In this document: positions 1-64,000 of the stretch, piece after piece
Layout: every line of letters starts with the position of its first letter
Numbering within the stretch: position 1 is the stretch's first letter
Assembly (NCBI GenBank): GCA_017467905.1
Contig: JAFUKD010000005.1
Span: 1-64,000, forward strand
Length of the DNA: 64,000 bases
Direction: 5' to 3'
Source of the DNA: Phascolarctobacterium sp.
Lineage (GTDB): Bacteria > Bacillota > Negativicutes > Acidaminococcales > Acidaminococcaceae
The notes under the pieces: model-generated
Told to the model about the DNA's origin: nothing
Database searches by the model: none
Seen by the model: the letters and a program-made list of their open reading frames with translations, nothing else
Translations under genes and position numbers: made by a program

Positions 1-23
1 GGGTATAACCTGAGAAAAGAAAA

Positions 24-140
<117 letters not shown>

Positions 141-145
141 GGAAC

Positions 146-182
146 AAAAATACCGTACCGAAAGGTACGGTATTTTTGTTTT
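146..182 (+). terminator. Intrinsic terminator of the rRNA operon
   Basis: A 14-bp perfect stem (AAAAATACCGTACC at 146-159 against 164-177) with a GAAA tetraloop and a T-rich tail. It lies six bases after the 5S end and closes the rRNA operon. Confidence 0.93.
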
Positions 183-574
183 ATCTGATAGTTATGTAGA
201 CTGACAGGCGGAGCCTGGGACACATGGCAGGCGATATTTGAAGGAGCGGAGCGACGCGCAAATGAAGCCTGACAGTGGTTGCGAGCGTAGGCGAGACAAC
301 CTCCTTGGCGTTAGCTGCTACCGATAGGCTTGACGAAGCGGATAATCGAGACAGCGAAGGCTATGCAAATTTTGCGACTGAATAGGGAGTAAAATTTGCA
401 TTCCTTAATACAGCTGCCGGTTGGTTAGGGTTAATGTAGAATGAAGCCTGACAGTGGTTGCGAGCGTAAGCGAGACAACTTCCTTCAACTGCTAATAATG
501 AGCGTGCGTATATTAGGGAAATGTGTTATAATTACTCTGTTATATTGTGATGATAAACATAAGGAGATATCATT
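183..574. repeat. rRNA-trkA spacer with 46-bp direct repeat
   Basis: No gene is visible in this spacer of about 390 bp. It holds a near-perfect direct repeat at 261-306 and 440-485 (both start AATGAAGCCTGACAGTGG; two differences). A 13-bp copy of the 5S 3' end (AGCTGCCGGTTGG, 130-142) recurs at 412-424. A 10-bp inverted repeat (TGCAAATTTT) occupies 364-373 and 391-400. This suggests duplication or erosion of rRNA flanking sequence. A 70-codon frame at 441 runs into trkA in another frame and is not supported. Confidence 0.7.
524..532 (+). promoter_or_regulatory. Extended -10 promoter upstream of trkA
   Basis: TGtTATAAT at 524-532 is a consensus extended -10 element. No good -35 is seen 17 bp upstream, which is usual for this class. 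Transcription would start near 540, about 35 nt before trkA. Confidence 0.5.
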
Positions 575-1918
575 ATGCGTATTGTTGTTGCCGGTGCTGG
601 CAAGCTTGGATATAGTATCGCCCAATTGTTGGCAGAAGATGAATTTGATGTAGTTGTTATTGAAATTGATAGTACTCGTAAGGAAGTAGTGCAAAACTCT
701 TTGGACGTGCTTGCTATCGAAGGTAATTGCTGCAGTCCTTATATTTTTGAGAATCCTGACGTGCATGATGCAGATGTTCTGATTGCTTGTACTGATAGTG
801 ATGAAGTTAATATGATTACCTGTATGATGGGTAAGAACCATGGCATTAAGCACACTGTTGCGCGTATTCGTAATGTTGAATATGCAGTGCACGCACCGCA
901 AATGCTTAATCATGATATGAAGATAGATTTAATTCTTAATCCGGAGCGCATTACTGCTACCGAAATTGAGCATATTCTTATGACACCTTCCGCACTGAAC
1001 GTAGATGATTTTGCTGAAGGCAAGGTGCGTATGTTTGAAGCGAAGCTAAAGGAAAATTCTCCTTTTGCAGGCATTCCCTTGAAGGATTTAAAAATACCAC
1101 AGGATATTCTTGCTGCTATGCTCTTTAGAAAGAACAAGATGATTATCCCTCGTGGTGATGATATGCTTTTCCCTGGCGATAATGTTTATTTCGTGGGCAA
1201 GCAGGAGGCAATCCTGAACTTCGAGCCCAATTTTGCCAATACCTATGACAAATTGGAAAAGGTACTCATTATAGGTGCAGGCAGAACTGGCCGCTTCTTG
1301 GCGCCTATGTTGGCAAATCAGGGGTTGGTTGTTAAGGTTATAGAAAAAAATCCGGAACGTTGCCAAATGTTATCCGCTATTTTAGATAGTGGGTTGGTTT
1401 TGTGTGGCGATGGTACTGATATTGACCTGCTTACTGAAGAAGGTGTGGGCGAAGCTGACGTTGTAGTTTGCATTACAGAAGATGACAAGCTGAATTTGTT
1501 GCTTGCACTTTTGGCGAAGCATTTAGGTGCTAAGAAAACCATTGTGCGTGTAACTCGTAACGAATATATTGAATTGATGGAAAAGGTTGGCGTTGACGTG
1601 GTTCTTTCCTCCCGCTTCCTCAGTGCGGGTGAAGTGTTGCGCTTCGTTCGCAAGGGAGGCATTGTCTCTGTTTCCTTGTTGGAGGGTGCGCAGGCAGAGG
1701 CATTGGAAATTATCGTTGGCGTTGGCAGTGAAGTTGATGGCAAGATGTTGCGCGAACTTAATTTGCCTAAGGAGTCTTTGGTATGTGCCATAGTTAGAGA
1801 TAACGAAGCGTACATTCCCAATGGCAATACTGTTTTGCAGGCTGATGACCGCATCATCTTATTTATCAAGAGTGAATTTGTGAAGACTACAGTTCCACTA
1901 TTTGAATCTCGGAGCTAA
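575..1918 (+). CDS. trkA: Trk potassium uptake regulatory subunit TrkA
   Basis: Cytoplasmic NAD(H)-binding gating subunit of the Trk K+ uptake system. The 447 residues form two RCK halves. The first Rossmann fold opens with GAGKLG (7-12), the second with GAGRTG (234-239), and each is followed by a TrkA-C-like domain (near 150-215 and 370-440). AAGGAG sits just before the ATG. The gene is followed after 5 bp by trkH, and a second trkH comes next, so one TrkA probably serves two channel subunits. Length is typical for the two-domain TrkA. Confidence 0.95.
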   Translation: MRIVVAGAGKLGYSIAQLLAEDEFDVVVIEIDSTRKEVVQNSLDVLAIEGNCCSPYIFENPDVHDADVLIACTDSDEVNMITCMMGKNHGIKHTVARIRNVEYAVHAPQMLNHDMKIDLILNPERITATEIEHILMTPSALNVDDFAEGKVRMFEAKLKENSPFAGIPLKDLKIPQDILAAMLFRKNKMIIPRGDDMLFPGDNVYFVGKQEAILNFEPNFANTYDKLEKVLIIGAGRTGRFLAPMLANQGLVVKVIEKNPERCQMLSAILDSGLVLCGDGTDIDLLTEEGVGEADVVVCITEDDKLNLLLALLAKHLGAKKTIVRVTRNEYIELMEKVGVDVVLSSRFLSAGEVLRFVRKGGIVSVSLLEGAQAEALEIIVGVGSEVDGKMLRELNLPKESLVCAIVRDNEAYIPNGNTVLQADDRIILFIKSEFVKTTVPLFESRS

Positions 1919-1923
1919 TTTTT

Positions 1924-3387
1924 ATGGACTTTAGACTTATTGCAAGGTTGTTATCCTTGATATTTGTTTTCTTTTCCATTGGGATACTATTGCCTTTGGG
2001 TACAGCAATCTTCTATGATACAGAAAACATTATCAACTATGTAACTACCTTGGCTGTATCAGGCAGTCTTGCCTTGGGGCTAAGACGCTATGGTGCAGGA
2101 AAAATAACAAAAAAATTACGTGTTCGTGAAGCATTCGTACTGCTTACATCCGGTTGGACCTTAATCTGCATAGTTGGGACCATACCTTATGCCATGGTTG
2201 GTACGATGGATTTAATGACATCTTTCTTTGAAAGTGTCGCTGGCTTTACTACTACAGAAGTTTGTGCGGCAGATTCCTACGACTTTTTCCCTACAAGCAT
2301 TTTAGTGTGGCGTGGTTTATCACACTGGGCTGGTGCTGTGGGTGTAATTATGATGTTCATTATCGTTATGCCACAGATGAATAGCGGTGTAAGTAATTTG
2401 TTTAATGCAGAGCTGCCCAGCGTTGTTTCTGATAGAACTGTACCTAAGATTAAAGAGGCTGCTTTCTTGGTGTTTAAGATTTATAATGCTTTCTTCTGGT
2501 TCGAGGTACTGTTGCTGTGGCTTATCGGTACACCTTTCCTGCAATCGGTGAACTATGCTCTTTTGAGTATGTCAACTGGCGGCTTCTCTTATTTTTATAG
2601 TGGTGAGTTCTTTGCCTTTGACAACCTTGCCATGGAAATTATCTGCTTGATTTTTATGATGATTGGCAGTATTAACTTTTCCCTGTATTACAAAATTTGG
2701 CGTAGGGACTGGGAGGCTGTTCGTAACGATGCAGAGCACCGCTATTATTTTATGATGCTTTTTATTTGTGGTATGATAATGTCTTTAGACTTATACATTA
2801 CTAATTACCACGATTTGAAAGATAGCTTTTATATGGGCTTCATGCATTCCCTGTCTTTTGGTGCTACGGTTGGTTTAGCTTATGAAGATTTTGATAAATG
2901 GCCTGGCATCAGCCGTTTTGTAATTTTTATTATGATGTTCATCGGTGGCTGCAGTGGTTCTTCCGCAGGCGGTATCAAGGTTGGGCGTATTGCTATTTTA
3001 TTGAAGGCAGCTTGGGCAGAGTTTATGCGCATCCTGCATCCCAATGTTGTTTATACCGTCAGATCCGGTTCGAGGGTAATTGACCCGGAAACCTTGAGAA
3101 ATATTACGCGCTTCTTCTTTATGTATATATTTGTGTTCGTAGTATTGGCATTGCTAATGTCTTTGTCCGGTACTTCGATGATGGATTCTATGACTATTAC
3201 GGCTGCGTGTCTAAGCTCTGTAGGTTTAGCTACGGGTGTAGTAGGGCCTACTACTTTAGCATTTAACGACGTTTCCAATTATGGCAAGTTCATTGCTTGT
3301 ATTGGTATGCTTATGGGGCGTGTAGAAATTTTTGCTTTTTTAGTAGTGCTGCGTCCGGGCTTCTGGCGTAACAAAGATAATTGGTAA
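1924..3387 (+). CDS. trkH: TrkH-family potassium channel subunit, paralogue 1
   Basis: Integral membrane subunit of 487 residues with four membrane-pore-membrane repeats. The pore loops read AGFTTTEVCA, MSTGGFSYF, SFGATVGLAY and LSSVGLATGV. Three keep the selectivity-filter glycine, but the first has Glu112 (codon 2257-2259) where the family has the conserved Gly of TTTG. The rest of the protein is intact, including the GGCSGSSAGGIK stretch. Cotranscribed with trkA and a second trkH. The substitution may change ion selectivity or mark a subunit for hetero-assembly; that is inference. Confidence 0.9.
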   Translation: MDFRLIARLLSLIFVFFSIGILLPLGTAIFYDTENIINYVTTLAVSGSLALGLRRYGAGKITKKLRVREAFVLLTSGWTLICIVGTIPYAMVGTMDLMTSFFESVAGFTTTEVCAADSYDFFPTSILVWRGLSHWAGAVGVIMMFIIVMPQMNSGVSNLFNAELPSVVSDRTVPKIKEAAFLVFKIYNAFFWFEVLLLWLIGTPFLQSVNYALLSMSTGGFSYFYSGEFFAFDNLAMEIICLIFMMIGSINFSLYYKIWRRDWEAVRNDAEHRYYFMMLFICGMIMSLDLYITNYHDLKDSFYMGFMHSLSFGATVGLAYEDFDKWPGISRFVIFIMMFIGGCSGSSAGGIKVGRIAILLKAAWAEFMRILHPNVVYTVRSGSRVIDPETLRNITRFFFMYIFVFVVLALLMSLSGTSMMDSMTITAACLSSVGLATGVVGPTTLAFNDVSNYGKFIACIGMLMGRVEIFAFLVVLRPGFWRNKDNW

Positions 3388-3405
3388 TTGCCTTGGAGGT
3401 AAAAG

Positions 3406-4863
3406 ATGAATGAGAAAATAATTTGTTATCTTTTAGGCAGACTTTGTGCAGGTATAGCGGCTGCGCTGGCGTTGCCCTTCTTCTTGGCTCTGCATTATCA
3501 AGAAGGCAATTATCTTGATTTTATTTTTGCCATTGCCGTTACTGCCCTTGTTGGCTTTAGCTTTAATTGGTACGCCGGCAAGACAAATACCAAGGATATT
3601 TCTGTACGCGAATGGATTAGCGTGGTTGTCTTTGGCTGGATTTTAGGTGCAGGGTTAAGCTCCTTGCCCTATGTTTTTAACGGAGTCTTGAATCCGGTGG
3701 ATGCTTATTTTGAAAGTATGTCAGGCTTGACGACAACAGGCATCACTGCCATTACCAATATTACTGAAATACCTAAGAGCCTGATGTTTTGGCGTAGCTT
3801 GACTGGGTGGTTTGGTGGTATTGCCAGTATCGTAGTGTTCGTTGCCGTGCTGCCCATGTTCCCTGGTACTGCCGTTTACCTTTTCAATTCCGAAGCAAGC
3901 GGTTATGCTAAGGTGGGTGTGTTGCCTCGCATGAGGGATAGCGCTACTACCTTGCTTACAATCTATTTTGTACTGACTTTGGTTTTAGCAATTGTACTTA
4001 TATTTTTAGGACTTTCCACCTTTGAAGCAGTCAACTATGCCTGCTCCACAATATCTACTACGGGATTTGCCATTCACGATAGCAATATGGCTTACTGGGA
4101 AGATAGCATTATCCTTTACATCACTGCGTTCTTTATGATTTTAGCTGGTGGTAATTTTGCTTTATATTTCCAGTGCCTGCGTAAAGGCTTTAAGGTTTTG
4201 TGGCAGGATATGGAGTTTAAAGGTTATTTATATGGTATCGCAGTTATTGCGGTGCTGATTGCTGCTAATGTTTTTTACATGCAGGGCGGAGAGCTTACCC
4301 ATGATTTGACCAACTCTTATTTTCAAACTATTTCCTTTGCTTCTACTACCGGTTACACCATCAGCGATTATAATTCTTGGCCAACCTTTGCGAAGATGCT
4401 TTTGGGCTTGATTCTTTTTACCGGTGGCTGTAGTGGTTCTGCGGCAAGTGGTTTGAAGATTGGACGCGTAATTGTTTTAGTTAAGATACTTTTCTTGGAA
4501 CTGAAGCGTGTCTTGCATCCTAAGATGCTTATTTCTGTTATCTATAATAAACGTGCGCTGGCGGTTTCTTCCATTGTAAATATGACAAGGTTCTTCTTTG
4601 TTTATGTGCTGGTGGTGGTTCTTTTCAGCTTTCCCTTGGCAGCAGCAGGCTTGTCTCCGGACGAAGCTCTCTTTGGTTCTGCTTCCTGCTTGAGTAATAA
4701 TGGCCCTGCCTTTGGAATGTTGGGTGCTGTTAATGCCTACGCAGGCTTACCAATGATTACGAAGATGCTTATGTGCGTGGGAATGTTGTTGGGACGTTTA
4801 GAAATTTTTATTGTGCTTGCAATGCTTCGCAAGGAGTTTTGGAGAAGTACAAAGAGATGGTAA
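3406..4863 (+). CDS. trkH: TrkH-family potassium channel subunit, paralogue 2
   Basis: Second TrkH of 485 residues, clearly related to the upstream paralogue, with the same four-repeat plan. Its pore loops (SGLTTTGITA, ISTTGFAIHD, FASTTGYTIS, LSNNGPAFGM) all keep the filter glycine, so it looks like a canonical Trk/Ktr channel. GGAGG lies before the ATG (3394-3398). Last gene of the trkA-trkH-trkH operon, with a terminator directly after it. Confidence 0.92.
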   Translation: MNEKIICYLLGRLCAGIAAALALPFFLALHYQEGNYLDFIFAIAVTALVGFSFNWYAGKTNTKDISVREWISVVVFGWILGAGLSSLPYVFNGVLNPVDAYFESMSGLTTTGITAITNITEIPKSLMFWRSLTGWFGGIASIVVFVAVLPMFPGTAVYLFNSEASGYAKVGVLPRMRDSATTLLTIYFVLTLVLAIVLIFLGLSTFEAVNYACSTISTTGFAIHDSNMAYWEDSIILYITAFFMILAGGNFALYFQCLRKGFKVLWQDMEFKGYLYGIAVIAVLIAANVFYMQGGELTHDLTNSYFQTISFASTTGYTISDYNSWPTFAKMLLGLILFTGGCSGSAASGLKIGRVIVLVKILFLELKRVLHPKMLISVIYNKRALAVSSIVNMTRFFFVYVLVVVLFSFPLAAAGLSPDEALFGSASCLSNNGPAFGMLGAVNAYAGLPMITKMLMCVGMLLGRLEIFIVLAMLRKEFWRSTKRW

Positions 4864-4867
4864 TTAT

Positions 4868-4897
4868 AGCTCCGTTTCGGCGGAGCTTCTTCTATTT
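4868..4897 (+). terminator. Terminator after the trk operon
   Basis: A 7-bp stem (AGCTCCG at 4868-4874, CGGAGCT at 4881-4887) with a 6-nt loop and a T-rich but interrupted tail. It lies between trkH and the next gene's promoter. Confidence 0.7.
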
Positions 4898-4936
4898 TGT
4901 ATACTTGTGGCTTAGGCTTCAAATTTTCGTTCGATG

Positions 4937-4945
4937 TGGTATAAT
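4937..4945 (+). promoter_or_regulatory. Extended -10 promoter of the racemase gene
   Basis: TGgTATAAT at 4937-4945 is an extended -10. The start codon lies 29 nt downstream, with GGAGG in between at about 4963. Confidence 0.55.
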
Positions 4946-4974
4946 GTTACTATGTTTGAAATGGAGGAATCCCA

Positions 4975-6276
4975 ATGAAAAAGTTTGCTTTACCAATCGG
5001 CAAGCGCTTCGAAGAGGTGCTGCTGCCGGAAGATAAAATTTTATATGATATTCACGGCAACGAAGCCAAGGAGTGTACTGACGTAGCAGCTGCTGCTCTC
5101 GAAGCAATCCGTAATCCCATCGGTACCAAGCCCTTGCGCGAAATAGTGCAGGCTGGTGAGAAGGTTACCATAATTATTAGCGACATCACCCGTTTGTGCG
5201 GTACTTCTGAATATTTACCCGTCATTGTTAACGAACTGAACAGCGTTGGTGTAAAGGACGAAGACATTACTGTCATTGTTGCAACAGGTACTCACCGAGG
5301 GCATACTCCTGAAGAGGATGTCATTGTGTGCGGCGAAGAGATGGCGAAACGATTGACCATCGTTCAACACAATTCCCGCAAGGATAGCGACATGGTAACA
5401 TTGGGGACAACTAAATACGGAACCAAGGTTGCCATCAACAAGGTAGTTGCCAATGCAGATAGAGTTATCTTAACAGGAGCAGTAACCCTGCATCCCTTCG
5501 CAGGCTTTGGTGGTGGACGTAAGGCAGTTATGCCCGGTGTTGCTGCTTATGACAGCATTATGAACAATCATTCCATGACACTTTCCCCTGTTGAGGGCGG
5601 CGGTTGTAATAGCGCTTGCGACAGCAGCCTGCTGGAAGGCAATCCCATACATGCGGATATGACGGAAGCTTGCGCGATGCTTGAGCCTGACTTCCTCTTG
5701 AACACCGTCTTTACTCCTGATGGTGCGGTAAGTGAAATTGTTGCCGGACATTGGTACAAGGCTTGGGAAAAAGGCTGTCAGGATTTGCTAAAGATGGCAG
5801 GCGTAACCATTAAGGAGCTTGCAGATGTTGTTATTGCTTCCTGCGGTGGTTATCCTAAAGATTTAAACCTGTACCAGGCAACCAAATGCCATATGAACGC
5901 GGCATTTGCTGTTAAAAAAGGCGGTATTTTAATTTTCACTTACGATTGCCAGGATATTATGGAGCCTGCTATTTTTACAGAGTGCCTGAGCCGTAGCAAT
6001 ATGGAACAGTTTGAAAAGGATATTCGCCAGGTGTTCACTGTGCCTGCTTTTGTTGCCTTCAAATCCAGAAGCATTACTAACGAAGTAAGTGCTGCATATC
6101 TGGTAACTCGTCCGGAAAACTTTGAGTTTGTAAAGCGTACCGGTCATATTCCCTGTGCAAGCCTTGCAGAAGCATGGGAATTGGCGCAAAAGCGCTTGGC
6201 AGAACAGGGCAAAAAGGATTATACTATTACCATTATGGGACATGGCAGTGCAACTCTGCCCATCTTAGAAAAATAA
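4975..6276 (+). CDS. larA: LarA-family nickel-pincer 2-hydroxyacid racemase
   Basis: LarA racemases interconvert the two forms of a 2-hydroxyacid using the nickel-pincer cofactor. The 433 residues match the usual length. Key positions sit one residue off the Lactobacillus plantarum numbering: His107 (GTHRGH), His173 (LHPFAGF), Lys183 (GGGRKAVMPG, the cofactor-linked Lys) and His199 (NNH, the Ni ligand). The cofactor genes larB, larC and larE are not in the window. The neighbour is a dehydrogenase resembling L-2-hydroxyisocaproate dehydrogenase, so the substrate may be lactate or a bulkier hydroxyacid. Confidence 0.85.
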   Translation: MKKFALPIGKRFEEVLLPEDKILYDIHGNEAKECTDVAAAALEAIRNPIGTKPLREIVQAGEKVTIIISDITRLCGTSEYLPVIVNELNSVGVKDEDITVIVATGTHRGHTPEEDVIVCGEEMAKRLTIVQHNSRKDSDMVTLGTTKYGTKVAINKVVANADRVILTGAVTLHPFAGFGGGRKAVMPGVAAYDSIMNNHSMTLSPVEGGGCNSACDSSLLEGNPIHADMTEACAMLEPDFLLNTVFTPDGAVSEIVAGHWYKAWEKGCQDLLKMAGVTIKELADVVIASCGGYPKDLNLYQATKCHMNAAFAVKKGGILIFTYDCQDIMEPAIFTECLSRSNMEQFEKDIRQVFTVPAFVAFKSRSITNEVSAAYLVTRPENFEFVKRTGHIPCASLAEAWELAQKRLAEQGKKDYTITIMGHGSATLPILEK

Positions 6277-6322
6277 TGCTTGCCTTTTGATGACGGGCAT
6301 ACTTTAAATGGAGGGGATACTC

Positions 6323-7270
6323 ATGCATAAGATTAGAAAAGTTGGTATCTTGGGGGTAGGCCATGTTGGTGCTCACTGCGCTTATAGCCTTGCCATTCAA
6401 GGTATTGTGGACGAATTAGTTTTAGTAGATTTAAAAGCAGATAGAGTAAAGAGCGAGTGTCAGGATTTACGTGACGCTGTTATGTACATGCCTCATAACG
6501 TAACTGTTAATGTTGGTACCTACGCTGATTTGGGCGACTGCGATGTACTGGTAAATTCTTTGGGAGATATTTCCTTGGTTGCCAGTGGTGACCGTAACGA
6601 TGAAATGCGCTACACCGTTGCCCAATTAAAAGAAACTATGCCTAAGGTTATGGCAAGTGGCTTTAAAGGAATTATCATCAGCATTACTAACCCCTGCGAC
6701 ACTATTGCTGATTTGGTTTATAAATTAAGTGGTTTGCCTAAGGGAAGAGTGTTTGGCACGGGCACAGGCCTTGATACTTCCAGACTTGTTTCTGCTTTGG
6801 CACAACAAACCGGTATTGACCACCAAGCCATCAGCGCTTATATGATTGGTGAACACGGTGCTTCTCAAATGGCAGCTTGGTCCTGCGTTAGCTTTGGTGG
6901 TGCGCCCCTTTCCGCACTGGAGGGCAAGGATGAACGTTTTTCCTTCGATAAGGATGAGCTGCAAAAAATTGCCATCAACGCAGGCTGGGTGACCTATTAC
7001 GGTAAGAACTGCACTGAATATGGAATCTGCTCTACCTTGGCAAGGATGGTTCGTGCGGTGCTGCATGACGAAAAACGTATTATGCCGGCAAGCATGCTCC
7101 TCGAAGGTGAGTACGGTGAACACAATGTGTTCGTAGGTGTGCCCTGCATCATCGGTAAGAACGGCGTTGAAGAAGTTGTGGAACTGCCTTTGACCGCAGA
7201 AGAAAAAGAAAAATTCCATGTTTGCTGCGAAGATGTACGCAAGCATATTGCAGAGGCAGCTTTGTTATAA
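6323..7270 (+). CDS. L-2-hydroxyacid (lactate / hydroxyisocaproate-type) dehydrogenase
   Basis: NAD-dependent oxidoreductase of the LDH/MDH family, 315 residues. The Rossmann motif GVGHVG is at 11-16, and the catalytic His is in GEHGAS. The loop SLGDISLVASGDRNDEM resembles the substrate loop of L-2-hydroxyisocaproate dehydrogenase more than classical LDH, so a branched 2-hydroxyacid substrate is possible. The start at 6323 is chosen because GGAGGGG (6310-6316) sits 6 nt before it; the ATG at 6308 has no ribosome-binding site. It follows larA by 46 bp, which suggests coupled racemisation and oxidation. Confidence 0.85.
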   Translation: MHKIRKVGILGVGHVGAHCAYSLAIQGIVDELVLVDLKADRVKSECQDLRDAVMYMPHNVTVNVGTYADLGDCDVLVNSLGDISLVASGDRNDEMRYTVAQLKETMPKVMASGFKGIIISITNPCDTIADLVYKLSGLPKGRVFGTGTGLDTSRLVSALAQQTGIDHQAISAYMIGEHGASQMAAWSCVSFGGAPLSALEGKDERFSFDKDELQKIAINAGWVTYYGKNCTEYGICSTLARMVRAVLHDEKRIMPASMLLEGEYGEHNVFVGVPCIIGKNGVEEVVELPLTAEEKEKFHVCCEDVRKHIAEAALL

Positions 7271-7327
7271 AGGCTGTAAGCAAATCTGAACAGCGTTGTT
7301 AAAAATAAAATACTGGTAGAATTTAAG

Positions 7328-7358
7328 GGAGTGGACTTAGAGGTCTGCTCCTTTTTAT
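7328..7358 (+). terminator. Terminator after the dehydrogenase gene
   Basis: GGAGtGGAC (7328-7336) pairs imperfectly with GTCtgCTCC (7343-7351), followed by TTTTTATTTT. Confidence 0.75.
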
Positions 7359-7432
7359 TTTGCCAATATGTTACCAAAAAGTGAAAGGTTTGCGAATAAT
7401 AAGGAGTACGGTTTAAATAGCGTTCGTGAATA

Positions 7433-7461
7433 TTGCAAAGCTATGACCTGTAGATTATAAT
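7433..7461 (+). promoter_or_regulatory. Sigma-A type promoter of purB-purA
   Basis: TTGCAA (7433-7438) and TATAAT (7456-7461) are separated by exactly 17 bp. The transcript would start near 7468, leaving a leader of about 75 nt. Confidence 0.7.
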
Positions 7462-7492
7462 ATGCTTGGAAATTTTGCGTGAAAGGGAAATA

Positions 7493-7505
7493 AAATCCGA
7501 ACTTT
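7493..7505 (+). promoter_or_regulatory. Candidate PurBox (PurR site) in the purB leader
   Basis: AAATCCGAACTTT fits the Bacillus PurBox consensus AWWWCCGAACWWT at every position. A core GTTCG in the opposite orientation lies at 7422-7426, upstream of the promoter. The spacing between them (about 70 bp) is much longer than the 16-17 bp of known PurBox pairs, so this is a candidate only. Confidence 0.4.
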
Positions 7506-7543
7506 ATGCAAGCTTCTAATAATATGCTTGAGGGGGCATAGGA

Positions 7544-8836
7544 ATGATTGAACGTTATACTCATCCTGAAATGGGTAACATCTGGTCTTTGGAAAATGAG
7601 TTTCGTACTATGCTAAAGGTTGAAGTTTTGGCTTGCGAGGCGATGCAAAAGTTAGGAGAGATTCCGGAAGAAGCCTTGAGAGAAATTCAAACGAAGGCAA
7701 ATTTTTCCGTAGAGCGTATTAAGGAAATAGAAGCAGTGACGAACCACGATGTTATAGCGTTTTTAAATAATGTAGCTGAATATGTGGGAGATGCTTCTAA
7801 ATATATTCATAAGGGACTAACATCAAGTGATGTTAAGGATACTGCCCTGTGTTATATGATGGTGCAGGCTGCTGATCTGCTTTTAAGGCATTTGGAAAAT
7901 TTTCATGAGGTTCTGCGACGTCGCGCTGCAGAACATAAATATACTGTAATGATTGGGCGTACCCATGGTGTTCACGCCGAGCCTATGACTTTAGGCTTGA
8001 AGTTTGCTTTATGGATGGACGAAACCAATCGTGGCATTGAGCGCTTGAAACAGGCGCGCGAGTTCGTCAGGGTAGGGAAGCTTTCCGGAGCAGTGGGTAC
8101 TTATTCTAATATCGACCCCTTCGTTGAAGAATATGTGTGCAAAAATCTGGGATTAGTTCCTGCCAAGCTGGCAACTCAGGTTATCCAGAGGGATAGACAC
8201 GCAGGCTTCATAACAACTTTGGCAATCATTGGCTCTTCTCTTGAGAAGATGGCAACAGAAATACGTAACCTGCAACGCACTGACATACGTGAGGTTGAAG
8301 AATACTTTAGCGTGGGGCAAAAGGGGTCTTCTGCCATGCCACATAAGCGTAACCCCATTACCTGTGAGAAGGTTTCCGGTATGGCGCGCCTTTTGCGTGG
8401 TTACGCCATTGCTGCGATGGAAGACATTGCACTGTGGCATGAAAGGGATATCTCTCATTCTTCCGTAGAAAGGGTAATCTTGCCTGATGCCTGCATAGCC
8501 CTTGATCATATGCTACGCAAGTTTACAGGAATTATCGATAAGCTTTTGGTTTATCCGGAAGCTATGCTGGCAAATTTAAATAAAACTGGCGGACTTATCT
8601 TTAGCCAAAATATTTTGGTTGCTCTTGTTGATAAAGGGGTATTGCGCGAAGAGGCTTATAATTGGGTACAGCGCAATGCAATGTCCCGGTGGATAGATGG
8701 TGCTGATTTTAAAATAAATGTTATGAATGATCCTGATATAAAAAAATACCTTACTGCTTTGGAAATTGAGCAGTGTTTTGACCCCAAACCAATGCTTCGT
8801 AACGTAGATTTAATTATGTCCAGATTTGGTTTATAA
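7544..8836 (+). CDS. purB: Adenylosuccinate lyase
   Basis: Cytoplasmic homotetrameric enzyme that cleaves SAICAR to AICAR and adenylosuccinate to AMP in purine synthesis. The 430 residues are typical. The fumarase/aspartase signature GSSAMPHKRNP is present with the flexible serine loop, and the conserved TSSDVKDT and GRTHGVHAEP stretches are visible. The ATG is preceded by GAGGGGG. It is followed after 15 bp by purA, so the two steps around adenylosuccinate are made together. Confidence 0.97.
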   Translation: MIERYTHPEMGNIWSLENEFRTMLKVEVLACEAMQKLGEIPEEALREIQTKANFSVERIKEIEAVTNHDVIAFLNNVAEYVGDASKYIHKGLTSSDVKDTALCYMMVQAADLLLRHLENFHEVLRRRAAEHKYTVMIGRTHGVHAEPMTLGLKFALWMDETNRGIERLKQAREFVRVGKLSGAVGTYSNIDPFVEEYVCKNLGLVPAKLATQVIQRDRHAGFITTLAIIGSSLEKMATEIRNLQRTDIREVEEYFSVGQKGSSAMPHKRNPITCEKVSGMARLLRGYAIAAMEDIALWHERDISHSSVERVILPDACIALDHMLRKFTGIIDKLLVYPEAMLANLNKTGGLIFSQNILVALVDKGVLREEAYNWVQRNAMSRWIDGADFKINVMNDPDIKKYLTALEIEQCFDPKPMLRNVDLIMSRFGL

Positions 8837-8851
8837 GAGGGAGTGATAATT

Positions 8852-10135
8852 ATGCCATCTGTAGTAGTATTAGGCGCTCAATGGGGAGATGAAGGTAAGG
8901 GTAAAATCGTAGATTATTTGGCGCAACAAGCTGATGCTGTTGTACGTTATTCCGGTGGGTCCAATGCGGGACATACGGTTGTGGTAAAGGATGTTGCCTA
9001 CAAATTACGCTTGTTGCCATCAGGTGTGCTGTTCCCGGAAAAAATAAATATTTTAGGAAATGGTGTAGTAATTTATCCTAAAGTTGTGCTGGAAGAAATT
9101 GCCGAAATGAAGGAGAAGGGAATTACCTGCGATAATTTAATGATTTCTGACCGCGCCCATGTAGTTTTACCCTACCATTTAAAATTGGATGAGCTGCAGG
9201 AGGAAGCCTTGGGTAGCAGTAAAATAGGAACAACCAAAAGTGGCATTGGACCCTGTTATATGGATAAGGTTGCTCGTGTTGGGATTCGTGTCTGCGATTT
9301 GCTGGAACCGGAAATTTTTGCGGCTAAGCTCAAGACCAACCTTACTGCTAAAAACGAAATGCTCACTAAGATTTACGGAGCAGAACCTTTCAATTATGAA
9401 GAAGTACTTGCTGAATACCTGCATTACGCTGAAAAGCTGCGTCCCTATGTAACAGATACAGGAGTGATTTTGGACAATCTCTTTGCTGATAAGAAGAAGG
9501 TGCTTTTTGAAGGTGCTCAGGCTACTTTTCTTGATATAGACCATGGTACTTATCCATATGTTACCAGTTCAAATCCGACTGGTGGTAATGCTTGTACTGG
9601 TAGCGGGATTGGACCTAAAAGCATTGATCATGTTGTTGGCGTAGTTAAGGCTTATACTACTCGTGTAGGAGAGGGTCCGTTTGTTACAGAGCTTTTTGAT
9701 GCAGACGGGAACCATTTACGAGAAAAGGGACATGAATACGGAACGGTGACCGGTCGTCCACGTCGTTGTGGTTGGCTGGATGGCTTTATGCTACGTTACA
9801 GCGCTCGCGTAAATAGCTTGGATTATCTTGCGATAACTCGTTTGGATATTTTGGATGGCTTGCCTAAAATTAAAATGTGCGTTGGCTATAGGTATCAAGG
9901 TCAGGAATTGGAGCGTATTCCAGCCAGCTTGAACATTCTTTCCCAAGTGGAACCCATCTACGAAGAATTTGAAGGCTGGTTGACAGATATAAGTGGTGCT
10001 CGTAAATATGAGGAACTGCCTGCTAACGCAAGAAAATATTTAGAATGCCTTAGCGAAGTTGCAGGCGTGAAGCTTGGTATGATTTCAGTCGGTCCCAATC
10101 GCGAGCAGACCATTGTTTTAAAAGAGTTGTTATAA
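8852..10135 (+). CDS. purA: Adenylosuccinate synthetase
   Basis: Converts IMP and aspartate to adenylosuccinate with GTP. The family N-terminus MPSVVVLGAQWGDEGKGK begins at 8852, where a GAGGGAG site lies 9 nt upstream. An in-frame GTG at 8843 would overlap that site and is not used here. This gives 427 residues, the normal length. The GTP loop, the GTYPYVTSSNP stretch and the VKAYTTRVGEGPF stretch are all present. Cotranscribed with purB and closed by a terminator at 10226. Confidence 0.97.
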   Translation: MPSVVVLGAQWGDEGKGKIVDYLAQQADAVVRYSGGSNAGHTVVVKDVAYKLRLLPSGVLFPEKINILGNGVVIYPKVVLEEIAEMKEKGITCDNLMISDRAHVVLPYHLKLDELQEEALGSSKIGTTKSGIGPCYMDKVARVGIRVCDLLEPEIFAAKLKTNLTAKNEMLTKIYGAEPFNYEEVLAEYLHYAEKLRPYVTDTGVILDNLFADKKKVLFEGAQATFLDIDHGTYPYVTSSNPTGGNACTGSGIGPKSIDHVVGVVKAYTTRVGEGPFVTELFDADGNHLREKGHEYGTVTGRPRRCGWLDGFMLRYSARVNSLDYLAITRLDILDGLPKIKMCVGYRYQGQELERIPASLNILSQVEPIYEEFEGWLTDISGARKYEELPANARKYLECLSEVAGVKLGMISVGPNREQTIVLKELL

Positions 10136-10225
10136 AAAATAGAGGGCGTCTCCTTTTGATGAATACCGATAAGGAAGTATTAAGAGCAAACCAACTTAAC
10201 TGCTGACAGACAGGTTGCAACAGAA

Positions 10226-10264
10226 AACGGGTAGGAAGTCAAACAACTTCTTGCCCGTTTTTTC
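10226..10264 (+). terminator. Terminator after purA
   Basis: A 14-bp stem with two G-U pairs (10226-10239 with 10246-10259) followed by six T. Confidence 0.88.
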
Positions 10265-10391
10265 TGCGCCTTGTGGAACGATAGAACGGCGTTTTGACGC
10301 TTTCGAGGGATTATCCCACTTCTACGCTTTGGAAGCCACTTATATTAAGGCTTTTTGCTCCCCTAAATGTCCACGCTGAAGGAGCGAAATG

Positions 10392-10484
10392 TTACGCAAT
10401 AGAACGCCATTTTTGCAGGGCGGTTTTGCAAAAACAATTGAAAGTACACTCGATACGTTTTTGATACTGCTCCGTAAAGGTCAT
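10392..10484 (-). pseudogene. Truncated 30-codon ORF, possible conjugative-element sigma-like remnant
   Basis: On the minus strand, GGAGG and GGGGGTG precede an ATG at 10484. The 30 residues begin MTFTEQYQKRIECTF and continue with FCKTALQKW before a stop. The spacing of aromatic, Arg-Ile-Glu and Phe-Cys-Lys residues recalls the N-terminus of the small sigma-like ORFs of Tn916-type elements, which are about 140 residues long. If so, it is broken after about one fifth of its length. The resemblance was judged by eye and is weak evidence. Confidence 0.3.
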
Positions 10485-10524
10485 TCAATTCACCCCCTTT
10501 CCTCCCGACAATGGGGTGATATAG

Positions 10525-10561
10525 CAAACACCCATACAGCACAAAACTGTACGGGTGTTTG
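10525..10561 (-). promoter_or_regulatory. Strong hairpin upstream of the truncated ORF
   Basis: CAAACACCC-A-TACAG (10525-10539) pairs with CTGTA-C-GGGTGTTTG (10547-10561), a 14-bp stem with one mismatch. Read on the minus strand it lies about 40 nt before the start of the truncated ORF and could be a leader hairpin of the former element. Confidence 0.5.
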
Positions 10562-10667
10562 AACAAAACGAATTGATAAAGGACGTTATGTGATTTGTGT
10601 GTTCATACTAATAGGTAGGAAGTCCCCACAATGGAACGATGCTTTTTTTGACCGTAGGTTAAGGCGC

Positions 10668-11501
10668 TTATTCTGGCTTACGAGCAATAAGAATATTCAT
10701 GCAATGACTGTGTGGCGTATTACCGCTTGAGCATTCAAATTCTTTCTCTTGAAATACAGGAACATACCAATCAGCATAGAGGCGTAAAAGCTCACCGCTG
10801 TACCAGGTATCATCATCACCATCAGAATCCGGTGGCACTGGAATATAGGGTTTTTGTACAAATACGTTGAATGCATTGAAACCACCTGGAACTGTATGTT
10901 CACGATAATCTTCAAACAATTCATTTCGCCATTCTGGAAGAATGTGATGGATAACTCCGGAACTATAAATGACATCATAGTTTTCATTGATACGAAAGTG
11001 TTTGAGATCAGCTTGAAAATAACGCACATGCACGTTATTAGCCTCTGCCAATAGTCGGGCTTTCTCCAGTCCTGCTTCCGTCACATCAAGAGCAGTCACT
11101 TCAAATCCGTTTCGCGCAAAAAATACCGCGTCCCGGCCTTCGCCACATCCAATTTCTAGCAACTTCATAGGGCGCGTGGGATAAGTCAATTTTAGCACTT
11201 CCTGCGCCAGCGCATTAGGCTTGATACCCCAGTAAAAGCCATCTGTACGGTAACGCTGTTCGTAAGGGGATAAGCCTGCATAATTCGGCACAAATCCTAT
11301 GAGCATGTCTACGCTGGTATCCAGTGTTGCTGCAATAATTGGTAACAGCAACGTATCTGGTATAGCTTGACCCGTTTCCCACTTGCTCACCGCCTGTGTG
11401 CTTATATTAAGTTGTGCAGCCAGCGTTTCCTGTGTCATATGCATCGCCTTGCGTAGCCTAAAGATGTTTTGTCCCAATGTGTTTTCTGATTTTTTCTTCA
11501 T
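10668..11501 (-). CDS. HTH (Xre) - class I SAM methyltransferase fusion protein
   Basis: 277 residues. Residues 10-68 are an Xre-type helix-turn-helix (LRKAMHMTQETLAAQLNIS, then QAVSKWETG). Residues from about 110 form a SAM methyltransferase with LEIGCGEGRD (115-124) and an acidic strand-2 residue in VTALDVTEAG, similar in style to TehB/UbiE-like enzymes. It may be a regulator that senses SAM or methylates a small molecule; the substrate cannot be told. GGAG lies 6-9 nt before the ATG on the minus strand. It stands alone beside mobile-element debris, so horizontal gain is plausible. Confidence 0.75.
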   Translation of the reverse strand: MKKKSENTLGQNIFRLRKAMHMTQETLAAQLNISTQAVSKWETGQAIPDTLLLPIIAATLDTSVDMLIGFVPNYAGLSPYEQRYRTDGFYWGIKPNALAQEVLKLTYPTRPMKLLEIGCGEGRDAVFFARNGFEVTALDVTEAGLEKARLLAEANNVHVRYFQADLKHFRINENYDVIYSSGVIHHILPEWRNELFEDYREHTVPGGFNAFNVFVQKPYIPVPPDSDGDDDTWYSGELLRLYADWYVPVFQEKEFECSSGNTPHSHCMNILIARKPE

Positions 11502-11544
11502 ATGTATTCTCCGTTTCTAATAACAACTACTTCATCGCTACCCC

Positions 11545-11553
11545 ATTATACCA
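11545..11553 (-). promoter_or_regulatory. Extended -10 promoter of the HTH-methyltransferase gene
   Basis: On the minus strand TGgTATAAT (complement of 11545-11553) lies about 45 nt before the start codon. No good -35 is visible. Confidence 0.5.
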
Positions 11554-11907
11554 AAGTTGCGAATGTTTCGGTATGGAGTAGCTATGGAAATAGGGAACGA
11601 TTTTCAACCAGCGGTTGATTAAATCGATATTGCGCTAAAAAAGAAATACAAATTGCTATGATAGTACAACGCTATTGGAACTAGAACGGACAAAGTTAAA
11701 GCCCTGCCTTTTTGTGCTTATCTGCAACAAATCACCTTTTTTCGATTGGATATTGAGTATAGGGACAAGCATATTTTTTGAAGATATTGTTGGGGGAGGA
11801 AGGATTCTCTAGATTTTATTAAAGTATTATAAAATGTAAATTTGTTTACAAGAAAAACTCTTATAAACTTTTTTACGAGCAAAAAATAAAAAATATACAA
11901 TTTTTTG

Positions 11908-11935
11908 TTGACATATAAAAAAATAAGAGTAAAAT
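11908..11935 (+). promoter_or_regulatory. Promoter of the sulfur amino-acid operon
   Basis: Consensus TTGACA at 11908-11913 and TAAAAT at 11930-11935, 16 bp apart, in a very AT-rich stretch. The start would be near 11942, about 50 nt before the leader peptide. The remaining spacer 11554-11907 shows no gene; it holds a small hairpin (CAACC-AGC-GGTTG, 11606-11618). Confidence 0.75.
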
Positions 11936-11991
11936 AACACTCAAGCAATTCATATTAATAAAATATGGATTAAAAAGAAGGAGATGAAATT

Positions 11992-12084
11992 ATGAGACAG
12001 TATGCATTGGCAGCTAACAACATCATGTGTAAAATGCAAGCACAAGAAATGTGCTGTTCTTGTTGTGCGCAATTTTATATGTGA
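11992..12084 (+). CDS. Cysteine-rich leader peptide (30 aa)
   Basis: A 30-codon ORF with a strong ribosome-binding site (AAGAAGGAG, 11975-11983). It carries five Cys codons, four in a run ending MCCSCC at codons 20-25, plus four internal or terminal Met. It precedes an antiterminator and terminator pair and an operon for cyst(e)ine or methionine transport and metabolism. This is the layout of a classical attenuation leader: ribosome stalling at the Cys codons when Cys-tRNA is scarce would favour read-through. Function is inferred from architecture; no homologue was searched. Confidence 0.75.
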   Translation: MRQYALAANNIMCKMQAQEMCCSCCAQFYM

Positions 12085-12097
12085 TAAAAATATGGAT

Positions 12098-12126
12098 GCC
12101 TGAATTTAATAAGTAATTCTGCAGGC
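12098..12126 (+). promoter_or_regulatory. Putative antiterminator hairpin
   Basis: GCCTGAATT (12098-12106) can pair with AATTC..CAGGC (12116-12126) with a small bulge. The 3' arm is the 5' arm of the terminator at 12122, so the two structures exclude each other. A competing segment within the Cys codons could not be identified with confidence. Confidence 0.55.
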
Positions 12127-12143
12127 CATAGGCCTGTTTTTTT
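12122..12143 (+). terminator. Leader terminator (attenuator) of the sulfur operon
   Basis: CAGGCC (12122-12127), a 3-nt loop, GGCCTG (12131-12136), then seven T. It lies between the leader peptide and the first structural gene, so it must be overcome for operon expression. Confidence 0.85.
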
Positions 12144-12176
12144 ATGCAAAATCTCACTGTGAAAGGATGAAAGAAA

Positions 12177-13175
12177 ATGGCACAAAGTAAAAAAGAATTA
12201 GTTTTAGCAGCGTTGAACAATAAACCGGTTGATAGAGTTCCTGTAGGTTTTTGGTTTCATTTTACTGAAGTTGCAGAACGTCAGTTAGGTTTAGAAAACA
12301 AAGAGATAGTTGAAAGAAACATTAAAGGACATTTTGCTTTTTACGATAATTTCAAACCCGATTTCGTAAAAATTATGAGCGACGGTTATTTTGGTTATCC
12401 TAATGAAAATTTGCGTAATGTAAAAAGCTTGGCAGATATTGGAGAAATTAAACCTCTTGGCGCAGAACATCCATGGATTAAAGAACAAGTACGATTAGTA
12501 AAAACTTTGAATGATAAATTTGGTGACGAAGTTCTAACATTCTATAATATTTTTGCTCCAGTTAAGTACTTCCGCCTGTTACAAAAAGAAAATGAAAACG
12601 CAGTGGTAGCAAAGCTGATTGCTGAAAACAAAGAAGCCTTCAAAAAAGTTTTGGATGTAATTGCAGAAGACGTTGCAACTTTGAGTAAGCTGGTTATCAC
12701 CGAAGGTAAGGCAACGGGTATCTATTTTAGCGTACAAAATATTCCAGAGCCTTCAATTACAAAAGATGTTTACACAGAAATCATTGCTCCTGGTGAAAAG
12801 GCAATCTTAGCCGCAGCCAACTCTGTTAGCGAAAATAATATTCTGCATATTTGCGGCTTCCATGGTAATCGTAACGATGTTACTTGGTACACTGATTACG
12901 ATGCAAAGGCAGTGAACTGGGCTGTTAATGTCGAAGGAGTTTCCTTAACGGAAGGCAAGAATATTTTTACAGGCAAGGCCTTGATTGGTGGCTTTGATAA
13001 TACAGAAACAGGCTTCTTGTACAGTGGTACTAAAGAACAGGTAGAAGCATTTACCGAAGGCTTGATTAAAGGTGCTGGTAAGGAAGGTATTATCTTGGGT
13101 GCGGATTGCACTGTTCCTAATGATATAGAGCTGCAACGTTTAGAATGGGTGCGTAGTAAAGCTGCAAGCCTATAA
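12177..13175 (+). CDS. Uroporphyrinogen decarboxylase-family protein, zinc-thiol methyltransferase-like
   Basis: 332 residues of the URO-D/MtaA superfamily, with the N-terminal KKELVLAALNNKPVDRVPV pattern. It has the His224-x-Cys226 ... Cys311 pattern (HICGFHG; GADCTVP), which in MtaA/MtbA/CmuA methyltransferases binds zinc and activates a thiol acceptor. True HemE does not carry this zinc pattern, so haem synthesis is unlikely. As first gene of a Cys/Met uptake and lyase operon, it may move methyl groups to or from a sulfur compound. The substrate is unknown, and no corrinoid-protein gene is nearby. Confidence 0.75.
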   Translation: MAQSKKELVLAALNNKPVDRVPVGFWFHFTEVAERQLGLENKEIVERNIKGHFAFYDNFKPDFVKIMSDGYFGYPNENLRNVKSLADIGEIKPLGAEHPWIKEQVRLVKTLNDKFGDEVLTFYNIFAPVKYFRLLQKENENAVVAKLIAENKEAFKKVLDVIAEDVATLSKLVITEGKATGIYFSVQNIPEPSITKDVYTEIIAPGEKAILAAANSVSENNILHICGFHGNRNDVTWYTDYDAKAVNWAVNVEGVSLTEGKNIFTGKALIGGFDNTETGFLYSGTKEQVEAFTEGLIKGAGKEGIILGADCTVPNDIELQRLEWVRSKAASL

Positions 13176-13229
13176 TTTTTTTAAAACTAAAGCATAGTAA
13201 AATGGTCTTGTATTTTAGGGGTGATTGAT

Positions 13230-14114
13230 ATGTTAGCTAAACTTTTGAATAATAATTGGAAGAAACTTTTAGGTGTTACTGCGTTGAGTGTAGTTACTGC
13301 CTTTGCCATAGCTGGCTGCGGTGGCAGTGATAAACCTGCTGATAATGGCAAGAAGGTTGTAACCGTAGCACACCGTTTTGATTACGTTCCCTACTGCTAT
13401 GTTAATGAACAAAACAAACCAGATGGCTTTGAGGTTGCGGTACTACAAGAGGTAAGCAAAAAATTACCTAATTATGAATTTAAATATGTTGCAACTTCTG
13501 ATGACGACTTGCTCATTGGAGTGCAAAGCGGTAAATATAATGTTGGTGTCAAAGGCTCCTGGTATACTAAGGCACGCAAAGATAAATTTATTTTCCCTAA
13601 GAATTACATAGCGGCAAGTGTTATTGGCATTACCTTCCGTGCGGAAGATGCCGATAAGATTTCTGACCTGGCAAGCTTTGCCAAATTTAGCGGTAAACTG
13701 GTTCCAATAGCTCCGCAAAATGCACAATACGCAGTTGTAGAGCAATATAACAGGGAAAATCCTGACAATCAAATTAAATTATTGCCATCTGAAAACTTTA
13801 AGGTTGCCGACGCTTACACCTGGGTTTTGGAAGGACGTTACGATGCATACTTAAATATTGAGCTGAATCATTATAATAATGTAGTTAAAGAGACCGGTAA
13901 GTATCATAAATACGCAGATAAATTAGCGTATGCACGTCACATGGCAATACCTACTTATCCCTTGTTCAATAAAAAGGATGCTCAATTTGCTGCAGATTAT
14001 GACAAAGCCATTGAAGAGCTGCGTAAAGAAGGCAAAATCTTAGAGCTGGAAAACAAGTATTTTGGTGAAGATATCTTTAAATATGTCAAGGGTGACGGAA
14101 GGATAGAAAAATAA
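13230..14114 (+). CDS. Amino-acid ABC transporter substrate-binding lipoprotein
   Basis: Extracytoplasmic binding protein of the polar amino-acid family (SBP family 3), 294 residues. The signal peptide ends in a lipobox (AIAGC at about residues 25-29) followed by a Gly/Ser/Asp linker. The start at 13230 has AGGGGTG 6 nt upstream; the GTG at 13221 overlaps that site. The operon context (Cys leader, two sulfur-lyase genes) points to cystine or methionine-related ligands; the fold alone does not prove it. Confidence 0.85.
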   Translation: MLAKLLNNNWKKLLGVTALSVVTAFAIAGCGGSDKPADNGKKVVTVAHRFDYVPYCYVNEQNKPDGFEVAVLQEVSKKLPNYEFKYVATSDDDLLIGVQSGKYNVGVKGSWYTKARKDKFIFPKNYIAASVIGITFRAEDADKISDLASFAKFSGKLVPIAPQNAQYAVVEQYNRENPDNQIKLLPSENFKVADAYTWVLEGRYDAYLNIELNHYNNVVKETGKYHKYADKLAYARHMAIPTYPLFNKKDAQFAADYDKAIEELRKEGKILELENKYFGEDIFKYVKGDGRIEK

Positions 14115-14132
14115 TTTGAGGAAGTGTTAGCA

Positions 14133-14834
14133 ATGAGACCATTTGAACCGCATTTGATACCGGATTTTATGTTGGATATATTACCTTATCTAAGCGTAAC
14201 CTTGGGAGTTACTTTGGCAACGGTTATTTTTGGGTGTGTGCTTGGAGGTATCATTGCTTATTTAAAATTATATGGGAACAAGCTGCAACGCTTGCTGGCT
14301 AATGCCTATACTTATAGCATGCGCTGCACACCATCTATAATTTTACTCTTCATAGTATTTTACGGGTTACCCAAATTTCTTATTGAAATGTTTGATTACG
14401 ACATCAATGATTTTAACAGGGCATTCTTCGTAATCATTACATTTACCCTTTTGTTCGCAGCAAATATATCCGAAATTATGCGCGCTGCTTATATTGCTGT
14501 GGATAGAGGGCAGTATGAAGCTGCTGTAAGCGTGGGCATGAGTTCTTGGCAGGCTCACTATCGTATTGTTTTTCCTCAAGCTGCTGTAATTGCCTTACCT
14601 AATTTTGGAAATTCTCTTCTGAATTTATTGAAGGAAGGTTCTTTGGCATATACTGTTGGCTTAGTTGACTTGTTAGGAGCCGGAGAGTTAATTGTGGCTC
14701 GCGCTTACGGTGCTTCTGCTTTGGAAGTGTACATTGCTGTAGGCTTAATTTACTATGGCATTGCTGTTGCACTGGAAAAAATATGCTTGCATTTGGAAGA
14801 ACGTTTTTCTCCACAAAAGATAGTTAAGGTATAG
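14133..14834 (+). CDS. Amino-acid ABC transporter permease 1
   Basis: Inner-membrane permease of the HisM/GlnP type, 233 residues with about five membrane segments. The EAA loop that contacts the ATPase is visible (YEAAVSVGMSSWQAHYRIVF). Start chosen at 14133, since GAGGAAG lies just upstream and the GTG at 14124 overlaps it. Followed by its paralogue, so the channel is probably a heterodimer. Confidence 0.9.
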   Translation: MRPFEPHLIPDFMLDILPYLSVTLGVTLATVIFGCVLGGIIAYLKLYGNKLQRLLANAYTYSMRCTPSIILLFIVFYGLPKFLIEMFDYDINDFNRAFFVIITFTLLFAANISEIMRAAYIAVDRGQYEAAVSVGMSSWQAHYRIVFPQAAVIALPNFGNSLLNLLKEGSLAYTVGLVDLLGAGELIVARAYGASALEVYIAVGLIYYGIAVALEKICLHLEERFSPQKIVKV

Positions 14835-14846
14835 GAGGTATGCAGG

Positions 14847-15560
14847 ATGGAACTGAATTATGAATTTATGGCAGATACCTTCTTTAAACTCTTTCATGCA
14901 TTACCGGTTACTCTGTCCATAACTTTTGTGGCATTGCTGGCTGCAACTCCAATTGCCTTCTTACTGGCACTAGCAAGAATAAAAAAGATTAAATACTTAC
15001 AGTTGCCGATAAAGTTGTACATATCTTTGGTAAGAGGTGTTCCCATGATTGTCCAGATACTGGTTATCTACAGCCTATTGCCAAGCTTACTCAACTATTT
15101 ATTCAAGGAGCTGAACATCAGCTACAATATTTTTGATTTAAACACAATTTGGTACGCATATATAATTTTTACTCTTAGCACTTGCGCTATGTTAACGGAA
15201 GTTTTTCGCAGCGCTTTACAGAGCATTGACCGTGGACAGCTGGAGGCAGGTTACTCTGTGGGAATGAGTACCTGGAGAATTTATTTGCGTATCATTATTC
15301 CACAAGCTTTGGTGGTTGCGTTGCCAAGCTTATGCAATATTACTGTTAGTATTATCAAGAATACTTCCCTGGTATTCATGATGGCAGTTAAGGACATAAC
15401 TGCTGTGGGAAAGATTGCTGCTTCTTATGGTTATAACTACATTGAAGCTTATATAGATGTTTTTGTAGTTTACATTATAATTTGCTCCGTAGTCCAAATC
15501 TTATTCAACGTTCTCGAAAAGAGCTTTGGTCGTTTTCGTCAGCGTGTTTTAAGCAACTGA
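14847..15560 (+). CDS. Amino-acid ABC transporter permease 2
   Basis: 237 residues, related to the preceding permease, with the coupling loop LEAGYSVGMSTWRIYLRI and five or so hydrophobic segments. AGGAGG precedes the ATG. It would pair with permease 1 and the ATPase that begins 9 bp downstream. Confidence 0.9.
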   Translation: MELNYEFMADTFFKLFHALPVTLSITFVALLAATPIAFLLALARIKKIKYLQLPIKLYISLVRGVPMIVQILVIYSLLPSLLNYLFKELNISYNIFDLNTIWYAYIIFTLSTCAMLTEVFRSALQSIDRGQLEAGYSVGMSTWRIYLRIIIPQALVVALPSLCNITVSIIKNTSLVFMMAVKDITAVGKIAASYGYNYIEAYIDVFVVYIIICSVVQILFNVLEKSFGRFRQRVLSN

Positions 15561-15569
15561 GGTGGGAAT

Positions 15570-16322
15570 ATGTTAAAGGTAACCAATATTAAAAAGGCTT
15601 TTAAAGACAACAAGGTTCTTAAAGGCGTGGATATAGAAGTAAATAAAGGGGACGTTGTTGTAATACTTGGTGTTAGCGGCAGTGGTAAGACTACTTTGCT
15701 ACGCTGCATAAATTTTTTGGAGAAGGCAGATAGTGGTCAGCTGGATTTTGACGAGCAGCATATTGATTACGCCAAGGTAACCGATAAGGAAATCAATGCT
15801 ATTCGTAAGAAGACTGCCTTTGTTTTTCAAAATTATAATTTGTTTAACAATAAGACTGCTTTGGAGAACGTAACTGAGGGTTTAATTTATGGAAGGAATG
15901 TTCCCCAAAGCGAAGCTGTTAGCTTAGCTAAGAAGGCACTCGATAAAGTAGGACTTTCTGAACGGTATGACTATTACCCCAGCCAATTGAGCGGCGGTCA
16001 GCAGCAACGTGTGGGTATCGCACGGGCTATTGCCATTGAACCGGAGGTTATTCTTTTTGATGAGCCTACCTCTGCTTTAGACCCGGAGCTTATAGGCGAA
16101 GTTTTGGGAGTAATAAAAAAGTTAGCAGAAGAGGGGAAGACGATGGTTATTGTTACCCACGAGATGCAGTTTGCCAAGGAGGTTGCTACTCATGCTATCT
16201 TTATGGATGACGGCGTTATTGTGGAGCAAGGTAAACCGGAAAAGATTTTTACTAATCCTGAAGAAGAGCGTACAAGAAAATTTTTGCGTCGCATTCTTCC
16301 TGAATCAGAATATATTATTTAA
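15570..16322 (+). CDS. Amino-acid ABC transporter ATPase
   Basis: 250-residue ATPase of the GlnQ/HisP group. Walker [10 protein letters not shown] (about 34-42), signature LSGGQQQR, Walker [13 protein letters not shown] and the switch His in VTHEM are all intact. It powers the two preceding permeases. Confidence 0.95.
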
Positions 16323-16351
16323 AACTAAGCTGAACATGAGGGGGAGTTATT

Positions 16352-17491
16352 ATGGAATTTGCAACAAAATGTATTCACGCTATGGGGGAGAATGATTATA
16401 CGGGTTCTATTACCGCTCCCATATATATTTCTTCGACATTTGCGCATCCCAAGCTGGGAGATACTACTGGCTTTAACTATACTCGTGAATCTAATCCAAC
16501 TCGCGAGCGCTTGGAAAAGCTTATGACTGAATTAGAAGGTGGCGTGGATGCACTTGCCTTTGCTTCTGGTATGGCAGCGATCGATACGGTGATGAACTTG
16601 TTTGCTCCGGGAGAGCATATCGTTACGGGAGATGATTTGTACGGAGGTTCCTTCCGTCTGTTTCGTAGTATCAATGCCAAAAATGGTGTAGAGTTTACTT
16701 CGGTACATACCTCCAGTATCGAGGATATTATTAGAGCCATTCGCCCAAACAGTAGGGCAATCTTTTTGGAAACACCCACCAATCCCATGATGGAGGTTTC
16801 TGATTTGCGCGCCATCTGCAGGGTTGCCAAGGCAAATAAGCTACTGGTAATTGTGGACAATACTTTCTTGACACCTTATTTCCAAAAGCCCTTGGAGCTG
16901 GGAGCTGACATTGTTATTCATAGCGGCACCAAGTATTTGTGCGGTCACAATGATGTGCTGGCAGGCTTTACTGTTACCAATAACAAGGAGCTTGCTGAAA
17001 AATTACGATTGCTATATAAAACTACAGGCGCCTGTTTGGGCGCATTAGATGCATGGCTTGTTATTCGCGGTATTAAGACCTTGCACTTACGAATGGAAAA
17101 GCATCAGGAAAATGCTTTGGCTATTGCACAATGGTTAAAGAGCCAACCAAAGGTAAATAGAGTATTATATCCTGGCTTGCCTGAGCATCCCGGTTATGTA
17201 GAAAACTGTTTACAGGCAAGTGGTTTTGGTGGGATGATTTCTTTTAGCGTGGATACACCGGAAACAGCACGCCAAATTTTAGAAGGGGTGAAGGTGATTC
17301 AGTTTGCTGAAAGCCTTGGCGGTACAGAAAGCTTGATTACTTATCCCATACGTCAAACCCACGCTGATTTGCCACCTGAAGAATGTAAGGAGAAAGGTAT
17401 TACAGATTGCCTGCTGCGCCTTTCTGTTGGCATTGAAGATAAAAAGGATTTAATTGCAGATTTAGAGCAGGCTTTTGCTAAGGCGAAGTAA
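16352..17491 (+). CDS. Cys/Met metabolism PLP enzyme (cystathionine gamma-lyase or methionine gamma-lyase type)
   Basis: 379 residues of the trans-sulfuration PLP family. The Schiff-base lysine is Lys194 in SGTKYLCGH; YTRESNPTRERLE and ASGMAAI are typical. The family covers cystathionine gamma-synthase, gamma-lyase, beta-lyase and methionine gamma-lyase, which cannot be separated by eye. GGGGGAG precedes the ATG. Being in an uptake operon beside a MalY-type lyase favours degradation or interconversion of imported sulfur amino acids. Confidence 0.85.
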   Translation: MEFATKCIHAMGENDYTGSITAPIYISSTFAHPKLGDTTGFNYTRESNPTRERLEKLMTELEGGVDALAFASGMAAIDTVMNLFAPGEHIVTGDDLYGGSFRLFRSINAKNGVEFTSVHTSSIEDIIRAIRPNSRAIFLETPTNPMMEVSDLRAICRVAKANKLLVIVDNTFLTPYFQKPLELGADIVIHSGTKYLCGHNDVLAGFTVTNNKELAEKLRLLYKTTGACLGALDAWLVIRGIKTLHLRMEKHQENALAIAQWLKSQPKVNRVLYPGLPEHPGYVENCLQASGFGGMISFSVDTPETARQILEGVKVIQFAESLGGTESLITYPIRQTHADLPPEECKEKGITDCLLRLSVGIEDKKDLIADLEQAFAKAK

Positions 17492-17500
17492 GAGGTTTTT

Positions 17501-18688
17501 ATGAAGAAGTACGATTTTGACAAGGTTACCGAGCGTAGGCATACAGGCTGTTTAAAATATGATTTTGCTGTACAGCGGGGAAGACCAGCTGACGTACTAC
17601 CATTTTGGGTAGCGGATATGGACTTTCCTGTGGCAGAAGAAATAAGTGAAGCCTTGGTAAAGCGTTGTAAGCATGGAATATTTGGATACAGCGAGGCTGA
17701 ATCCGGTTACTTCGCTGCGCTGAGTGCCTGGTATAAGAATAATTTTGATTGGGTGGTGCAGGAGGAATGGCTTACCAAAACTCCCGGTATTGTTTTTGCA
17801 TTGGCAGCTGCAGTAAATGCCTTTACCAAACCTGGGGAAGCGGTGCTTATCCAGCGCCCGGTTTATTATCCATTTACAGAAGTCATTGAGGAAAACGGAC
17901 GCAGGCTTGTAAATTCTCCCTTGAAGCTTAAGGAAGACCTTTACGAAATGGACTTCGAGGATTTAGAAAAGAAAATCGTTGCAGAAAATGTTAAGCTGAT
18001 GATTTTATGCTCCCCTCATAATCCGGTAGGACGTGTGTGGAGCGAGCAGGAGCTTCGTACTGTGGGGGATATCTGTCTTAAACACGGAGTAATTGTCATC
18101 AGCGACGAGATACATTCCGATTTTGTTTGGGGAGAGCATAAGCACACGGTGTTTGCCAATTTGGGAGAAGCTTATGCGCAAAACTGCATTGTTTGTACCG
18201 CACCGAGCAAGACCTTTAATTTGGCAGGCTTACAGGTTTCAAATATCTTCATTCCCAATCCGAAGCTACGTCAAGCATTTAGGAAAAGCGTTACTGCTGC
18301 AGGCTACAGCCAGTTAAATTCCTTGGGCTTACTTGCCTGCGAGGCTGCTTATAAATATGGTTCTGTTTGGTTGGAGGAGCTAAGGGCGTATCTTTACACT
18401 AATATTATTTTTGTAGATGCGTACCTAAAAACTCATCTTCCTAAATTAAGATTACTTCCACCCCAGGGAACATACCTTTTGTGGATTGACTTTAGCCAAA
18501 TCGGGATGACTGCCAGGGAAAGAGAGCAGTGGCTTTTGCACGAGGCGAAGCTGTGGCTGGACGATGGTTATATTTTTGGTGAAGAGGGTAATGATTTTGA
18601 GCGCATCAATATTGCTTGTCCTCGCAGTACCTTGCTGCAGGGCTTGGAGCAATTAAAAAAGGCTTACGATAAAATTGTAATTCCATAA
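17501..18688 (+). CDS. patB: MalY/PatB-type aminotransferase, probable cystathionine beta-lyase
   Basis: 395-residue fold-type I PLP enzyme. The lysine is Lys237 in APSKTFNLAG; the substrate and cofactor motifs FWVADMDFPV, SPHNPVGRVW and SDEIHSDFVW are those of the MalY/PatB group, whose members usually have cysteine-S-conjugate or cystathionine beta-lyase activity. It starts 9 bp after the previous lyase and is the last gene of the operon, closed by a terminator shared with fba on the opposite strand. Confidence 0.85.
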   Translation: MKKYDFDKVTERRHTGCLKYDFAVQRGRPADVLPFWVADMDFPVAEEISEALVKRCKHGIFGYSEAESGYFAALSAWYKNNFDWVVQEEWLTKTPGIVFALAAAVNAFTKPGEAVLIQRPVYYPFTEVIEENGRRLVNSPLKLKEDLYEMDFEDLEKKIVAENVKLMILCSPHNPVGRVWSEQELRTVGDICLKHGVIVISDEIHSDFVWGEHKHTVFANLGEAYAQNCIVCTAPSKTFNLAGLQVSNIFIPNPKLRQAFRKSVTAAGYSQLNSLGLLACEAAYKYGSVWLEELRAYLYTNIIFVDAYLKTHLPKLRLLPPQGTYLLWIDFSQIGMTAREREQWLLHEAKLWLDDGYIFGEEGNDFERINIACPRSTLLQGLEQLKKAYDKIVIP

Positions 18689-18693
18689 AAATA

Positions 18694-18746
18694 AGGCACG
18701 CAGGTAAATCCCGAACGAGGGTATTACAAGCGTGCCTAAATTTTTT
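18694..18746. terminator. Bidirectional terminator between patB and fba
   Basis: AGGCACGC (18694-18701) pairs with GCGTGCCT (18730-18737) across a 28-nt loop, followed by a T-run on the plus strand. The convergent genes on both sides suggest shared use. Confidence 0.7.
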
Positions 18747-18763
18747 AGTTATAGTGTTTTAAA

Positions 18764-19693
18764 TTACAGACGGTTGCTGCTATTGAGAACGTTACGGATT
18801 TTGTGAGCAACCATGTCTTGGATTGCTTGGCGAGCCGGTTTCAGATATTGACGGGGATCGAAGTCGCCGGGGTGCTCTACCAAGTGTTTGCGGATGGAAG
18901 CGGTCATTGCCAAACGCAGGTCGGTATCGATATTGATTTTGCAAACGCCAAAGGTGCCTGCTTTCAGAAGCATGTCTTCGGGAACGCCTTGCGCACCGTC
19001 CAGCTTGCCGCCGTATTTGTTACATTCCTCTACGAAGGAGGGGATAACGGTGGAAGCACCATGGAGAACCAGCGGGAAGCCGGGGAGCAGGTTGGAAATT
19101 TTTTCCAAACGAGCGAAGTCCAGTTCCGGTTTGCCTTTGAATTTGTAAGCGCCATGGCTGGTACCGATAGCAATAGCCAAGGAGTCAACGCCTGTACGTT
19201 CAACAAATTCTACTGCTTGGTCCGGGTCAGTGTAGGTAGCGTCAGCTGCAGCAACCTTAACAGCGTCTTCAACGCCTGCCAGCTTGCCAAGCTCTGCTTC
19301 AACTACAACACCTTTGTTGTGAGCATATTCTACAACGCGGCGGGTAAGTTCAATATTGTCTTCAAAGGAGTGTTTGCTGCCGTCAATCATAACGGAGGTA
19401 AAGCCACCATCAACGCAAGCCTTGCAGATTTCAAAATCCTCGCCATGGTCAAGGTGCAAGCAGATGGGCAAGCCGCTGTCTTCAACTGCTGCTTCAACCA
19501 GCTTCATCAGATAGATGTGGCTAGCGTATTTGCGAGCGCCTGCAGAAACCTGCAGAATGAGCGGAGATTGTTCTTGTTTAGCTGCTTCGATGATACCTTG
19601 GATAATTTCCATGTTATTTACGTTGAAAGCACCAACAGCATATTTGCCTTCATAGGCTTTTTTAAACATTTCAGTAGATGTTACTAAAGGCAT
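18764..19693 (-). CDS. fba: Class II fructose-bisphosphate aldolase
   Basis: Zinc-dependent aldolase of glycolysis and gluconeogenesis, 309 residues. The metal and substrate residues are in LHLDHGEDFEI, ATYTDPDQAVEFV, IGTSHGAYKF and LVLHGAST, all intact. The protein starts MPLVTSTEMF with AGGAGG just upstream. Codon usage is biased, as in a highly expressed gene. A 22-bp perfect palindrome lies near its putative promoter. Confidence 0.96.
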   Translation of the reverse strand: MPLVTSTEMFKKAYEGKYAVGAFNVNNMEIIQGIIEAAKQEQSPLILQVSAGARKYASHIYLMKLVEAAVEDSGLPICLHLDHGEDFEICKACVDGGFTSVMIDGSKHSFEDNIELTRRVVEYAHNKGVVVEAELGKLAGVEDAVKVAAADATYTDPDQAVEFVERTGVDSLAIAIGTSHGAYKFKGKPELDFARLEKISNLLPGFPLVLHGASTVIPSFVEECNKYGGKLDGAQGVPEDMLLKAGTFGVCKINIDTDLRLAMTASIRKHLVEHPGDFDPRQYLKPARQAIQDMVAHKIRNVLNSSNRL

Positions 19694-19730
19694 TGAAATT
19701 CCTCCTTAAACTTTTTGAATGGTTAAGTTA

Positions 19731-19760
19731 ATTATAGCATACTATTAAACTTAATAGTAT
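19731..19760 (-). promoter_or_regulatory. fba promoter region with a 22-bp palindrome
   Basis: On the minus strand TATAAT (complement of 19731-19736) lies about 40 nt before fba. Directly upstream, where the -35 would be, is a perfect palindrome: ATACTATTAA (19739-19748), 2 nt, TTAATAGTAT (19751-19760). It overlaps the last codons of the upstream rluA-like gene. The position fits a repressor operator. Confidence 0.5.
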
Positions 19761-20407
19761 ATTATTTTCCGTAAATCTTCGGGTAAAGTTCTAGTGATTT
19801 CTACGGGGGTATCGCTAACCGGATGAATGAAGCGCAGTTTAAAGGCGTGAAGTGCGTGGCGGCTTTGAGGGCCTGGCGTTCCGTACAGGTTGTCGTTGAA
19901 AAGGGGGCAGCTAATGTGAGCCATATGCACCCGAATCTGGTGAGTACGTCCCGTAAAAAGTTTTACCTGCACCAAGGTCAAACCATTGCGCTTGCCCAAC
20001 ACCTTGTAGGAAGTTTTGGCATACTTGCCATTTTCGCTTACGCAACGCTCAATAATGCTGCCTTCCTTACGGGCGATGGGGGCTTCGATGATACCTTCCT
20101 GCTTAGGCAAGTCGCCTGTAACGATGGCAAGGTATTCCTTATCCAGCTGCTGCTGGCTTAGCCAATGCTGGATGATGGGTTCCTTGGCAAAGATTACCAA
20201 GCCGGAAGTGTGCCTGTCCAAACGGGAAACAGGGTGAATATTGGCGGCGATGCCTTTGCGGGCGTAGTATTCTGTTACATAATCGTAAAGGGTACAGCCC
20301 CATTCGTTAACCGTTGGGTGTACTAACATTCCCGCAGGCTTGTCGATTATAAGCAGGTAATCATCCTCGAAGGCAATGTTTCCTTCATATAATATATACC
20401 TGCTCAT
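19751..20407 (-). CDS. RluA-family pseudouridine synthase
   Basis: 218 residues. The catalytic motif SRLDRHTSGLVIFAK contains the nucleophilic Asp, and KLFTGRTHQIRVH is the second family motif. There is no N-terminal S4 domain, so it is a short RluA-type enzyme acting on rRNA or tRNA uridines. Its start overlaps the stop of the DUF896 gene (TAATG). Confidence 0.9.
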   Translation of the reverse strand: MSRYILYEGNIAFEDDYLLIIDKPAGMLVHPTVNEWGCTLYDYVTEYYARKGIAANIHPVSRLDRHTSGLVIFAKEPIIQHWLSQQQLDKEYLAIVTGDLPKQEGIIEAPIARKEGSIIERCVSENGKYAKTSYKVLGKRNGLTLVQVKLFTGRTHQIRVHMAHISCPLFNDNLYGTPGPQSRHALHAFKLRFIHPVSDTPVEITRTLPEDLRKIIYY

Positions 20408-20595
20408 TAGTGCTTGGGTTGTTCTGCGTCAACGATGGTGATATTGTCTAATTGGCTTTTGACTTGACCACGGATGTTATTCAGATATTCGCGGTATAAT
20501 TTTTTCTGCTCAATTTCTTCATCAATGGTAAGGCCAACGGTACGTTTCTTCTTGGCTATTTCGTTAATGCGTTTAATGAGTTCGATCATTTCCAT
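20407..20595 (-). CDS. DUF896 family small protein
   Basis: 62 residues, rich in charge and probably helical (EMIELIKRINEIAKKKRTVG). It matches the DUF896/YnzC family of Firmicutes, whose function is not settled. The start is placed at the ATG 8 nt after GAGGAG; the GTG three codons earlier overlaps that site. Translationally coupled to the pseudouridine synthase. Confidence 0.85.
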   Translation of the reverse strand: MEMIELIKRINEIAKKKRTVGLTIDEEIEQKKLYREYLNNIRGQVKSQLDNITIVDAEQPKH

Positions 20596-20656
20596 TTTTA
20601 TCACTCCTCGTATGTCATTATAACAAAGGGATGCATTTGTAACAAGGCGTTTTGCG

Positions 20657-20685
20657 TTGACTGATGTTAGGAAAAATGCTATTAT
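20657..20685 (+). promoter_or_regulatory. Promoter of the FecCD-type transporter genes
   Basis: TTGACT (20657-20662), a 17-bp spacer, TATTAT (20680-20685). The leader of about 50 nt is too short for a cobalamin riboswitch. Confidence 0.65.
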
Positions 20686-20742
20686 GGTGTGTAAGTTAAT
20701 GAGATTAAGTTCTATATTGAATAATATTTTGAGGTTTTATCC

Positions 20743-21768
20743 ATGAGTAAACAGCTTGATGCTTCACAAACCATAGAGCGTTTTGGCGTGTCCCGTACCC
20801 TTTGGCGCGTAGGGGTTATTTGTTTTTTTGCACTGCTTGCCTGCGTAGGCGGGTGCTTGAGTCTGGTAAATGGTTCCACTGATATTCCTTTGAAGGAAAT
20901 CATGGGAATTTTGGCGGCTCCGGGAACTGACCCCAACAGTATGATTATCTGGAACATTCGCTTGCCCAGAACCATAGTGGCTGCCCTGGTTGGTATTAAC
21001 CTTGCCTTATCCGGTGCAATTTTGCAGGCGATTTTGCGCAATCCACTGGCTGACCCCCATTTAATAGGCATATCTTCCGGCGCAGGGGTGGCTGGCGTTG
21101 TGATTATGATTTTGTATCCGTCTTTGGAATATCTTATTGCGCCTGTGTCCTTCATCGGCGCAATGGTAGCGGCGGTGTGTATTTACATCTTGGCGTGGAA
21201 AAATGGCATTAAGCCTGTGCGTATCATCCTTGCCGGCGTAGCGGTCTCTGCTTTTTTGAGTGCAGGCATCAGCGGCTTGATGATTTTTTACAGCGACAGG
21301 GTACATGGAGCTTTGACCTGGATGGTGGGCGGCTTGGCTGCTCGCAGCTGGCCCCATGTTTCCATTATTTTACCTTACGCGGTTATTGGCGTGGTGCTGG
21401 CTTTGGCAAGCGCTGCTTATTTAAATGTTCTGCAGCTTGGTGACGAGATGGCGCGAGGCTTGGGCATCAACATTGAAGTTACCCGCATTGTGCTTACTGC
21501 CATTGCCGCACTCTTGGCTGCCAGCGCAGTTAGCGTTGTAGGCTTGCTTGGCTTTGTGGGGCTTGTTGTTCCACATGCTGCAAGGCTCCTTGTTGGCAGT
21601 GACTATCGTTATCTTTTGCCGGCTTCTGCTTTTTTAGGGATTGCCACCATTACCATGAGCGATACCTTCGCCCGCGTGGTGTTTGCTCCCATTGAAATTC
21701 CTGTTGGTATTATTATGGCGTTCTTAGGCGCGCCCTTCTTCCTGTTCTTGTTAAGGAGGGAAATTTGA
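20743..21768 (+). CDS. FecCD-type ABC transporter permease (siderophore, haem or B12)
   Basis: 341 residues with about ten hydrophobic segments. Family motifs RLPRTIVAALVG, LSGAILQAILRNPLADP and GFVGLVVPHAARLLVG are clear. It would form a BtuC/FhuB-like homodimer with the ATPase that overlaps it by 4 bp. No binding-protein gene is adjacent, so one must be encoded elsewhere. The substrate cannot be told. Confidence 0.93.
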   Translation: MSKQLDASQTIERFGVSRTLWRVGVICFFALLACVGGCLSLVNGSTDIPLKEIMGILAAPGTDPNSMIIWNIRLPRTIVAALVGINLALSGAILQAILRNPLADPHLIGISSGAGVAGVVIMILYPSLEYLIAPVSFIGAMVAAVCIYILAWKNGIKPVRIILAGVAVSAFLSAGISGLMIFYSDRVHGALTWMVGGLAARSWPHVSIILPYAVIGVVLALASAAYLNVLQLGDEMARGLGINIEVTRIVLTAIAALLAASAVSVVGLLGFVGLVVPHAARLLVGSDYRYLLPASAFLGIATITMSDTFARVVFAPIEIPVGIIMAFLGAPFFLFLLRREI

Positions 21769-22550
21769 TGAGCGCTATTATTAAAGCACAAAATATTTGT
21801 GTAAGCATTAACGATAAAGAGATTGTTCACAACCTATCCTTGGAAATTCCCGAAGGCAAGGTAACTGCCATTATTGGTCCCAACGGCTGTGGTAAGAGTA
21901 CAACCTTGAAGGCTCTTTCCAGAATTCTACCCTACAAGGGCAGCGTAACCTTTAAAGGCAATGAGATGACTAGCTTCTCCCAAAGGGAGTTCGCAAAATG
22001 CCTTGCCATTCTTACTCAATCGCCCCAAGCTCCCAGCGATTTGACTGTTAACGATTTGGTTGAGATGGGGCGCTTTCCTCACCGCGGCTTCTTAGGGCGT
22101 GGGGGTAAGGACGATAAGGAGCATGTAGAATGGGCGTTAGAACAAACCGGTGTTAAGGCTATGAGAAGTCGCTTGCTCAACACTCTTTCCGGTGGCGAGC
22201 GTCAACGTGCGTGGATTGCCATGGCTCTTGCTCAACGTCCGGAGGTTTTGCTTTTGGACGAGCCTACAACTTATCTGGACATCTGCCATCAGCTGGAGAT
22301 TATGCAGCTTATTGTAAGGCTTAACCAAGAATTAGGCTTGACTGTTGTGATGGTGGTGCATGACCTGAACCACGCAATTATGTACGCAGACCATGTTGTA
22401 GTGGTGAAGGCAGGCAGGCTTGTAACCAGTGGAGCGCCTCGCGAAATTATAACTTCTGATTTGCTGGCTGATGTGTTCCGCGTTAAGGCAGATGAGTTTA
22501 CTTTGAGTAATGACCTGCGGGCGCTTGTGCCTGTGGATTTGTATAAGTAG
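21765..22550 (+). CDS. ABC transporter ATPase for the FecCD-type permease
   Basis: 261 residues. Walker A GPNGCGKST, signature LSGGERQR, Walker B LLLDEPTTYLD and the switch His (MVVHDLNHA) are intact. The ATG overlaps the permease stop (ATGA). It belongs to the FepC/FhuC/BtuD group. A short reading-frame tail (22562-22652, ending KKLTD before a stop) follows without a start codon and may be the remnant of another gene. Confidence 0.93.
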   Translation: MMSAIIKAQNICVSINDKEIVHNLSLEIPEGKVTAIIGPNGCGKSTTLKALSRILPYKGSVTFKGNEMTSFSQREFAKCLAILTQSPQAPSDLTVNDLVEMGRFPHRGFLGRGGKDDKEHVEWALEQTGVKAMRSRLLNTLSGGERQRAWIAMALAQRPEVLLLDEPTTYLDICHQLEIMQLIVRLNQELGLTVVMVVHDLNHAIMYADHVVVVKAGRLVTSGAPREIITSDLLADVFRVKADEFTLSNDLRALVPVDLYK

Positions 22551-22642
22551 AGGACTGGGTAAATAGCACCGAAGCTTTTGCGTTTGTTTAGAAGCCTTGG
22601 CGAGGATGAGCTTGCTGTCTTAGAGAATGAGTACAAAAAATT

Positions 22643-22676
22643 AACGGACTAGCCGTTTGGTTAGTCCGTTTCTATG
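22643..22676 (+). terminator. Terminator after the FecCD operon
   Basis: AACGGACTA (22643-22651) pairs with TTAGTCCGTT (22661-22670) and is followed by a weak T tail. It may also serve the convergent gene that ends at 22680. Confidence 0.75.
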
Positions 22677-22679
22677 TTC

Positions 22680-23309
22680 TTAATCTTTAAGCTTCTGCGC
22701 ATCTTTCTGGGTAATTTTAATATAAGTGTTTCCATCTGCGTAGCTAGCAAGCTCGTAAGGCTGGTATATTAAATAAACAGTTTTATCTTTGTCGATGTAG
22801 TAGCTGTGGCTGACACGGTCAAGTTCAAAAGGTTTAGCCAATGTTACTATTTCGTCACGTTGATTGTAGATATTTAGCTCATTATCGTTAATTTTTTTGA
22901 TAAGGCTTTTAACATTAAGGTAAGGAACAAAATGCTTAAGGTTTACTAACTTGCCGGAATGTTTGTTAAAAACGATACCGCTTGTATTATACATGCCATG
23001 AGCAGCATTTTTAAAATACCACCAGTAGGTGAATACAATGGAAAGATAATCCTCGTCTTGATACATTACCTTGTAATCCACAACGCCCTGTGCGTAGTTA
23101 TGATTGTTAAATACCTTTTTATAAGCAAATACCTTTTTGCTGATGAAGCGATTGATTTCGTCGGCAACATTTTTATCTTCAAGAGAGATTATTGGATAAT
23201 TTAATTTCAAGCTGTGAACTTCTTCTGTATTTTTGATGGTTGCTTCTTGAGCAAAGGCTGTGCTTGTCATTAGCATCATTCCACAAAATAAGCTAAAGAT
23301 TTTTTTCAT
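22680..23309 (-). CDS. Secreted DUF3298/RsiV-like protein
   Basis: 209 residues. A signal peptide (MKKIFSLFCGMMLMTSTAFA, about 20 residues) precedes a domain with the DUF4163/DUF3298 pattern seen in RsiV: FTYWWYFKNAAHGMYNTSG, then a C-terminal beta-rich part with AHPYE-like LIYQPYELASYADG. There is no membrane anchor, unlike RsiV. GAGGAG lies 8 nt before the chosen ATG; a GTG three codons upstream overlaps it. TGtTATAAT is visible upstream on the minus strand (23340-23348). Function unknown; probably periplasmic. Confidence 0.75.
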   Translation of the reverse strand: MKKIFSLFCGMMLMTSTAFAQEATIKNTEEVHSLKLNYPIISLEDKNVADEINRFISKKVFAYKKVFNNHNYAQGVVDYKVMYQDEDYLSIVFTYWWYFKNAAHGMYNTSGIVFNKHSGKLVNLKHFVPYLNVKSLIKKINDNELNIYNQRDEIVTLAKPFELDRVSHSYYIDKDKTVYLIYQPYELASYADGNTYIKITQKDAQKLKD

Positions 23310-23586
23310 AAGAACCACTCCTCATCAAGTGCTGGTTATATTATAACAACAACCCGTGGAACATTGTAGTACGTTCAAATAAATGTTAAGAAGATTTTTC
23401 TTTATGGTAACAAGTTTTCAGCGAAAGACATCAATGGCACAAGAAGTTTTCACACCTACTTCCGTAGCTTTAATGTATAATAATAGTAGTAAAAGCATTA
23501 AAATTCGCCAGCAAGGCAGGATTTTTTTGTAATATGCACGAATAAATACAGTTATAATTGTTGTTATGTATTAAGGAGATGATTTT

Positions 23587-23949
23587 ATGCCGTTCATTAT
23601 TTTAACTGCGATAATCAGTATAGGAGTTGCGATTTTTGCTATTCAAAACGCAATGAGTGTACCCGTAAACTTTTTCGTTTGGCATGGAGATGCTTCCCTT
23701 GTTTTAGTAATATTAGGCAGCTTCCTGGCAGGTATTTTGGTGGCAACCTTCTACCTGCTGATGTTGAAGGCACGCCACTTTTTGGCTACCAAGAAATTGG
23801 AAGATGAAATCTATAATCTGAAAAGGGATAATAAAACCTTGGAAGAACGTGTGAATATGTTGATGCATACCCAAATGATGCATGAACAGGCTGCAAAGCA
23901 AGCTACAGAAAAGACTGCTGAAACCAAATCGGAAGCAACTGCAGGTTGA
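23587..23949 (+). CDS. lapA: LapA-domain (DUF1049) membrane protein
   Basis: 120 residues. Two N-terminal membrane segments (about 4-24 and 38-60) with the family pattern FAIQNAMSVPVNFF, followed by a coiled-coil (KLEDEIYNLKRDNKTLEERV) and a polar tail. LapA-type proteins take part in lipopolysaccharide assembly control in Gram-negatives, which suits an outer-membrane-bearing Firmicute; in this lineage the role is inference. First gene of the long operon ending at aspS. Spacer 23310-23586 shows only possible promoters and no gene. Confidence 0.8.
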   Translation: MPFIILTAIISIGVAIFAIQNAMSVPVNFFVWHGDASLVLVILGSFLAGILVATFYLLMLKARHFLATKKLEDEIYNLKRDNKTLEERVNMLMHTQMMHEQAAKQATEKTAETKSEATAG

Positions 23950-23953
23950 GTCA

Positions 23954-26272
23954 ATGTTTGGAAAGCAGAAGATATGGGATATACAAGAATATAATAAAGA
24001 AAAAGCAGGCTTTTACGCCGCTGAGTTAGGCATTTCGCCTTTAGTAACAGGTGTTTTGTTAGAGCGTGGCTTTAATGATGTTGATGCCATGCGGGACTTT
24101 TTGTATGGTAGCAAGGAACCTTTTTATAATCCCTTCCTATTAAAAGGGATGGATGCTACGGTGGAACGTGTGGAACGTGCTTTAGCAAATGGAGAGCAGA
24201 TTACTGTTTACGGAGATTACGACGTGGATGGCATCACTGCTTCTTCCTTGCTGTACATTTATCTGGAGCGACGGGGGGCTAATGTTAATACTTACATTCC
24301 CAAGCGCAAGAGTGAGGGCTATGGATTAAATGATGATGCGTTAAAATCTATTTTTGAAAGTGGCACCACTCTCGTCATTACTGTTGACTGCGGTATTAGC
24401 GGCTTGCACGAAGTGGAGCAGGCTCCTAAAGGCTTGGACATTATTTTGACAGACCACCACACTGTACCGGTGCAGCTGCCTCCAGCTTATGCCATCATCA
24501 ACCCTAAACAGGAGGATTGCGATTATCCTTTTAAGGATTTAAGTGGTGTGGGCGTTGCCTTTAAGCTATGCCAAGCCTTAGAGCAGAAGCGTACAGGCAC
24601 GGATGTTTATTGGGAGGATTTGACGGAGCTTGCCGCCTTGGGGACTGTTGCCGATATAGTTCCTCTGCTTGGGGAAAATAGAGAATTGGTACGCCGAGGC
24701 CTTAAAGCCATGGAGCATACCTCACTCGTAGGGCTGCGTGCTTTGATTACGGCAAGCGGCTGTAGCTGTGAGAATATTTCTTCTGAAAATATAGGCTTTA
24801 TTCTGGCGCCGCGCTTGAATGCTGTCGGACGCTTGGAGCACGCGCAATCTGCGGTGGAGCTGTTGGTTACTCAAGATGCTGAGAAGGCAGAAGCCATTGC
24901 TCTGGAGCTGAACAGGGAAAATGCCCTGCGACAGGAAATTAGCCGCAGTATTATGGAAGAGGCAGAGGCCTTGCTCGCCAAGGAAGAGCATATCGACACT
25001 GCCATAGTTCTTGCTTCCGAAGGCTGGCACCAAGGAGTGGTTGGCATTGTTGCCTCCCGCCTGGTAGATAAATATCATTTGCCAACAATTTTGATTAGCA
25101 TAAGCGACGGAATGGCTAAGGGCAGCTGCCGTAGTATTCCTGCACTTAATTTATATGAAGCAATTGCTGCCGAAAGTGATATCCTGACACAATTTGGCGG
25201 ACACCATCAAGCTGCAGGCTTGACAATGCCCGCGGATAAGGTGGAAGAGTTTAAGGCTCGGTTTAGGACTTACGTTCGCGAACATTTGGAGCCGGAAGAT
25301 TACCTTCCCCGTCAGGCAGTGGACTGTGTTTTAAGTGACCATGGTTTGATAACCGTGCGTGATTTAAATGAGCTTTCCCTGTTGGAGCCCTTCGGGTGCA
25401 GTAATTTTACTCCGGTCTTTGCCTTTAAGAATGCGCTGCTACATAATCATCGTGCTATTGGCAGGGACAGGACCCACTTGCAGCTTACGGTGGATAAGGG
25501 CGATTATTCGTACAAGGCTTTGATGTGGAACAAGGCAGAGCTTTTGCCTTTACTATGTGAGAATATGGTAGCAGATATTGCTTTCATGCCCCGCATCAAT
25601 GTGTGGAACGATGAAGTCACCGTGCAGCTACACGCTGTTGCCCTGCGCCAGCACTGGAATGTGTGCGATTTACGTCAGAGCGTTGATAATAAGGATAGAT
25701 TATTACAGGGCTTTGTGCGGACGGCGGAAGCGGTGGCTGTATATGTAAATGATAAGCAGGCTTATGATGGGTATATGTATGCCAAGCATATGCAGGTTCT
25801 AAATTACGGCGAACCTACTGACGCAGCTTTAGTAGTGCTGTATGATTTGCCGCACTTATCTATCCGAAACATTTTTGAGCAGCTGCGCAGGGATGGAGCA
25901 GCTACAATAGTTTTGTTGTATAATAGTACTGATAGGTATAATTTAGAAAAGCAATTAGCTTTGCAGTGTCCTCAGCGAGAGCAGATGGCTGTTGCTTATA
26001 AAAGAGTTATGGAAAGCCTTGCAGAAGGAGTTATAGATAAAAATGTTCTGTTGGAGCAGTTTAAGGAAGTATTTTCCGAAAACGCGCTGCTGGTGATGGA
26101 AGAGCTTGGGTTTATCAAAGTACAGGACGGGATAATTACCAAGGGCATCATCAAGAAAAGCAGCTTGGACGATTCACCCCTATATCGTTCATTACAGGAA
26201 CAAAGAGAGCAGCTTATAAGCTGTGTTTTAGATAATTTGCGCTTGTCCCAGCACGAGCTGTTGCGTATTTGA
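23954..26272 (+). CDS. recJ: Single-stranded-DNA-specific exonuclease RecJ
   Basis: 5'-3' ssDNA exonuclease for recombination and repair. The DHH motif GDYDVDGITASS, the DHH of LTDHHTVP and the DHHA1 part (FGGHHQAAGL) are present. The start at 23954, 5 bp after lapA, gives 772 residues, as in Firmicutes RecJ, which has a C-terminal extension beyond the E. coli core. The longer frame back to 23882 lies inside lapA and is not used. Confidence 0.95.
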   Translation: MFGKQKIWDIQEYNKEKAGFYAAELGISPLVTGVLLERGFNDVDAMRDFLYGSKEPFYNPFLLKGMDATVERVERALANGEQITVYGDYDVDGITASSLLYIYLERRGANVNTYIPKRKSEGYGLNDDALKSIFESGTTLVITVDCGISGLHEVEQAPKGLDIILTDHHTVPVQLPPAYAIINPKQEDCDYPFKDLSGVGVAFKLCQALEQKRTGTDVYWEDLTELAALGTVADIVPLLGENRELVRRGLKAMEHTSLVGLRALITASGCSCENISSENIGFILAPRLNAVGRLEHAQSAVELLVTQDAEKAEAIALELNRENALRQEISRSIMEEAEALLAKEEHIDTAIVLASEGWHQGVVGIVASRLVDKYHLPTILISISDGMAKGSCRSIPALNLYEAIAAESDILTQFGGHHQAAGLTMPADKVEEFKARFRTYVREHLEPEDYLPRQAVDCVLSDHGLITVRDLNELSLLEPFGCSNFTPVFAFKNALLHNHRAIGRDRTHLQLTVDKGDYSYKALMWNKAELLPLLCENMVADIAFMPRINVWNDEVTVQLHAVALRQHWNVCDLRQSVDNKDRLLQGFVRTAEAVAVYVNDKQAYDGYMYAKHMQVLNYGEPTDAALVVLYDLPHLSIRNIFEQLRRDGAATIVLLYNSTDRYNLEKQLALQCPQREQMAVAYKRVMESLAEGVIDKNVLLEQFKEVFSENALLVMEELGFIKVQDGIITKGIIKKSSLDDSPLYRSLQEQREQLISCVLDNLRLSQHELLRI

Positions 26273-26299
26273 CAAGCAGGAGAGATGGGAGTGGGGCTT

Positions 26300-28531
26300 A
26301 TGCCTAACACAAATGAAGTTGTAACAATTGAAGACTTTTTTGAACAGGTTAAGGGATATTTAAATGATGAGCAGATAGCTTATGTCCGCAAGGCTTACGA
26401 TCTGGCGGCAGAGGCACACGCTGAGCAGCGCCGTAAATCCGGTGAACCCTACATCATTCACCCCAGTGGGGTAGCAAGCATTTTGGCAAGCCTGCAGATG
26501 GACGAGTTTACCTTGGCGGCTGCCTTCCTTCATGACGTGGTAGAGGATACGGATTATACCTTTGATGATATTCGTAACCGTTTTGGGGCAGTGGTGGCTA
26601 ATCTTGTAGATGGTGTTACCAAATTGGGTAAGATTGCCTACATTTCTAAAGAGGACCGCCAAATTGAAAACTATCGTAAAATGTTCCTTGCCATGGCTCG
26701 TGATATCCGCGTGGTTCTGATTAAGCTGGCAGATAGATTGCACAATATGCGCACCATGAAATATATGCCTGCCCATAAGCAGCAGTCCATTTCTCGTGAG
26801 ACCTTGGAAATATACGCACCATTGGCTCACCGCTTGGGTATTCATACCATTAAGTGGGAGCTTGAGGATTTGGCGTTCCGTTATATGGAGCCTGATATTT
26901 ACTATACCTTGGTGGAACAGGTTAAAACCAAACGCCGTGAGCGTGAGGCAATGATTTTTGAAGCCATGGATGAAATGCGAGAAAGCTTGGAGAAAGCTAA
27001 TATCAAGTGTGAAATCCAAGGCAGACCTAAAAATTTCTACAGCATCCATAAGAAGATGCTGCGTGACCATAAAGAGCTGAATGAAATCTACGACCTTCTG
27101 GCGATTCGTGTTCTGGTAGATTCCGTAAAGGACTGCTATGGGACATTGGGTATTGTCCATAGTATGTGGCGTCCTATTCCCGGTCGCTTCAAGGATTATG
27201 TTGCTGTACCTAAATCTAATATGTACCAGTCCTTGCATACCACTGTGCTTTCCGCAGGTGGTCAGCCCTTGGAAATTCAGATTAGAACCTTTGAAATGCA
27301 CCGTATTTCTGAATATGGTATCGCTGCTCACTGGCGTTACAAGGAAAGTGGTGGCAGCAAGCCTGCTTCCGGTAGCGACAAGGGCTTTGATGCCAAGCTC
27401 TCCTGGGTGCGTCAGCTTTTGGAATGGCACCAGGATATGAACGATTCCAGCGACTTCGTCAATGCAGTAAAGATGGATATCTTTGCGGATGAAGTGTTTG
27501 TGTTTACTCCGCGTGGTGACGTTATTGATTTGCCTGTTGGCTGCTGCCCCATAGATTTTGCGTACCGTATCCATACGGACGTAGGCAATCGTTGCGTAGG
27601 CGCGAAGGTTAACGGGCGCATTGTACCCTTGGATTTTAAATTGAGCAATGGCGATATCGTAGAGGTTATTACCTCCAAACAGGCAAGCGGTCCCAGTCGT
27701 GACTGGATTAATATTGTAGGTTCTTCCGATACCCGCAACAAGATTAAGGGCTGGTTCAAGAAGGAGCGCCGTGAGGAAAATATCCTTAAAGGCCGTGAAA
27801 TGCTGGATAGGGAAGCCAAACGTCTGGGCTATGACCCCAAGACCTTTGCCAATTCCGAGAAGCTGAAAGAGGTAGGCAACCGTTTGCGTATTGATACGGA
27901 TGAAAACCTGGTGGCAACTCTCGGCTATGGCGGCGTAACCTTGAACGCTGTTATCTCTAAATTAGTTGATATCTATAAAAAAGAACAGAAGCTGAACACT
28001 ACTAAGGACCTTTCTGAAATGCTGGCAGAGCTGAAGCCCCGTAAGTCTAAGGCGAGAGCGAGCCATGGTATTCTGGTTAAGGGCGAAGAGGGGATTATGG
28101 TTAAGCTGGCACGCTGCTGCAACCCGATTCCCGGTGACCCGGTTGTAGGCTACATTACTCGCGGCAGTGGTGTATCCGTACACCGTGCAGATTGTCCCAA
28201 TGTGCTGAGCAATAATCCTAACGAGCAAAGCCGTTTGATTGATGTTGCCTGGGATATCAGCTTGGATTCTGTTTACAAGGTAAACATTATGATTACCGCT
28301 TCCGATAGAGCAAACCTGATGGGGGATATTATGACCATTACCAGTGAGGCGAAGCTTAATATCTTCTCCTTAAATTGCCGTGCCGATAAAAATAAGGTAG
28401 CGACTATGAATATTGGTATTGATATTTCCAGCCTTGAGCAATTAGAATATATAATGAACCGTATTCGTCGCTTGAAGGGTATATATAATGTAGAACGTAT
28501 TGTTTCCGGATACAGTGGAGGTCAGGAATGA
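26300..28531 (+). CDS. rel: Bifunctional (p)ppGpp synthetase/hydrolase Rel
   Basis: Stringent-response enzyme. Order: HD hydrolase domain ([11 protein letters not shown]), synthetase domain ([11 protein letters not shown] linker; YKSLHTTV-like [10 protein letters not shown]), TGS domain ([13 protein letters not shown]) and a C-terminal ACT domain. Both catalytic halves look intact. About 743 residues from 26300, where GGAG lies 8 nt upstream; an ATG at 26285 is in frame but has the ribosome-binding site too close. Its stop overlaps dtd by 4 bp. Confidence 0.96.
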
Positions 28532-28977
28532 GAGCTGTTGTGCAGCGTGTAGATAGAGCCGACGTTACCGTTGACGGGCAAGTTACCGGTAGCGTGAAGC
28601 GTGGCTTGCTTGTGCTTTTGGGTGTTGCGGAAGGCGATACTGAAAAAGACTTGCAGTATATGGTGGATAAGGTTACCGGCTTACGTATCTTTGAAGATGC
28701 TGCCGAGAAGATGAACCTTTCCGTAAAGGATGTGGGCGGTGAGCTGTTGGTGGTTTCACAATTTACTCTGTGCGGTGATTGCCGCAAGGGGAAACGTCCT
28801 TCCTTCGATAAGGCAGCTAAGCCGGAGCTTGCCAATGACTACTACGAAAAATTTGTAGAATTATGCAGGGGGCAGGGGCTGCACGTGGAAACTGGCGTGT
28901 TCCGTGCCCATATGCTGGTGGGGTTAATCAATAATGGTCCCGTCACCATTCTTTTAGATAGTACTAAATTGTTTTAG
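28528..28977 (+). CDS. dtd: D-aminoacyl-tRNA deacylase
   Basis: 149 residues, normal length. It removes D-amino acids from mischarged tRNA. The two active-site motifs are present: SQFTLCGD (SQxT) and the GPVT motif NNGPVTILL near the C-terminus. Coupled to rel by an ATGA overlap, as in many Firmicutes. Confidence 0.96.
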
Positions 28978-28985
28978 GAGGAATT

Positions 28986-29606
28986 ATGAAGGTTTACAGA
29001 TTAGAAGTAGGTATGCTTGCTACTAATTGTTATATCGCTGTAAATGAAGAGCTTAAAGAAGGCGTAATCATTGACCCCGGTGGAGATGCAGAACGTATCT
29101 TGAGCCTTGTAGATGAGTTAGGCATTAAGGTAGTAGCAATTTTCGTTACTCATGGTCATAGTGACCACATCAGTGCTCTTAGCGAGGTGCGTAAGGCAAC
29201 CGGTGCGCCTGTTTATGTTAGCGAGGAAGATGCTGATATGCTTACGAAGGCAGACCGCAATCTTTCCATGTTTATGTCCAGAAGCATTGTCTGCGCTCCG
29301 GCAGAGCATTTCTTCAAGGATGGCGAAGAGGTTACTGCAGCAGGCATGAGCTTTAAGGTTTACGCAACCCCTGGTCACACCAAGGGCGGTGTGTGCCTGC
29401 ACGTTGAAGATATTGTTTTCTGTGGTGACACCGTGTTCTGCGAATCCATCGGTCGCACTGATTTCCCGGGTGGTAGCTACAAGCAGATTATTGAATCTAT
29501 TAAAAATAAAATCTTAGTATTGGACGACGAAACCAGACTGTTGCCCGGTCATGGACCTGCTACAACAGTTGCTTGGGAACGTAAGAGGAATCCGTTTTTA
29601 CAATAA
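28986..29606 (+). CDS. MBL-fold metal hydrolase (glyoxalase II-like)
   Basis: 206 residues. The metal motif THGHSDH is at 55-61; further ligands are in TPGHTKGGVCLH, CGDTVF and LPGHGPATT. It resembles the YqgX/YcbL-type glyoxalase-II-like hydrolases. Substrate uncertain. AGGAGG precedes the ATG. Confidence 0.88.
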   Translation: MKVYRLEVGMLATNCYIAVNEELKEGVIIDPGGDAERILSLVDELGIKVVAIFVTHGHSDHISALSEVRKATGAPVYVSEEDADMLTKADRNLSMFMSRSIVCAPAEHFFKDGEEVTAAGMSFKVYATPGHTKGGVCLHVEDIVFCGDTVFCESIGRTDFPGGSYKQIIESIKNKILVLDDETRLLPGHGPATTVAWERKRNPFLQ

Positions 29607-29609
29607 TTT

Positions 29610-30680
29610 ATGTTTAAGTATTGGTCAGTCATCAGAAAAAATACAATTTTTAAATTGAGCGTTGCTACTATAATATCCTTTGTGATGTATAAGCTGGCGG
29701 CGGTGCTTCTGCCAATCTTCCTTGCCATTTTCTTAGCCTTTGCCCTATATCCCTTGGCTAATATCATTGGCAAGGTAAAGGTGGGACAGGGAACCATCCA
29801 TCTTTCCCGCGTTGTGGCAATCATTTTGGCGTTCTGCACCCTTGGATTTGTTGTGCTAATATCCATAGGGTTTGTTTTGTTGCCCTTGTTTGGCGAAATA
29901 AACACCCTTTTAGTGAAGATGCCGGACGTTTTGCAGGCAAACAGAAGCGGCTTGGAAGATATTTTGAAAGATCCAAAGTCCTTTCCCGTATTGCCTTCTG
30001 ATTTTGCCATGCTCTTGGATGATATTGTCAGCTGGGCAATGGGCTTTGTTAGCGGCATGGCGCGTAACCTGTTGACTTCCAGTATGGATATCGCCCGCAA
30101 CCTTATCGGCTTGGCGATTGTACCTTTCCTGGCTTTTTATTTTGTCAAGGATTGGCGCGAGCTGCGCTTAATGCTTATCAATTTTTTCAGCTACGAGGCT
30201 CAGCCCCGTGCTGCGCATATTATTGATGAAATTGGCAGAACCCTGAGCGCCTATATTCAAGGCTTGGGTAAGCTGAGTCTTATCGCAGGCTTCTGCATTA
30301 CAATTGGTACTGCCTGCTTGGGGCTGGAGTTCCCCTACGTTTTAGGCTTCCTTGCGCTTTTGGCAGAGACCATTCCCGTAGTTGGTCCCATCATCGGTGC
30401 AGTGCCCGCAATTTTTATCGCTTATGGACAATCTTCCGGAGATGCCTTCCACGTGGCATTGTTCTATTTAATCTTCTATCAGATTGATGCTAACTTCATT
30501 ATGCCCAAGGTGATGGGCAAGCAAATCGATTTGCATCCAGTAATTTTAATCATCAGCCTTTTGATTGGCGCCAAGATGTTCGGTATTGTAGGCATGCTTT
30601 TTGCTGTGCCCGTGGCTGCGGTGTACCGCGTGCTGTACAAAGAGCTGTGGCATGAAAGCGAAGGTGAATGGGCAGAATGA
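29610..30680 (+). CDS. AI-2E family membrane transporter
   Basis: 356 residues with about seven or eight membrane segments and the family's C-terminal GxxP pattern (PVVGPIIGAVPAIFIA). Members include TqsA and Na+/H+ antiporter-like proteins, so AI-2 export is not implied. Its last codons overlap the next gene by 4 bp. Confidence 0.85.
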   Translation: MFKYWSVIRKNTIFKLSVATIISFVMYKLAAVLLPIFLAIFLAFALYPLANIIGKVKVGQGTIHLSRVVAIILAFCTLGFVVLISIGFVLLPLFGEINTLLVKMPDVLQANRSGLEDILKDPKSFPVLPSDFAMLLDDIVSWAMGFVSGMARNLLTSSMDIARNLIGLAIVPFLAFYFVKDWRELRLMLINFFSYEAQPRAAHIIDEIGRTLSAYIQGLGKLSLIAGFCITIGTACLGLEFPYVLGFLALLAETIPVVGPIIGAVPAIFIAYGQSSGDAFHVALFYLIFYQIDANFIMPKVMGKQIDLHPVILIISLLIGAKMFGIVGMLFAVPVAAVYRVLYKELWHESEGEWAE

Positions 30681-32101
30681 AAACCTATTGTTTGAAGCAT
30701 AATTTAGAATTTGATTTAACGCGGTCTGTTCCGGATATGGCCGCGTTATTTGCATATTATCCTGCAGATGAAGCAGAGGTAGTTTTACGAGTAGAATATA
30801 TTAATGAAGCTTTTATTGCTATTTTGGAAAAAGAAGGCTTGGTTTGGAAGAGCGCACCTGTAATTTGTGAGGCTCCTGTGAGCGGTGAGGTAAGCCGTTC
30901 TGTAAAGCTGGCAGTTTTAGATGCCTTTACCCAAATGACGGGGCAGAGCGTTGAATTGCCCTGGGGCATTTTAACAGGAGTGCGTCCCGGAAAATTGGCG
31001 CACAAGATTGTAGATGCTGGTACAAGCTTTGCCATACTGCCTTCCTATTTACAAAATAAGTACCTCTTGCCTGAAGAACAGGCAAGGCTTTTGACAAACA
31101 TCTGTAAGCTGCAAAAGCAGCTTGTTCCTGACGAAAAGAAGGAAGCCGGTATCTACATTGGCATTCCCTTTTGCCCAAGCAAGTGCAGCTACTGCTCTTT
31201 TCCTTCGGGAATTGTACCTAAAGATGAAGAAAGTCAACAAAACTTTTTAAATTTCATTGAACAAGATATAAAAAATGTGGTAAAATTACTAGGTGTGCAT
31301 AGTTTAAATGTTACGTCCTTGTACATTGGCGGTGGTACTCCCACTAGCCTGAGTGAGGGGGCGTTCACAAGACTATTGCAGATGGCGGCGGATAATCTGC
31401 TTTTGCCTTCCATTCGAGAATTTACGGTGGAAGCAGGCAGACCGGACTGCTTTACTCAGGGCAAGCTTGATGCTATGGAAGCGGTTGGGGTGAACCGTAT
31501 TAGTGTTAATCCGCAAACCTTTCATGATAAAACCTTAAAGCTCATTGGTCGCGCTCATACCATAGAAGATTTTTATCGCGCCTATGAGATGACCGCCAAG
31601 AGTAAAATACCTGTTATCAACACAGATTTGATTATTGGCTTACCCGGCGAAAGCGAGGAGGACATTGCCTTTTCTTTGCAAAAGGCTGCGGAGCTTAAGC
31701 CCCACAACCTTACGGTACATACTCTAACTTTAAAAAGAGATTCTGCTCTTTTTGGCTCGCAAATTGGTTTGCCTGCTGAAAGCGCGGCAAGAATGGTGCG
31801 TAAGGGGCAGGAGGTTGCTGCAGAGATGGGTATGCATCCCTATTATTTGTATCGTCAGCATTATATGCTGGGGCATCTTGCTAACATTGGTTATGCTCTT
31901 CCCGGAACGGAAAGCATTTACAATGTGCAGATGATGGAAGAACGTCATACTGTTATCGGTATCGGACCATCTTCCGCAACTAAGCTTCCCCACGCGGACG
32001 GACATCACATCTCCCGTTTGAGTATGCCCAAGAATATTTTTACATATACAAGTAATATCCAGCAGTTAGGCGAAAAACGCAGGCTGCTGTTTGAAGAATA
32101 G
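30677..32101 (+). CDS. hemZ: Oxygen-independent coproporphyrinogen III oxidase-like HemZ
   Basis: 474 residues. A radical-SAM Cys motif (Cys166-x3-Cys170-x2-Cys173, FCPSKCSYC) follows an N-terminal extension of about 155 residues, which is typical of HemZ. The ATG at 30677 overlaps the upstream stop (ATGA) and has AAGGTG 10 nt before it; 30668 has no proper spacing. Members act as coproporphyrinogen dehydrogenases or haem chaperone-like proteins; which one applies here is not decidable. Confidence 0.88.
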   Translation: MKTYCLKHNLEFDLTRSVPDMAALFAYYPADEAEVVLRVEYINEAFIAILEKEGLVWKSAPVICEAPVSGEVSRSVKLAVLDAFTQMTGQSVELPWGILTGVRPGKLAHKIVDAGTSFAILPSYLQNKYLLPEEQARLLTNICKLQKQLVPDEKKEAGIYIGIPFCPSKCSYCSFPSGIVPKDEESQQNFLNFIEQDIKNVVKLLGVHSLNVTSLYIGGGTPTSLSEGAFTRLLQMAADNLLLPSIREFTVEAGRPDCFTQGKLDAMEAVGVNRISVNPQTFHDKTLKLIGRAHTIEDFYRAYEMTAKSKIPVINTDLIIGLPGESEEDIAFSLQKAAELKPHNLTVHTLTLKRDSALFGSQIGLPAESAARMVRKGQEVAAEMGMHPYYLYRQHYMLGHLANIGYALPGTESIYNVQMMEERHTVIGIGPSSATKLPHADGHHISRLSMPKNIFTYTSNIQQLGEKRRLLFEE

Positions 32102-32112
32102 GAGGAATAAGC

Positions 32113-33369
32113 ATGCTGACTACGGCACCGAGAGGTACTAAAGATATCATGCCTGCGGATGTTGCGGCATGGCGTTACCTTGAAGATACCATGCGCAAGG
32201 TTTGCGCTCAGTATGGCTACAAAGAAATCAGAACCCCTGTGTTTGAACATACGGAGCTGTTTTTGCGTGGTATTGGCGAAACCACCGACGTTGTGGAAAA
32301 GGAAATGTACACCTTTACTGACCGCGGTGATAGAAGCCTGACCCTGCGTCCTGAAAATACTGCTTCTGCAGTTCGTGCCTTCATTGAGCATAAACTGTAT
32401 GCGGAGCCCGCTCCCACAAAATTGTTCTACATTGGTCCCATGTTCCGTTATGACCGTCCTCAGGCAGGGCGTTACCGTCAGTTCCATCAGTTCGGTATCG
32501 AAGCCTTGGGGGTTCAAGGTCCTAACATTGATGCAGAAATCATTTTATTGGCAGTACAAATTTTACAAAGCCTTGGCTTGAAGGATTTGAAGCTGAAAAT
32601 TAACTCTGTGGGCTGCCCCAAATGCAGACCGGAGCATAGAGAGAAGCTGCAGGAATTCTTTAAACCCAATTTTGAGCATTTGTGCAAGGATTGCCAATCC
32701 CGTTATGATAGAAACCCCTTGCGTTTGCTGGACTGCAAGGTTCCCAAATGCCAAGAGCTTGGCGAGGGAGCACCCAGCCTGGAGGAATGCTTGTGCGAAG
32801 AATGTAAGGCGCATTTTGAAGGCTTGAAAGAGCTTTTGACTGCGGCAGGCATTGAGTACGAAGTTGACCACAATCTGGTACGCGGTCTTGACTACTATAC
32901 AAAAACTGCTTTTGAGATTCAATACTCTCCCTTAGGCGCTCAAAGCGCTGTGTGCGGCGGTGGCCGTTACGATGGTTTGATTGAAGAGGTGGGCGGTCCT
33001 GCTACTCCGGGCATTGGTTTTGCCATGGGGATGGAGCGCGTGCTTTTGGCGTTGGAAAGCCAAAACCTTTTGCCGGCAGCAGACGATGCCATGGATGTAT
33101 TCGTTGTTTGCCCCAAAAAGGAAAACTTTACCATCGCTTTCAAGACTGCCATTGAACTGCGTCGTGCAGGCTTCAAGGTTGACTACGATTTCCAAGGTCG
33201 TAGCATGAAGGCGCAAATGAAGGCGGCCAATAGGGTGCAGGCAAAATATGTGTTAATTTTTGGCGAGGATGAAGTTGCCCGCGGACAAGTTGTTCTGCGC
33301 AATATGGCTAACAGCGAGCAAAATGAAATCGCCCTCAATGATATCATTACTAAATTACAAGAGGTGTAA
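32113..33369 (+). CDS. hisS: Histidyl-tRNA synthetase
   Basis: 418-residue class II synthetase. The motif 2 region (FRYDRPQAGRYRQFHQFG), the histidine motifs (VRGLDYYTKTAFE; GGGRYDGL) and the C-terminal anticodon domain (FVVCPKKEN onward) are intact. AGGAGG precedes the ATG. Followed by aspS, the usual order in Firmicutes. No T-box leader is seen. Confidence 0.97.
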   Translation: MLTTAPRGTKDIMPADVAAWRYLEDTMRKVCAQYGYKEIRTPVFEHTELFLRGIGETTDVVEKEMYTFTDRGDRSLTLRPENTASAVRAFIEHKLYAEPAPTKLFYIGPMFRYDRPQAGRYRQFHQFGIEALGVQGPNIDAEIILLAVQILQSLGLKDLKLKINSVGCPKCRPEHREKLQEFFKPNFEHLCKDCQSRYDRNPLRLLDCKVPKCQELGEGAPSLEECLCEECKAHFEGLKELLTAAGIEYEVDHNLVRGLDYYTKTAFEIQYSPLGAQSAVCGGGRYDGLIEEVGGPATPGIGFAMGMERVLLALESQNLLPAADDAMDVFVVCPKKENFTIAFKTAIELRRAGFKVDYDFQGRSMKAQMKAANRVQAKYVLIFGEDEVARGQVVLRNMANSEQNEIALNDIITKLQEV

Positions 33370-33373
33370 GATT

Positions 33374-35170
33374 ATGATTAAAGCAAAACGTAGCCATTCC
33401 TGTGGCGAACTTGGTAAAGACTTGGCAGGTCAACAAGTAGTATTATGTGGTTGGGTAGCAAAACGCCGTGACCATGGTGGATTGATTTTCGTTGACTTGC
33501 GCGATCGCAGTGGTATTGTACAAGTAGTTGCTGACCCTGACACTGCAGGCGAAAGCTTCAAAATCGCAGAAGACATCCGTAACGAATACGTTATCAAGGT
33601 TGTTGGCAAGGTTAGCCTCCGCGACGAAGCAACCATTAACTCCAATATCGCTACCGGCGAAATCGAAGTTATGGCTTCTGAAATTGAAGTGCTTAACGCA
33701 GCTAAAACCCCGCCGTTCTACATTCAAGACGGTATCGACACTGACGAAAACCTGCGCTTGAAATATCGTTATCTGGATCTCCGTCGTCCGGAAATGCAAC
33801 GCAATATTATTCTCCGTCATAAAGTAACCAAATTGATGCGCGACTATTTGGATACCCGTAACTTCCTGGAAATCGAAACCCCGATGCTCACCAAGAGCAC
33901 TCCGGAAGGCGCACGCGACTATTTGGTTCCCAGCCGTGTAAACCCCGGCAAATTCTATGCACTTCCCCAATCTCCGCAAATCTTCAAACAACTGTTGATG
34001 GTTTCCGGTATGGAAAGATACTTCCAAATTGCACGCTGCTTCCGCGACGAAGACCTGCGTGCTGACCGCCAACCTGAATTTACCCAATTGGATATGGAAA
34101 TGTCCTTTATGGAAATGGATGAAATTCTTGAATTGATGGAAGGCTTGATTGCTTACATCTTTGAAGGCGCTTTGGGCAAGAAAATTCAAACTCCGTTCCA
34201 ACGTTTGACTTGGGATGAAGCTATGGATCGTTACGGTAGCGACAAACCGGACCTGCGTTTCGGTATGGAACTCATTAACATGGTTGACGCTGTTAAAGAT
34301 TCCGACTTCAAAGTGTTTAACCAGGTTATCGAAAACGGTGGCGTAGTTAAAGCTATCAATGTAAAAGGTTATGCAAACATTCCTCGTCGTGAATGTGACA
34401 GCTTGGTTGACTTCGTTGGCATTTACGGTGCAAAAGGCTTGGCTTGGATGCAAATTCAAGAAGACGGCAGCGTGAAATCTCCTATTGCTAAATTCTTCAG
34501 CGAAGCTCACTTGGCTAACATCCTTGCAACCGCTCAAGCTGAAGCAGGCGACTTGATTATGTTCATCGCAGACAAACCGGCTGTTGTTGCTCAAGCTTTG
34601 GGTGCGCTGCGTATTGAAATGGCAAAACGCCGCAACCTCATTGACAACGATGCACTGGCATTCGCTTGGGTTGTAGATTTCCCTATGTTCGAATACGACG
34701 AAGAAGAAAAACGCTATGTTGCAATGCACCATCCGTTCACTTCTCCTCGTGATGAAGATTTGCCGCTCCTTGCTACTGACCCCGGCAAGGTTTATGCAAA
34801 AGCATACGACATGGTTCTCAACGGTACTGAAATCGGTGGTGGCTCCATCCGCATCCATCGTCGTGACGTACAAAAACAAATCTTCTCTGCTATCGGCTTG
34901 AGCGATGAACAAGCACAAGAAAAATTTGGCTTCATGATGAATGCATTTGAATATGGTGCTCCTCCTCATGGCGGCTTGGCATTCGGTTTGGACCGCTTGA
35001 TTATGATTATGGCTCAACGCGACTCCATCCGCGACGTAATCGCTTTCCCGAAAACTCAAAGTGCTGCTTGCGTAATGACTCAAGCTCCTAATGATGTTGA
35101 CGAAAAACAATTGCGTGAACTTCACATCCGTCCCTCCTTGGCTTTGAAAAAGGAAAAAGAAGGTAAATAA
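33374..35170 (+). CDS. aspS: Aspartyl-tRNA synthetase
   Basis: 598 residues. N-terminal OB fold, class II core with FRDEDLRADRQPEF (motif 2) and GLDRLIMIM (motif 3), and the bacterial insertion domain. The ATG at 33374 has GAGGTG 7 nt upstream; the frame back to 33260 lies inside hisS and is not used. Codon usage shifts sharply here (CAA and AAA nearly always used), suggesting high expression and leaving a long open antisense frame. It closes the operon that began at lapA. Confidence 0.96.
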   Translation: MIKAKRSHSCGELGKDLAGQQVVLCGWVAKRRDHGGLIFVDLRDRSGIVQVVADPDTAGESFKIAEDIRNEYVIKVVGKVSLRDEATINSNIATGEIEVMASEIEVLNAAKTPPFYIQDGIDTDENLRLKYRYLDLRRPEMQRNIILRHKVTKLMRDYLDTRNFLEIETPMLTKSTPEGARDYLVPSRVNPGKFYALPQSPQIFKQLLMVSGMERYFQIARCFRDEDLRADRQPEFTQLDMEMSFMEMDEILELMEGLIAYIFEGALGKKIQTPFQRLTWDEAMDRYGSDKPDLRFGMELINMVDAVKDSDFKVFNQVIENGGVVKAINVKGYANIPRRECDSLVDFVGIYGAKGLAWMQIQEDGSVKSPIAKFFSEAHLANILATAQAEAGDLIMFIADKPAVVAQALGALRIEMAKRRNLIDNDALAFAWVVDFPMFEYDEEEKRYVAMHHPFTSPRDEDLPLLATDPGKVYAKAYDMVLNGTEIGGGSIRIHRRDVQKQIFSAIGLSDEQAQEKFGFMMNAFEYGAPPHGGLAFGLDRLIMIMAQRDSIRDVIAFPKTQSAACVMTQAPNDVDEKQLRELHIRPSLALKKEKEGK

Positions 35171-35177
35171 AAATTAA

Positions 35178-35207
35178 AAGGAAGCGTTGAAAAACGCTTC
35201 CTTTTTT
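35178..35207 (+). terminator. Terminator after aspS
   Basis: AAGGAAGCGTT (35178-35188) pairs with AACGCTTCCTT (35192-35202) across a short loop, with a six-T tail. Confidence 0.93.
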
Positions 35208-35257
35208 GTTATTATAGAGGTGTAAAAAATAAGCCAAGGCTTTACAGTTGAAATGAT

Positions 35258-35442
35258 TATAACCCTGCGATGTACGTTACATTGCTCCACAGGTTTTGAG
35301 CCAACACTCTAACCTAGGGAGCCTGATACTCCGCTTACCAAAAAACAGCCTCCGTTTGAGTGGACTTTTGCGGTAAGTGGGAAGGCACCCACCTGCACAT
35401 GCAGGTTCAAAACATGGGGCGGGACGGCACCGTGGGGCATAA
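35258..35442 (+). ncRNA. ssrS: 6S RNA (SsrS/BsrA-like)
   Basis: A GC-rich, structured stretch of about 185 nt with no ORF. The ends pair: CCCTGCGATG (35263-35272) with CACCGTGGGG (35428-35437), with one mismatch and wobbles. An internal stem joins CCGCTTACC (35332-35340) to GGTAAGTGG (35373-35381). This closing stem, open middle and apical stem suit 6S RNA, which binds sigma-A RNA polymerase. The position between aspS and tcdA is where Bacillus subtilis carries bsrA. Ends are estimated. Confidence 0.75.
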
Positions 35443-35461
35443 TACTTTATAGAGGTAAGTT

Positions 35462-36145
35462 ATGGATTTAACAAGGGTTGAATATGTAATTGGACAAGAG
35501 AACATTGCTAAGCTGCAAGGAGCCTGCGTTGCTGTCGTAGGCTTGGGCGGGGTAGGAAGCTACATTGCCGAAGCTCTTGCTCGTAGCGGAGTGGGGGCGC
35601 TGATTTTGGTTGATGCTGATGTAGTAGCATCCAGTAATATCAATCGCCAGCTGCCTGCCTTAGCTTCCACTATGGGCAAGCTCAAAACAGAGGTTATTGC
35701 AGCCCGCATTGCAGACATCAATCCGCAGTGCAAGGTTACGCTTCGTAGCAGCTTCTATCAGCCCGGAGATTTTGATAAGTTTTTTCCTCAGCAGCCGGAC
35801 TTCGTGGCAGATGCCATTGACTCCACTGCTTCTAAAATAGATTTACTTACAGAATGTTATAATAGGAAGATTCCGGTTATCTCTTCCATGGGAACAGGCA
35901 ATAAGCTGAACCCAAGCGCCCTGCAAATTGCAGACATCAGCAAAACCCATACCTGTCCTTTGGCAAAGAGCGTGCGGAAGCGTTTGCGGATGGCGGGTAT
36001 CGAGAAGGGGATAACGGTAGTGTTTTCTACGGAAAATCCCGTGTACGCTACTAAGGCGGAGGTACCGGGGAGTATGGTCTTTGTGCCTGCAAGCAGTGGC
36101 TTGCTCATCGCCTCTTACATTGTACGCAGGATTATTGGAGTATAA
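35462..36145 (+). CDS. tcdA: tRNA threonylcarbamoyladenosine dehydratase
   Basis: 227 residues of the ThiF/MoeB/E1-like family. The ATP site GLGGVGSYIAEALARSG is at about 23-39, with DADVVASSNINRQ after it. The enzyme forms cyclic t6A37 in tRNA. Length and position beside rarA match YrvM/CsdL of Firmicutes. AGAGGTAAG precedes the ATG. Confidence 0.93.
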   Translation: MDLTRVEYVIGQENIAKLQGACVAVVGLGGVGSYIAEALARSGVGALILVDADVVASSNINRQLPALASTMGKLKTEVIAARIADINPQCKVTLRSSFYQPGDFDKFFPQQPDFVADAIDSTASKIDLLTECYNRKIPVISSMGTGNKLNPSALQIADISKTHTCPLAKSVRKRLRMAGIEKGITVVFSTENPVYATKAEVPGSMVFVPASSGLLIASYIVRRIIGV

Positions 36146-36148
36146 AGT

Positions 36149-37426
36149 ATGGATAGCTTATTTAGTTTTGCTTATGAACAAAAGAAACCTTTGGCTGACA
36201 GAATGCGTCCTGAAAAACTAAGTGACTTCGTTGGGCAGGAAAAGGTTGTAGGTGCAGGAAGTCCCCTGCGCAGAATGATAGAGCGGGATATGCTACAATC
36301 CGTACTCTTCTACGGACCGCCGGGAACCGGCAAGACCACCCTTGCTACTGTCATTGCCAATGTAACCGGTAACCAGTTTGTTTCCATCAACGCAGTTTCC
36401 TCCGGCGTGCCGGAGCTGCGCAAGCTGATTGCTAAGGCTCAGGAGCTGCAGCGTAGCGGTATGGGTAGAACCATTGTGTTCATTGACGAAATTCATCGCT
36501 TCAATAAGGCGCAGCAGGACGTGCTTTTGCCCTACGTTGAAAATGGTACCATTGTTCTTATTGGTGCGACGACGGAAAACCCTTTCTTTGAAATAAACTC
36601 TCCCTTGCTTTCCAGAATGAAGGTCATCCGTTTAGAAAAACTTACTCCCAAGCATATGGAGCAAGTTATTTTGCGTGCCGTTGCAGATAAGGAACGTGGC
36701 TTTGGCGGTAGCTTTACTATTGAAGAGGATGCCTTAAAAATTTTGGCAGACTTTGCCTCTGGTGATGCACGCAGCGCCTTGAACATGTTGGAGCAGGCGG
36801 AGTTCATGCTTCCTGAAACGGGAGAGCGTAAAATTACTATTGAAGTTTTGCGAAGCGTTATCGGTACGGCAATGCAGCGCTACGATAAAAAAGGCGATCA
36901 GCATTACGATATTGTCAGCGCTTTCATCAAGAGTATGCGTGGCAGCGATGCGGATGCTGCCTTGCACTACCTCGCCCGCATGATAGAAGGCGGTGAAGAT
37001 TTACGCTTTATCGCTCGGCGCATTGTAATCTGCGCTGCGGAAGACGTAGGGCTTGCAGACCCTCAGGCTCTAGTCATTGCCAACGCTGCGGCGCAGGCTG
37101 CGGACTTCGTTGGCTGGCCGGAAGCGCAAATTCCTTTGGCAGAAGCAGTGTGCTATATTGCGAACGCGCCCAAAAGCAACGCTTCTTATATGGGCATTGC
37201 CAACGCTCGCGCGGATGTACGCAAGAAAAATTGTGGCAGTGTTCCTAAGCATTTGCGTGATGCTCATTACCCAGGTGCCAAAGAACTGGGGCATGGTATT
37301 GATTATAAATATCCTCATAGCTATGGTGGCTGGGTACAGCAGCAATACTTGCCGGACGAATTGGTTGGGGTAAAGTATTATGTACCCACAGGTAATGGAG
37401 AAGATACGGGCAAAAAGAAAAAGTGA
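36149..37426 (+). CDS. rarA: Replication-associated recombination ATPase RarA
   Basis: 425-residue AAA+ ATPase (MgsA/RarA). Walker A GPPGTGKTT, Walker B VFIDEIHRFNKAQQD and sensor GATTENPFFE are intact, and the C-terminal tetramerisation part is present. Starts 3 bp after tcdA, the same pair as yrvM-yrvN in Bacillus. Confidence 0.96.
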   Translation: MDSLFSFAYEQKKPLADRMRPEKLSDFVGQEKVVGAGSPLRRMIERDMLQSVLFYGPPGTGKTTLATVIANVTGNQFVSINAVSSGVPELRKLIAKAQELQRSGMGRTIVFIDEIHRFNKAQQDVLLPYVENGTIVLIGATTENPFFEINSPLLSRMKVIRLEKLTPKHMEQVILRAVADKERGFGGSFTIEEDALKILADFASGDARSALNMLEQAEFMLPETGERKITIEVLRSVIGTAMQRYDKKGDQHYDIVSAFIKSMRGSDADAALHYLARMIEGGEDLRFIARRIVICAAEDVGLADPQALVIANAAAQAADFVGWPEAQIPLAEAVCYIANAPKSNASYMGIANARADVRKKNCGSVPKHLRDAHYPGAKELGHGIDYKYPHSYGGWVQQQYLPDELVGVKYYVPTGNGEDTGKKKK

Positions 37427-37439
37427 CGGTATAATAATT

Positions 37440-37469
37440 AAAGCCCCGCTCGCTAATGAGTGGGGCTTT
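37440..37469. terminator. Bidirectional terminator after rarA
   Basis: AAAGCCCCGCTC (37440-37451) pairs with GAGTGGGGCTTT (37458-37469). Convergent genes lie on both sides; the plus-strand T-run is short. Confidence 0.7.
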
Positions 37470-37519
37470 GGTGATGTTCCCGAAAGAAAAGATACAAGGT
37501 GTACCTTTTTATTTCAAGC

Positions 37520-37882
37520 TTACATCAGTGCTTCGTGTTGTTGTCCTTCGGGCTGGTCAAAGTAGAAGGCAGGGGAAGGATAGTAGAATTCGCAATGCTG
37601 GAAGTTAATAACTTCGGTAGAGAAACGTTTGAGCAGTGCGTAGCTGGCACGTTCTTCAAAATCAATAACATTGTCTTTGTTGATATCCGCGTCGTCAACA
37701 ATTACCAAGAGGGAAGCAGGAACGACGGGAGCATCTTCGGGAACGAGGCTGCGATCCAAGGGAATGCTGGGAACGATACGCAGTTGAGCCACAGGTTGTT
37801 GGTTGTCAGTTAAAAGCATACAACGATAAACGTTATCATAAAGGGTACGAGCAAGTTTCAAAGAATAAGCTCCGTTACTCAT
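37520..37882 (-). CDS. Hypothetical protein (120 aa)
   Basis: Not recognised. 120 residues, no membrane segment or signal. The N-terminal half looks like a small alpha/beta domain (YSLKLARTLYDNVYRCMLL, then VAQLRIVPSIPLDRSL); the middle holds an acidic DDADINKDN-IDFEE stretch that only superficially recalls an EF-hand loop. The C-terminus is rich in Tyr, Pro and Gln. AAGGAG lies before the chosen ATG; a GTG four codons upstream is an alternative. Stands alone between rarA and the TRAP operon. Confidence 0.7.
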   Translation of the reverse strand: MSNGAYSLKLARTLYDNVYRCMLLTDNQQPVAQLRIVPSIPLDRSLVPEDAPVVPASLLVIVDDADINKDNVIDFEERASYALLKRFSTEVINFQHCEFYYPSPAFYFDQPEGQQHEALM

Positions 37883-38082
37883 GGTTTTACACACTCCTTA
37901 AAAAAATACTGAGATTATTTTACCACAAAGACGGATTTTAAGCAAAAGAATTAAAAAAATAATGTATACATATTATATTTGAATAAGTTTGCAGGAATTT
38001 TTAACTTTATAACGAATAAAAGTAACAATAATATGTTGCTGTGCAAAGAAAGCGCATATTCAAAAATAAGGAGGGGAAATGT

Positions 38083-39051
38083 ATGAAAAAATTATTAGCA
38101 TTCCTTTTAGGTATTATGGTAATGGCAACTATGGTTGCTGGTTGTGGCGGTGACAAAAAAGATGACAAGAAACCTGCTGCACAAAAATTCATTAACATTG
38201 CTACTGGTGGTACTGCTGGTACCTACTTCCCGTTGGGCGGCGCTTTGGCTGATATCCTGAACAAAAATATCGCTGGCTGCAACGCTTCTGCACAATCCAC
38301 TGGTGCTTCCGTTGCAAACGTAAACCTGCTCCAACAAGGCAAGGTTGATATCGCATTCATCCAAAACGACATCGCATACTATGCTGCTAATGGCGAAGAA
38401 ATGTTTAAGGACAAAAAAGTAGCTGGCCTCCAAGGCTTGGCAACTCTGTATCCTGAAACCGTACAAATCGTTACCTTGAAGAAAACCGGTATTGATTCTA
38501 TTGATGACTTCAAAGGCAAACGCATTGCTGTAGGTGCTGCTGGTTCCGGTACTGAAGCAAACGCTCGTCAAATTATGGCTGCTTATGGCTTGACCTATGA
38601 TGATATGAAAGTTCAATACTTGTCCTTCGGTGAAGCTGCAAGTGCATTGAAAGACGGCAACGTTGACGCTGCATTCGTAACTGCTGGCCATCCGACCGCT
38701 GCTATTCAAGATATCTCCACTTCTAATGACGTTGTTTTGATTCCGGTTGAAGCTGATAAAGCTGATGCTTTGATTGCTAAATATCCGTTCTACACCAAAC
38801 TCGTTATCAAAGCTAAAACCTACAACAACCAAGCTGCTGACGTTCCGGCTGTAGCAGTTAAATGCATGTTGGCAGTAACCGACAAAATGGATGAAGCAAC
38901 TGCTCATGACGTAGCAAAAGCTCTGTACACCAACTTGGATCGTATGAAAGCTGCACACTCCGCTGCTAACGCAATCACTAAAGATACTGCTTCCGATGGT
39001 ATGTCCATTAAATTTGCTCCGGGCGCTGAAAAATTCTTTAAAGAAAAATAA
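38083..39051 (+). CDS. TAXI-family TRAP transporter solute-binding lipoprotein
   Basis: 322 residues. Signal peptide with lipobox (VAGCGGDKK near residue 20), then the TAXI pattern INIATGGTAGTYFPLGGALA. TAXI-TRAP systems take up organic acids or glutamate-like ligands with an ion gradient. The start at 38083 has AAGGAGGGG upstream; the frame back to 38041 has none. Strong codon bias suggests high expression. A terminator inside the start of the next gene would separate its dosage from that of the membrane parts. Confidence 0.93.
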   Translation: MKKLLAFLLGIMVMATMVAGCGGDKKDDKKPAAQKFINIATGGTAGTYFPLGGALADILNKNIAGCNASAQSTGASVANVNLLQQGKVDIAFIQNDIAYYAANGEEMFKDKKVAGLQGLATLYPETVQIVTLKKTGIDSIDDFKGKRIAVGAAGSGTEANARQIMAAYGLTYDDMKVQYLSFGEAASALKDGNVDAAFVTAGHPTAAIQDISTSNDVVLIPVEADKADALIAKYPFYTKLVIKAKTYNNQAADVPAVAVKCMLAVTDKMDEATAHDVAKALYTNLDRMKAAHSAANAITKDTASDGMSIKFAPGAEKFFKEK

Positions 39052-39060
39052 GGGTTGGCA

Positions 39061-39606
39061 ATGATGTCAAATCTTAAAGACCGGAAACCGACGCAAGTCG
39101 GCTCCCGGTCTTTTTTCCAAATAAATTTATATTTAAGTTTTTTAATTTTGTTTGCGGTAGCAACACTTTTCTGGTATGCTACTGCTATAGTTGTTTCTCT
39201 GAACCCGGAAGGGGAGAGAGAGCCAATTGCTTTTGACAGCAAGGTTGGCGATGTCTGGAATATCCGTTTTACTCATTCTGTTGAGAAAACACCATGGGAA
39301 GAGTTCTTTACCGTTAATGGAGTAAATGATTTGACAATGACTCATACGCGGTTTGAATCCTTGGGTTGGGGATACCCGTATTCGCCTAGTGACGGCAAGT
39401 TTCGTCAGACAGGGGATAACAGGTTTGAACTTGTGATGAACAGGCCTTACAAGCAGGTGGATTTGCGTGTCGCCGAACAGGCAATGCCGTGTATAGTTCA
39501 CTATAATGATGTTTATGATTTATGTGCTTTATTTGACCACGGAACTTTGGTACAGGTTAAAGCTGAGTACCGTTGGCAGTTTTGGCAAAGAAAGTACGGT
39601 TTATAA
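39061..39606 (+). CDS. DUF1850 family membrane-anchored protein
   Basis: About 181 residues from 39061. One membrane segment near residues 21-45 is followed by an extracytoplasmic domain (RFTHSVEKTPWEEFF), which is the DUF1850 pattern. These proteins commonly lie between the TAXI receptor and the fused permease. The start is uncertain: AGGG lies 6 nt upstream, and an intrinsic terminator covers codons 6-19 of the frame. Confidence 0.8.
   Translation: MMSNLKDRKPTQVGSRSFFQINLYLSFLILFAVATLFWYATAIVVSLNPEGEREPIAFDSKVGDVWNIRFTHSVEKTPWEEFFTVNGVNDLTMTHTRFESLGWGYPYSPSDGKFRQTGDNRFELVMNRPYKQVDLRVAEQAMPCIVHYNDVYDLCALFDHGTLVQVKAEYRWQFWQRKYGL
39076..39116 (+). terminator. Terminator embedded in the DUF1850 start region
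   Basis: AAAGACCGG (39076-39084) pairs with CCGGTCTTT (39105-39113). Inside, CCGAC and GTCGG (39088-39101) enclose a GCAA tetraloop. A run of T follows. The structure is that of a strong intrinsic terminator, yet it lies within the DUF1850 reading frame, so translating ribosomes could modulate it. Confidence 0.85.
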
Positions 39607-39632
39607 TAATTTAATGGGAGGAGAGTGATACC

Positions 39633-41576
39633 ATGTCTGCCAAAGAGATTAAAGAGCTTTCTGCAGAAGAGGTGTTACAAAAGTACGATAAGGAATCTGA
39701 CAAGCGCAGTATGAGCGGTACGTGGGATTATATTATCAAGGCTGTTTGTATTGTCTTTGCTATTTTTCAGTTGTACACTGCAACATTCGGTATATTGGAT
39801 GCTCATCTGCAACGTGCAATACATTTGGCGTTTGGTTTTATCCTGATTTTCTTACTTTATCCTGGACGTAAATCTTGGTCCAGAAGTTCCATGCACCCCT
39901 TGGATGTTCTTTTTGCTGTTGTCAGTGCCGCCAGTGCTCTATACATTGTTGTTAACTACCAAGAATTGGTGCTGCGTGCTGGTATGAACAGCGAAACAGA
40001 CTTTATCGTTGGTTTGATAGGTACCTTTATGGTATTTGAAGCTGCTCGTCGTGTAGTAGGCTGGCCAATGATTACCGTTGCTTTCGTGTTTATGATTTAT
40101 GCTTTCTTCGGTCCTTACGTTCCCGGTATCTTAGCGCACCGTGGCGTTGAGGTTCAAGAAATGTTTGACCATCTGTTCTTTACTACAGAAGGCATCTTCG
40201 GTACACCGATGGGCGTATCTTCTACCTTTATTTATCTGTTCATTTTATTTGGTGCTTACCTGGAAACCACTGGTCTTGGCAAATTCTTCATTGATATTGC
40301 TAACGCCATTGCAGGCTGGGCGGCAGGCGGTCCTGCGAAAGTTGCAGTATTGTCTTCCGGCTTGATGGGTACTGTATCCGGCAGCTCCGTAGGTAACGTA
40401 GCAGGTACAGGTGCTTTCACCATTCCTATGATGAAAAAATTAGGCTACCGTCCTGAGTTTGCAGGTGCAGTAGAAGCCTCTGCTTCTACTGGTGGTCAGC
40501 TGATGCCGCCTGTAATGGGTGCGGCAGCGTTCTTGATGGCTGAATTTGTAGGCGTACCTTACTTTGAAGTAGTAAAAGCAGCAGCAATTCCTGCGCTTCT
40601 GTACTATGTTGGCGTATGGCTGGGCGTACACTATGAAGCTAAGAAGTTCGATTTGAAGGGTACTCCTCGTGAAGAATTACCCAGCTTTAAGAAATTGTTT
40701 GTGGAAAAGGGTCACTTGGCTCTGCCTTTGATTGTAATCGTTTATTTGCTGGTAAGCGGCTTCACCCCGATGCGTGCTGCGTTGGCTGCAATTTTGTTAA
40801 GTATTGTATGCGCAAGCTTGCGTGCTTCTACCCGTATTACCTTTAAACAAGGCGTTCAAGGTTTGATTGATGGTTCCATGGGCGTGCTTGGTGTACTCAT
40901 TGCTTGTGCTACCGCAGGCATCATCATTGGTGTTGTAACCAAAACTGGCGTAGGCTTGAAGGTTGCTACTGCACTGTTAGATCTTTCCGGTGGCGCGTTG
41001 CTTCCGGCAATGTTCTTCACCATGATTACCTCCTTGATTCTTGGTATGGGCGTTCCTACTACTGCAAACTATGTAATTACTTCCACCATCGCTGCTCCTG
41101 CTTTGGTTCAAATGGGCGTTCCCGTTCTGGCAGCCCACATGTTTGCCTTCTATTTCGGTATTGTTGCAGACGTTACTCCTCCTGTAGCATTGGCAGCTTT
41201 TGCCGGTGCAGGTATCGCAGGTGCAAACCCCATGAAAACTGGTGTGCATGCTGCTAAGCTGGCGATTGCGGCGTTCATTGTTCCCTATATTTTTGTATTG
41301 TCTCCGGAATTGCTTATGATTAACGCAACTCCCTTTACCGTAGCCTACACTGCTTTGACTGCAGTTTTAGGTATGTGGGGTGCTTCCATTGCAATGGTAG
41401 GCTTCTGCCAAAATCTGTTGAACATTCCTCAACGCTTGATGTTCTTCTTAGGCGGTATCGGTATGATTATTCCTGGTGAAATCACCGACGCTATTGGCGT
41501 AGGCTTGATTCTTGCAGCTTACTTCTGGCAAAAGACCAATAAGAATAAAGGTCCTATTAAACAAAAACATGCTTAA
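39633..41576 (+). CDS. TRAP transporter fused permease (DctQM-type)
   Basis: 647 residues. The small four-helix part (about 20-200) and the large permease part (from about 200) are fused, as in TAXI systems. The conserved stretches GSSVGNVAGTGAFTIPMMKKLG and GMGVPTTANYVI are present. About 16 or more membrane segments. GGGAGGAGAG precedes the ATG. Works with the TAXI receptor and the DUF1850 protein. Confidence 0.93.
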   Translation: MSAKEIKELSAEEVLQKYDKESDKRSMSGTWDYIIKAVCIVFAIFQLYTATFGILDAHLQRAIHLAFGFILIFLLYPGRKSWSRSSMHPLDVLFAVVSAASALYIVVNYQELVLRAGMNSETDFIVGLIGTFMVFEAARRVVGWPMITVAFVFMIYAFFGPYVPGILAHRGVEVQEMFDHLFFTTEGIFGTPMGVSSTFIYLFILFGAYLETTGLGKFFIDIANAIAGWAAGGPAKVAVLSSGLMGTVSGSSVGNVAGTGAFTIPMMKKLGYRPEFAGAVEASASTGGQLMPPVMGAAAFLMAEFVGVPYFEVVKAAAIPALLYYVGVWLGVHYEAKKFDLKGTPREELPSFKKLFVEKGHLALPLIVIVYLLVSGFTPMRAALAAILLSIVCASLRASTRITFKQGVQGLIDGSMGVLGVLIACATAGIIIGVVTKTGVGLKVATALLDLSGGALLPAMFFTMITSLILGMGVPTTANYVITSTIAAPALVQMGVPVLAAHMFAFYFGIVADVTPPVALAAFAGAGIAGANPMKTGVHAAKLAIAAFIVPYIFVLSPELLMINATPFTVAYTALTAVLGMWGASIAMVGFCQNLLNIPQRLMFFLGGIGMIIPGEITDAIGVGLILAAYFWQKTNKNKGPIKQKHA

Positions 41577-41586
41577 TAACATAAAA

Positions 41587-41617
41587 AACGCGGGCAGTTA
41601 TGCTGCTCGCGTTCTTT
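41587..41617. terminator. Terminator after the TRAP operon
   Basis: AACGCG-GCAG (41587-41597) pairs with CTGC-CGCGTT (41603-41612) and is followed by TCTTTT. The convergent Arc-like gene ends at 41617. Confidence 0.75.
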
Positions 41618-41796
41618 TATTTGTAAGGGTCCTTTGTTACATCGATGCGCCCGCATTTACGTTCGTAATCATCTACAACCCATTTTAAAATCTGCTCAAT
41701 CTCTTTATTCAGAGAGCGTCCGTTGTTTTTGGCAATGTATTTCATTTTATCCATGATGATGGGGTGGATACGCAGGCTGAAACGTGCTTCGTCCAT
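41617..41796 (-). CDS. Arc-like ribbon-helix-helix DNA-binding protein
   Basis: 59 residues. A beta-strand (ARFSLRIHP) followed by two helices (MDKMKYIAKNNG; LNKEIEQILKWVVDDYE), with the turn NGRSLNKEI that is typical of Arc/MetJ repressors. Small cytoplasmic DNA-binding dimer. The start is placed at the ATG following AAGGAGAG; earlier in-frame codons lack a site. It has no toxin partner, so an antitoxin role is not supported. Confidence 0.85.
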   Translation of the reverse strand: MDEARFSLRIHPIIMDKMKYIAKNNGRSLNKEIEQILKWVVDDYERKCGRIDVTKDPYK

Positions 41797-41946
41797 AAAA
41801 ATCTCTCCTTCTGACATCACGATAGCGCTAACTTACTATCAGTATTATAATTCTAAGTAAATAAAAGCGCAAGTATTCACAGTAATTTTAAAGAAGAAGC
41901 TTGGAATATATGTTAAAATAGTAAAAAGAAAACTATGGAGGTAGTT

Positions 41947-44871
41947 ATGCAATTAGAATTAGATAAAATTTATCACGGCTTCAAGGTGCTTGAAGCTGCT
42001 TACGTTGAAGAAGTTAATAGCATTGTACATGTGCTGGAGCATTTGCAAAGTGGTGCGCATCTATTATATCTTAGCAACGATGATGATAATAAAGTTTTTT
42101 CCATTACTTTCAGAACACCGTCCCGTGACGATACAGGTGTTGCTCACATTTTGGAACACTCTGCTTTGTGCGGTTCCAGGAAGTATCATTTAAAAGAACC
42201 CTTTGTAGAATTGGTTAAAGGGTCTTTAAACACCTTCTTAAATGCTATGACCTATCCTGATAAAACAATGTACCCTGTTGCCAGCCGCAACGATAAGGAC
42301 TTCCGTAACTTAATGGATGTGTACCTGGATGCAGTGTTTTATCCGTTGATTTACGAAAACAAATTTACCCTGCGTCAAGAGGGCTGGCACTACAATCTTG
42401 CTAACCCTGAGGACGAACTTACCTATAATGGTGTAGTCTATAACGAAATGAAGGGCGTGTATTCTTCTGCAGATGCTTTGCTGGAGAACGAAGCCTTGAA
42501 AGCCCTGTTCCCGGATAGCCCTTACCGTTTTGAATCCGGCGGATATCCGGAGGCTATTCCTCAGCTGACTCAGGAAATGTTTGAGGATTTCCACAAAACC
42601 TATTATAGTCCGGAAAATTCCTTCATATATTTATATGGTGATATGGATATCGAAGCAGACTTGGCTTATATTGATGCAGAATATCTTTCCAAATTTACCA
42701 AGAGCGGCAAGGTTGATTCTGAGATTCCTATGCAGGCACCCTATGCAAAGACTAAAGAGGTTGAAGCCTTTTACCCCGTTGATGCAGGTGAGGACTGCGC
42801 TGGCAAAACCTATCACGAGCTTTCCATCGTTGTAGGTACTGCTACGGATATCAAAACTTCCATGGCGCTACGTCTGTTGGAAGGTGTGCTTTTAGAATCA
42901 GAGTCTTCTCCGCTGCGTAGAGCGCTGCTTGATGAAGGTGTTGCCCAAAATGTAAGAGGCAGTTATTTTGGTAGCTTGTTACAGCCTATTTTTAGCATTA
43001 AGGCTTCCGGCAGTGAACCTCAGCTGCGCGATAAATTTATCAGCGCTGTTTACCGCAACCTGCAGGAGATTACCATCAATGGTTTGGACAAGGAGCTTTT
43101 GGAAGCTGCCTTGAACGCTACGGAATTTAAACTGCGTGAATCCGATTTTGGTGCGTATCCCAAAGGCTTAATCTATGGCATCGGAGTTATGGATAACTGG
43201 TTGTATGGCGGCAATCCCATTGAAGGCTTCCGTTACAATAAAATTCTGAAGGAATTGCGCGAAGGTCTTAAAACCCGCTACTATGAACAGCTAATCGAAG
43301 GTTATCTTTTGGATAACACCCATAAGGTAATTGTAACCCTTGTTCCGCAACCGGGCAAGGAAGAAAAGGACCGCGCCATTGAGGCTGCAAAGATGGCAGA
43401 ACTCAAAGCCGCAATGACTAAAGAGGAACTGGAAGCTTACGCTGCAGATTGTGCAGAATTACATCTTCGTCAGGCAACTCCTGATAAACCGGAGGACTTG
43501 GCTTCCATACCCATTCTGCAACGCACTGATATCCGCAGAGAAATTGAAAGGTTTGATGTACGCGAGGAGCAGCTGGGCAAAAATACTCTGCTGTACATTC
43601 CTGCTGCTACCAATAAAATTGCTTACCTGAACTGGTACTTTGATATTACCGGTTTGGAAGCTAAGCTTTTGCCTTACTGCTATCTGCTGGGAGATGTATT
43701 AGGTAAATTCAATACCGAGCGTTACAATTACGCAGAGCTGTCAACTAAAAGCATCATGTACACCGGTGGTATTGCTTTTAATATGCGTGCCCTTTCTGAT
43801 GTCAACGATGCTGACGATTATAAAATTCAATTCTCTTTAAAGGCGAAGGTGCTGATGGAGAATTTGCCCAAGCTTTTCGATATTTTGCAGGCTGTTGTTC
43901 TGGAAAGCAAGCTGGAAGATGTTAAGCGTTTCCGCGAACTGCTCTCTGAAATTAAAACCGATTGGGATGGAAACTTCTTTAACCGTGGTCAGGGCATTGC
44001 TATTTCTCGTCTGTACTCTTACTGCAGTGCTGCTGCCCGTGTCAACGAGCAGGACAATTTCTCTTATTACATGTTCCTGAAAAATTTGGTAGATAATTTT
44101 GAAGAACAGGGCGAGGCTGCGTTGGCAACCTTACGCGAGCTTCTGCAACAGGTTTTCCAAAAGACCTGCTATATGTTTGCGTACAGCTGTGATGAAGATT
44201 TGCAGGAAGCAGTACGCAGGAGTGCTCTGGAATTTGCGGATAAGCTTCCGGAATCTTCCGTTGCAGGCAAAGCTCCGGATATTATACCCTTGCAAGATAT
44301 TAATGAAGCAATCACTACTGCCGGAAAGGTACAGTATGTTGTGGCAGGTGGTAATTTCATTAAGCACGGTCATAAATACACGGGAGCAATGCGTGTACTG
44401 GAAACCATCCTGCGTTATGAATACTTGTGGACTAAAATTCGTATTCAGGGCGGTGCCTATGGTGCGGTTACTCGCTTCGACAGTAATGGTTTGGGAATGT
44501 TCGCTTCCTATCGTGACCCCAAGCTGGCAGAATCTTTGCAGGTATATTATGATTTACCTGATTGGCTGGAAAAAGAAGAGTTCCCTGCCCGCGAGCTTGA
44601 TAAGTACGTTATCGGTACTATCAGCGGTATGGATACGCCCCTGACCAATACCATGCGCATTGATGTCATTACCAATGCCTGGTTAAAGAATGTTACTGAC
44701 GAGCAACGCCAAAGAGCACGTGATGAAGTCCTTGATGTTACTAACGAAGATCTGCAGGCGCTTGGCCCCGTTATTCGCGATATGCTCAGTGATGGGTATG
44801 TGTGCGTGGTAGGTGGTAAGCAGCCTATTGAAGCTAATGCTTCTAAGTTCAACAAAATACTCAATGCGTAA
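41947..44871 (+). CDS. M16C (presequence protease/falcilysin-like) metalloprotease
   Basis: 974 residues with two M16 halves that form a closed chamber. The inverted zinc motif is His-x-x-Glu-His in HILEHSALCGS, and the third ligand region is NEMKGVYSS. It probably degrades peptides in the cytoplasm. ATGGAGGTAG lies before the chosen ATG at 41947; the ATG at 41935 overlaps the site. Confidence 0.92.
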   Translation: MQLELDKIYHGFKVLEAAYVEEVNSIVHVLEHLQSGAHLLYLSNDDDNKVFSITFRTPSRDDTGVAHILEHSALCGSRKYHLKEPFVELVKGSLNTFLNAMTYPDKTMYPVASRNDKDFRNLMDVYLDAVFYPLIYENKFTLRQEGWHYNLANPEDELTYNGVVYNEMKGVYSSADALLENEALKALFPDSPYRFESGGYPEAIPQLTQEMFEDFHKTYYSPENSFIYLYGDMDIEADLAYIDAEYLSKFTKSGKVDSEIPMQAPYAKTKEVEAFYPVDAGEDCAGKTYHELSIVVGTATDIKTSMALRLLEGVLLESESSPLRRALLDEGVAQNVRGSYFGSLLQPIFSIKASGSEPQLRDKFISAVYRNLQEITINGLDKELLEAALNATEFKLRESDFGAYPKGLIYGIGVMDNWLYGGNPIEGFRYNKILKELREGLKTRYYEQLIEGYLLDNTHKVIVTLVPQPGKEEKDRAIEAAKMAELKAAMTKEELEAYAADCAELHLRQATPDKPEDLASIPILQRTDIRREIERFDVREEQLGKNTLLYIPAATNKIAYLNWYFDITGLEAKLLPYCYLLGDVLGKFNTERYNYAELSTKSIMYTGGIAFNMRALSDVNDADDYKIQFSLKAKVLMENLPKLFDILQAVVLESKLEDVKRFRELLSEIKTDWDGNFFNRGQGIAISRLYSYCSAAARVNEQDNFSYYMFLKNLVDNFEEQGEAALATLRELLQQVFQKTCYMFAYSCDEDLQEAVRRSALEFADKLPESSVAGKAPDIIPLQDINEAITTAGKVQYVVAGGNFIKHGHKYTGAMRVLETILRYEYLWTKIRIQGGAYGAVTRFDSNGLGMFASYRDPKLAESLQVYYDLPDWLEKEEFPARELDKYVIGTISGMDTPLTNTMRIDVITNAWLKNVTDEQRQRARDEVLDVTNEDLQALGPVIRDMLSDGYVCVVGGKQPIEANASKFNKILNA

Positions 44872-44876
44872 AACGT

Positions 44877-44906
44877 AAAAATCCGCTCAATTACGAGCGG
44901 ATTTTT
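44877..44906. terminator. Terminator after the M16C gene
   Basis: AAAATCCGCTC (44877-44887) pairs with GAGCGGATTTT (44894-44904). The same stem sequence recurs in the terminator at 47126, with another loop. Confidence 0.9.
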
Positions 44907-44937
44907 TATTAAGCAGGGGATTGACTACGGAAAGGAG

Positions 44938-46152
44938 CTACTGCTTCAATACTGCTGCAATTTCCGGTAAGGGAGCAACCGTTCGCTGCAGGATACCGTT
45001 GATGTAGGCAATGGCGATGCCGTAATTAGTCATGGGAATCTGCTGGTTCTCTGCACATTTATTACGGTAAACAATCTCACGCTCATTGAGCATGCAGCCA
45101 CCGCAATGGATAATCATTTTGTAAGGGCTCAAGTCCATAGGGAACTCTGCGCCGCTGGTAAAAATGAACTCTGGCTCCGCCTTGGTGTAAGTGCGTATCC
45201 AATTGGGAAGCTTTACCGTGCCAATGTCATCACATTGTCGGTGATGGGTACAGCCTTCGCTAATTAAAATCTTATCACCGGCTTGGATGGTATCCAAGGC
45301 ACGAACACCCTTGACAGCATTGAGCAGGCTTCCTTTGTAGCGTGCCATCAGTATGGAAAAAGAGGTGAGGGGCACTTCTTTAGGAACTAACTTGGCAACG
45401 GTGGGGAACACCTGGCTATCGGTAACAATGAGGCGTGGGGGAAGATTAAGTTTTGCCAAGGCGCTTTCTAATTCGTTTACCTGTACAACTATGGCAATGT
45501 CCCTGTTATCAATAATGTTACGCAGTACCTGCTGCTGTGGCAGAATGAGTCTGCCTTTAGGAGCGGCACTGTCGATTGGCGTAACGAGGATGACCACGTC
45601 ACTGGGAGCAAGTAAATCTCCAAGCAATTCTCTGTGAGCTTCCTGAGTCTTCAATTTTGTAAGGGCTTCCTTAAATTCATGGATGTTTTCTTTTGTCAGG
45701 GAGCTGACTAACATATGGGGAACAGGAGCGGTTAAAGCGTTACGTTCTTCGGGAGTAAGAAGCTCACATTTATTGAAGGCAATTATCACCGGCAGGTTCT
45801 TCTTCTGAATATGCTGCAGCAGTAGATTATCTTCCGGGGATATTCCCACGCTGGCGTCAACAACCAAAATAGAAATGTCGGTTTTATTCAAAATTTGGTA
45901 CGCCTTCTGAACACGCAGCTGTCCCAATTCGCCTTCATCATCAATACCGGGAGTATCTATAATCATTACGGGTCCTAAAGGTAATAGTTCCATGGCCTTA
46001 TACACCGGATCAGTGGTAGTTCCCTTGTATTCACTAACAATGGCAAGGCTTTGACTGGTAATAGCATTTATCAGGCTGGATTTACCCGCGTTGCGTTTAC
46101 CAAAGATGCCGATATGTATTCTTTCGCCGCTGGGGGTTGCGTTTAAACTCAT
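44938..46152 (-). CDS. hydF: [FeFe]-hydrogenase maturation GTPase HydF
   Basis: 404 residues. GTPase motifs GKRNAGKSS (18-26), DTPGIDD and NKCE are followed by a dimerisation part and a C-terminal cluster-binding part with CTHHRQC (from about residue 300) and HCGGC about 50 residues later, the CxH...HCxxC pattern of HydF. It delivers the H-cluster precursor to HydA. HydE, HydG and hydrogenase genes are not in the window. Confidence 0.93.
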   Translation of the reverse strand: MSLNATPSGERIHIGIFGKRNAGKSSLINAITSQSLAIVSEYKGTTTDPVYKAMELLPLGPVMIIDTPGIDDEGELGQLRVQKAYQILNKTDISILVVDASVGISPEDNLLLQHIQKKNLPVIIAFNKCELLTPEERNALTAPVPHMLVSSLTKENIHEFKEALTKLKTQEAHRELLGDLLAPSDVVILVTPIDSAAPKGRLILPQQQVLRNIIDNRDIAIVVQVNELESALAKLNLPPRLIVTDSQVFPTVAKLVPKEVPLTSFSILMARYKGSLLNAVKGVRALDTIQAGDKILISEGCTHHRQCDDIGTVKLPNWIRTYTKAEPEFIFTSGAEFPMDLSPYKMIIHCGGCMLNEREIVYRNKCAENQQIPMTNYGIAIAYINGILQRTVAPLPEIAAVLKQ

Positions 46153-46283
46153 CTATTATCCCTCCTTACAAAAATTTAGCATTTGGAGTTATTAAATTTC
46201 TTCATACAAGTATATCAAAAAAAGTAAGTTCTATGCAGTAGTTTGCATATTGATGAATTTGTGAAAAATTTGTGTAACCATTA

Positions 46284-46342
46284 TTGACGCTGATAAGGAT
46301 TACCAGTTATATTATACTATAACACAGTGTACGAGAACACTG
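46284..46342 (+). promoter_or_regulatory. Promoter and dyad upstream of the acetate transporter
   Basis: TTGACG (46284-46289) and TATATT (46308-46313), 18 bp apart. Just downstream lies an 18-bp dyad: CAGTGT (46325-46330), 6 nt, ACACTG (46337-46342). Its place at the start of the transcript would suit a repressor operator. Confidence 0.5.
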
Positions 46343-46366
46343 AAATCAAAATAAAGGAGGCGTATT

Positions 46367-46987
46367 ATGAGTACCAATAACTCTACGCAACATGTTCAAC
46401 TTTCTTTAGCAGATCCTACTCCCCTTGGCCTGTTTGGTCTGGCTGTAGTAACCATGGTAGCTTCTGCACAAAAAATGGGTATCGTATCCGATGTTTCTTG
46501 GGTACTTCCCTGGGCTTTGTTCTGCGGTTCTTTTGCGCAAATCTTGGCCGGCATTCTTGACTATTGCCACAAAAATATCTTCGGTGGCACTGTTTTCTGT
46601 GGCTTCGGCTTCTTCTGGTCCGCTGTAGGTATGGCTTGGATGATTAAAGCAGGCTCCTTTGGCGCTGGCTTGGCAAAAGGCATCGATCCTACTGCTCTCG
46701 GTTTCGGCTTCTTCGCTTATTTCTTGTTTGCGTGCATTGGTACCATTGCTGCTTCTTCTGCAAACCTGTTCCTCTTTACCGACATGGTATTGATTGACGT
46801 ATTGCTCATCTGCTTGGCTCTTGATTCCTGGGGAATCGGCGGTCACACTCCGCACGCTATCGCTGCTTACTCTGAAATCTGCATTTCCTTCCTGTCCCTG
46901 TACGGTTGTGGTGCTGCTTTCCTGAACAACTTCTATGGCAGAGAGTTCTGGCCTTTGGGTAAACCGGTTAATAACTGGAAACAATAA
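46367..46987 (+). CDS. Acetate uptake transporter family (GPR1/FUN34/YaaH)
   Basis: 206 residues, six membrane segments, with the N-terminal signature DPTPLGLFGLA. The family includes SatP acetate-succinate symporters. AAGGAGG precedes the ATG. Codon bias is strong. In an anaerobe that metabolises short acids, either acetate or succinate would fit. Confidence 0.92.
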   Translation: MSTNNSTQHVQLSLADPTPLGLFGLAVVTMVASAQKMGIVSDVSWVLPWALFCGSFAQILAGILDYCHKNIFGGTVFCGFGFFWSAVGMAWMIKAGSFGAGLAKGIDPTALGFGFFAYFLFACIGTIAASSANLFLFTDMVLIDVLLICLALDSWGIGGHTPHAIAAYSEICISFLSLYGCGAAFLNNFYGREFWPLGKPVNNWKQ

Positions 46988-46999
46988 TCTAAATTTCCT

Positions 47000-47073
47000 A
47001 TAAGCGCTGTTATGCTGTGTCACAGTTCGCTTATTTGCTTGACGTACCATCAGTACGCCTGCGCTTCATAAGC
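47000..47073. repeat. Structured intergenic element
   Basis: Two adjacent inverted repeats: TAAGCG (47001-47006) with CGCTTA (47028-47033), and a long imperfect hairpin from GCTTAT (47029-47034) to ATAAGC (47068-47073) with CGTAC/GTACG near the tip. The repeats share sequence, so they could be alternative folds. It looks like a dispersed intergenic repeat rather than a gene. Confidence 0.4.
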
Positions 47074-47125
47074 ATCACTGTTCCTTGCCTTCCAGCACTT
47101 CTAGAAAATTTAATAACTAAAAAGT

Positions 47126-47155
47126 AAAATCCGCTCGAAAGAGCGGATTTTTTTA
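47126..47155. terminator. Terminator between acetate transporter and nicotinate gene
   Basis: AAAATCCGCTC (47126-47136), GAAA loop, GAGCGGATTTT and further T. Convergent genes on both sides. Confidence 0.92.
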
Positions 47156-47172
47156 TGGTGTTATTTGCTTCA

Positions 47173-48228
47173 TTAGAATACAACTAATTCCAGTCTGTCG
47201 TTGGGCAGATATTTGCGGCCAGCCTTAGCACAGTCCTCTCCGTTTACTTTTACAATGTCAGCAGTGAAATTGATGTTGCCATCAAAGAAGCTGGAGCCGA
47301 TTGCGTAGGTGTCAGCAGGAACGCCAAGCGCTTCGAACTCTGCTACGCGTTTGGCAGTTAAGCCACCGGAAACGATAATCTTTACATAATCAAAGCCTTC
47401 TGCATCCAGTGCGCGGCGTACATTCCAGATAAGCTCCTTGCAAACACCGGTGGGGTTGAACATACCCATTTGTCCCAAAAGGCTTTTATCAACCATGGTT
47501 CCGGAGGTGTCAAGGCGTACACCGAAAAGTTTTTTGCCAAGCTTGCGGGCAACTGCAAGGGCAGTGTTTACGCAGTCGTTGTCAAAATCTACGAGAGCAA
47601 TGCGAGAGATGGCGGGGTCAACGTATTTGTCGAAAGCAGCAGTAGCTGCAACGGTGTCGCCGTGATAAGTAGCAATGAGTGCGTGGGGAATGGTACCCAA
47701 GCCTTTACCACCTGCAGCCAAAGCGTTAGCATCAGTGGAGCAACCGCTTACACCGCCAATCTTAGCAGCATAGCCATCGCTTTCCTGAGTTTGGTAAATG
47801 TCGTAGCGAGCAGGGAAGAAGAGTACGGGCTTGCCGTTGGCAACTTCTACAACCTCGCGCACGTTGGTAGCGATACGGCTTTGACGAGCCAAAACGCCTA
47901 AGTACAGGGTTTCCAGGTGAGCGAAATCTGCCAAGTCACCTTCAATGGTCATAACAGTTTCCCACGGAGCAACCAGGTCACCGTCGTGCAAGGCATGGAT
48001 AGTAATATTTTCAGGATTATGAGCGCAAGTTTTGATAAGGGCGATAGTTTCGTCGATACCACATACTACAACGTGCTCACGGGTAAACACCTGCATCAGA
48101 ACGCGGGGATGGTGATTATCACCGTTTAAAATTTCTGCGGTGCGCATAAAATACGCATCACTGTAGTAGCCAGCTTTAATTTTTTCTACCGGAAAATGAA
48201 AATGTTCTACAGGTAATCTGTTTTTCAT
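47173..48228 (-). CDS. pncB: Nicotinate phosphoribosyltransferase
   Basis: 351 residues, the shorter form of the family. It makes nicotinate mononucleotide for NAD salvage. The phosphate-binding pattern is in KIIVSGGLTAKRVAEFEALG, and the catalytic His region may be in ALIATYHGDTVAA. GGAGGG precedes the ATG. Stands alone. Confidence 0.88.
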   Translation of the reverse strand: MKNRLPVEHFHFPVEKIKAGYYSDAYFMRTAEILNGDNHHPRVLMQVFTREHVVVCGIDETIALIKTCAHNPENITIHALHDGDLVAPWETVMTIEGDLADFAHLETLYLGVLARQSRIATNVREVVEVANGKPVLFFPARYDIYQTQESDGYAAKIGGVSGCSTDANALAAGGKGLGTIPHALIATYHGDTVAATAAFDKYVDPAISRIALVDFDNDCVNTALAVARKLGKKLFGVRLDTSGTMVDKSLLGQMGMFNPTGVCKELIWNVRRALDAEGFDYVKIIVSGGLTAKRVAEFEALGVPADTYAIGSSFFDGNINFTADIVKVNGEDCAKAGRKYLPNDRLELVVF

Positions 48229-48341
48229 TTTACGCCCTCCAAATTTATAGATATATTAAACTAAAAATATGATACAATAATAGAACTTGATATTCAAGTT
48301 TTTTCAGTGAAAAAAATTCCTATTTAATCGGAAGTGTGAAT

Positions 48342-49445
48342 ATGTCAGAAAATATAATTAAAATCTTGTTGCTATCTGCTCCCATTGGTTCCGGTCATCG
48401 TTTGGCAGCAGAAGCCTTGAAGCAAGCCTTTGAAAAAAATGCTAACGTACAGGTTATACACGGGAATGTTTTTGATTTCTTCCCTGCGATTTTGGGCAAG
48501 ACCTTTTTGCGCACCTACCTGTGGATTTTGGCTGCCTGTCCCTGGCTGTACGAGCTGATGTATAAATGGGGGAACAGGGGCGAAGGCTCTTTGTGGATGC
48601 GCAGTCTTATCAATGGAGCCTTGGCTTACTTGGGTAATGGCTTCATTAAAAAATCTCAGGCTGATGTTGTTATTGCCACCCACGCTACCCCCGCCGGAAT
48701 TATGAGCATTTACAAGCAAAAGTACAAGCCTGATTTATATTTGTGCGGCGTGATTACGGATTACACTGTTCACCGCTGGTGGCTGTGCGACGGAGTGGAT
48801 ACCTATTTTATTGCGGATGAGCGTTTAAAGGAAAGGTTCCCCAAAAATTTTGAGACCATTGCCTACGGTATTCCCCTGCGCGAAGGCTTTCAAGGCTTGG
48901 ACAAGGAAGCCTGCCGTCATAATTTAGGTTGGCTTGCCGATAAGAAGGTATGCCTTTTGATGGGTGGCGGCGACGGCCTGCTGCCCATGGAAGAAATTAT
49001 CAATTCCATTTTAGTAAAGGCACCTGCCAATTTGCAGCTTGTTGCCCTAACTGGCAAGAACGCTTCCATACGCGCAAGGCTTACTGGCAAATTCGGAAGC
49101 AGGGTGCAGGTTTTGGGCTTTACAGAGCAAATTCCCCAGCTGATGTGCGCAGCGGACATGATTGTTTCCAAAGCGGGCGGTCTTAGCTCGGCAGAGGTGC
49201 TTGCTTCTGATTTAGATTTTATCATTTATAAACCCCTTCCCGGTCAGGAAGCAAATAACGCTAAATTTTTGGCAAGCTACTGCGGCGCAACCATTGCTGC
49301 CAGTACGGAAGAGATTTGTCAAAAAATACTTTCCCTGTGCGCGGAAGGCAGTGCCGAAATTGAGAAGGCGCAGGAGGTTTACGGCAAGCCTTTGGCTGCG
49401 CAGAAGATTGTTAGCCATATTTTAAAGCGTCTCTCTAAAATTTAA
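48342..49445 (+). CDS. MGDG synthase-like glycosyltransferase (GT28-type)
   Basis: 367 residues. The N-terminal part has the diacylglycerol glucosyltransferase pattern LLLSAPIGSGHRLAAEAL; the C-terminal GT-B domain has MGGGDGLLPMEEI and SKAGGLSSAEVLA. It resembles UgtP/MGDG synthases, which glucosylate membrane lipid. The exact acceptor cannot be read. The ATG at 48342 is preferred over an in-frame GTG at 48336. Confidence 0.82.
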   Translation: MSENIIKILLLSAPIGSGHRLAAEALKQAFEKNANVQVIHGNVFDFFPAILGKTFLRTYLWILAACPWLYELMYKWGNRGEGSLWMRSLINGALAYLGNGFIKKSQADVVIATHATPAGIMSIYKQKYKPDLYLCGVITDYTVHRWWLCDGVDTYFIADERLKERFPKNFETIAYGIPLREGFQGLDKEACRHNLGWLADKKVCLLMGGGDGLLPMEEIINSILVKAPANLQLVALTGKNASIRARLTGKFGSRVQVLGFTEQIPQLMCAADMIVSKAGGLSSAEVLASDLDFIIYKPLPGQEANNAKFLASYCGATIAASTEEICQKILSLCAEGSAEIEKAQEVYGKPLAAQKIVSHILKRLSKI

Positions 49446-49449
49446 CCAC

Positions 49450-49478
49450 TTGACCTATCACGAAAAGACCTCTATAAT
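49450..49478 (+). promoter_or_regulatory. Promoter of the dprA-topA operon
   Basis: TTGACC (49450-49455), 17-bp spacer, TATAAT (49473-49478). A leader of about 70 nt follows. Confidence 0.8.
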
Positions 49479-49553
49479 GTAGGAAATCTTATTCTCGTCA
49501 ACAACACTATTAAAATTGCAGTACCGTAATAAAAGCATAAGGAGCAAGAACTA

Positions 49554-50693
49554 TTGGATACTTTGTATTTAGCGGCAGTCTGCGCTGTTGTTCCCGGTTT
49601 GGGACGTAGCCGGATTCCCAAATTACTTCAAGCATTTGGCAGTGCTAAGGCTCTCTTTGAAGCTGGCAGGGATGACCTGCTGGCAACAGGTATGTGTGAG
49701 CCTAAGAACGTAGTTCAATTTATTACTAAACGCAATTTTGACTTGCCTCGGAAGCTGGAAGCCTTTTGTAAAATAAATGGCGTGCAGCTTGTGAGCATTT
49801 ATGATGAGGCTTATCCGCAAGCTTTACGGGAAATTCACGACCCGCCCTTAGTTTTATATGTGAGGGGGCAAATTCCAAGTACCAGCTACGCTATTGGGGT
49901 AGTTGGCTCCAGGGATGCAACCCATTATGGCTTAAAGGCGGCTTCCGTTTTTGCCAAGGGCTTGGCGAAGGAAGGCATACCCATTATCAGTGGTGGTGCC
50001 AAGGGCATAGATGCTGCTGCTCACGAGGCAGCGTTGCAAGCCGGAGGCAGTACCGTTGCCGTACTTGGCTGCGGCTTGGATATAGCTTATCCTTCCGGTA
50101 ACCAAAAGCTTTTTGAGCGCATTGCCAGGCAGGGAGCAGTGATTAGCGAATACCCTCCGGGAACTGCGCCCATGGCGATAAACTTTCCTGCTCGCAACAG
50201 AAGCATTGTGGGCTTGAGCAGGGGCATTGTAGTTGCAGAGGCTGCCCGCAAAAGCGGAGCCCTTATTACAGCTCACATTGCCGCTGACGAAGGCCGCGAG
50301 GTTTATTGTGTACCGGGAAACATATTTGAAGGAACCAGTATTGGCTGTCATGATTTGATACGCAAGGGTGCAAAATTGGTTGACAGCGTAGCAGATATAT
50401 TGGAAGAAAAACAAGCGTGGCAGTTTGCCATGCGCAGGAAAATTTTTCAGCCAAATATTTTTACAGCTACAGAGCAGCCACCCAAGCCATTGCCTGTTTA
50501 CGAGCGCAAGCCCTTGCCTGCTTCGGACTTAGGCAAAAAAATACTGGCACTTTTACAACAAGGACCCTTATCCTTAGAAGAAATCACAGAACACAGCGGA
50601 GCTTCAGTACCGGAAGTGAGCATGGAGCTTTTAGAGCTACAGGTTGCCGGTTATCTGGAGGTTGACAGAGCTCAAAGATATTTCCGCTTGTAG
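49554..50693 (+). CDS. dprA: DNA-processing protein DprA
   Basis: 379 residues, with the Rossmann-like DprA fold: GVVGSRDATHYG, IISGGAKGIDAAAHEAAL and FPARNRSIVGLS. It loads RecA on incoming single strands during transformation. A C-terminal winged-helix part (about 315-379) is present. Translation starts at TTG 49554, with AAGGAG 9 nt upstream, and no better ATG is near. Confidence 0.93.
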   Translation: MDTLYLAAVCAVVPGLGRSRIPKLLQAFGSAKALFEAGRDDLLATGMCEPKNVVQFITKRNFDLPRKLEAFCKINGVQLVSIYDEAYPQALREIHDPPLVLYVRGQIPSTSYAIGVVGSRDATHYGLKAASVFAKGLAKEGIPIISGGAKGIDAAAHEAALQAGGSTVAVLGCGLDIAYPSGNQKLFERIARQGAVISEYPPGTAPMAINFPARNRSIVGLSRGIVVAEAARKSGALITAHIAADEGREVYCVPGNIFEGTSIGCHDLIRKGAKLVDSVADILEEKQAWQFAMRRKIFQPNIFTATEQPPKPLPVYERKPLPASDLGKKILALLQQGPLSLEEITEHSGASVPEVSMELLELQVAGYLEVDRAQRYFRL

Positions 50694-50704
50694 GGGGAAC
50701 TTAT

Positions 50705-52816
50705 ATGACGAAAAATTTGGTAATAGTCGAATCTCCGACTAAATCCAAGACAATAGAAAAATTTTTAGGCAAGAACTACACCGTTCGTGCTTCCATGGGG
50801 CATTTGCGCGATTTGCCCAAGAGCACCTTTGGTGTAGATATTGAAAACAACTTCGAGCCTAAATACATTAACATTCGTGGCAAAGGCGATTTGATTAAAG
50901 AGCTGAAAACCTTGGCGAAGAAATCTGATAAAGTTTTTCTGGCAACTGACCCTGACCGTGAAGGCGAAGCAATCAGCTGGCACTTGGCTCATCTTTTAGA
51001 CATTGAGCCGGAGAAAAAATGTCGCATTGAATTCCACGAAATTACCTCAACCGCAATTAAGGATGCCTTGAAGCACCCCCGCGCCATTGATATGGAAAAG
51101 GTGGATGCACAACAGGCACGTCGTATTATTGATAGAATTGTGGGCTATCAGCTTAGCCCCTTGCTGTGGCGCAAAATCCGTAAGGGTTTAAGCGCAGGAC
51201 GTGTGCAATCCGTTGCCGTGAAGATTATTGCAGATAGGGAAAAGGAAATTGCAGATTTTATTCCCCAAGAGTACTGGACCTTGAACGCCAAGCTGCGTGA
51301 AAACAGCAAGGCTCCCATCTTCGAGGCAGAGCTTGCCAAATACAAGGGTAAGAAGCTGGAGCTGACCAATGAGGCGGAAGCCCGTGCTGCGGAAGAAGCA
51401 CTGCAAAAGGCTAACTTCATTGTGGCAGAAGCCAGCAAGAAGGAGCGTAAGCGTCGTGCTGCACCGCCCTTTACTACATCCAGCCTGCAGCAGGAAGCCA
51501 ACAAAAAATTAAATTTCACTGCGAAAAAGACCATGATGGTTGCCCAACAGCTGTATGAAGGCGTTTCCTTGGGTAAATCATCCGTAGGTCTTATTACCTA
51601 CATGCGTACTGACTCCGTTCGTTTTGCAGATAGCGCCCGTGATGACATCCGCAATTATATTGTAGATAATTTTGGCAAGGAATACTGTCCTGCCAAACCC
51701 AATGTGTATAGCAGCAAGAAGAATGCTCAGGATGCCCACGAGGCTATTCGCCCCACCAGCGTTCTGCGTACTCCCACAGAGGTTGCTAACCATTTGACCA
51801 AGGACCAGCTTAAGCTTTACACCCTTATCTGGAACAGGGCAGTGGCAAGCCAAATGAGTGATGCTGTGTACGATGTAACCACCCTGCTCATTGATGCAGG
51901 AGATTATCAGCTGCGCGCCAGCGGTGCAATTTTGAAGTTCCCCGGCTATTTACAGCTAAGCGGTAAATCTGCAGAGGACGAGAAGGAAAAGCAAGTGCCC
52001 TACCTGGAAGTGGGAACGGAGCTTTTACTGCACAAGCTTTTGCCGGCAGAACAGCACTTCACCGAACCGCCTGCTCACTTTACAGAAGCAACCCTGGTTA
52101 AGGAGCTGGAAGAAAAGGGGATTGGCCGCCCCAGTACCTACGCACCTACCATCCAAACCATTTTGGACAGGGGCTACGTTGCCAAAGACGGCAAGAAGCT
52201 TATTACAACAGAGCTTGGCTTGTTGGTAGTGGATATGCTGGTAAAATATTTCAGTGGCTTGATTAGTATTCCCTTTTCCGCAGAGATGGAAAATGCTTTA
52301 GACGAAATTGCCGAAAACAACGCAGATAAGAATGAAATCATCAGCAAGTTCTACGCTCCCTTCTCTAAGGATTTGGAAATTGCTGATAAGGATATTGTAG
52401 CAGTGGAATTGCCTGTGGAGGTAAGTGATGTTCCCTGCGATAAATGCGGTCGCCTGATGGTAATCAAGGATGGTCGCTTTGGTAAGTTCCTTGCTTGCCC
52501 CGGATTCCCCAACTGTCGCAACACTAAACCCATCCTGAACAAGATTGGGATTAAATGCCCGGTGTGCGGTGGGGATGTTATCGAGCGTAAGACTAAAACC
52601 AGACGTGTTTTTTACGGCTGCGAAAATTATTCCAAGGATAGCACAGGCTGTAGCTTCATTTCTTGGGATAGGCCTACGGAGGAGAAGTGCCCCAAATGCG
52701 GCAGCATGATGCTGGAGCATATCGAAAAAACCGGAAGAAAGAAGCTTTATTGCATTAATCAGGATTGCAGCAGCAGCAAGCCTGTTAGAAAGGTAAGCAA
52801 AAAAAGTGAATCATAA
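50705..52816 (+). CDS. topA: DNA topoisomerase I
   Basis: 703-residue type IA topoisomerase that relaxes negative supercoils. TOPRIM ([31 protein letters not shown]) and the catalytic Tyr ([10 protein letters not shown]) are intact. Three C4 zinc ribbons end the protein (CDKCG..., CPVCG..., CPKCG...). Overlaps trmFO by 11 bp. Confidence 0.97.
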
Positions 52817-54128
52817 ACCCATACATATAATCGGTGCCGGACTTGCAGGTAGTGAAGCAGCCTGGCAGATAGTTAAATATGGAATCCCCGTCATCCTGCA
52901 CGAGATGCGCCCTGTTAAAAGCAGCGCTGCCCACAAAACCAATTACTTTGCCGAGCTGGTATGCAGCAACAGCTTGCGAGCAGGCAATGTGGAAAACGCA
53001 GTGGGCTTATTAAAGGAAGAGATGCGCCGTCTTGGCTCCCTCATCATGCAGCAGGCAGATGCCCATCAGGTTCCTGCCGGCGGTGCCCTTGCCGTTGACA
53101 GGGAAGGCTTCGCCGCAAGCATTACGGAAATCATTACCAATCATCCCTTGGTAACCGTTGTTCACGAAGAGGTAACAGACCTTGCCAGCTTGGAGGGCAC
53201 TGTTATCGTAGCAAGCGGTCCTTTAACTTCCGAAGCGCTCTTTGCAAATATTAAGGAGCTGCTTCACGAGGATTACTTTTACTTTTTTGATGCTGCTGCC
53301 CCCATCGTCGCAGCAGATTCCCTAAACTACGACAAGGTGTACCGCGCCTCTCGTTACGACAAGGGCGATGCAGATTATTTGAACTGCCCCTTTGAAACCA
53401 AGGAAGAGTACCTTGCCTTCTGGGAAGCATTGAAAACCGCAGAGCTTGCTCCTGTTAAGGAGTTTGAAAAGGAAGTTTTCTTTGAAGCCTGCATGCCTAT
53501 TGAAGAAATGGCAAGCAGGGGAGAGGACACCATGCGCTTTGGCCCCTTGAAGCCCGTTGGCTTGGTAGACCCTCGTACCGGCAAGGAAGCCTACGCCGTT
53601 GTACAGCTGCGCCAGGATAATGCAGCAGCTTCCCTATATAATATTGTAGGTTTCCAAACTCATTTGAAATGGCCGGAGCAAAAGCGTGTCTTTGGCATGA
53701 TTCCCGGCTTGGAAAATGCGGAGTTCGTTCGTTACGGTGTCATGCACAAGAATACCTACATGAATTCACCCCAGCTTTTAAATAACAAGTTTAACCTGCG
53801 CAGTGATAGCCGCCTGTATTTTGCAGGGCAGATGACCGGCGTGGAAGGCTATGTGGAATCTGCAGCCAGTGGTCTGATGGCAGGCTTGCACGCTGCCCGC
53901 GCAGCCTTGGGCTTGCCGGAGGTAGAGTTCCCCTCTGAAACTGCTCATGGTGCTTTGGCGAACTACATCAGTAATCCGGAGGTTAAAGAGTTCCAGCCCA
54001 TGAACATCAACTTCGGCTTGCTTCCTCCTTTAGCGCAGCGCATCCGCAAAAAACGCGAGAAGAACGCTCTCATTGCGGCGCGTGCCTTGGAACAGCTTGG
54101 TCTTGTGAAAAATAAATACGAGTTGTAA
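52806..54128 (+). CDS. trmFO: Methylenetetrahydrofolate-tRNA uracil-54 methyltransferase TrmFO
   Basis: 440-residue FAD enzyme that makes m5U54 in tRNA with methylene-THF. Dinucleotide motif [10 protein letters not shown] near the start, ELVCSNSLR with the conserved Cys, and the C-terminal [13 protein letters not shown]. The start is GTG inside the last codons of topA, which implies coupled translation. Confidence 0.96.
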
Positions 54129-54168
54129 GAATAAATCTTTAATTAGTTCGTTTAAGTTTACAATTTAA

Positions 54169-54235
54169 AACTTTCAGAAAATCTTGACACTTAGTGCAAG
54201 GGTGCGTTATTATTAAAAGCGCACCCTTTTATTTT
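54169..54235 (+). promoter_or_regulatory. Promoter, CodY-box-like site and terminator before xer-codY
   Basis: A hairpin AAGGGTGCG (54198-54206) with CGCACCCTT (54220-54228) and T tail terminates trmFO. TTGACA (54184-54189) and TATTAT (54208-54213, 18 bp) form a promoter overlapping that hairpin. Directly upstream, AACTTTCAGAAAATC (54169-54183) differs from the CodY box AATTTTCWGAAAATT at two positions. CodY autoregulation is possible. Confidence 0.5.
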
Positions 54236-54391
54236 TTGTATGCACCTGTCTTTTGAACAAAGCTTTTAGTGGACAACTATCCTGCTGTCAATTGTACAGG
54301 TTAGTTCCGAACTTTACGAATTGTAAGAAAAGCATCTTGAAACTGTATGCTCATTGTGTTAGTATTAAGAACGTGAGGAGTTTTGTACACA

Positions 54392-55300
54392 ATGAATAAG
54401 GCTCAGGAAAAATTATTGCAAAGATTTCTAACCTATCTTAGCGTAGAAAAAAGTAGTTCCCTTTTAACACTGAACAATTACGAAAGGGATATCCGTAGCT
54501 TTGGACAGTTCCTTGTGGAACGCTTTGGCGAGGACTTTGACTGGAAGCAGGTTGGTGCATTAGATATTAGGGCGTACCTTACGGATATGAACAAGAGGGA
54601 GTACGCACGCAAGACCATTGCCCGCAGAATATCTGCTCTGCGTTCCTTCTACAAGTTCATGGTGCGCGAAAACATTTTAGAAAGCAATCCCTTTGCCAGA
54701 ATCAAATCACCTAAGCTGGAAAAGAAGCTGCCCGTTTTTTTGGAAGAGGTTGAAATTAACGAGCTGCTGGAGCTTCCGGAACGGGAAGGCTTGGGACTTA
54801 GGGACCAGGCAATTTTGGAATTGCTGTACGCTACAGGCTGTCGTGTTTCGGAGCTTGTAGGCTTAACCCTTACCAGAATAGATTTGGGCAACCAATATGT
54901 TCTGCTTTTAGGTAAAGGCGACAAGGAACGGATTGTTCCCTTGGGCAGCACCTGCTGCCGTGCGGTGAAGAACTATTACCCTGTTCGCCAGCATTTGATG
55001 GAGAAATATAATGTCCCTGCACATGGGTCTGTATTCGTTAATAATCGTGGAGGAGTATTGACGGACAGAAGTGTAAGGCGCATTGTAGATAAATATATTA
55101 CACAACTTGCTGTAAGCAAAAAGGTAAGTCCCCATACCATTAGGCATACCTTTGCTACGCACCTCTTGGATCACGGGGCTGATTTAAGGGCGGTGCAGGA
55201 ATTGTTGGGACACGCCAATTTGTCTACGACACAAATTTACACTCATGTGACCACGGAGCGCATTACTTCAGTTTATCGGAAGAATCATCCGCGTGCTTGA
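54392..55300 (+). CDS. xerC: Tyrosine recombinase XerC/XerD
   Basis: 302 residues. An N-terminal SAM-like core-binding part (1-95) is followed by the catalytic part with Arg (CRVSELVGL), Lys (GKGDKERIVP), His-x-x-Arg (HTIRHTF), His (LLGHANLS) and Tyr (TQIYTHV). Probably resolves chromosome dimers at dif. GAGGAG lies 11 nt before the ATG; the TTG at 54383 is too close. Same place as codV in Bacillus. Confidence 0.92.
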   Translation: MNKAQEKLLQRFLTYLSVEKSSSLLTLNNYERDIRSFGQFLVERFGEDFDWKQVGALDIRAYLTDMNKREYARKTIARRISALRSFYKFMVRENILESNPFARIKSPKLEKKLPVFLEEVEINELLELPEREGLGLRDQAILELLYATGCRVSELVGLTLTRIDLGNQYVLLLGKGDKERIVPLGSTCCRAVKNYYPVRQHLMEKYNVPAHGSVFVNNRGGVLTDRSVRRIVDKYITQLAVSKKVSPHTIRHTFATHLLDHGADLRAVQELLGHANLSTTQIYTHVTTERITSVYRKNHPRA

Positions 55301-55325
55301 TTAAAACGAAGGGAAGGGTCCATCA

Positions 55326-56096
55326 ATGGAATTATTGAAAAAAACAAGACAGTTTAATAAATTGCTTCAAAAAGGCGAAAACGTAGAGCTGAGCGACATT
55401 GCCTGCCTGCTGCGTGACGTTATCAGCGCCAACACTTATATCGTTGGCCGTAAAGGCGAGTTAAGGGGCTACGCTTTGCTGGACAGCTTTGAATGTCCTC
55501 TTTTGAAAGAAAGAGTTTTGGATAAGGGCGTGTTCCCTGAATACTATGTTGATTTTGTTATGAGCATCAGCAGCACCATGTCCAATGCACTGCATACCGA
55601 AAAGGATTGCTTCTTTGGAGATGATGTTGCCTGCCTGTTTGAAAACAAAAAAACTACCATCGTTCCCATTTACGGTAATGGAGACCGCCTTGGCACCCTG
55701 GTTGTTGCTAAAGCCCAAGACGATTTCACCGACGAAGACCTGCTCCTGGCAGAATACGCTGCTACCGTTTTGGGTGTAGAGATTCTGCACGAACGCCAAG
55801 CAGAAATTCAGGAGGAAACCCGCAGAAAAGTAATGGTACAAATTGCTTTCTCCACCTTGTCCTATTCTGAATTGGAAGCAATCGTAAATATTTTGGCTGA
55901 ACTTAACGGTAAAGAAGGCCTCCTCATCGCCTCCAAGATTGCGGATAGAGTAGGCATTACCCGTTCCGTAATTGTAAATGCCCTGCGCAAATTTGAAAGC
56001 GCCGATTTAATTGAAACTAAATCCTTGGGCATGAAGGGTACTTACATCAGAGTTAAGAACGAATATCTCTTTGAAGAGCTTAAAAAGAATAGATAA
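55326..56096 (+). CDS. codY: GTP-sensing transcriptional regulator CodY
   Basis: 256 residues. An N-terminal GAF domain for branched amino acids (about 1-150) and a C-terminal winged helix (KIADRVGITRSVIVNALRKF). Represses nutrient-scavenging genes when GTP and Ile/Leu/Val are plentiful. In Bacillus the order is codV-clpQ-clpY-codY; clpQ and clpY (hslVU) are absent here and only 25 bp separate xerC from codY. Confidence 0.96.
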   Translation: MELLKKTRQFNKLLQKGENVELSDIACLLRDVISANTYIVGRKGELRGYALLDSFECPLLKERVLDKGVFPEYYVDFVMSISSTMSNALHTEKDCFFGDDVACLFENKKTTIVPIYGNGDRLGTLVVAKAQDDFTDEDLLLAEYAATVLGVEILHERQAEIQEETRRKVMVQIAFSTLSYSELEAIVNILAELNGKEGLLIASKIADRVGITRSVIVNALRKFESADLIETKSLGMKGTYIRVKNEYLFEELKKNR

Positions 56097-56120
56097 ACAA
56101 ATTAAAGGAGTGTGTTACAC

Positions 56121-56897
56121 ATGGAAAACGCTGTATTGTATGCTGTGGAAAACAATATCGCTACTATCACCTTGAACCGTCCTTCCAGCTTGAACTCCAT
56201 GAACGATGCTTTAATTGATGGTATTCATGAAGCATTGGACAAGGTGCAGGCTGACCCGGAGGTTAAATGCGTTGTTTTGACCGGTAATGGTAAGGCCTTC
56301 TGCGCTGGCGGTGACCTTCCTTTTTTGGAAACCATTGACAATGTTGCAGACAAAAAAGCTTTTATCGCTAAGGTAGGCGACGTTGCCAAACGCATCACCA
56401 CCATTGAAAAACCTTTCATTTGCATGATTAACGGCGTAACCGCAGGCGCAGGCGTAAACCTGATGCTTTCCTGCGATTTGATTTACGCAACTGCTAAAGC
56501 TAAATTTGCTCAAAGCTTTGCTAAGGTTGGTTTGATTCCTGACTGCGGCGGCTTGTACTTCCTGCCCAAGGCTTGTGGCGTACACAAGGCTAAGGAATTG
56601 ATGTTCACTGCCGATTTGATTGATGCTCCCACTGCAGAAAAGCTTGGTATGCTGAACCACGTTTGTGATGAAGCAGAACTGCATGACGCAGTTTACGCAA
56701 TGGCAACCCGTTTGGCAAATAGCGCTCCGCTTTCCATTGGTCTTATCAAAAAATATTTGAACAACACCGCTTTGACCTTGGACGAAGTGCTTGCTATCGA
56801 AGAAACCACCCAGCCCCTGCTCATGGGCAGTGAGGACTGCAAGGAAGGCATTACTGCTTTCAAAGAAAAACGTAACCCTGTTTTCAGCGGTAAATAA
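56121..56897 (+). CDS. Enoyl-CoA hydratase/isomerase family protein
   Basis: 258 residues of the crotonase fold. The oxyanion-hole motifs are in AFCAGGDLPFLE and NGVTAGAGVNLM. The residues that separate hydratase from isomerase are not certain by eye (GLIPDCGGLYFLPK). AAGGAG precedes the chosen ATG. No other fatty-acid or butyrate genes are nearby. Confidence 0.88.
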   Translation: MENAVLYAVENNIATITLNRPSSLNSMNDALIDGIHEALDKVQADPEVKCVVLTGNGKAFCAGGDLPFLETIDNVADKKAFIAKVGDVAKRITTIEKPFICMINGVTAGAGVNLMLSCDLIYATAKAKFAQSFAKVGLIPDCGGLYFLPKACGVHKAKELMFTADLIDAPTAEKLGMLNHVCDEAELHDAVYAMATRLANSAPLSIGLIKKYLNNTALTLDEVLAIEETTQPLLMGSEDCKEGITAFKEKRNPVFSGK

Positions 56898-56911
56898 TCT
56901 AAAAGACAAAA

Positions 56912-56927
56912 TGTTTCACGTGAAACA
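56912..56927. other. parS: parS chromosome-partition site
   Basis: TGTTTCACGTGAAACA fits the Firmicutes parS consensus exactly (TGTTNCACGTGAAACA, bound by ParB/Spo0J). It sits within a 24-bp perfect palindrome (56908-56931) between two genes. As a terminator it would lack a T tail beyond four T, and a separate terminator follows. Confidence 0.9.
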
Positions 56928-56942
56928 TTTTAGTAAGCTAAA

Positions 56943-56976
56943 AAGCCAGCTTCCGTTTTGGAGGCTGGCTTCCTAA
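56943..56976. terminator. Bidirectional terminator before merR
   Basis: AAGCCAGC-TCC (56943-56954) pairs with GGA-GCTGGCTT, with a 5-nt loop and a T-containing tail. It separates the crotonase gene from the convergent merR. Confidence 0.8.
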
Positions 56977-57014
56977 TTTTATATAACACTTAAATTTTGG
57001 CAGCGGTTCAAATT

Positions 57015-57875
57015 TTACTGCTGCTTGCGCACTTGCAAAAAGATTTTGTTAATGTACCTGGTTGGGTCGTTGTGGAGCAAATGGTTTTCGATTGGCAGCA
57101 CATAAACCTCGCCAACGGGGAGCAGGCTGTTGATTTTCAAAAACTCTTCAATGTTCTTGGAAACAATGGCAGCGTTTTCGTAGAAGGTTCCCTTAAAATA
57201 AACCTCTACGTATAAACTCATGGGCAGGGTTCTAATTTCAGAGCCTTCTTCAATTTCGCAGCACTCCTCGTATTTGCTGGGAGCGTAAGAAAAAAAGGCA
57301 ATGGTATTACGCACGGGCTTGTGGCTTAAAAAAGCTTCTCTGTCAATTATCCAGCCAACTGTTTTATCCAGAACATTGTTATCCCTAAAGGTTTGCTCTG
57401 AATGGCGGGTGAAGAGCATAACCCTGTCCTTGGCGTTGAAGGCATCCGTAGTAAAGGTTGCGCACAGCTTGCGCTCCTCGCGCCAGGTAAGCAGGGGCTG
57501 GTTAAAGGGAGTTTGCTTTTCCACGCTAATGTTTCCGGAAAAGGAATTGACTATTTTTAAAATCTCTTGGTTTTCGCGAATAATTTCTTCGCTTTCCTTG
57601 CGCTTGCTTTCTAAAATGGTTACGAAATCTTCCTTGCTGCGGTTGCCAAGGTACTGCTTAATCAAAGCAATGCTAATATTCAAGGCGCGCAGTCTTAAAA
57701 TAACTTCCAAATCCATGTACTGATGCATGGAATAATGCCTGTAACCATTATCGCTGATAAAAGCAGGAGAAAACAAACCCATTCTGTCGTAATACAAAAG
57801 AGTCTGCTTGGATATACCAAATATATTGGCAAGCTCGCCTGCTGTAAAGTAACTTTGCTTCTCTTCGTTCGTCAT
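57015..57875 (-). CDS. MerR-family regulator with effector-binding domain
   Basis: 286 residues. The N-terminal winged helix (FTAGELANIFGISKQTLLYYDRMG; then NGYRHY) is followed by a dimerisation helix and a C-terminal part of about 150 residues like the GyrI/BltR drug-binding domain. Its promoter and that of the divergent TonB-dependent receptor share the same 21-bp dyad, so it probably regulates both. Confidence 0.9.
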   Translation of the reverse strand: MTNEEKQSYFTAGELANIFGISKQTLLYYDRMGLFSPAFISDNGYRHYSMHQYMDLEVILRLRALNISIALIKQYLGNRSKEDFVTILESKRKESEEIIRENQEILKIVNSFSGNISVEKQTPFNQPLLTWREERKLCATFTTDAFNAKDRVMLFTRHSEQTFRDNNVLDKTVGWIIDREAFLSHKPVRNTIAFFSYAPSKYEECCEIEEGSEIRTLPMSLYVEVYFKGTFYENAAIVSKNIEEFLKINSLLPVGEVYVLPIENHLLHNDPTRYINKIFLQVRKQQ

Positions 57876-57887
57876 CTTATCCTCGTG

Positions 57888-57918
57888 AGTACAACTATAT
57901 GATAGGTATATAGTTCAA
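57888..57918 (-). promoter_or_regulatory. merR promoter with 19-bp spacer and dyad operator
   Basis: On the minus strand TTGAAC (complement of 57913-57918), a 19-bp spacer and TGTACT (complement of 57888-57893). The dyad ACTATAT-7 nt-ATATAGT (57894-57914) fills the spacer. A long spacer with an inner dyad is the hallmark of MerR-controlled promoters. Confidence 0.78.
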
Positions 57919-58004
57919 TGTCTAAAAAATTTTATGTAGTACATTATATCATATTCTTCTACATCTTGTTACATATATTTTTTAAAATTGCTTTGGAAAA
58001 ATAA

Positions 58005-58049
58005 GCCTTGCCGTCCTTTAGAGCCCAAGGCAATGTTAAAAATTGCCTT
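58005..58049. other. Two mutually exclusive hairpins in the merR-receptor spacer
   Basis: GCCTTG (58005-58010) can pair with CAAGGC (58026-58031), or AAGGCAAT (58027-58034) with ATTGCCTT (58042-58049). They share bases and lie upstream of the receptor promoter, so their transcript is unclear. No other feature is seen in this spacer of about 360 bp apart from the two promoters and a leader hairpin. Confidence 0.35.
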
Positions 58050-58141
58050 CCTATTTTAATGTGCAGAATATTTACAACTTAAAAATTTGCAGCGCAAAAA
58101 TAATATTGTGAAAAATTATACCAAAGCTGCTCCTTACCTCA

Positions 58142-58172
58142 TTGACTATATAGTAAGTATATAGTTTACAGT
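58142..58172 (+). promoter_or_regulatory. TonB-receptor promoter with 19-bp spacer and dyad operator
   Basis: TTGACT (58142-58147), a 19-bp spacer, TACAGT (58167-58172). The dyad ACTATAT-7 nt-ATATAGT (58145-58165) has the same half-sites and spacing as the merR promoter dyad. Confidence 0.78.
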
Positions 58173-58188
58173 TAGGATAGAAACCAAT

Positions 58189-58215
58189 GTGCAGGTTTTG
58201 AAAAGAAGCCTGCAC
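58189..58215 (+). other. Leader hairpin before the TonB-receptor gene
   Basis: GTGCAGG (58189-58195) pairs with CCTGCAC (58209-58215), close to the ribosome-binding site at 58220. The T tail is only three bases, so termination is doubtful; mRNA stability or translational control are options. Confidence 0.45.
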
Positions 58216-58235
58216 TTTATGAAGGAGTGTGTGTT

Positions 58236-60188
58236 ATGAAAAAGATGAGTAAGGGAATGTTAATGGCTGCATTGATTTGTGGCGTTGTACAATGGGGGGG
58301 CACACCGGTAAACGCAAGCGAGCTGCAAGAGTTCGCTCTTGACGAATACGTTGTTACCGCAGCAAGAACCGAAACCAAATTGGTAGACACCTCTGCCAAT
58401 ATTAGCGTTGTAGATGCGCAAACCATCGAAGAACGTCATTACCAAGATGTTAGTGAAGTTTTGAAAGACGTTCCAGGTGCGAATGTGATGGATACGGGTC
58501 ATGGTGCTAGTGAAAAAGTTATAAAACTGAATGGTGATGAACGTGTTTTGGTTTTAGTTGACGGTCGCAAAGCCAACCTTCAGATTGGTTCTACTTCAGG
58601 CGGTAGAGCGAATTTTGATATGAATCAACTTCCTGATGTTGGTTTAATTGAACGTATAGAGGTACTTAAGGGTGCTGGTGGTGCACTTTATGGTTCAGAT
58701 GCTGTTGGCGGTGTAGTTAACATCATTACAAAAAAAGCCGATAGAAACTATGGTAAAGTGTCTTTGGGGGTTGGGTCCTTTGGTGAGAAGGATATGAGTG
58801 CTATGTATTCCATCAAGGAAGGTAAAACTGGTGTTAATGTAGCAGTTAGTAGAAACGAGAAGGATTATTATAAGTACAGAGACGTAAAATCCGATACAAC
58901 TAAAAGATGGCCCGGTAAGTCAGATTATAAAAATGAAAAAGTTTCTCTGAAACTCGAACAGGAACTTAATACTAACAGTAATTTACTTATTGGATATGAT
59001 TACAGTAAATTTGAGGGAAACAGCCCAACTAATATTGTTGAAAACTGGAATCCGAATACTGATCAAGCATATCTAGATAAAAAATCACAAAGTATATATG
59101 CTAAATATGATTGGTTTGTTAATGAAAATGATGCTGGCTATTTGCAGGTTTATCACAATGAATTAGAGTATAGCAACGCGGGATTTATGGAAGAAAAAAC
59201 TAATGGAATTGATGCACAACAAGAATTTTCTTTATCAAATAGCAATAAGCTTGTTATTGGCGCATCCTGGAGTAAGTCTGATGTTAAAACCGTGGCTGAA
59301 TATGTAGGCATGGGTAATCAATATGATGAAAGTGTTGAAAATTTGGCATTTTTCATCAATGATAATTGGGAATTTATTCCTACTTGGACTTTGAATGCAG
59401 GTATTCGCTACGATGACCATAGTGTATCTGGAGATGAAACTACTTTAAGCGCAGGATTAAACAAAAAGTTTAATGATTATAGCCATGCTTATTTTAATTG
59501 GGGTCAAGTTTTTAAAGCTCCTACTACTGATGATTTGTATTATAATATTCCTGGTGGAGAAAAATGGGGTGGTATGTACGGCGACGAAAATCTTAAACCC
59601 GAAACTGGTGACACTTGGACTTTAGGATACCAAACAAAGATTAATAATACCGATGTTGGTATTAATTATTTTGAAAGTGATTTGGATGATGCTATAGCCT
59701 GGGATTGGGGCAATGGCATGGAGGATAGTCGCGTAAGAAATGTGAACAAACAAAAGAAACGCGGTATGGAATTAACCTTGAACCATGAATTAAATGGTAA
59801 TGTTGATATAATAGCTTCGTACACTTATTTAAAAGTAGAAAATGATGAAGGCATTGGATATGTAAGAGATTGGAACTATATGCCTAATACTTATCGTATG
59901 GGTGTACATTATAACGATGGTAAATGGGATTCCAATATCTGGTTGAGAGCTGGTAGCGGTGGCGCAACACACGTATATAATTATAGTCAATCTTATGTTG
60001 ATAGTAGCTATTGGACAGTTGATATGGCGATTACATACAAAGCAACTAAAGACTTAAGTTTCTACGCAAAAGGATACAATCTCTTTAATGAAGCTTATGC
60101 TGATTATGCAGGAGTAAATTCAAGTGGTTCCTACAAATACCCCGCACAATCCAGACGTTTCATTGTTGGTGCTGAGTACAAATTCTAA
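58236..60188 (+). CDS. TonB-dependent outer-membrane receptor
   Basis: 650 residues. Signal peptide (MKKMSKGMLMAALICG, cleavage near residue 27), TonB-box-like DEYVVTA, plug domain (about 45-150, with VLVDGRKANLQ and RIEVLKGAGGALYGSDAVGG), then a 22-strand barrel ending in Phe (VGAEYKF). This resembles the BtuB/FepA/CirA group. AAGGAG precedes the chosen ATG. The ligand is unknown; there is no cobalamin riboswitch in its leader. It proves an outer membrane. Confidence 0.95.
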   Translation: MKKMSKGMLMAALICGVVQWGGTPVNASELQEFALDEYVVTAARTETKLVDTSANISVVDAQTIEERHYQDVSEVLKDVPGANVMDTGHGASEKVIKLNGDERVLVLVDGRKANLQIGSTSGGRANFDMNQLPDVGLIERIEVLKGAGGALYGSDAVGGVVNIITKKADRNYGKVSLGVGSFGEKDMSAMYSIKEGKTGVNVAVSRNEKDYYKYRDVKSDTTKRWPGKSDYKNEKVSLKLEQELNTNSNLLIGYDYSKFEGNSPTNIVENWNPNTDQAYLDKKSQSIYAKYDWFVNENDAGYLQVYHNELEYSNAGFMEEKTNGIDAQQEFSLSNSNKLVIGASWSKSDVKTVAEYVGMGNQYDESVENLAFFINDNWEFIPTWTLNAGIRYDDHSVSGDETTLSAGLNKKFNDYSHAYFNWGQVFKAPTTDDLYYNIPGGEKWGGMYGDENLKPETGDTWTLGYQTKINNTDVGINYFESDLDDAIAWDWGNGMEDSRVRNVNKQKKRGMELTLNHELNGNVDIIASYTYLKVENDEGIGYVRDWNYMPNTYRMGVHYNDGKWDSNIWLRAGSGGATHVYNYSQSYVDSSYWTVDMAITYKATKDLSFYAKGYNLFNEAYADYAGVNSSGSYKYPAQSRRFIVGAEYKF

Positions 60189-60257
60189 TCAGCCTTCTGA
60201 ATTTTATGAAGTCTATGGTTTAGTTGCTTAGTGTTTTGACAAACTGAAAATCCTAAT

Positions 60258-60287
60258 AATGAAGCGGAGCGTTTGCTTCGCTTCATT
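60258..60287 (+). terminator. Terminator after the TonB-receptor gene
   Basis: AATGAAGCGGAG (60258-60269) pairs with CTTCGCTTCATT (60276-60287), with a 6-nt loop and only a weak T tail. The rest of the spacer to 60526 shows no supported gene; the frame 60321-60530 lacks a ribosome-binding site. Confidence 0.7.
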
Positions 60288-60526
60288 TATATCTAAGGTG
60301 CGCTCTTGTTTCTGTAGCTAATGAGGATGCGGTTACGGAATGAGAAGGCTCGTTGTTCTTGGGGGTATAGTTACTACATCTTTTCCCTTGTTGGCTTTTG
60401 TGATAGAATGCTCTCAAATGGGGAGCTGTTGGTGAAAATGGTAGGCTTGCCAAGAAAAGGTGTTGCTTGGATTTTGAAAGCAGCCTTGGAAATTGGAAAG
60501 CCGCTGTGTAATTTGAGGATGGTCTT

Positions 60527-61573
60527 ATGAAATTGAAATCTTTAAAAATAAAAAGCCTTCTACTTTTGGGAATGTTGCTGTTAATTTTGGGCAGCTCTTC
60601 CTGTTTTGCGACGGAGCTTTCCAAAACGGAAGGGAGTGTTCCGAACCAGAAGGTTGCTTCTGAAATTGGAAAGGAGCTTTCTAAAACGGGAGGAAGCGTT
60701 CTAAATCAGAAGGAGCTTTCCAAAACGGAAGGGAGCGTTCTAAATCAGAAGGTGGCTTCTGAAAACGAGAGGGAGCTTGTGAAAGGGAAAGGTAGTAATG
60801 TTATGAAGATTGCCCTGTGTCATTTGGATGTAAGCTGCGGACCGCAGGAAAAGAACCTTGAAAAAATTAGCAGAGCCTTGCAGATTGCAGGTGAGGGTGG
60901 CGCGCGCCTTGTGGTTACGCCGGAAACTGCGGTGCAGGGCTACTACTTCCACCGTATTGACGAGGAGCGCAAGCTGGAGGTACAGCCTGCTCCTTACTTA
61001 GATGGCTTGCGCAATTTGGTGAAGCAGTACGGCGTGTACCTTTTCCTTGGCTGCGGTGAATATGCTGAGGAAACCGGCTTGCACCATAATACCTGCTTTG
61101 TGTTTGCGCCGGACGGAAGCCTGCAAAGCCGTCACCGTAAAATTTACGGGGAGAAGCTGGGTGCAGAAAAGTGGGCGAGCCCCGGAGCGGGTATGAGCAC
61201 AACCAACTGCGACGGTGTGGATATTGGGGTGCTTGTGTGTGCGGACAGCTGGTTTGATGAAAGACCTTTAAGCCTTAAAGAGCAGGGAGCAGATTTGCTT
61301 ATAGATATTGCTGCCTGGCCGGAGACTCCGGAAACGGGGAACCCCCTGCCGTCTTGGAAGAAGGTTACCAAAATTACAGGCTTGCCATTTATCTTGTGCA
61401 ACCAGACGGGCAAGCCTAAATGGATGGATATGAGCATTGGGGAGAGCGTTGCCATTGAAAACGAGCTTGTAAAATGCAAGTACAGCGGTGCGGAAGCAGT
61501 ACTCTTCCTTGAATTTGATACTGCTGCTAAAAAAATACTGTCCTCTGAATTTGAAGTGGTGCCTTTTAAATAG
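60527..61573 (+). CDS. Exported nitrilase-superfamily hydrolase with N-terminal tandem repeats
   Basis: 348 residues. A signal peptide (about 1-28, ending SSSCFA) is followed by three repeats beginning ELSKT.GSV.NQK (residues about 30-82), then a carbon-nitrogen hydrolase domain from about 92 (MKIALCHLDVS). The Glu-Lys-Cys triad is present: Glu in TPETAVQGY, Lys in HRKIYGEK, Cys in VCADSWFDE. Most nitrilases are cytoplasmic and lack such a leader. An internal ATG at the domain start (60802) could be the ancestral start. The substrate amide or nitrile is unknown. Confidence 0.82.
   Translation: MKLKSLKIKSLLLLGMLLLILGSSSCFATELSKTEGSVPNQKVASEIGKELSKTGGSVLNQKELSKTEGSVLNQKVASENERELVKGKGSNVMKIALCHLDVSCGPQEKNLEKISRALQIAGEGGARLVVTPETAVQGYYFHRIDEERKLEVQPAPYLDGLRNLVKQYGVYLFLGCGEYAEETGLHHNTCFVFAPDGSLQSRHRKIYGEKLGAEKWASPGAGMSTTNCDGVDIGVLVCADSWFDERPLSLKEQGADLLIDIAAWPETPETGNPLPSWKKVTKITGLPFILCNQTGKPKWMDMSIGESVAIENELVKCKYSGAEAVLFLEFDTAAKKILSSEFEVVPFK
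60614..60772 (+). repeat. In-frame tandem repeats in the nitrilase N-terminus
   Basis: Three units at 60614-60673 (60 bp), 60674-60712 (39 bp, lacking the last 21) and 60713-60772 (60 bp), each starting GAGCTTTC. All are multiples of three. A related stretch (GAAATTGGAAAG) recurs upstream of the gene near 60488, so the duplication may extend beyond the ORF. Confidence 0.9.
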
Positions 61574-61608
61574 GGCGTTGGCAAATTAAAGGATGTTTTG
61601 CAGATTGG

Positions 61609-61643
61609 GAGCTGGCGTAAAAAACCGGCTCTTTATTTTTTTG
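61609..61643 (+). terminator. Terminator after the nitrilase gene
   Basis: GAGCTGG (61609-61615) pairs with CCGGCTC (61625-61631), with a T-rich tail. Confidence 0.85.
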
Positions 61644-61716
61644 AGAAGTGCCTTTGTAAATTGACAAAGCCTGCCGCTATTGTTAAGATTTATTTAATTA
61701 CAATAGGAGGATGGGT

Positions 61717-63489
61717 ATGGATACCATTGTCATAAAAATAAAAGGGCTGCGCAGTGCCGCCTGTGTTAGCAGTATTGAGTACAAGCTGCAGCAGCTGCCC
61801 CATATGGAAGCGGTGCAGGTGGACTTCGTCAGTAGCGAGGCACTGCTGCGCTCTTTCGAGAAGATAAATTTGCAAGAGGTTCAAGCCATTATTGAAGCCA
61901 ATGGTTTTAGCATGGAGCTGCCCCAAAAGGAAGGCGCACCTAAAAGACAGAAGCCTGCGAAAAATAACAGCTTGCTTTATAGCGGAATGTTGTTCTTTAT
62001 TTTGCTGGCTGTGGAAATTGTAATTTACTTTTATAAATACCAGCTTGCCCTTGAATTGGTGCAGACTGCTGCCGCAATGGAGCTGGTGCTGGTAAGCGGA
62101 GCGCTTCTGCTGGCGGGCAAGTACCTTGCCTTTGGTTTGAAGCAGCTTGCTTCTGACGTGCCCCACATGGATTCCTTGCTGGCGGTAAGCAGTTTGCTGG
62201 CAGTGGGCTACAGCTTTTATCAGGGCGTGGGAGTTTTCCAAGGTTACGCCAGTGAATACGATATGTACTGCGCGGCGGTGGCAGGAGCAATTTTCTTTAC
62301 CTTATATGGCAAGCAGAACGCTGCAGCTGCGGAGCGCGCCTTTAGTAATTTTCAGGCAGGAGGCTTTAAGCTGCCTAAGGCAGTGCTGCTCTTGAACGAT
62401 GAGGAGGAAGTCATTTCAGGCAATCACCTTTTGCCGGGGGATACTATCCTTGTGCGGGAGGGGAGCGTTGTTCCTGCGGACGGTATTGTTATTGACGGTC
62501 AGGCAGAGCTGTGCGAGGCGGAGATTACCGGCTCGACCGAAGTGATTGCTAAGGAAAAGGGCGCAGAGGTTTTTGCCGAAACCGTAGTGCAAAGCGGTTG
62601 GCTTAAAGTGAAGGCTACTGCAACGGGCAAGAACGTAAAGGCAGTGCAGCTGTGGCGCTTGGCGAAGAAATTTGCCGCAGAGCCTAAGAGCATGCAGAAG
62701 CTAAGACGTACCGACAAGCTTGCCGCAATTTTTTTACCCATTGTTGCCAGCATTAGCGTGGTAACTGCTTTAAGCTGGTATTTTTACACCGGCGAAGCAG
62801 GCTTGGGATGGAAGGTGCTGGTTTCCATAATGCTGGGGGCTTACCCCTGCGCTTTAGGCTATGCCCATAGCAGCTCCTTGCTGGCGGTGGTGCAGCTTGC
62901 CAAAAGCCAAGGCATTGTTTTTAAGAACCCTGCTGTTTTGGAGCAGCTGCATAAGATTACCTTGGCAGTGTTTTCTCGTCGTGAAGGTAGCGTTGCCAAC
63001 AGTATGGAGCTGGTGCAGCTTACTGCTCTTAATTTATATGTGGAGCAAAGCCTGCCGGAATTTTTACCCGACGGCAGAGTGCGCACCGTTGTAGAACTGC
63101 AGCCCAAGGAAAAGGCAGAGCTTATCCGCAGCCTGCGTTGGGGCGGGGAGCGTACTCTTGTTTATGGCAACAGGATAAGCGATATGCCCCTGCTTGCCAG
63201 CGGTGACGTGGGGGTAGCAGTGCAGAACAGCGCTACGGAGCAGTTTGCTCACATTGTTCTGCCCCAGGACGAACCCAAGCTGATTTTGAAAAGCTTGGAG
63301 CTGGCAGGAACCCTTAGTAAAATTTACAAGCGCAATTCTGTTTTGGCGTTGTGCTTTAATATTTGCTGCTTGCCTGTGGCGATGGGCTTGTGGTACGCCT
63401 TGGGCGGTCTTTTGCTGGAGCCCTTGCTTTTGGCTTTGGTTATGCTCCTTTCCGGAACAAGCGTTATTTTTAGCAGTAAAGCTTTTTAA
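61717..63489 (+). CDS. P1B-type ATPase-derived protein without catalytic residues
   Basis: 590 residues. The plan is that of a CopA-like metal ATPase: N-terminal HMA-like fold (1-68), about eight membrane segments, actuator domain (200-315), core and C-terminal pair. But all key motifs are changed: HMA GMxCxxC is GLRSAAC, TGE is TGS (271-273), CPC is YPC (376-378), DKTGT is replaced around Ser420 (VFSRREGS), GDGxND is GNRISD (484-489). The N domain is missing: only about 60 residues separate the phosphorylation site from the hinge. The ORF is intact. AGGAGG lies 6 nt before 61717; the ATG at 61711 is too close. Confidence 0.85.
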   Translation: MDTIVIKIKGLRSAACVSSIEYKLQQLPHMEAVQVDFVSSEALLRSFEKINLQEVQAIIEANGFSMELPQKEGAPKRQKPAKNNSLLYSGMLFFILLAVEIVIYFYKYQLALELVQTAAAMELVLVSGALLLAGKYLAFGLKQLASDVPHMDSLLAVSSLLAVGYSFYQGVGVFQGYASEYDMYCAAVAGAIFFTLYGKQNAAAAERAFSNFQAGGFKLPKAVLLLNDEEEVISGNHLLPGDTILVREGSVVPADGIVIDGQAELCEAEITGSTEVIAKEKGAEVFAETVVQSGWLKVKATATGKNVKAVQLWRLAKKFAAEPKSMQKLRRTDKLAAIFLPIVASISVVTALSWYFYTGEAGLGWKVLVSIMLGAYPCALGYAHSSSLLAVVQLAKSQGIVFKNPAVLEQLHKITLAVFSRREGSVANSMELVQLTALNLYVEQSLPEFLPDGRVRTVVELQPKEKAELIRSLRWGGERTLVYGNRISDMPLLASGDVGVAVQNSATEQFAHIVLPQDEPKLILKSLELAGTLSKIYKRNSVLALCFNICCLPVAMGLWYALGGLLLEPLLLALVMLLSGTSVIFSSKAF

Positions 63490-63494
63490 AATTC

Positions 63495-63523
63495 ACTCTC
63501 ACCTTTTCAAAAAGGTGGGAGTA
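63495..63523 (+). terminator. Terminator after the pseudo-ATPase gene
   Basis: ACTCTCACCTTTT (63495-63507) pairs with AAAGGTGGGAGT across a short loop, followed by ATTTTC. Confidence 0.7.
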
Positions 63524-63599
63524 TTTTCATTAGCGGGAAATATATTGGAAGGAAGTTGCTAAACTTAGGATTTTTTCACAAAAATAAGTGCTGCTGCAT

Positions 63600-63628
63600 T
63601 TGCTAGACAACAGCTCATAGTGTATAAT
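63600..63628 (+). promoter_or_regulatory. Promoter of the RNase J gene
   Basis: TTGCTA (63600-63605), 17 bp, TATAAT (63623-63628). The leader is about 80 nt. Confidence 0.65.
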
Positions 63629-63716
63629 ATATCCTAGAGTAATTGTGCGGACTCGTAGTTAAATCTTATGTATAAATTTTGTACGGAAATAAAAGAAATT
63701 CGGAGGTGTATTTTTT

Positions 63717-64000
63717 TTGGGAAAAATTCAAAATAAAGTACAGATTATTCCCTTAGGAGGCTTAGGGGAAATTGGTAAAAACATGACTGTTTTTCGTTAT
63801 GGAGACGACATAATTCTTATAGATGCAGGCTTGATGTTCCCGGAAGACGATATGCTGGGCATTGACCTTGTTATTCCCGATATTACCTATTTGCTGGAAA
63901 ACAGGGATAAGGTTAAGGCAATCTTCCTTACTCATGGTCACGAGGACCACATTGGCGCCTTGCCCTACGTTCTAAAGCAAATTGACGTGCCTGTTTACGG
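63717..64000 (+). CDS. rnj: Ribonuclease J (5' part, cut by the window end)
   Basis: The first 94 codons are visible. They show the RNase J N-terminus [14 protein letters not shown] and the metal motif [13 protein letters not shown] of the beta-CASP metallo-lactamase family. Starts at TTG, with CGGAGGTG 8 nt upstream. The enzyme degrades and matures mRNA. The 3' part lies outside the window. Confidence 0.93.

Follow-up and report, generated by a model that had tools for sequence, protein, structure and literature searches.

A cysteine-codon leader and probable transcription attenuator before a cystine-type transport operon in Phascolarctobacterium

The operon and its leader region

The window (the whole stretch of 64,000 nucleotides that was analysed) lies on contig C1 of a 1.84-Mb Phascolarctobacterium genome. 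It carries an operon that opens with a gene for a URO-D/MtaA-like protein and continues with the substrate-binding protein, two permeases and ATPase of an ABC transporter, a Cys/Met metabolism PLP enzyme and a PatB-family C-S lyase (Table 1). The transporter is of the polar amino-acid type and its substrate is presumably cystine-like. A preliminary description of this DNA had recognized the transporter and the two Cys/Met PLP lyases, and both stand; gene 1, a member of the URO-D family, it had left unnamed. The nearest relative carrying the operon is Phascolarctobacterium sp. RGIG3958 (G001), and same-family kin that carry it include Acidaminococcus provencensis and Succiniclasticum. This kinship places the genome, that of a gut bacterium, in the Acidaminococcaceae. 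The URO-D/MtaA-like gene is tied to a cystine-type ABC transporter in Negativicutes, Clostridia, Enterococcus and Treponema, and the leader described here links this unexplained gene with cysteine metabolism.

Ahead of gene 1, the promoter (near-consensus), strong ribosome-binding site, 30-codon open reading frame (ORF) and Cys-Cys-Ser-Cys-Cys run at codons 21 to 25 that had been described were all confirmed in the sequence. The ORF is preceded by AGAAGGAGATGAAATT, and its cysteine codons stand at 12028, 12052, 12055, 12061 and 12064. Three elements of an attenuator are found between promoter and gene 1: a short ORF with a start codon and Shine-Dalgarno sequence, a cluster of codons for an amino acid that fits the operon (CCSCC, before genes for a cystine-like transporter and C-S lyases) and an intrinsic terminator. 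A terminator scan returned three terminator-like sites, against 0.1 expected in shuffles. Two of these are one hairpin within the leader, read on both strands, and 12121-12143 is the sole real candidate; the perfect terminator previously placed at 12122-12143 is confirmed there as a 7-bp stem followed by a T-run. The region 11945-12176 as a whole folds with z = -2.84. The genome was found to hold a single tRNA-Cys (GCA).

AT-rich inverted repeats (for example, TTCATATATGAATAATATGAA) lie directly 3' of the -10 element in the window, at L107 in G042 (upstream of the binding-protein gene), at L193 in Succiniclasticum and at L284 in Clostridia, and are a possible operator for a common sulfur regulator. 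Treponema promoters carry a different palindrome, ACCTAC...GTAGGT.

Table 1. Features of the leader region and operon (positions in the window; for Treponema, positions in the named loci)
Feature	Position	Strand	Basis or remark
Sigma-70-type promoter, TTGACA-16 nt-TAAAAT	11908..11935	+	11/12 consensus matches
AT-rich inverted repeat just 3' of promoter; putative 5'-UTR hairpin or transcription-factor operator	11947..11971	+	Fold
Shine-Dalgarno sequence, AAGGAG	11979..11984	+	7 nt 5' of leader ATG
Leader ORF, 30 codons, translation MRQYALAANNIMCKMQAQEMCCSCCAQFYM	11992..12084	+	0/93 bases differ from nearest relative
Predicted hairpin enclosing all Cys codons and the stop; candidate protector (1:2) when the ribosome is absent	12022..12085	+	Minimum-energy fold
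Cys-Cys-Ser-Cys-Cys control codons 21-25, TGC TGT TCT TGT TGT	12052..12066	+	Sole in-frame intergenic CCxCC of the genome
Candidate antiterminator	12091..12130	+	-10.4 kcal/mol; p = 0.12 versus shuffles
Intrinsic terminator, GCAGGCC-ATA-GGCCTGT-TTTTTT, 7-bp stem, 3-nt loop, seven T	12121..12143	+	Terminator scan
URO-D/MtaA-like protein, operon gene 1	12177..13175	+	PF01208, 7e-19
ABC transporter substrate-binding protein, family 3	13221..14114	+	PF00497
ABC transporter permease	14124..14834	+	Top NCBIfam match cystine permease, under cut-off
ABC transporter permease, second	14847..15560	+	
ABC transporter ATPase	15570..16322	+	Top NCBIfam match TcyN, under cut-off
Cys/Met metabolism PLP enzyme (cystathionine gamma-lyase/synthase family)	16352..17491	+	PF01053, 7e-144
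PatB-family C-S lyase	17501..18688	+	TIGR04350, 473 bits versus cut-off 340
Treponema leaders	L251:3779-3856, L258:3689-3766, L265:4007-4078, L266:4767-4844, L268:4795-4872		

Uniqueness and conservation of the leader

The genome of 1.84 Mb contains 26 matches to TGYTGYNNNTGYTGY, the DNA pattern that encodes CysCysXCysCys. All but one of these matches (25 of 26) fall inside larger ORFs, in another frame or on the opposite strand, and only the leader copy is in frame and intergenic; across 63 genomes matches to the pattern swamp every genome, and it is informative for the home genome only. A scan of 1.826 Mb, all but about 17 kb of the genome, gave 322 intergenic short ORFs with a Shine-Dalgarno sequence, five of which have at least three cysteines in six codons. 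Among these five, the leader alone precedes a sulfur operon, as far as the loci were read. The other four comprise two without a sulfur gene downstream and two recognizable small proteins, which by eye we take to be DUF951-like and FeoB-associated-like.

Between the window and its nearest relative there are no differences in the 152 bases of leader plus terminator, whereas in the same genome pair change amounts to 2.0% in the upstream intergenic DNA and to 2-4% in the operon genes; at 2%, the chance of zero differences in 152 bases is about 0.04 (hand calculation). A search for the leader peptide over the order returned only the near relative and three weak matches. At the locus of the strongest weak match, L013, no leader of the window's kind is present, and the other two lie inside long open frames. 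As to whether the cysteine codons would be kept while the rest of the peptide drifts, what recurs is the cysteine cluster and the layout, as described next; conservation of the whole peptide stops at the nearest relative.

Cysteine leaders before orthologous operons

Searches for the binding protein and for the URO-D protein covered 380 genomes of the class; a binding-protein alignment was made from a collection of 84,980 species, with 80 loci kept. The preliminary description had proposed looking for the same layout of leader and terminator before orthologous operons, and it is present in four further lineages. Cys-run leaders followed by an intrinsic terminator precede the operon in the Succiniclasticum group (three genomes; MKKSAVLRRAESCSMRTLAAVMCMCCCPCALSMNICRTRNACLCLLT), in Youngiibacter fragilis (MKMDFQVSSKNCICCHSKASSMCCCICHGKISYEYKP), in Anaerobium acetethylicum (...SCCMCMCCKQ...) and in two Enterococcus (...CQCMPCSLAYP and ...CLCASCSLAYL). 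The peptides and terminators of these lineages are mutually unlike; only the cysteine cluster recurs, and its spacing also varies among the terminator-bearing lineages (CCSCC, CMCCCPC, CCCIC, CCMCMCC and CQCMPC). Control codons are thus found at the orthologous position while the other residues differ, as would be looked for in an attenuator.

Cysteine leaders of two further forms were found. At five Treponema loci the operon is preceded by a conserved leader, FEKLVRENFRNGxMCxCC, with no obvious intrinsic terminator. Two Clostridia genomes (L282 and L284, upstream of the URO-D gene) have the leader MKxNHVNxxYLSDxSRHEICC[RP], its cysteine pair just before the stop, with no clear terminator; L221 was grouped with this leader. 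In Treponema, a paralogous leader (VMR[AS]CC) also stands before an O-acetylhomoserine-sulfhydrylase-like gene at L277 and L279, and several loci have a short hairpin with compensating changes 3' of the leader stop.

As a control, clustering of each of the 20 residues was evaluated in the upstream short ORFs of the 80 loci. Cysteine was clustered at 13 loci, leucine at seven and serine at six, and clusters of His, Trp, Met, Pro or Gln were found at none of the 80; cysteine makes up only 1.6% of residues in the large ORFs of the home genome. The 13 cysteine loci include close kin and represent about six lineages, not 13 events. At G042, from the same family as the window, neither a T-box nor a Cys-run leader was found before the operon, and the same holds for most Selenomonas-type loci in the scans that were run.

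T-boxes and apparent exchange of sensors

A T-box (RF00230) precedes the operon in Acidaminococcus provencensis, in Megasphaera species, in a Veillonellaceae isolate and in two Succiniclasticum, and its specifier is UGC (Cys) in every case where it is readable. Unlike these orthologues, the operon of the window has no T-box match at gathering score; the only Rfam matches in the window at that score are 5S rRNA and 6S RNA, with no S-box/SAM or other riboswitch before the operon. The home genome has 11 T-boxes elsewhere, and in the 10 whose alignments were read we see no UGC specifier.

On its well-supported branches, the binding-protein tree requires the label 'leader' to change at least five times. 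In Succiniclasticum, the three rows with a leader are nested inside the two with a T-box, which suggests that a leader attenuator can replace a T-box within one genus. A simple swap in place was rejected: the DNA upstream of the operon is unlike between the leader and T-box kinds, and the operon therefore lies at different sites (L193:5640-6000, L194 and L195 for one kind of sensor, L192 and L029 for the other). In this genus the operon may move as a unit together with its sensor. Overall, the cysteine sensor of the operon seems to have been exchanged repeatedly, among a Cys leader, a Cys T-box and a different Cys peptide.

Predicted folding of the leader transcripts

The preliminary description had drawn an antiterminator at 12098-12126 that shares bases with the terminator. 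Such a pairing is possible and does share terminator bases, but it is better drawn as 12091-12130, where 12091-12095, 12097-12099 and 12102-12106 would pair with 12115-12119, 12121-12123 and 12126-12130 and the predicted structure would take in the 5' arm and loop of the terminator. Against shuffled spacers (500 shuffles for the window) its strength has p = 0.12, and the other leaders outside Enterococcus gave 0.19, 0.09 and 0.05. The two Enterococcus leaders, in which no classical antiterminator was found, gave 0.84 and 1.0. Combined by hand calculation, p is about 0.02 for the four non-Enterococcus leaders and about 0.10 for all six. The window's antiterminator taken singly is not significant, and we therefore count the switch of fold between antiterminator and terminator only as plausible.

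For the window, the terminator is favoured at equilibrium in all states as soon as its 3' arm has been transcribed, and the calculation does not distinguish the ribosome-free from the stalled leader. With a ribosome at the stop codon, 12091-12095 would be covered and the predicted antiterminator weakened from about -10.5 to about -6.6 kcal/mol, at which it remains; with the ribosome stalled on the Cys run instead, 12091-12095 would stay free to pair. In Succiniclasticum, the terminator 5' arm is predicted to pair with upstream sequence at a mean of about 0.7 in the stalled state versus 0.17 with the ribosome at the stop; in Youngiibacter the values are 0.67 and 0.16. The predicted contrast between stall and stop is thus clear in these two leaders and partial in the window.

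Proposed mechanism and alternative explanations

We consider it probable that the leader region is a ribosome-mediated transcription attenuator of the trp/his type that senses the charging of Cys-tRNA. The preliminary description had made this proposal, and the Cys-run leaders in four further lineages and the UGC T-boxes at the same place in relatives support it. That the sensed amino acid would be cysteine follows mainly from the recurrence of the Cys codons and from the Cys specificity of the T-boxes, and the two agree. In this mechanism RNA polymerase would start just 3' of the promoter and a ribosome would begin the leader. With Cys-tRNA well charged, the ribosome would clear codons 21-25, end at 12082-12084 and leave, upon which the terminator would form and transcription would halt before the operon. 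With charged Cys-tRNA scarce, the ribosome would stall on the Cys run and open the 12022-12085 hairpin; 12091-12106, once freed, would pair with 12115-12130 and occupy the terminator 5' arm, and the polymerase would continue into the operon of URO-D, cystine-type ABC transporter and C-S lyase genes. Translation of the leader, the ribosome stall and the switch of fold are all steps that we infer.

The same terminator could be controlled by the peptide itself, as a nascent-chain or thiol/metal sensor whose cysteine cluster stalls or releases the ribosome on metal, an oxidant or a sulfur metabolite. A CCxCC run could bind metal, and the Treponema peptide is strongly conserved outside its cysteines (FEKLVRENFRNG), beyond the needs of codon sensing. 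The terminator-bearing lineages, however, share the cysteine cluster only, with the rest of the peptide and the cysteine spacing differing, and the T-boxes of relatives, with their Cys specifier, read tRNA charging; we regard a peptide sensor as unlikely. Control by a transcription factor at the promoter, with leader and terminator minor or constitutive, would leave unexplained both the clustering of cysteine in unrelated leaders and the Cys T-boxes. We think this quite improbable as the main control, even with AT-rich inverted repeats shared in position by G042, Clostridia L284, Succiniclasticum L193 and the window, palindromes in the Treponema promoters and most Selenomonas-type loci having neither leader nor T-box in our scans; the two layers of control can coexist.

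It is very unlikely that the short ORF codes for a Cys-rich small protein that has a function and a terminator of its own and lies ahead of the operon by chance. The home genome does contain Cys-rich small proteins followed by terminators (C11:40015 and C31:7125), but these are recognizable by eye, whereas the leader has no NCBIfam match up to E = 10 (nothing convincing was found for the other leaders either) and was found in one other genome only. Moreover, no second promoter-like site was found between the terminator and gene 1, and in other lineages Cys-rich ORFs of unrelated sequence occupy the same position. Least credible, to a degree that we would all but discount, is a chance Cys-rich short ORF ahead of an ordinary terminator: CCxCC is unique in the genome in the sense given above, there are no substitutions in 152 bases and the arrangement recurs at the same operon in further lineages, against which stand the commonness of short ORFs and the p of 0.12 for the antiterminator alone.

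Beyond attenuation in Phascolarctobacterium, we tentatively propose, with confidence a little short of even, that translated Cys-codon leaders are a widespread, hitherto undescribed class of cysteine sensor in Bacillota and Spirochaetota, of several origins, and have traded places with Cys T-boxes ahead of a single conserved URO-D/cystine-transport operon. In the same proposal, the leader seen in Treponema (FEKLVRENFRNGxMCxCC), a form of which also precedes O-acetylhomoserine sulfhydrylase, would work without an intrinsic terminator.

Comparison with known systems

Known sensors of cysteine supply in Bacillota are T-boxes, S-boxes and CymR. Full-text searches of the open-licence literature turned up no Cys leader from either Bacillota or Spirochaetota, and what would be new to the specialist is that Cys leaders and Cys T-boxes appear repeatedly on one operon. 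The cysteine cluster also offers a handle by which sulfur-uptake operons can be found and named in unannotated gut genomes.

The window leader resembles the trp, his and leu attenuators of Proteobacteria in its presumably translated leader, where codons for the operon's amino acid are clustered, its predicted overlapping alternative hairpins and its intrinsic terminator; it differs in that the amino acid is cysteine, the host belongs to the Negativicutes (Bacillota) and the antiterminator is weaker and predicted. Polycysteine leaders have been predicted in mycobacteria and other Actinobacteria (PMC1262725); according to PMC9094748 and PMC13236596, such leaders were put to the test by Canestrari et al. 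(2020, doi 10.1111/mmi.14498). These share with the window a short-ORF run of Cys codons before cysteine or sulfur genes and the proposed sensing of Cys-tRNA. The mycobacterial leaders, however, are leaderless and have no conserved intrinsic terminator, with Rho suggested (PMC1262725), whereas the window has a 5' UTR, a strong Shine-Dalgarno sequence and a perfect intrinsic terminator, and so is not of the mycobacterial type. The uORFC-8-2 element before cysS in Rhodobacterales (PMC8632094) is similar in its tandem Cys codons, hairpins, terminal U-run and predicted attenuation by low Cys-tRNA, and unlike the window in belonging to Alphaproteobacteria, preceding a tRNA-synthetase gene and having two Cys codons.

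Two comparisons bear on the suggestion of the preliminary description that a translated Cys leader would be a distinct solution for this operon. The UGC T-box (RF00230) precedes the orthologous operon, senses the charging of tRNA-Cys and ends in a terminator switch, but recognizes the tRNA itself through RNA structure and involves no translation, and a translated leader is indeed unusual where relatives use Cys T-boxes. Leader-peptide attenuation in Firmicutes nevertheless has a precedent in the His leader peptide before hisS/hisZ in bacilli (PMC2965389), a regular Firmicutes leader peptide that replaces a T-box on the same gene, although there the amino acid is histidine, the hosts are bacilli and the gene is for a tRNA synthetase. 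A Cys leader on an operon that is under a Cys T-box in relatives thus provides a natural comparison of two solutions to one task.
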